Of a DNA stretch of 21,409 nucleotides, positions 1-21,409 are shown piece by piece (the stretch's first letter is position 1; every line of letters starts with the position of its first letter). The notes under the pieces were generated by a model, which saw nothing but the letters and a program-made list of their open reading frames with translations, did not search any database and was not told where the DNA came from. Source of the stretch: a virus; IMG/VR virus record IMGVR_UViG_3300048003_000102, positions 1 to 21,409 of that record. One strand, written 5' to 3'. Made by a program: the position numbers and the translations under genes.

Positions 1-50
1 CTCAAGATCCACAGAATTTAACTACGTAACAAGCATACACACAGAGAGAG

Positions 51-80
51 AGCGCCAACCCTAAGGCGCTTTTTCTTTTA
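51..80 (+). terminator. Intrinsic terminator of an upstream unit
   Basis: A perfect 6-bp GC-rich stem, AGCGCC at 51-56 and GGCGCT at 65-70, closes an 8-base loop and is followed at once by a T-rich run (TTTTTCTTTT from 70). This is the classic form of a Rho-independent terminator for + strand transcription. The gene it serves lies left of the window; only up to about 50 bases of its 3' end could be present. No T-run lies on the other side, so it should not stop minus-strand transcription. Confidence 0.85.
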
Positions 81-231
81 TCTTTTTTAAGGTACGGGTA
101 TAGCAGTTTAAAGAAATAGTATGCGTTCTAGTTGGCGAGCGTGTAGGCAGGCAGTTACGCGCATATCGTGTACGATACGAGGCAGAACGTTACAAACAAC
201 CCTACGACTAACACAGATTGATATATATAAC

Positions 232-251
232 CCCCATACTTAAACCTGGGG
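232..251 (-). other. CCCCA/TGGGG hairpin, possible weak terminator
   Basis: CCCCA (232-236) can pair with TGGGG (247-251) around a 10-base loop. Read on the minus strand it lies about 50 bases downstream of the tRNA-like element and is followed by GTTATATATAT, a poor U-tract. It could stop or stabilise a minus-strand transcript, but a 5-bp stem with a large loop is weak evidence. Confidence 0.2.
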
Positions 252-298
252 CGTGCGGAAATATATATGAATACGTCAATGTTTATGTGGTAATTTGT

Positions 299-375
299 GG
301 AGGTGGTAGGAGTTGCACCTACGTTAAGTTAGTAGCTTTGGAACAAACGATCTATCTTATTTCTAGAACACCCCC
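299..375 (-). ncRNA. Atypical tRNA-like cloverleaf
   Basis: Reading the minus strand from 375 to 299 gives a 77-nt RNA in which all four tRNA stems form in order. Acceptor: 7 bp (369-375 with 299-305, one G-U). D-arm: 4 bp, UCUA/UAGA (364-367 with 351-354), 9-nt loop. Anticodon-type arm: 5 positions (344-348 with 328-332, one U-U mismatch) with an enlarged 11-nt loop, 9 if one more pair forms. Variable region: 5 nt. T-arm: perfect 5 bp GUAGG/CCUAC with 7-nt loop UGCAACU. Three features are abnormal: the D-loop lacks GG, the T-arm carries GUGC instead of GUUC, and the anticodon loop is too large. The loop contains U-UCC-A, which would read as a glycine anticodon. CCA is not encoded. It may be a decayed tRNA, a non-translating tRNA mimic, or chance. 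A TATACT element sits exactly 7 nt ahead of its first base. Confidence 0.4.
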
Positions 376-382
376 AGTAGAC

Positions 383-388
383 AGTATA
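383..388 (-). promoter_or_regulatory. -10 element for the tRNA-like RNA
   Basis: On the minus strand TATACT (388 down to 383) matches the -10 consensus in 5 of 6 positions and lies 7 bases before G375, the first base of the predicted acceptor stem, so a transcript would start at the mature 5' end or one base away. No good -35 box is seen at the usual distance. The surrounding AGTATACT (383-390) is a perfect 8-base palindrome, so the same site could also serve the + strand. Confidence 0.35.
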
Positions 389-410
389 CTATATGTTGGT
401 GTACTATATG
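384..410. repeat. Near-identical 12-base direct repeat
   Basis: GTATACTATATG at 384-395 recurs as GTGTACTATATG at 399-410 with one mismatch, at a 15-base period, followed by a related GTATATAA at 413-420. These AT-rich units overlap the candidate -10 region of the tRNA-like RNA and could be operator half-sites or overlapping promoters. The similarity is seen directly; the function is inferred. Confidence 0.4.
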
Positions 411-676
411 TAGTATATAACAACTTATTACTGTGTAGCAGTAAAGTTTGTTATATTGGCTCGGGCAGTCGTTGTAGGTGTAGCTAACCCTGTGTCACTC
501 CCAACCCAACGCAGTTTATTAAGTCTAGTAACGATATGTAGTGTGTTTCTCTCTCTGTAATAAATAATATGTGAGGAATGTGGCTCAACCCACGACTGGT
601 GCGGTCCTGCTAGCCCAACACTTTAAAACATGATCTTTATCTTACGGTACTTGTAAAGGCAGGAATACCATAATGT

Positions 677-706
677 TTGTTCCGATTAGTATATCTATGC
701 TACACT
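677..706 (+). promoter_or_regulatory. Candidate late promoter before terminase
   Basis: TTGTTC (677-682; 4 of 6 to the -35 consensus) and an extended -10, TGC followed by TACACT (701-706; 4 of 6), are separated by 18 bases. A start around 712-714 would leave only about 7 untranslated bases before the terminase ATG at 720. It is the only promoter-like pair close to the first gene of the structural operon. Confidence 0.4.
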
Positions 707-719
707 ATACCATAGCAGT

Positions 720-2636
720 ATGTCAAGTAAACAAAAAAACACCATTTGCACAGCTTCAGATTGTGTAGTCCCATTACCAGAAGGTCGTCAGAAGTACTGT
801 AGTGATACTTGTGCCAATAGAACAAAGAAAAGGGCATATAGGGCTAAGAAAAGTGCAAGTGACATGCAGGTCATCAAAGAAGTAAACCCCAATGTACAGA
901 AACGTAGAGGGGATTATTACGCTATTATGAAACAGAAAAATTTTTTTCACGACATATTGAGTGGTGCTAAGACTAAAAAAGAGGTTGCAGATATACTAAG
1001 CTGTTCAGCGGCTAGTGTCTCTAGGGCTATGGCAGCATTTCTAGAGGATACTGCTAAGAAGGCAGAACACGAGAAGCGAGAGCAAGCGGTTGTGGGGGAA
1101 ATTCAAGAGGCGGACGTAGACGACTTTGTACGCTTTAGAGATGAGTATTTCTTAACAGAACAGAATAAAAATTATGAGACACCAGACTTTCAAAAAAGGT
1201 GGATAAGTGCTATCTTAGATAGTATACAACACGGTAAACGGTTGATGATATTGTCGCCACCTAGACATGGGAAGACAGATCTGTTAACACACTTTTGTGT
1301 CTACATGATTGCTAAAAATCCCAACATACGTATCATGTGGTGCGGTGGTAACGAGGATATTGCAAAGAATAGTGTTGGTGCAGTATTAGACCATTTGGAG
1401 AACAATGAAGGACTTATCCAGGATTACGGAGATTGGGACGGATTTAGACCTGCTAATAGAAGCGGAAAAAGTTGGTCGTCCAGTCAATTTACTGTTGCAA
1501 CTAGAACAGTCTCTGGTATTAAGTCGCCAACTCTTGTCGCAATTGGAAAGGGAGGTAAAATCCTTTCCCGAGACGCAGACCTTATTATTGCAGACGACAT
1601 CGAGGATCATGGAAGTACTGTGCAACCAAGTGCTAGAGAAAACACCAGGAACTGGTGGACAACAACATTACAGTCACGTAAAGAGGAACACACAGGCATG
1701 GTTGTCATCGGATCAAGACAACACCCAGACGATCTTTACCATCATCTCTTAGAGAACCAAGCATGGGAAAGCATTGTAGACCGTGCGCATGATTTAGAAA
1801 TACCACTAGAGGACGAAACCCTAGACCATACACCACACATGTTATGGGCAGAAAAACGTACACATAAGTGGTTAATAGAACAGTTAGCGTCAGCAGAGAC
1901 AACAGGTGGTAGAAATATATTTGAAATGGTCTATCTTAATAAAGCTATACCTGACGGCATGAGTTTATTTACCGCAGAGAGTGTAGACGCGTGTTTAGAT
2001 ACATCTAGAAAACTAGGAGATATACCTCCGCATACTGCATTGATTGCAGGGTTAGATCCTGCAAGTACGGGGTATCAAGCAGCGGTGCTTTGGGCGTATA
2101 ATGCAAAAACGCAACAAGTATGGCTAGTTGATGTCAAGAATGACCAAGGTGGTGGTATACAAAAAGCACATAACTTAATGAAAGAATGGTATGAGAAATA
2201 CTGGTTAAGTCATTGGGTAATAGAGGAGAATGGTTTTCAACGTGCTATTGGACAAGACAGAGAGATTAGAAACTGGGCAGCAGCACATGGTGTACGACTA
2301 GAAGGACATCAGACATATAAAAATAAATGGGATCCGACCTTTGGTGTAACCAGTATGGTTGGTATGTATGAACAACAGAAGATGAACTTACCGTGGGCAG
2401 ACGCACAAACAAAACGTAAAGTAAACATTCTTAGACAACAGTTACTCTACTTTTCACAAGCAGGTGCCTCTAACTCACGTAATGTAAAAACTAAAACTGA
2501 CTTAGTTATGGCAAGTTGGTTTCCAATGAAACGTATACGCACAAACGTAAAAATCATGTTATCAGAAGTGCAGAGTGACTATACTCCATCTTATAGCTAT
2601 TACAAGCAAAGCGAACACAATGAGGTTTTTTGGTAA
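720..2636 (+). CDS. Terminase large subunit with N-terminal Zn-finger/HTH extension
   Basis: DNA-packaging motor of 638 aa. ATPase: Walker A SPPRHGKT (179-186) and Walker B LIIADD (288-293). RNase H-type nuclease: candidate metal ligands D446 (in AGLDPAST), E502/E503 (VIEENG) and D594 (KTDLVMAS). The N-terminus is unusual: C10, C15, C27 and C31 form a zinc-finger pattern followed by a basic stretch (KKRAYRAKK), then a helix-turn-helix-like segment at about 80-108 (TKKEVADILSCSAASVSRAM), then a charged linker before the ATPase. Those parts resemble DNA-binding modules and may do the job of a small terminase subunit, which is not found in the window. ATG at 720 is the first possible start after an in-frame TAG at 687 and has no Shine-Dalgarno sequence; the candidate promoter lies just upstream, so the mRNA may be nearly leaderless. 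The stop codon abuts the portal ATG. Confidence 0.93.
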   Translation: MSSKQKNTICTASDCVVPLPEGRQKYCSDTCANRTKKRAYRAKKSASDMQVIKEVNPNVQKRRGDYYAIMKQKNFFHDILSGAKTKKEVADILSCSAASVSRAMAAFLEDTAKKAEHEKREQAVVGEIQEADVDDFVRFRDEYFLTEQNKNYETPDFQKRWISAILDSIQHGKRLMILSPPRHGKTDLLTHFCVYMIAKNPNIRIMWCGGNEDIAKNSVGAVLDHLENNEGLIQDYGDWDGFRPANRSGKSWSSSQFTVATRTVSGIKSPTLVAIGKGGKILSRDADLIIADDIEDHGSTVQPSARENTRNWWTTTLQSRKEEHTGMVVIGSRQHPDDLYHHLLENQAWESIVDRAHDLEIPLEDETLDHTPHMLWAEKRTHKWLIEQLASAETTGGRNIFEMVYLNKAIPDGMSLFTAESVDACLDTSRKLGDIPPHTALIAGLDPASTGYQAAVLWAYNAKTQQVWLVDVKNDQGGGIQKAHNLMKEWYEKYWLSHWVIEENGFQRAIGQDREIRNWAAAHGVRLEGHQTYKNKWDPTFGVTSMVGMYEQQKMNLPWADAQTKRKVNILRQQLLYFSQAGASNSRNVKTKTDLVMASWFPMKRIRTNVKIMLSEVQSDYTPSYSYYKQSEHNEVFW

Positions 2637-4379
2637 ATGTTAACACCTGACGAACTACTTATTAAAACGGACGACTTAAAAGGTATGCACGAGCATAGTG
2701 GACACTATGAGTATCGTGATAGAGTGCGTTCTATAATGAATGGCGGTAGCAATGGTATCGCAGCATTACTAGGTAATGACGCTAAAAACTACGACACAGA
2801 CTTACCAATCCCTAACCTTATCAATTCAGGTTTAGAACATCTTGCACAGAAACTAGGGCGTATGCCTGACATTAAAGTTGACCAGTATGCAGATAGTGAA
2901 CGAGCAAAAGGCAAAGCAGAAAAATTAGAACGTATTGTTTCTAGCTTAGACGGAAACTCTAAGATGGATATGCAAATGCCACAAGCTGCACGTTGGCTAC
3001 CTGGTTATGGTTTTTGTGTATGGATAATAAGACAGAAGATGTCGCCAGACGGTATCATGTATCCTCATGCAGAACTTAGAGATCCTTATGATTGTTACCC
3101 AGGATATTATGGTCCAGACCAAGATCCTAAAGAGCTAGCACTTATACGACTTGTACCTACTGCAGTTATTAAACAGATGTATCCACAAGCACAAGTGATG
3201 GTTGATGAGAGTAGTCAGTTCCCATCAGGTTACAGTAAGTTTAAATACCATGACGGTTTCCAGAGAAGTTGGGATAACCAACTAGCTGACGGTGTTGAAT
3301 TAGTAGAGTACTATAACGAAGAAGGTACTTACGTATTCTTACCAGATACAAAACAGATTTTAGATTACACTCCTAACCCACTTAAATCAGGTCCAAGGTT
3401 TGTTATCTCTAAGAGATTTAGCTTTGATAGATTAACTGGTCAGTATGACCACGTACTAGGTTTGATGGCAGCAATGGCAAAGATTAACGTCTTATCTATT
3501 ATTGCTATGGAAGATAGTGTATTCACAGAAACCAATATTATTGGAGAACTAGAAAGCGGTAACTATAAGCGTGGTAGATTATCAGTCAACTACCTAAGCC
3601 CAGGTTCACAAGTTTCTAAACCACCTAATAATATTCCGTATCAGTTGTTTACACAGATTGACAGGATAGAGAGACAACTTCGTGTTGGTTCTAGCTATCC
3701 AGTAAGCGATGACGCTATATCCCCTAACTCGTTTGTAACAGGTAGAGGGTTGCAAGAACTATTATCGTCCGTTGATCTAAACGTCAAGGAATATCAGTTA
3801 TCACTAAAAACAGCAATGGAAGAACTAGATTATAAACGTTTAGAAATGGACGAGGCGCTTAACGGTCAAACTAAAAAACCTATGGCAGGTTACTTAAAAG
3901 GTACAGCTTATGCTGAACAATACACACCTGCAGCAGATATTAAAGGTATGTACAAGACAAGACGTATCTATGGTGTCATGGCAGGTTTTGATGAACCTAC
4001 TAAAATTGTTTCTGGACTTCAGTTACTACAAGCAGGTATCATAGATAAAGAAACCTTACAAGAAAACATGGACGGTTTAGATAACGTTCAGAAGATTAAT
4101 GATAGAATACTAAAAGACGAAGCTGAACGTACATTGTTTGAGACATTAAAAATACAAGCTAGTCAGGGAGATGAGAAAGCAACTATGGCATTGGTACAGA
4201 TTTATAAAAATCCAAATAGTATGCAATCAATCTTAGATAAATTTTATACCGCAGAGGATCCAGAGATACCAGAACCAGAAGCAGCATTGTTAGGTCAGGA
4301 TCTAGGGGGTGGAGAACTAGCAGTACCACAAGGACCTGCACCAGACATTAGATCATTATTACTAGGAGGTGGACAATAA
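2637..4379 (+). CDS. Portal protein
   Basis: A 580-aa protein directly after terminase, the usual portal position. It would form the dodecameric ring at the packaging vertex through which DNA enters and leaves and to which the tail attaches. Sequence features typical of phage portals: an early NGGSNGIAALLG segment followed by DLPIPNLINSGLEHLAQKLG (about 55-75), an aromatic/Pro-rich clip or wing region (HAELRDPYDCYPGYYGPD), and a long helical C-terminal half (SVDLNVKEYQLSLKTAMEELDYKRLEMDEAL). The acidic/Pro tail ends PDIRSLLLGGGQ. It starts one base after the terminase stop, in the same frame, so its translation is probably coupled; GAGG at 2622-2625 is only a weak ribosome binding site. Its stop shares a base with the next ATG (ATAATG), and an AGGAGG for that gene lies inside its 3' end. 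Confidence 0.9.
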   Translation: MLTPDELLIKTDDLKGMHEHSGHYEYRDRVRSIMNGGSNGIAALLGNDAKNYDTDLPIPNLINSGLEHLAQKLGRMPDIKVDQYADSERAKGKAEKLERIVSSLDGNSKMDMQMPQAARWLPGYGFCVWIIRQKMSPDGIMYPHAELRDPYDCYPGYYGPDQDPKELALIRLVPTAVIKQMYPQAQVMVDESSQFPSGYSKFKYHDGFQRSWDNQLADGVELVEYYNEEGTYVFLPDTKQILDYTPNPLKSGPRFVISKRFSFDRLTGQYDHVLGLMAAMAKINVLSIIAMEDSVFTETNIIGELESGNYKRGRLSVNYLSPGSQVSKPPNNIPYQLFTQIDRIERQLRVGSSYPVSDDAISPNSFVTGRGLQELLSSVDLNVKEYQLSLKTAMEELDYKRLEMDEALNGQTKKPMAGYLKGTAYAEQYTPAADIKGMYKTRRIYGVMAGFDEPTKIVSGLQLLQAGIIDKETLQENMDGLDNVQKINDRILKDEAERTLFETLKIQASQGDEKATMALVQIYKNPNSMQSILDKFYTAEDPEIPEPEAALLGQDLGGGELAVPQGPAPDIRSLLLGGGQ

Positions 4380-4621
4380 TGCCTGAACCAAAAGATAATA
4401 CAAACATGCAGTTTGCAGATATTTGCGAGACATCATTATTTGATATTTGGCAAAGAACTACAGAATACTTAGACGACTATGATACTTTTTTAAAAGATAA
4501 CGATGAACAAGAGACACAGTTATCTGCTTTCCCACAAGGCATGGTCGTGCAATACATACCTAACGGTATAATTATTATGTTTGGACCACAAGAAAACTTA
4601 GGAGAAGAATATGGCTATTGA
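4379..4621 (+). CDS. Small acidic hypothetical protein after portal
   Basis: Encodes 80 aa, not assigned to a family. It is acidic (many D/E, e.g. YLDDYDTFLKDNDEQE) with a C-terminal beta-like hydrophobic stretch (MVVQYIPNGIIIMFGP), no signal peptide and no membrane span. It has the best ribosome binding site in the region, AGGAGG at 4364-4369, 9 bases before the ATG. It overlaps the portal by one base and the next gene by 11 bases, so it is part of the packaging/head operon. It may be a head-assembly accessory protein, but only its position suggests that. Confidence 0.75.
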   Translation: MPEPKDNTNMQFADICETSLFDIWQRTTEYLDDYDTFLKDNDEQETQLSAFPQGMVVQYIPNGIIIMFGPQENLGEEYGY

Positions 4622-5093
4622 TAGTAGTAGGCAAAATGGAAGACGTGGTGGCGTTAAAAAACCTGCTGCAGTAAGTGGTCCTGGTAAATTATCTAGAAGA
4701 ACTGATAGCGTTGCACCTACTATTGATGAAGTACGTGCTATGGTAACTGAAAGTGCAGGAGAAGAAAAAGCACTTGTAAACCAAGTTAGAGAAGGCAACA
4801 TAAATGCAACAGAAGAAGAAACAGTTGTACCTGCAGGACAAGGACAAATAGTTTCAGAAGAACCTGGAGTTATAACACCTTTACCTGGTGGGGTTGGAGA
4901 AATATTTGGACAAGGAGATGGTACTCCTATTAACACATTTTCTACTATGCAACAAAAAGAAAGTACCTTGCTAGAACCAGATGACCTAATGTTAATTAGA
5001 GCAATGGTAGGTATAAATCCTACACCAGAACTTATAAATTTATTACAAACAGCAGAACAAAAGATAAATAGAACACCAACACAACTAGGTTAA
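4611..5093 (+). CDS. Small basic-to-acidic head-region protein, hypothetical
   Basis: Encodes 160 aa. The N-terminus is basic and Gly-rich (RRGGVKKPAA, then PGKLSRRTD), the middle is acidic and low in complexity (EEETVVPAGQ), and the C-terminus is helical (DDLMLIRAMVGINPTPEL and LLQTAEQKIN). From memory, small proteins beginning with a similar SRQNGRRGG...SRRTD pattern sit between portal and a large structural protein in many actinobacteriophages; their function is unknown to me. AGGAG at 4600-4604 lies 6 bases before the ATG, inside the upstream gene, which it overlaps by 11 bases. A virion or assembly role is likely from context only. Confidence 0.75.
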   Translation: MAIDSSRQNGRRGGVKKPAAVSGPGKLSRRTDSVAPTIDEVRAMVTESAGEEKALVNQVREGNINATEEETVVPAGQGQIVSEEPGVITPLPGGVGEIFGQGDGTPINTFSTMQQKESTLLEPDDLMLIRAMVGINPTPELINLLQTAEQKINRTPTQLG

Positions 5094-5096
5094 TTT

Positions 5097-8000
5097 ATGG
5101 GTGTATTTCATAATGACAACCCTAAAACTGAACAAGACTTGTACAAAGAATTACAGGGTAGAAAAACACAATGGAACAGAGCTAAAGCTAGCGTAACTAG
5201 AGAAGACGCAGTAAGAGCTTCTACTATTGCACAGTTATATCCTAACTTTTCTCCTGATGTAATTACTTCATTGACTATGTTACAAGTAAAACCAGAAGCA
5301 GAAGTATTACGTACGTTATCAGAACGTGTTTTAGAAAACAATAAGAAATCTTTAGTCGATAAAGTATTCGATCCACTTAAAGGTGCCGTGCGTTTTGGTT
5401 TACTAGGATTAGAAGACTTATACAGAACAGCAGTAGATAGACCTATTAACTCTATGATTGCTGCAACTATTGGAGACAATGCAGAAGACTTAACCTTTAG
5501 GGACGCTTATGCACAATCAGGTAAATCAACAGTTAAACAAGTATTTAGTAACTTAGCACAAGGTAAAGAAATAAATTTAGGAGAAGGGTTACTACCTAAT
5601 TCAGAAGTATTCGATCCAGAAAATCCTAATAGTAAATATTACGATGAATATAAATATTTAGTACAGTCTGGGTTTGACAATACACGTGCGCAAAACATTA
5701 TACAAAATCAACTAGGTTCAGCTATTACAGATATAGATAGTCGTATGCAAGAGGAGAGCGGACAGTTTAATATATCCACACAACTAGGTACTGGAGAAAC
5801 TGTTAAAACACCTATCTCATTAGGAAGAACTGTAGCGTTAGGTGTTACAGAACCAGGTACTAAAGGGTTTAATGTTGTATCTGGAATACTAGACGCAGGC
5901 AAGGCATTGTTTCTTGATCCATCTAACTACTTAACTTTAGGTGTAGGTGCAGCAAGAAAAAGTGCTAAAACGTTAAGAGCAAGTGATCAAACAATATCAA
6001 TGCTTAAAAAAGTAGATACAAAGTTTACACCTGCAGAACTAAAACAATTAGGTATTGTAGAACGAGGTTTTGGACTACCGTTTATATCATCTAAGTCAGT
6101 TACTGATTATTTACAAAAAGATCCAGGTGGCATGAAACTTGTTAAGTACATGTCAAACATTACATCAGATAGTAAGTTTATGGACATTACAGGTATTGAA
6201 GATCCAGAGATTGTCAGTAGATTTATGAAGATTACACAAGACTTTACTAAATCATCAGCTGATAAACAAATAGAGATGGCACAACTTATAGATCAATCTA
6301 TTGGTTTTAAAGATTTACCATTTGGTACAACTAAACCTACAGTAGGTGCAGTTGGTAGATTTTTAGGTGGTGCAGCAGAAAGTATTAGCAAGACTGTACC
6401 AGAAGGTACAGGTCAATTGTTTGGTGCTAAGAAAGTAGCAAAACTTGCTTTAATGGATAGTAATAGTAGAGCAGCACGTATATTTTCTACTTACACAAAA
6501 GACTTACCACTTAGATATTTAGATAGCGAGAACATAGAAAAAAGCTATGGAGAAGTAAAAAGATGGTTAGATCAAACAGACTTAAATAGAAATAGTAAAG
6601 ATAAGATATTAAGACAAGCTGCAGTACTACGTCCAGGAGACCAAGCAGGATTGTTTCAAGTTGCTACTTCAATGCTTAAAGAAGTTGGAGATGACTTAGT
6701 AGATAACTTTCAAGTAAGCAAACAGGACGCTGACAACTTTACACGTATATTTGCAGAGACACAAGATGACATGCGTAAGTATTTTATAGACGCTTACACA
6801 GGTAAGAACGTAAACCAACCAGGTATGAAGATGTCTCCAATAACTATTAGCGGTAAAATGAGACCAGTACCTGACGCACATTTAACTACAGAGTTTATTA
6901 ATAGAACTATACCTATGCCAGACGCAGGACAATTAGCTAAAGCTATGAACTCTATGTCTATATTAAGAAGCAAGATGGGTGGTACTAAAGGTATGGACGA
7001 CTTCCTTAAAAAATATCCTAAAGCAATGCAAAAAGGAATTATGGGTAAAAGTACTGATTGGTACTACACAGAGTTCTGGAAACCATTAGTACTTCTACGA
7101 GGTGCATGGTTACTACGTGTTGTAGGAGAAGAACAATTACGTATGTTTACTAAAGGATATGACACAATCTTTTCGCGACCTGCAAGTATCTTATCTTTAT
7201 CATTGCTTAAAAAAGCAGACGCTAAACAAGCAAAGAAATGGACACAAAAAGATGTAGAGTTCAAAGATCTATTTGGAGATCCTCTTGCAGAAAGTTTGGA
7301 ATGGAAACAAGGATCATCACGTATGCGTGGTGCTAACAATAATGACGAAGCATTCGGTGGTGCAGAAAGATTTAAAAAACAAAAAAAGAAGTTTCGTAAA
7401 AAGATGGGACCACATGACTATGACATCTTAGATAAACGTGAAGCATTTGCAGGAGATAAAGCAGGTGCTAATAAATTTGTTAGAGCATGGACTAATGAAG
7501 TCTCTAAGATATACCAAGATGATTTGTTTACGTTATTGTTTAGAGGTAAGAATAATCCTGTAGCGAGAGAAAAAGTTTTAAAAGAATGGGTAGAAGGTAA
7601 AACACCTAGAGCCAAAGCTGTTATAGAGGAGTATGCAAAAGGTGGTCAAAGATACGAAGACATTATGACTACAGCAGGTGGTCGATATGTTTATGCTAAA
7701 TCCTTAGAAGCTAGGTTACAACAGGTTGCAGGTGGTGCATTTGATGAAGATGTTGACTTATTAAATGACCTTATAAACAGATTAGAGTTTGATGAAATAG
7801 ATTTTTCTAAGAACCCTTTTCCATTAAGACTAGATAGAACACGTAACGAAGACTTGTTTGACATGATGTTAAGTGGTAAATTAAATAAAATACAAAAACG
7901 ATCTGATGGTGTTTGGATAAACAATCCAACAGAAGAACAATTAAAGTTTGTTAAAGAGACAGTAGAAGTTGGCGGGGAAACTAAATATCTTATAGAGGAC

Positions 8001-10559
8001 ATAGAGGATATAGGTTTTGAAACACTAGACGACTTGTTTAAATCTTTTGGTAAGAGCTTTACAAAACTAGATGAAAAAGCACAAAAGAAAGCTGTTAATA
8101 GATATTACGATACAATCGTTGAAGAATATGGAGATAGCTTACCAGATCTAGTTACTGCGCCTATTGAAGATACAGTATTAGATGATCAAAAATACATACA
8201 ACGTTTTATAGAAAATAGTTTTGATGTCATAATGGGACAGAGAACAGACAATGCTTCTAGGTCTCCAGTATTTAGACAAGCATACTGGCGTGCAGTATAT
8301 GATTTACTACCACGTATGACACCCGCTATGAGAACAATACTATTAGAAGGTAAGACTTACAGACAAGGTGGCAAGACAATTAAAGTAGGAGGTGCTAGAA
8401 AATCTAACATTCCTAATGAAAACCTACTTAACTCTATAAAAGCTGACATTGGTATTACACCAGAGAAGTTACGTAAAAGAGAAGTAGAGATTAACCTTGA
8501 TATGTTTGAGCGTAAAGTTAAAGAACTTAATGACGCTGATACAAAACTAGGTACAGCATTTGTAGATAATACAAAAGATCAATCTAAAAAAGTACAAGAA
8601 TTACAGATAGCTAGACGTAAGTATGACAAACAAGTTGATGAAATAGATGACGCTATTAATAAAGCACTTACTGATGATATGGACGTTACTGAACTAGAAA
8701 AAGAAAAAGATACTTTGCTAGACGCGTTTAACGATCTTAAAACACAAATAGACGGAGAACTTACTGATATAAATAAAGCAGCGGGTTTCGATGATGGATT
8801 TATAGACGCACAGTATATAGACAACTTTGCTAAATCAATTGCTTTATCAGAGTTACAAGGATTACTATACGATCTAAGTAAACGTAGTAAGATAACCTAC
8901 AACCTTAGAGGCATATTTCCATTCGGAGAAGCATACGCAGAAATCCTTACTACCTGGACTAAGTTATTAAAAGAAAACCCAGAGATAGCAAGACGTGGGC
9001 AAGTAGTTATTAACAACGCTAGGAAAGATAATGTCTTTAGTCCTGTTGAAGGAGAGGGTTTCCTAGCAGAAGACGAGACAACAGGAGAAGAAGTATTTTA
9101 TTATCCTATAGTAGATGATCTTGTATCTGACGCATTGTTTGGTTCTGATAGAAATGTTGGTGTAAGACTACCTGGTTATGCAGGATCACTTAACTTAGCA
9201 TTAGAAGTTGTACCTGGTATTGGTCCAACCGCAGCTATACCTGCAGGATTTTTCTTAGAAGGAACACCTAAATTTACAGAAACACAAAAGTTTTTGTTTC
9301 CATTTGGTTTACCTACAATTAAAACACCTGGAGACTTAGTACAAGAAATAGGTATGCCTGCGTGGTTAAAGAATGGTGTTAGAGCTATGTTTATGTTTAG
9401 TGAAGACGCACCTCCAGGAGAGCTATCACGTATAGCTGCTAACTCTACTATTGACGTATATCGTGTACTCAAAGCTAACGGCGAAGATGATATGACACCA
9501 GAACAACAAGATCAACTTTTAAAGAAAGCAAGAAGTATTGCTAAGAATTTAACTAAGATAAAAGCATTCTCACAGTTCGTTGGACCTACAGGATTGAACC
9601 CTAGGTTTGATATTGGAGATCCACGTAATGCAGGTGCTATGTATTCAATGCAAATACTATCTGATAGATATAGAGAACTTATAGAGACACCACCTAAAGA
9701 TCCTGTAACAGGTAACTTCCTATTTGCACCAGGAGATAACTTCTCTGCTACTAAATACTTTATTGATGAGTATGGCTTTAATCCACTAGATATAGCAACA
9801 CCTAAGTCTGTAATTATAGAACCTAGACCTGTTGATGAACGTGGTGTACAGTTTGAAAAAGAAAACCCAGAGTTGTTTGAACAATATCCACTTACAGCAT
9901 TTTATGCAGTACCTAATGGTGGTGGTGGTGCATTTGATTATGAAGCATATACAAGATCTATATATAACGAACAACGTGAACCACTGACACCAGAAGAATG
10001 GGTTGCTACACGTAACCAACGTTTAGGTGCTTTTGCAATGGAAAACAAAAGAGTACAAACATTACAACAGTTTGATATAACAGATCCATTTCAAGCTAAA
10101 CAACGTCAAAGAATATTAGCTGTACATAGAGCTACAATGCAACAGAGATTGCCAGGGTTTGGTTCTACAATACCTGGATTACCACAAAGAGGAACTCTTG
10201 ATGATCAGTTTAAAGAGTTAAGTAATTGGGAAAAGAACTCTAAACTCAAAAATACAGATACTGGTAAAGCAGTAGTACAAGTATTAGATTATATAAAAAT
10301 ACTAGAAAAGAAATCACTAGGACGTGGCTTATCATCTGCAGGTTGGAGAACATCACGTACTATGTTACTCGAAAGACAGCAATTAAGAGATTTCATAGGT
10401 CAACAGTCAAGAGATAATGAGGATTTCTATGTTATTGCACAGAATTTATTATTACCATTATTCCAAGAGAGGACACAGTTCTTAGAGGATTTAGAGTACG
10501 ATTATGATACAATGTTAGAATACGGTGCATACTTGCCCGTACAGCAGGGAGAAGCGTGA
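5097..10559 (+). CDS. Giant virion protein, probably internal/ejected
   Basis: At 1820 aa this is the largest gene here. I see no catalytic motif. Visible landmarks: helical N-terminus (1-150); a hydrophobic patch with VVSGILDAGKALFLDPSNYL (260-280); LVLLRGAWLLRVVGEEQLRM (about 662-682), hydrophobic enough to touch membrane; a charged, lysine-rich coiled-coil stretch (about 1140-1220); FPFGEAYAEILTTWTKLLKENP (about 1270-1295); and a hydrophobic segment VVPGIGPTAAIPAGFF (about 1370-1385). From memory, these LD..DP, LR.aW..RvvgEEqlR and PFgeay...W.kLl..NP patterns recur in very large proteins of actinobacterial and marine phages, which are thought to be packaged in the head and ejected with DNA. 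The ribosome binding site is weak (TAGGT, 5086-5090). Its stop overlaps the next GTG by 4 bases. It could instead act as a tape measure if the tail is long. Confidence 0.85.
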   Translation: MGVFHNDNPKTEQDLYKELQGRKTQWNRAKASVTREDAVRASTIAQLYPNFSPDVITSLTMLQVKPEAEVLRTLSERVLENNKKSLVDKVFDPLKGAVRFGLLGLEDLYRTAVDRPINSMIAATIGDNAEDLTFRDAYAQSGKSTVKQVFSNLAQGKEINLGEGLLPNSEVFDPENPNSKYYDEYKYLVQSGFDNTRAQNIIQNQLGSAITDIDSRMQEESGQFNISTQLGTGETVKTPISLGRTVALGVTEPGTKGFNVVSGILDAGKALFLDPSNYLTLGVGAARKSAKTLRASDQTISMLKKVDTKFTPAELKQLGIVERGFGLPFISSKSVTDYLQKDPGGMKLVKYMSNITSDSKFMDITGIEDPEIVSRFMKITQDFTKSSADKQIEMAQLIDQSIGFKDLPFGTTKPTVGAVGRFLGGAAESISKTVPEGTGQLFGAKKVAKLALMDSNSRAARIFSTYTKDLPLRYLDSENIEKSYGEVKRWLDQTDLNRNSKDKILRQAAVLRPGDQAGLFQVATSMLKEVGDDLVDNFQVSKQDADNFTRIFAETQDDMRKYFIDAYTGKNVNQPGMKMSPITISGKMRPVPDAHLTTEFINRTIPMPDAGQLAKAMNSMSILRSKMGGTKGMDDFLKKYPKAMQKGIMGKSTDWYYTEFWKPLVLLRGAWLLRVVGEEQLRMFTKGYDTIFSRPASILSLSLLKKADAKQAKKWTQKDVEFKDLFGDPLAESLEWKQGSSRMRGANNNDEAFGGAERFKKQKKKFRKKMGPHDYDILDKREAFAGDKAGANKFVRAWTNEVSKIYQDDLFTLLFRGKNNPVAREKVLKEWVEGKTPRAKAVIEEYAKGGQRYEDIMTTAGGRYVYAKSLEARLQQVAGGAFDEDVDLLNDLINRLEFDEIDFSKNPFPLRLDRTRNEDLFDMMLSGKLNKIQKRSDGVWINNPTEEQLKFVKETVEVGGETKYLIEDIEDIGFETLDDLFKSFGKSFTKLDEKAQKKAVNRYYDTIVEEYGDSLPDLVTAPIEDTVLDDQKYIQRFIENSFDVIMGQRTDNASRSPVFRQAYWRAVYDLLPRMTPAMRTILLEGKTYRQGGKTIKVGGARKSNIPNENLLNSIKADIGITPEKLRKREVEINLDMFERKVKELNDADTKLGTAFVDNTKDQSKKVQELQIARRKYDKQVDEIDDAINKALTDDMDVTELEKEKDTLLDAFNDLKTQIDGELTDINKAAGFDDGFIDAQYIDNFAKSIALSELQGLLYDLSKRSKITYNLRGIFPFGEAYAEILTTWTKLLKENPEIARRGQVVINNARKDNVFSPVEGEGFLAEDETTGEEVFYYPIVDDLVSDALFGSDRNVGVRLPGYAGSLNLALEVVPGIGPTAAIPAGFFLEGTPKFTETQKFLFPFGLPTIKTPGDLVQEIGMPAWLKNGVRAMFMFSEDAPPGELSRIAANSTIDVYRVLKANGEDDMTPEQQDQLLKKARSIAKNLTKIKAFSQFVGPTGLNPRFDIGDPRNAGAMYSMQILSDRYRELIETPPKDPVTGNFLFAPGDNFSATKYFIDEYGFNPLDIATPKSVIIEPRPVDERGVQFEKENPELFEQYPLTAFYAVPNGGGGAFDYEAYTRSIYNEQREPLTPEEWVATRNQRLGAFAMENKRVQTLQQFDITDPFQAKQRQRILAVHRATMQQRLPGFGSTIPGLPQRGTLDDQFKELSNWEKNSKLKNTDTGKAVVQVLDYIKILEKKSLGRGLSSAGWRTSRTMLLERQQLRDFIGQQSRDNEDFYVIAQNLLLPLFQERTQFLEDLEYDYDTMLEYGAYLPVQQGEA

Positions 10560-12262
10560 CAGAAGAATATAAACAAGCAATTGTTGACAGTATTAAAGCA
10601 CAGAGACAACTAGACGATAGTTCCGAGTTTGCTAAAGAATTAAATGCTTTAGTTAAAGAAGGTGTGTCTGATAGTATGTTTATGGCTAAAGTAAATACAG
10701 CATTATCTATATTTGACCAAAGTATAAACAAAGAAAGTCAAACTGGTCTAGGTACTAATCTAGTTACAAAGAAAGTATTAGAAAATTCTTTAAATGACGC
10801 TATAGCTGCAACACCATTAGAAGGTCCTGTGCAGGGATACTCTCCTGGACAATATAAACCATGGTTAGTAAATACACCACTAGACGTAGTACAAGATATA
10901 CTTATGGGATTTGATATGTCTGCAGGGGTAGAAGCAGGCGGAGAAGATAGCGAAGCATATTTTGAATTTCTTAAAGTTAAATTAGACGAATGGTATGACA
11001 CAACAGGACAAATAGGTGCAATTGTAAAACCAGGTGGAGGTAAAGGTTATGTACTATTTTCATCAGAAGATTACGATAGGTACAAAAAGAATTATGACGC
11101 ACCATCAGTAAGCGTACAACAATTTAGAGAAACAGATCCTGGTAGAACTAAAGTACCTAAAGTAGGATTTAGAGCAGAGCCAACAGTATTGTATGAACCA
11201 ATAATGTCTGGAGAACCAGGTAAGTATGAATTTAGTGGAGAATACAACTCATACGTACAAGATAGAGATGATAAGGGTACACCTTTAACTGTTAAAGAAG
11301 CAGGTGGTTTAGTAACTAAGATTAATAATGCTACTGGAGAGACAGAACAATTAACTGTATCAGAGAGCGAATTAGTTGCACTTACAGAACAACAACTAGA
11401 TGGTGGATATACTGTTATACAAAGTCAAGATAGTGCAATAGTTAATCAAGCTAAAGAAGCTATTTTAGGACAAACAGACTATCAAGTAGGTGGATTGTTC
11501 GGTGGTATCACACCAGGTTACACAGTTTATAAAAACCCTGATCTCGCTTCTGTATTTGAAGAAGGTAAAGAACTAACACCAGGAGATTTAGCAGCAGAAA
11601 CAATAACACTTAGTGCAGAAGACGCAGCAAGTAGATATGGTGGTCAAGACCATATACAAATAGGTTTTAACATGTTGCCACAAGAACGTGTGCAAGTACA
11701 AACAGACTTACTACAAGCAGGTTATCTTAGTTATGATGACTGGTTCTTTGAACAAGGTACATGGGGTGGTAATAGTCAAGCTGCAATGTTATCAGCTATG
11801 ACTGCTTCTAACTATGAACTTACTGACATAGGTACACACTTAGCAGAAGAAAAACAAAGACTTTACAAGAGACCTCCGTTATTACCACAGGTATATACTG
11901 AACCTAGTCCAACACAAATTAAAGCAGAAGTTGATGGTGCGTTAAATGCTATTGGTATAAACAGAGAATTATCAGAAGCAGAGATGGTTGCATTCGCAGA
12001 TTTTTATACACAATCTAGTAGAGATTATCAAACAGCAGTTGCAGATTATAACAAGAATTATGATCTAGCACAACGTATGTTTCCAGGTGCAGACAAGACT
12101 TTAGTTGTACCAGAGACACCAGACGCTAAACTTAGTGAGTATGCTGACGCTGTATTAGGCGCAGAAGTACAAGCTACGCAACAAGCTACAAAGGAACGTA
12201 ATGATCTTAGCTACTTATTTAGTACTGTTGACGCTATGTCCAGGTTGGCAAGTAGTGGTTGA
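10556..12262 (+). CDS. Probable virion internal protein
   Basis: Encodes 568 aa starting at GTG in a GTGA overlap with the giant protein; AGGGAG (10546-10551) supplies a ribosome binding site 4 bases upstream. It contains no transmembrane span. The middle has Gly-rich beta-like stretches (KPGGGKGYVLFSSEDYDRY). A later segment, RVQVQTDLLQAGYLSYDDWFF followed by GTWGGNSQAAMLSAM, resembles a helical repeat seen in large phage structural proteins in which an R.xxQ..L..AGYL motif precedes a Trp/Gly turn and an A..A.. helix. The C-terminus is helical and Gln/Ala-rich (EVQATQQATKERNDL). Position in the unbroken 5097-15648 operon suggests it is carried in the virion with its neighbours. Function otherwise unknown. 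Confidence 0.8.
   Translation: MTEEYKQAIVDSIKAQRQLDDSSEFAKELNALVKEGVSDSMFMAKVNTALSIFDQSINKESQTGLGTNLVTKKVLENSLNDAIAATPLEGPVQGYSPGQYKPWLVNTPLDVVQDILMGFDMSAGVEAGGEDSEAYFEFLKVKLDEWYDTTGQIGAIVKPGGGKGYVLFSSEDYDRYKKNYDAPSVSVQQFRETDPGRTKVPKVGFRAEPTVLYEPIMSGEPGKYEFSGEYNSYVQDRDDKGTPLTVKEAGGLVTKINNATGETEQLTVSESELVALTEQQLDGGYTVIQSQDSAIVNQAKEAILGQTDYQVGGLFGGITPGYTVYKNPDLASVFEEGKELTPGDLAAETITLSAEDAASRYGGQDHIQIGFNMLPQERVQVQTDLLQAGYLSYDDWFFEQGTWGGNSQAAMLSAMTASNYELTDIGTHLAEEKQRLYKRPPLLPQVYTEPSPTQIKAEVDGALNAIGINRELSEAEMVAFADFYTQSSRDYQTAVADYNKNYDLAQRMFPGADKTLVVPETPDAKLSEYADAVLGAEVQATQQATKERNDLSYLFSTVDAMSRLASSG
12191..12195 (+). promoter_or_regulatory. Ribosome binding site supporting the early lysozyme start
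   Basis: AAGGA ends 5 bases before ATG 12201. The rival start, GTG at 12255, has only an AGG about 10 bases upstream. The better site therefore favours the longer lysozyme with its hydrophobic N-terminus, although the site lies inside the coding sequence of the preceding gene and could occur by chance. Confidence 0.4.
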
Positions 12263-13160
12263 TAAGAACCTAGAGATTACAGAAGGTGGAATAGAGTTCA
12301 TTAAGGATAAAGAAGAACTTGTGCTTTTCGTATATGATGACATGGCACAATATCCACCAGTACCTTATGTAGAGGGAACAGATATAAAAGGAACTTTGAC
12401 TATTGGCTATGGTCATACTGGTACATTAAGTGGATCTAAACAAGCTGTAAAAGATTTAGTAGGTCAAGAGATAACAGAAGAACAAGCTAATGAATTGTTT
12501 GAGGCAGATCTTACAGAAACACAAAGAGTTGTTAATGCAAGAGTTGAACGACATATAGCTTTACCTAAGTTTATAGAACGATTTGGTAAGTTTGAAAAAG
12601 ATCAATTAGAAGATAGTGCTTATGATTATCTAGTAATTACAGCATTTAACAAGACTGGATTAAACCATGCACATATCACAGGTAACTTATTAATAGGAGA
12701 CTTTGATAAGGCACATGCAAAAACTGTTGAGTTATATGGTAATCAGTCAGAGGGTATTATAAAAAGACTTGCAGAGCAAAGAGAGTATCTTGATGGTATA
12801 TACGAACCAGAAGAACCAGACGAAGAAGAAGTAATTGAAGATACACCAGAAGATGATGTAGAAGTTAAAGAACCTGAAAAAGATACACCTATGAATACAG
12901 TAGATACTGTAGAAGTTGATGAAAATAAAGAACAAGAGTTTAAATCACAGACACCAGAACAAGTAGGTCCATACGGTTACAATAGATTTAGAACTACAAA
13001 CAATAGATATAAAGAAGCATTAGAGCAAAAAGAAAAAAGCAAACAAGAACTAAAAGATAAATTAGAAAAAACATACAACATTCCAACAGCAAATAATGAA
13101 GTGAGTGAGCCAGACATGTATGATAGAATAAAGAGAACGTTCAGCGGAAAGTTTGTATAA
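12201..13160 (+). CDS. GH24 (T4/P22-type) lysozyme with acidic C-terminal extension
   Basis: Muramidase expected to cut the glycan strands of peptidoglycan. The catalytic-site pattern is clear: E38 in IKDKEELVLFVYDD, D46, and T67 in GTLTIGYGHTG (64-74), matching the family's Glu/Asp/Thr triad order. The later family motif FN.tG......GNLLIGDFDKA (149-171) and RLAEQREYLDG (189-199) is also present. The Gly normally after the catalytic Glu is Glu39 here. After residue 200 comes an acidic Pro/Glu linker (PEEPDEEEVIEDTPEDD), then a lysine/glutamate coiled coil (265-292), not part of a plain endolysin. The start is uncertain: ATG 12201 gives a hydrophobic N-terminus (ILATYLVLLTLCPGWQVVV, residues 2-20) that could be a signal-anchor, while GTG 12255 would give a cytoplasmic protein. 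The gene sits among virion proteins, so it may be a virion-borne entry lysozyme or the lysis enzyme. Confidence 0.85.
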   Translation: MILATYLVLLTLCPGWQVVVDKNLEITEGGIEFIKDKEELVLFVYDDMAQYPPVPYVEGTDIKGTLTIGYGHTGTLSGSKQAVKDLVGQEITEEQANELFEADLTETQRVVNARVERHIALPKFIERFGKFEKDQLEDSAYDYLVITAFNKTGLNHAHITGNLLIGDFDKAHAKTVELYGNQSEGIIKRLAEQREYLDGIYEPEEPDEEEVIEDTPEDDVEVKEPEKDTPMNTVDTVEVDENKEQEFKSQTPEQVGPYGYNRFRTTNNRYKEALEQKEKSKQELKDKLEKTYNIPTANNEVSEPDMYDRIKRTFSGKFV

Positions 13161-14404
13161 TGGCGACACAAGAAAAAACAGCAAATAAACTTATAAACAC
13201 TATATCTAAAGACTTTGAGATATGGGAAGAAATTACAGAATTTGGTAGTAAGTTCTACCTCGTTGCACAAATACCAGAGTTTGAAGGATCATCTGGTAAA
13301 TTTACATGGCGTTATGAAATATCAGATTGGAACGCAGTAAAAGAAAAAGTAGCAGGAAATAACTTAGTAGCAAACGTTGTAGTAGATAGTGGTATGAATG
13401 TTATAGAAGGTTCATCAGCTATTACAGGACAAGAGTACAACAACAGTTTTTATTTTGGCAATGCTAACCAATTGTTATTCTCACAAGCAGAAGCAGGTGC
13501 AGAACCTTATGATCATTTAGTAGAAGCATTACAAGAAGAAGCAAAGTATAGCCCATGGATATTGTCAGAAGATGATGAAGGTAATTTAGATTTCTTAGCA
13601 TTAGCTATAGAGAATGCGTTAGAAGGTAAAGCGGTACGTACTGCAGACTTACAACGTGTTAATTGGTATAGAACTACACCACCTAGTCAAAGACAAGCAG
13701 CAGAACTATTCGCTTCAGATCCTGCTAAATATGCAGAACAATCTGTTACAAACCAACAGCTAATTGTTGATGGTATGGTTAACAGAGGGGTGCAAACAAT
13801 AAACCCTAACGTAGTATCAGGTCTTACTAACTTGTTACAGTCAGGTAAAATCTCTGACACTACAGAGTTAAATAATATTTTAGACAAGATGGTTAATGAA
13901 CGTATAAGATATACACTTGATCCAGAAGTACAAGCAGTACTTACAGGACAATCTTTTGATGTAATATTAAAGACAAGAGATATTGCGGAATATATTGAGA
14001 ACGTTTTAGGACCTGGGCAAACAGAATTTTATGATGTAGAATCTATAGCTAAAGAAGCAGAAGCTAATCCAACTTGGTATAACGAAACTTTTATTCCACA
14101 GTTAGAGGAAACATTCCAAAACAAATATACACAGTTTAAAGGAACAGCAGTAAAGAATTATGCAACTGCTTCAGGTACATTTAGACAACAATGGAATACA
14201 GTTACTGGACAGTTACCAGATGAAACATCATCAGCATGGCAAAGATTTATGGCTACTAATGACGTTAAGGAAAGAGAAGATATAGCGTTTGAGGAAGCTG
14301 CAAAACTAGGTACACAAACATATCGTGATACATTGCAGACAAGAATGGAAAGTAAGTTTGGTACACCTGGTCAACGAGCAACAGGCGGAGGTAGGTTTGC
14401 ATGA
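13160..14404 (+). CDS. Probable virion internal protein
   Basis: Encodes 414 aa, overlapping the lysozyme stop by one base (TAATGG) with a weak GGAAAG upstream. The N-terminal third looks like a small beta-rich domain (KFYLVAQIPEFEGSSGKFTW). The centre holds VNWYRTTPPSQRQAAELFASDP, a Trp/Tyr-Arg-Thr...SxRQ...DP pattern that, from memory, recurs in large internal or tape-measure-like proteins of actinobacteriophages. The remainder is helical and Gln/Glu-rich, ending in a Gly/Arg tail (GQRATGGGRFA). No signal peptide, membrane span or catalytic motif is seen. GGAGGT for the next gene lies within its last codons, and the two genes overlap by 4 bases (ATGA). A virion role is inferred from context. 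Confidence 0.8.
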   Translation: MATQEKTANKLINTISKDFEIWEEITEFGSKFYLVAQIPEFEGSSGKFTWRYEISDWNAVKEKVAGNNLVANVVVDSGMNVIEGSSAITGQEYNNSFYFGNANQLLFSQAEAGAEPYDHLVEALQEEAKYSPWILSEDDEGNLDFLALAIENALEGKAVRTADLQRVNWYRTTPPSQRQAAELFASDPAKYAEQSVTNQQLIVDGMVNRGVQTINPNVVSGLTNLLQSGKISDTTELNNILDKMVNERIRYTLDPEVQAVLTGQSFDVILKTRDIAEYIENVLGPGQTEFYDVESIAKEAEANPTWYNETFIPQLEETFQNKYTQFKGTAVKNYATASGTFRQQWNTVTGQLPDETSSAWQRFMATNDVKEREDIAFEEAAKLGTQTYRDTLQTRMESKFGTPGQRATGGGRFA

Positions 14405-15648
14405 GTATCTTAGGTAGATTAGCACAACTAAGTCCTATGATTGATGGCGTAATGGCACCTCCTAGATCAGCACCTAGATCAGAACCAGAGGTAAATTTTG
14501 AAGAACCAACTGTAGATAATCTTGAAAGACTTAGAGAACAGAGTGCAGGTGCAGCAGCTGCAGCAGGAGGAATAACAGAACCTGCTTTTACTACACCAGT
14601 AACATCAGTTCCACCTGTTGTAGAAGAAGATGAAAACGGTCTAATAGATCCTTTAGAAGCTGAAAAAGCAGCATTAGAAGAAGAAAGGTTAAGACTAGAA
14701 GAAGAACGTAGAAGACTAGAATTAGAACTTCAAGGTTTACAAACAGATCCACCACCTTTACCTGGTCCAGTTGTAGAAGTACCTGGAGATCCAGTAGAAG
14801 AATTTGACGCACAAGCATACGCAGAAACTAATTACCCATGGTTAGGTCCAGAGTTATCTGAAGGTTTCTTACAAGAGTTTAATACAAATGGAGGAGACGA
14901 AGAAGAAGCATTGCGTGTATTAAGAACTACACAAGCATATAAAGATAAGTTTCCTGGAATTTTTAGAGAAGATGGTAAAACTTTACGTATTGATACACCA
15001 ACACCAGAACTTGATTATATTAAGATTGATGAAGATTACACTAATTTATTAGCTGATTACAACCTTAATCCTGATTATTTTGGAAATCAAATACAGACAT
15101 TATTTGAAAACGATGTAGCACCTAGAACATTCGAGGAAAGACTTAACGTTGCATACAACTCATTGTTTCCACAGTTTGGTGCTGTAAAACAATACTACGT
15201 TAACAACTATCCTAATATATTTCCAACAACTGAAGATATTACAGACGAAGCTATATTTGCTAGCTTTATATCAGAAGATGTATCAGCAGATATTATTAAC
15301 CAAAGAGTTGAAGTATCACAAATTGGTGGTGCATTCTTAGAACAAGACTTTGCTATATCAACAGAACAAGCACAAAGACTTATTAGTGCAGGTGTTTCAG
15401 GTACAGGTGCGCAACAGTTAGCAGCTAGAGCAGAGACACAGTTGCCTAGGTTACAAAGATTGGCTAGCAGGTTTACTGGTAGAGAAGACATCTTTGGTTT
15501 ATCAGAGTTTATAGAAAGTGAAGTCTTTGGAGATGGTGTTGCAGACCAAGTTCGTGCAAGACTTGAAGGAGAACAAGCTACAGTCTTTACGCAAGAAGGT
15601 GGCGCAGCAGCTACACAAGCAGGTATAACTGGATTGGTTGAACAATAA
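14401..15648 (+). CDS. Coiled-coil virion-associated protein, hypothetical
   Basis: Encodes 415 aa with a strong ribosome binding site (GGAGGT, 14387-14392). Order of parts: a Pro/Ala-rich N-terminus, a charged coiled coil at about 85-112 (EKAALEEERLRLEEERRRLE), a Pro-rich hinge (DPPPLPGPVVEVPGDP), then a folded helical domain. That domain contains YPWLGPELSEGFLQEF, LRTTQAYKDKFPGIFREDG, a Tyr-spaced segment (DYTNLLADYNLNPDYF) and NDVAPRTFEERLNVAY; from memory this Tyr-Lys-FPG...D(V)(S/A)P..f.eR...Ay pattern is widespread in phage structural proteins of unknown role. Its stop shares a base with the next ATG (ATAATG). It probably belongs to the same virion complex as the three proteins before it. 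Confidence 0.8.
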   Translation: MSILGRLAQLSPMIDGVMAPPRSAPRSEPEVNFEEPTVDNLERLREQSAGAAAAAGGITEPAFTTPVTSVPPVVEEDENGLIDPLEAEKAALEEERLRLEEERRRLELELQGLQTDPPPLPGPVVEVPGDPVEEFDAQAYAETNYPWLGPELSEGFLQEFNTNGGDEEEALRVLRTTQAYKDKFPGIFREDGKTLRIDTPTPELDYIKIDEDYTNLLADYNLNPDYFGNQIQTLFENDVAPRTFEERLNVAYNSLFPQFGAVKQYYVNNYPNIFPTTEDITDEAIFASFISEDVSADIINQRVEVSQIGGAFLEQDFAISTEQAQRLISAGVSGTGAQQLAARAETQLPRLQRLASRFTGREDIFGLSEFIESEVFGDGVADQVRARLEGEQATVFTQEGGAAATQAGITGLVEQ

Positions 15649-15821
15649 TGTTTAAATGGGTACGTGCTAGAAATAAAAAAGGTCACTACAAGTCTGACAA
15701 AGCATGGACATGGTGGAATGACGCTTATAAAATTATATTAACAGAAACAGGAAAAAAATCATTAACCGTGTTTTTATGTGTTATACTAATTGTATTGGCG
15801 TTGACAGTATCCGCCAAGTAA
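15648..15821 (+). CDS. 57-aa single-span membrane protein
   Basis: A short gene whose ATG overlaps the preceding stop by one base. The N-terminal half is basic and aromatic (MFKWVRARNKKGHYKSDK, then AWTWWNDAYK). The C-terminal part is one hydrophobic helix at about 39-54 (LTVFLCVILIVLALTV) ending SAK. The charge pattern predicts a cytoplasmic N-terminus and the short C-terminus outside. Small single-span proteins like this in phage late operons can be holins, antiholins or virion membrane contacts. The lysozyme 2.5 kb upstream makes a lysis role worth considering, but nothing in the sequence proves it. A perfect TTGACA lies inside its last codons, just before the gap that leads to the scaffold gene. 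Confidence 0.7.
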   Translation: MFKWVRARNKKGHYKSDKAWTWWNDAYKIILTETGKKSLTVFLCVILIVLALTVSAK

Positions 15822-15828
15822 ATAATAG
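15801..15828 (+). promoter_or_regulatory. Candidate capsid-operon promoter
   Basis: A perfect -35 box, TTGACA (15801-15806), lies in the last codons of the 57-aa gene. A poor -10 candidate, TAATAG (15823-15828), follows after 16 bases. Downstream is a gap of about 180 bases (15822-16004) before the scaffold, the largest gap inside the structural cluster, which would be a sensible place for a separate promoter of the highly expressed capsid genes. The same gap contains a 5-bp hairpin ACACC/GGTGT (15956-15977) and otherwise nothing recognised. Confidence 0.35.
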
Positions 15829-15992
15829 ATCATCACTCTGGTTAAGGGTTCCTACGTCCTTACCACGTATTTAATTCGTAGAGGTGTTGTATGCGTATGT
15901 TACAGCGCCCATTCAACATGTAATAATAATTATGTAACCACTCCCAATATGTACCACACCTTATTGGAGAACGGTGTAATTGTGTGAGAAAT

Positions 15993-15997
15993 GGAGA
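15993..15997 (+). promoter_or_regulatory. Ribosome binding site that sets the scaffold start
   Basis: GGAGA lies 7 bases before ATG 16005. The longer in-frame alternative, GTG at 15984, has GGAGA (15966-15970) 13 bases upstream, which is too far, so ATG 16005 is preferred. Confidence 0.6.
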
Positions 15998-16004
15998 TTA
16001 TCAA

Positions 16005-16460
16005 ATGACAGATAACGGAGAACAAATAATGGACGGCAACGATACCAACGAAGGTATTAAAGGTTTAAGGGATAAACTTAAATCAGTTGAGCAAGAGAAT
16101 AAAGAACTAAAGAATGTCGTAAAGACTTCTATGTTTAAAGATGTTGGACTAGATCCAAACTCTGGTACAGGTAAAATGGCTTTCGATCTATATGACGGAA
16201 AACCAAATACTTCAGAGTTAGGTCAATGGCTTAAAGACACTTATAACATCGATACCCAAGTACAGCAGAACAACGAAGTAGCTGCTGCAAAGATCGCTGA
16301 AAGTGACAGTAAGTTAGAACAGATACAACAGAACTCATCTGCACAACAACCTGCTGATTGGACACAGAAAATGCAAGACGTTATTGGTAGTCCAGAGACT
16401 TCTGTAAGAGATAGTCTAAGGGCAAAAATTGCCTTACAAGAACAACAAAAAAATCAATAA
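16005..16460 (+). CDS. Capsid scaffolding protein
   Basis: About 151 aa from ATG 16005; an upstream GTG at 15984 would add seven residues but is less well placed. Scaffolds fill the procapsid and guide the capsid protein, then leave. Evidence: it lies immediately before the major capsid gene, is small, charged and mostly helical, begins with a coiled coil (GLRDKLKSVEQENKELKNVV), and contains FKDVGLDPNSGTGKMAFDLYDGKP, which fits the F(K)(E/D).G(v/l)......G....kaYDG pattern I remember from actinobacteriophage scaffolds. A Gln/Ser-rich linker leads to a C-terminal amphipathic helix (SVRDSLRAKIALQEQQK), where scaffolds usually bind the shell. It is separated from the capsid gene by 33 bases holding a strong ribosome binding site. 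Confidence 0.82.
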   Translation: MTDNGEQIMDGNDTNEGIKGLRDKLKSVEQENKELKNVVKTSMFKDVGLDPNSGTGKMAFDLYDGKPNTSELGQWLKDTYNIDTQVQQNNEVAAAKIAESDSKLEQIQQNSSAQQPADWTQKMQDVIGSPETSVRDSLRAKIALQEQQKNQ

Positions 16461-16493
16461 ACCAATTAACTACAAATAGAAGGGACGTAGAAA

Positions 16494-17540
16494 ATGGCAG
16501 CAATATCAGGTGCAAATCCAGTAGTCGCTAGTGACGTGAACAACTTTACTGGCGAATTATTTAAAATAACACCTCATAGAACACCACTACTCGCTGCTGC
16601 AGGTGGTTTGAATGGCGGAGTTGCTACAAACAGCACATTCTTCCAATTCCAAACACAAGACAATGCGGCAGTTTCTGCAGTAACTCCTGATGACGAAGGC
16701 GGCGCGCCTAATTATTCAGGACGAAGCAGAGCAGCACAACAAGGTGTTTTACAAATATTCCATGAAGCCGCGCAGATTTCTTATACTGCACAAGCTGCTT
16801 CTGGAGAAATAGTACCGTTCAACTTAGCGGGCAACTATAAAAACTCTGATCCTGCATTAGCTTTAGCAGGAACTAACCCAATCAATGATGAGCTTGCTTA
16901 TCAAATGGAATTAGTATTAGAGACAGTAGCTAAAAAAGTAGAGTGGGCAGCATTCAATGCTTCCTACAACGATGGTACAACAGGCAACCGTCAGATGAGA
17001 GGTTTGAAAGAACATCAAGATCTATCAGGCGGAACTGCAGTAAATAACGATGATGGTGCAGGAACTCCTGCAGCACAAAAACTAAACTGGGACATCATAG
17101 CTAGTGGTATGAAGGCGTTGTATGACGCAGGCGCACCAATGAAACAACCAGTTCTCTTTGTATCTCCAACAATGTTGTTGGATCTTAACAAGGAACTCGT
17201 TAAAGCTACAGTTGGATCTGTAAATTATGGTATCTTACCAAGAGACAGAAATGTTGGAGGTGTTGACATTGATACAATCGTTACACCATTCGGTTCAATC
17301 GGACTAGCATTATCTGACTTCTTACCAGCAGGTACTATTTCAGGTTCTAAGCAATCATTTATCGTTGACCTTAGTTTCGTTAAACCAATATTCTTAAATA
17401 TCCCAGGATATGGAACAATGTTCGTTAGAGACTTAGATCAAGCAGATAACGCAAGAATTGCTAAAGCTGTATACATGGAAATGGCTATGGACTTTGGTCC
17501 ACAACAATACCATTGTCAGATCGATAACGTAATAGGTTAA
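16494..17540 (+). CDS. Major capsid protein (SU10-like/DUF5309 type)
   Basis: Encodes 348 aa with a strong AAGGGA 8 bases before the ATG, fitting very high expression. It would form the icosahedral shell (HK97 fold). Features that fit the SU10-like/DUF5309 capsid family as I remember it: the opening NFTGELFKITPHRTPLLAAAGGL, a conserved substrate-like loop (FQFQTQD), QIFHEAAQISYTAQAASGE, then NPINDELAYQMELVLETVAKKVEWAAFN, and the RQMRGLKEH turn after the long helix. A central FVSPTMLLDLNKEL and a C-terminal beta region (GYGTMFVRDLDQADNARIAKAVYMEM) complete the pattern. No protease or cleavage site is obvious. The gene is followed by a hairpin that probably ends most of its transcripts. Confidence 0.9.
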   Translation: MAAISGANPVVASDVNNFTGELFKITPHRTPLLAAAGGLNGGVATNSTFFQFQTQDNAAVSAVTPDDEGGAPNYSGRSRAAQQGVLQIFHEAAQISYTAQAASGEIVPFNLAGNYKNSDPALALAGTNPINDELAYQMELVLETVAKKVEWAAFNASYNDGTTGNRQMRGLKEHQDLSGGTAVNNDDGAGTPAAQKLNWDIIASGMKALYDAGAPMKQPVLFVSPTMLLDLNKELVKATVGSVNYGILPRDRNVGGVDIDTIVTPFGSIGLALSDFLPAGTISGSKQSFIVDLSFVKPIFLNIPGYGTMFVRDLDQADNARIAKAVYMEMAMDFGPQQYHCQIDNVIG

Positions 17541-17555
17541 TTCCTATTCAATAAT

Positions 17556-17596
17556 TACTCAAACACCGCTATTCCACCATAGCGGTGTTTTGAGTA
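17556..17596 (+). terminator. Hairpin after the capsid gene
   Basis: Bases 17556-17572 and 17579-17596 pair as a 17-bp stem with a single bulged base and a 6-base loop. The GC-rich core ACACCGCTAT/ATAGCGGTGT is preceded by AAA and followed by TTTT, so it can act as a terminator, though the U-tract is short and itself paired with the A side. Partial termination here would lower expression of the following tail genes relative to capsid. Confidence 0.65.
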
Positions 17597-17605
17597 TGTT
17601 AGAAT
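17597..17605 (+). promoter_or_regulatory. Extended -10 for a leaderless transcript
   Basis: TGT followed by TAGAAT (17600-17605; 5 of 6 to the -10 consensus) lies exactly 7 bases before ATG 17613, which has no Shine-Dalgarno sequence. No -35 box is visible because the preceding bases form the capsid hairpin. The spacing is what is seen in leaderless promoters of Actinobacteria. Confidence 0.45.
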
Positions 17606-17612
17606 TTACAAT

Positions 17613-17957
17613 ATGGTATACGGTAGAAGTAAAAGCGAAGTAGCTTTAATAGACATTTCAGATGACGCAAGTAACAGTACATCAGTCAACGTAGATAACA
17701 TGCTTTTAGCAGGGATCGTATTCCCATCTGCTATGACTGGTTCAAACATTACCTTTGATTTTTCAGTAGATGGATCATCATGGGTTGATGTAGTAGAGAC
17801 TGACGGCACAGAGGTATCATACACAGTTAGTGCAGGTAATGCAACACGTGTAGATCCTAGCGGTTGGGCTTTTGCTAGCGGTGGTTATCTTAGGATAACT
17901 TCAGACGGAACAGAAGCTGCAGACAGAAAAATTAAATTAATATTTAGAACTGCTTAA
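17613..17957 (+). CDS. Probable head decoration protein
   Basis: Encodes 114 aa, almost all beta-strand and turn, with no charge cluster, signal peptide or membrane span. Segments: an N-terminal SVNVDNMLLAGIVFPSAMTG, then ITFDFSVDGSSWVDVVETDG, TEVSYTVSAGNATRVDP, and a C-terminal YLRITSDGTEAADRKIKLIFRTA. This compact beta-sandwich pattern with DGS.wvdv and lrI.Sdg....adr.IkLi is, from memory, common in small proteins next to capsid genes of marine and actinobacterial phages; a shell-binding decoration role is a reasonable inference but unproven. There is no ribosome binding site; an extended -10 element 7 bases upstream suggests a leaderless mRNA. A hairpin separates it from the capsid gene. 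Confidence 0.72.
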   Translation: MVYGRSKSEVALIDISDDASNSTSVNVDNMLLAGIVFPSAMTGSNITFDFSVDGSSWVDVVETDGTEVSYTVSAGNATRVDPSGWAFASGGYLRITSDGTEAADRKIKLIFRTA

Positions 17958-17969
17958 AGGTAGGTATTC

Positions 17970-18914
17970 ATGTCTACACTAGGACAGCTAATTGATAGAA
18001 CCTACAGAGAGTATTTACGACCTGTAGAAGAACAAGAACCTTTAACACAAGTTGCTAACTTAGATAGCATTACTGGTGGTGGTCAAGGTCTTACATCAAC
18101 TGGTACAACTTTACAATACAAAGAAGGACTATTTACACCAGAAGAAGAAGAACTTATTGGTGCGGGTTCAGTATTGGAAATTGATAGTGAACTTGTTATG
18201 GTTGAAGACATCAACACAGTATCTAGAGAGATAACAATTGAACGTGGTAGGTTAGGTTCTACTGCAGCAGAACATACAGAAGATACTGACATTATTCTTA
18301 AACCAAAGTATCCAAGACTAAACGTAACTAATTCCATTGGCGATCAAGTCATTGGTTTATTTCCTGCATTGTACGCTGTAAAGAAGACAACACTTACAAC
18401 CTCATCAACACAATTTGTAGAAATGCCTGCAGGAACACAAAGAATTTTACAAGCAAAAATAGACAACAGTACAACTGGTGGAACTACTACAAGTTATACA
18501 GATGTACCACTTGAATTACTAACAGACTTTGCAGGATCTACAACAGAAGCAGCAGTACAGTTTCCTACCTCTCCAACATCAGGTAAGAGTGTATATGTTG
18601 TATATGCTTCAAAGTTTACAAGACCATCAGCAGAAACTGATGACTTAAATGCTGTATCAGGACTAGAAGATTTTCACGAGCAAATAGTTATGGTTGGTGC
18701 TGTAGCACAGTTATTGTCAGAGTTAGATGTTGACGCAAGTACACAAAACTATATAACAGAAAACCTAGAACAAAGAGGTGTTCCTGTTGGTTCTGGAGAA
18801 AGACTTAGAAATGCTTTACTTCGATATTATGGAGTATTGTTAGACAGAGCAAGAAGGGAACAGCGTTCACGATTTCCGCAAGGCGTAGAGTTATACGGAA
18901 TTAGCTTTACCTAA
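17970..18914 (+). CDS. Head-tail adaptor (connector) protein
   Basis: Encodes 314 aa with AAAGG/TAGG ahead of the ATG. It begins with an amphipathic helix (LGQLIDRTYREYLRPVEEQE), continues with a small beta module at 41-112 (ending ITIERGRLGSTAAEHTEDTDI), then the adaptor body: YPRLNVTNSIGDQVIGLFPALYAV, a beta region of changing strands (VEMPAGTQRILQAKI, KSVYVVYASKFTRP), and a C-terminal helical bundle (DFHEQIVMVGAVAQLLSELDVD, GSGERLRNALLRYYGVLLDRARREQR). Such proteins sit below the portal and join it to the tail. The pattern matches adaptors I remember from actinobacteriophages. It overlaps the next gene by one base (TAATG), fitting joint assembly of neck and tail. Confidence 0.75.
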   Translation: MSTLGQLIDRTYREYLRPVEEQEPLTQVANLDSITGGGQGLTSTGTTLQYKEGLFTPEEEELIGAGSVLEIDSELVMVEDINTVSREITIERGRLGSTAAEHTEDTDIILKPKYPRLNVTNSIGDQVIGLFPALYAVKKTTLTTSSTQFVEMPAGTQRILQAKIDNSTTGGTTTSYTDVPLELLTDFAGSTTEAAVQFPTSPTSGKSVYVVYASKFTRPSAETDDLNAVSGLEDFHEQIVMVGAVAQLLSELDVDASTQNYITENLEQRGVPVGSGERLRNALLRYYGVLLDRARREQRSRFPQGVELYGISFT

Positions 18915-20902
18915 TGCCTTTACCTTCAACGTCAAACGTTTCCAACCCGTTAGCTTTTGGATACCAAGCACAAATATCTGATGGTATTACTGATATACTT
19001 TTACGTTTAGCAGTAGCACCAGGTAGAGAATTAACTATTACTACTGCACCATTATCTGCGCAACAGGTTAACACCGCACAAGTACCTGAAGAATTTAGAG
19101 CAGAGTTTGGTCAGTCATACGCAAGATCAGATTTTTCTGGTGGTGCAGGATTAGATCAAGCACACCAAAGAGTGCAAGGAACAAATGACTTCAGAAGATT
19201 TTTTGATAGTAAAGGTATAGACGTTTTTAAAAATGCAGATGATAGTGGTAAAGCATACTCTATAGAATTATTAAACGAAACAACTGCTGTTACTGCACGA
19301 GCTAGCGCTAGTGCTTATCAAAACCTTATATCACATGAAGATGTTTTATACGTGTCACAAGGTCACGATGTACATTATTCATCAAATGGCGGAGAAACCT
19401 GGACAACTACAGATCCCTATTCAGCAGGTCCAAGTTTTAATGTAACAGGAATGGTGTTAGTCGGACACGAGTTGTATGTTTCATTAAATGACGGTACAGA
19501 TAGTATTATTAGAAAACTTGACGCTGATGACATTCCAAGTGGTTGGAGTAACGTTATGAACTTACACTCATCACACGTATACACAGGATTATTTTATATA
19601 AAAAATTATGTTTTAGCTATAGACACAAGCGGACACTTACACGAGATAGATGGTACAAACAGTCCTCCACTTATAAAATCTTTACCATCAGGATCTTTAT
19701 GGACAAGTGTTATAGACGGTGGATCTGTAATCTTAGCAGCTTCTGATGATGGATATATTTATGCTATAAAAGATGACAGTACCTCTGGTCTTGTATTGTC
19801 TGGTCAAACTTTTATTGAGGGCGAAGATATAGTCGATATGACTGAAAGTAATGGAATTGTTTTCTTTTCTACTTCACAGTCATCATCAGGTGGAGGCAAA
19901 ATAGGTAGAGTATATAGAGGAACTATCGCAACAGATGGTGTGCTTTATACACTTGACGACAGACAACTTATAAAAGAATTTGGAGACAACGATACAACAG
20001 TAGATAAAAGTCCTACTGCATTCTTTAACACAAGAGATCAAATATATTTTGGTGTAATAGATAGCGCAACAGAAACAGATCTATATTCTATTTACTTACC
20101 AACACTAGGGTATGCACGAAATATATATTACACAGGTACATCAGGTAAAGTAACAGGTATAGCTATAGCTAATGGTAAATTATTTTTTATAGTTGCAGCT
20201 ATTGGTTTAATAAAAGAAGCTGCTACTTTAGTTGATGACGGTTATTTAATACTACCTGCTGCAGATTTCTATACTTCACAAGCTAAACAATGGATAGGTG
20301 GTCGTATTTACACTAACGATATACCTGCAGGTTCTAACGTATTAGCAGAATTTAGTACTGAATTAGACGCATTAGAAAATCCTAATGCTATAAGTTATTC
20401 AACTTTAACTAAAATAGAAACATCAGAGAGTGGCAATGAAGTACCTATGATCAATGTTATTAATAGGTGGCTAGTTCCTAAGTTAACAATAACTTCTGAT
20501 TCAGGTAGGACAGCTAGTCCAGAAGTTTACTCATATAGTTATCGTGCTTTCCCAGAACCAGAAGACATACTTGCACGTATTCCTATTAACGTATCTGATC
20601 GTATAGAGCGTCCAGGTAAACGTGCAAAAAATATACCTGGCATTGGTAAAAAATTATTTGACGCTGTAAAAAAATTAGAAGGTAAATCAGTAACGCTAAC
20701 ACTTTTTAAACCTGATGAAATAATTAGAGGCATTGTAGAAAATGTTACCTTACCTGTACAAGAGATTACTAAGCTAGGTTCTACTATGGTATTTTGTACT
20801 ATACAAGTACGTGGTCAGAGACAAGCGTCTGCAACTGGAGAGATTACTTCATTAGGTGCGCTTGGTATTGGAAGATTGGGAATACACCAATTTGGTGTGT
20901 GA
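18914..20902 (+). CDS. Beta-propeller tail protein (nozzle-like)
   Basis: Encodes 662 aa. After an N-terminal region with GYQAQISDGITDILLRLAVAPGREL, residues about 140-440 contain repeated beta blades with hydrophobic-strand spacing (DVLYVSQGHDVHYSS, HELYVSLNDGTDSIIRKL, YVLAIDTSGHLHEI, SVILAASDDGYIYAI, GIVFFSTSQSS), and one classic Asp-box, SSNGGETW (156-163). The C-terminal part (about 545-662) is a separate domain with LFDAVKKLEGKSVTLTLFKPDE, IIRGIVENVTLP and a closing Gly-rich tail. A propeller protein directly after the adaptor fits a short-tail nozzle of the P22 gp10/T7 gp12 kind. It could alternatively be a receptor-binding propeller; there is no sialidase active-site evidence. It starts in a one-base overlap with the adaptor. 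Confidence 0.75.
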   Translation: MPLPSTSNVSNPLAFGYQAQISDGITDILLRLAVAPGRELTITTAPLSAQQVNTAQVPEEFRAEFGQSYARSDFSGGAGLDQAHQRVQGTNDFRRFFDSKGIDVFKNADDSGKAYSIELLNETTAVTARASASAYQNLISHEDVLYVSQGHDVHYSSNGGETWTTTDPYSAGPSFNVTGMVLVGHELYVSLNDGTDSIIRKLDADDIPSGWSNVMNLHSSHVYTGLFYIKNYVLAIDTSGHLHEIDGTNSPPLIKSLPSGSLWTSVIDGGSVILAASDDGYIYAIKDDSTSGLVLSGQTFIEGEDIVDMTESNGIVFFSTSQSSSGGGKIGRVYRGTIATDGVLYTLDDRQLIKEFGDNDTTVDKSPTAFFNTRDQIYFGVIDSATETDLYSIYLPTLGYARNIYYTGTSGKVTGIAIANGKLFFIVAAIGLIKEAATLVDDGYLILPAADFYTSQAKQWIGGRIYTNDIPAGSNVLAEFSTELDALENPNAISYSTLTKIETSESGNEVPMINVINRWLVPKLTITSDSGRTASPEVYSYSYRAFPEPEDILARIPINVSDRIERPGKRAKNIPGIGKKLFDAVKKLEGKSVTLTLFKPDEIIRGIVENVTLPVQEITKLGSTMVFCTIQVRGQRQASATGEITSLGALGIGRLGIHQFGV

Positions 20903-20927
20903 TATACTAAACAGGAGAAATTAGAAT

Positions 20928-21409
20928 ATGGCAAGTACAAGAAAAGCAGCAGAAACATTTACAAGGAATGCGTTTGAAACTACGCTATCTAGTACATTTG
21001 GTGCTACAGACACAACAGCAACAGTAGCTTCCACTTCAGGATTGACAAGTCCTTGTTATTTAGTTATTGAACCCGATAGTGCAACACAGCGTGAGTATGT
21101 ATTTTTCGATGGAACATTTACTTCTACACAGTTAGTAACTTCTACTGGAGACAATAGATATTTAACAGGATCATCAGCAGCTTCAGGACTATCACACCCA
21201 CAGAACTCCGTAGTGCGTATGGTCCCTGTACAACAAGTATATGAAGATATGTTTGACGCAATTGGTCAAGTAGTAGATGTGAGTTATGCTTCAGGTACAG
21301 CAGGTACACCTAAACTAGCTGCAGACTTAAACGCTAACAATAATAAAATTACAAACCTTACTACACCTACAGCAGCAGCAGACGCTGCAAATAAATCTTA
21401 TGTTGATAC
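20928..21409 (+). CDS. Tail fibre protein, 5' part (runs off the window)
   Basis: At least 160 codons, still open at the edge. AGGAG (20913-20917) lies 10 bases before the ATG. Residues about 17-100 form a small beta module (TLSSTFGATDTTATVASTSGL...YLVIEPDS...EYVFF...RYLTGSSAASGLSHP) like attachment domains of phage tail proteins. Residues about 128-159 give KLAADLNANNNKITNL and TPTAAADAANKSYVD, the familiar fibre linker motif (LN.n.nkItNL..PtaatDAa.k.YVd) that precedes a host-binding shaft or tip. The receptor-binding end is outside the window. It is the last member of the structural operon seen here. Confidence 0.85.
   Translation, partial: MASTRKAAETFTRNAFETTLSSTFGATDTTATVASTSGLTSPCYLVIEPDSATQREYVFFDGTFTSTQLVTSTGDNRYLTGSSAASGLSHPQNSVVRMVPVQQVYEDMFDAIGQVVDVSYASGTAGTPKLAADLNANNNKITNLTTPTAAADAANKSYVD

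Follow-up and report, generated by a model that had tools for sequence, protein, structure and literature searches.

The locus and its minus-strand element

The window (the whole stretch of 21,409 nucleotides analysed) is a fragment of an uncultured marine phage. Its genes include a terminase (720-2636), a portal, an endolysin domain and a major head protein. No nucleotide relatives were found when positions 1-8000 were compared by blastn with cultured phages, and the terminase is at most about 27% identical to cultured-phage terminases. In the loci of this family, an RNA element lies some 345 nt upstream of the terminase gene and antisense to it. In the window it occupies positions 298-375 of the minus strand (78 nt), with base 1 at 375 and the discriminator A73 at 298. 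An initial annotation had placed a 77-nt element at 299-375; the location was right, while the length has to be extended to include A73.

From 5′ to 3′ on the minus strand, the element consists of the first strand of a 7-bp acceptor stem (GGGGGUG, 369-375, G3 at 373), a stemless D-region (UUCUAGAAA, 360-368), the P2 helix (UAAGAUAG, 352-359, with CUAACUUA, 325-332) closed by a loop with a conserved U-UCC motif (333-351), a 5-bp T-arm (GUAGG, loop UGCAACU, CCUAC, 306-322), the second acceptor strand (CACCUCC, 299-305, U70 at 301) and A73. In RNA numbering, the P2-like helix joins positions 17-24 with 44-51 (UAAGaUAG/CUAaCUUA), with one A-A mismatch in the window copy. A73 is followed by CAA; CCA is not encoded in the window copy, and is encoded after A73 in one relative (L019). 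The 7-nt T-loop carries U54, C56 and A58, and the T-arm is as expected of a tmRNA of which only the tRNA-like domain is left (TLD-only tmRNA). The P2 loop, 19 nt long, is too short for a tag reading frame, and both this frame and the pseudoknots are absent from the RNA, as judged from the sequence and the Rfam alignments of relatives. A −10-like box, TATACT (383-388, minus strand), ends 7 nt upstream of base 1, as had been reported; a scan for a sigma-70 −35 box before it found none.

Folding of the minus strand returned the acceptor and T-arm helices exactly, in agreement with the initial annotation, plus a long central helix. The folding energy of the element (z = −1.5) is no proof on its own. 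The window was also searched for a fully paired acceptor, with no more than one G-U allowed, together with a T-arm having a T-loop-like loop; this combination occurs once, against 0.007 times per dinucleotide-shuffled window. ARAGORN, one of the programs recommended for checking the element, called no tRNA there, nor at the element in relatives, and Rfam at gathering score gave no match in the window.

Downstream of the RNA, at 229-290 on the minus strand, the non-coding region before the terminase contains two sequences conserved throughout the family, ATTGACGTATTCATATATATTT and GTATGGGGGTT. They are possibly a packaging or replication signal.

Conservation and compensatory changes in the phage family

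Terminase homologues were gathered from IMG/VR blind to the RNA, which yielded 73 loci, 57 of them with enough upstream sequence. The element was intact in 56 of these 57. In the last one (L067, 3300-4130), it is truncated inside the T-arm, the 3′ acceptor strand and the following bases being gone; this is either a deletion or a misassembly, and if it is a deletion, the element is not always kept.

The family comparison comprised 18 distinct sequences. The T-stem is paired in 100% of them, with changes on both sides in 3 of its 5 pairs: the three outer pairs vary as GC/CG/UA, UA/CG and GC/AU. P2 also covaries in the relatives through compensatory changes, and the acceptor, G3-U70 included, is invariant. 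In the family members inspected, a TATACT, TATAAT or TACAAT box precedes base 1 by 6-8 nt. The claim of a genuine minus-strand tRNA-like RNA is borne out by this recurrence with a −10 box and by the compensatory changes, which indicate that the element is under purifying compensatory evolution.

The two other stems of the cloverleaf first drawn did not withstand the alignment of related contigs. No compensatory change was found in the 4-bp D-stem, where single pairs fail in 11 of the 18 sequences, nor in the anticodon-type stem, where they fail in 15 and where no 7-nt loop is conserved; P2 covaries in their stead. The element had been read as a glycyl-tRNA for cell-wall synthesis, given the UCC in the loop and the GUGC in the T-arm. 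This reading can practically be dismissed: neither a D-stem nor an anticodon stem is conserved, the invariant G3-U70 and A73 form the alanine set instead, and GUGC is common to full-length phage tmRNAs.

The GUGC and the missing GG of the D-loop had further been taken as marks of escape from EF-Tu. Three observations speak against this: the T-loop in question recurs in full-length phage tmRNAs, that of sister phages is the ordinary UUCGA, and a change at one site is accompanied by a change at the other. Every family sequence combines either T-loop UGC and D-loop UAG (9 sequences) or UUC and UGG (9 sequences), without exception (18/18); in the window, the UAG provides A18 and G19, covarying with T-loop base 55. 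All full-length permuted phage tmRNAs with UGC have A-G in the D-loop (34 in a fixed register; 13 read A-G-G with one extra base, and for D-loops with AGG the register of the base 18/base 55 table is ambiguous). Of 41 TLD-only RNAs with UUC, 36 have G-G; in the others the register is unclear or GG is missing. The two oddities of the initial annotation are thus one coupled tertiary change by which the elbow contact is kept. Covariation of bases 18 and 55 with a preserved contact favours a folded tRNA-like RNA, and disfavours the EF-Tu-escape reading. The same covariation (G/U with A/G) is seen in the phage tmRNAs L075-L104 and L420-L494, and some phage tRNA-Ala (L419, L218) seem to follow the rule.

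A decayed tRNA or a coincidence, both raised at the outset, are excluded by the compensatory changes together with the Rfam tmRNA homology of sister copies (see below). The element might otherwise be a remnant, either of a decayed tmRNA gene or of an attachment site copied from the host ssrA. The 3′ ends of tmRNAs are common att sites, such a fragment in Mycobacterium phage Milly adjoins an integrase, and L067 carries a truncated copy. However, the whole domain, 5′ half included, is conserved with compensatory changes, and neither an integrase nor SmpB was found among the 45 Pfam-scanned proteins of a complete-looking 44-kb relative (G005), in which no other tRNA-like gene was found. A remnant is therefore very improbable and largely refuted, and its attP version is rejected for want of an integrase among the scanned proteins of that relative.

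Relation to tmRNA and occurrence in other genomes

Three sister copies matched the tmRNA model RF00023: L025 with 52.6 bits (gathering score 47), L012 with E = 6e-12 and L042 with E = 3e-8. All three matches run end to end and skip the middle of the model (about 300 nt), and the D-loop of L025, UGGUUUCG, is that of tmRNA. Because sister copies match RF00023 minus its middle, the RNA is almost certainly the tRNA-like domain (TLD) of tmRNA in normal order, devoid of the mRNA-like domain; its P2 ends in a short loop and does not run on into a tag region. The Infernal/Rfam check that had been proposed thus gave a divided answer, as the window copy itself matches RF00023 below threshold and its sister L025 above.

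With standard tmRNA (RF00023), the window RNA has in common the acceptor with G3-U70, the stemless D-region, P2 and the T-arm, but it has neither mRNA-like domain nor pseudoknots. With the permuted two-piece phage tmRNAs (RF04321/RF01849; L075, L076; Melnitz, PMC9004378) it shares the T-loop UGCAACU, the D-loop UAG and the acceptor strand CACCUCC; these begin with the T-arm half and have a complete tag region behind it, whereas the window RNA has the normal order and no tag. A permuted tmRNA using a downstream GGGGGUU was considered and rejected: the sequence past this motif is not conserved and offers no covarying P2 partner. The conserved GUAUGGGGGUU downstream is followed by nothing that resembles tmRNA, and RF04321 matches near the element are weak.

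According to the passages on phage DS6A in PMC4131195 and PMC11915505, both citing Mao et al. 2009, this phage has a 'TLD only' tmRNA. Compared by description, not by sequence, the features of this type are present in the window RNA: a tmRNA-type 7-bp acceptor, G3-U70, A73, a stemless D-region, a long P2 and a T-arm, without mRNA-like domain. The window RNA differs in belonging to an unrelated marine phage family, and in standing alone as a gene, behind a −10 box of its own and antisense to the terminase side, with T-loop UGCAA. The CDS-less tmRNAs of organelles (jakobid and oomycete mitochondria, Mallomonadaceae plastids; PMC11915505) are likewise TLDs without tag region; unlike the window RNA, they are organelle genes, mostly permuted in mitochondria, and the role proposed for them is rescue, not interference (PMC11915505).

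A degenerate acceptor and T-arm pattern run over IMG/VR matched at least 120 contigs. Among the matches listed, 76 new loci gave 46 distinct sequences kept as not tRNA-like, nearly all of them TLD-only RNAs (L160 and the pair L130/L154 are uncertain, and L133 was kept despite a tRNA-Pro call by ARAGORN); in these 46, the pattern put no constraint on the outer T-stem pairs, yet these were complementary in 138 cases out of 138. With a covariance model (R1) built from six unrelated phage TLD-only RNAs, exactly 298-375 was recovered, at 30.9 bits; judged by R1 alone, the window copy does not outscore the best tRNA-Ala. Of all members of the set it is the weakest, by its A-A mismatch in P2, its sub-threshold Rfam match and its R1 score. 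In an alignment of 58 sequences, 96.9% of the cells were paired (46-56% for slid control structures), a comparison biased in favour of the structure, since the alignment was fitted to it; 297 cells were changed on both sides, against a shuffled mean of 86. Sequence searches show RNAs of this kind in dozens of phage contigs unrelated to the family.

Many of the RNAs from unrelated phages (L105, L109, L124, L127, L167, L174, L236, L352 and others) have an inner P2 motif AAAGCC-loop-GGA, which the window family lacks, the U-UCC loop standing in its place. One phage contig carries a second TLD-only RNA (L131, 3208-3288), with acceptor GGGUGUG/CACAUCC, where G3-U70 is kept and pair 4 is changed.

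TLD-only RNAs, not annotated as RNA, were also found in the cultured Streptomyces phages LuckySocke (L352, 787-864), Shaeky (L353, 775-853), Alone3 (L362, 401-477), pSt2308 (L363, 401-478), BRock (L364, 401-478), Yaboi (L366, 549-626) and GiJojo. Most of these copies are in or adjoining tRNA genes, and 4 of the 6 distinct ones passed the RF00023 threshold. Among GTDB genomes, such RNAs occur in Poribacteria, Actinomadura, Cellulomonas and others.

This phage RNA is of a known kind, barely documented before. In the tmRNA surveys of 2014 and 2025 (PMC4131195, PMC11915505), phage TLD-only tmRNA is represented by one phage, DS6A. Here an entire lineage of marine phages has it as a conserved gene, and it is found as well in dozens of unrelated contigs, in at least 7 cultured Streptomyces phages and in Poribacteria chromosomes. 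Such RNAs go undetected by the tRNA finder in common use.

Alanine identity and possible roles

G3-U70 together with A73 is the identity set recognized by alanyl-tRNA synthetase (AlaRS). In a scan with all acceptor bases left free, G3-U70 was present in 13 of 14 TLD-like RNAs and in none of the 72 tRNAs obtained by the same scan; in these TLD-like RNAs, pairs 5-7, and less often pair 4, vary with compensation. In the Streptomyces phages, G3-U70 is kept within the acceptors GGGUCUG, GGGGUAG, GGGGCUG and GGGUUUG, where other pairs have changed. By the AlaRS rule, the conserved G3-U70 points to charging with alanine. As titration of SmpB alone would not need an alanine identity, its conservation suggests entry into the ribosome rather than mere SmpB titration; the invariant determinant hints that charging matters, and with charging the entry into ribosomes.

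According to two reviews of the tmRNA database (PMC4131195; PMC11915505), tmRNA is strongly inhibited in E. coli by a TLD-only-like molecule, whether or not this can be charged, perhaps through titration of SmpB. Because of this precedent and that of DS6A, interference with host trans-translation is our best guess: taken as a whole, the best explanation, which we hold to be probable, is a phage-encoded tmRNA cut down to the TLD that acts as a decoy against host tmRNA. For the narrower proposition that inhibition is the main role of the RNA, the chances are about even. The RNA would be transcribed alone from base 1 at 375, receive CCA and then alanine from the host AlaRS, bind SmpB and EF-Tu, and compete with host tmRNA at stalled ribosomes. 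Since it has no resume codon, tagging and proteolysis would be blocked during infection.

Conservation of the alanine identity, which inhibition does not need, would also fit a rescue without tag, in which the alanylated TLD enters stalled ribosomes with SmpB, takes the nascent chain and helps to free the ribosome. Such a rescue was proposed for mitochondrial tmRNAs that lost their mRNA-like region, and CDS-less tmRNAs of organelles are retained along with SmpB (PMC11915505). But with neither resume nor stop codon, normal release is impossible, and the hosts are expected to carry a complete tmRNA, as several genomes bearing TLD-only RNAs do; we consider this alternative unlikely. More doubtful still is a tRNA mimic that acts as a decoy with AlaRS, EF-Tu, a defence nuclease that cuts tRNAs, or another host factor without connection to tmRNA as its target: an ArdA-like antirestriction gene near the element in G005 speaks for it, and the stemless D-region and P2, which are specific to tmRNA and not needed to mimic a tRNA, against it. 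The ArdA-like protein (PF07275; L360, 1084-1659) is encoded among the first genes on the element's far side in that relative.

Whether phages attack host ribosome rescue or make use of it becomes directly testable with cultured phages. We tentatively suggest, although the chances are somewhat below even, that TLD-only tmRNAs form a widespread and overlooked class of phage RNA, selected for alanine identity and entering stalled ribosomes rather than simply titrating SmpB, and that the Poribacteria version is a built-in regulator of full-length tmRNA. Chromosomal TLD-only genes were seen in at least 10 Poribacteria MAGs (L220-L223, L225, L227, L228, L230, L234, L235), and full-length tmRNA (175-189 bits) was also found in 6 of the 8 Poribacteria genomes searched. 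In 9 of 10 Poribacteria loci the neighbour is the same, a PLP-decarboxylase gene on the opposite strand, about 20 bp away or overlapping. Finally, there were two Pistol ribozyme matches: L226, 1621-1716, on a Prochlorococcus contig where a TLD-only tmRNA is also present, and L365, 685-743, in Microbacterium phage Camille.
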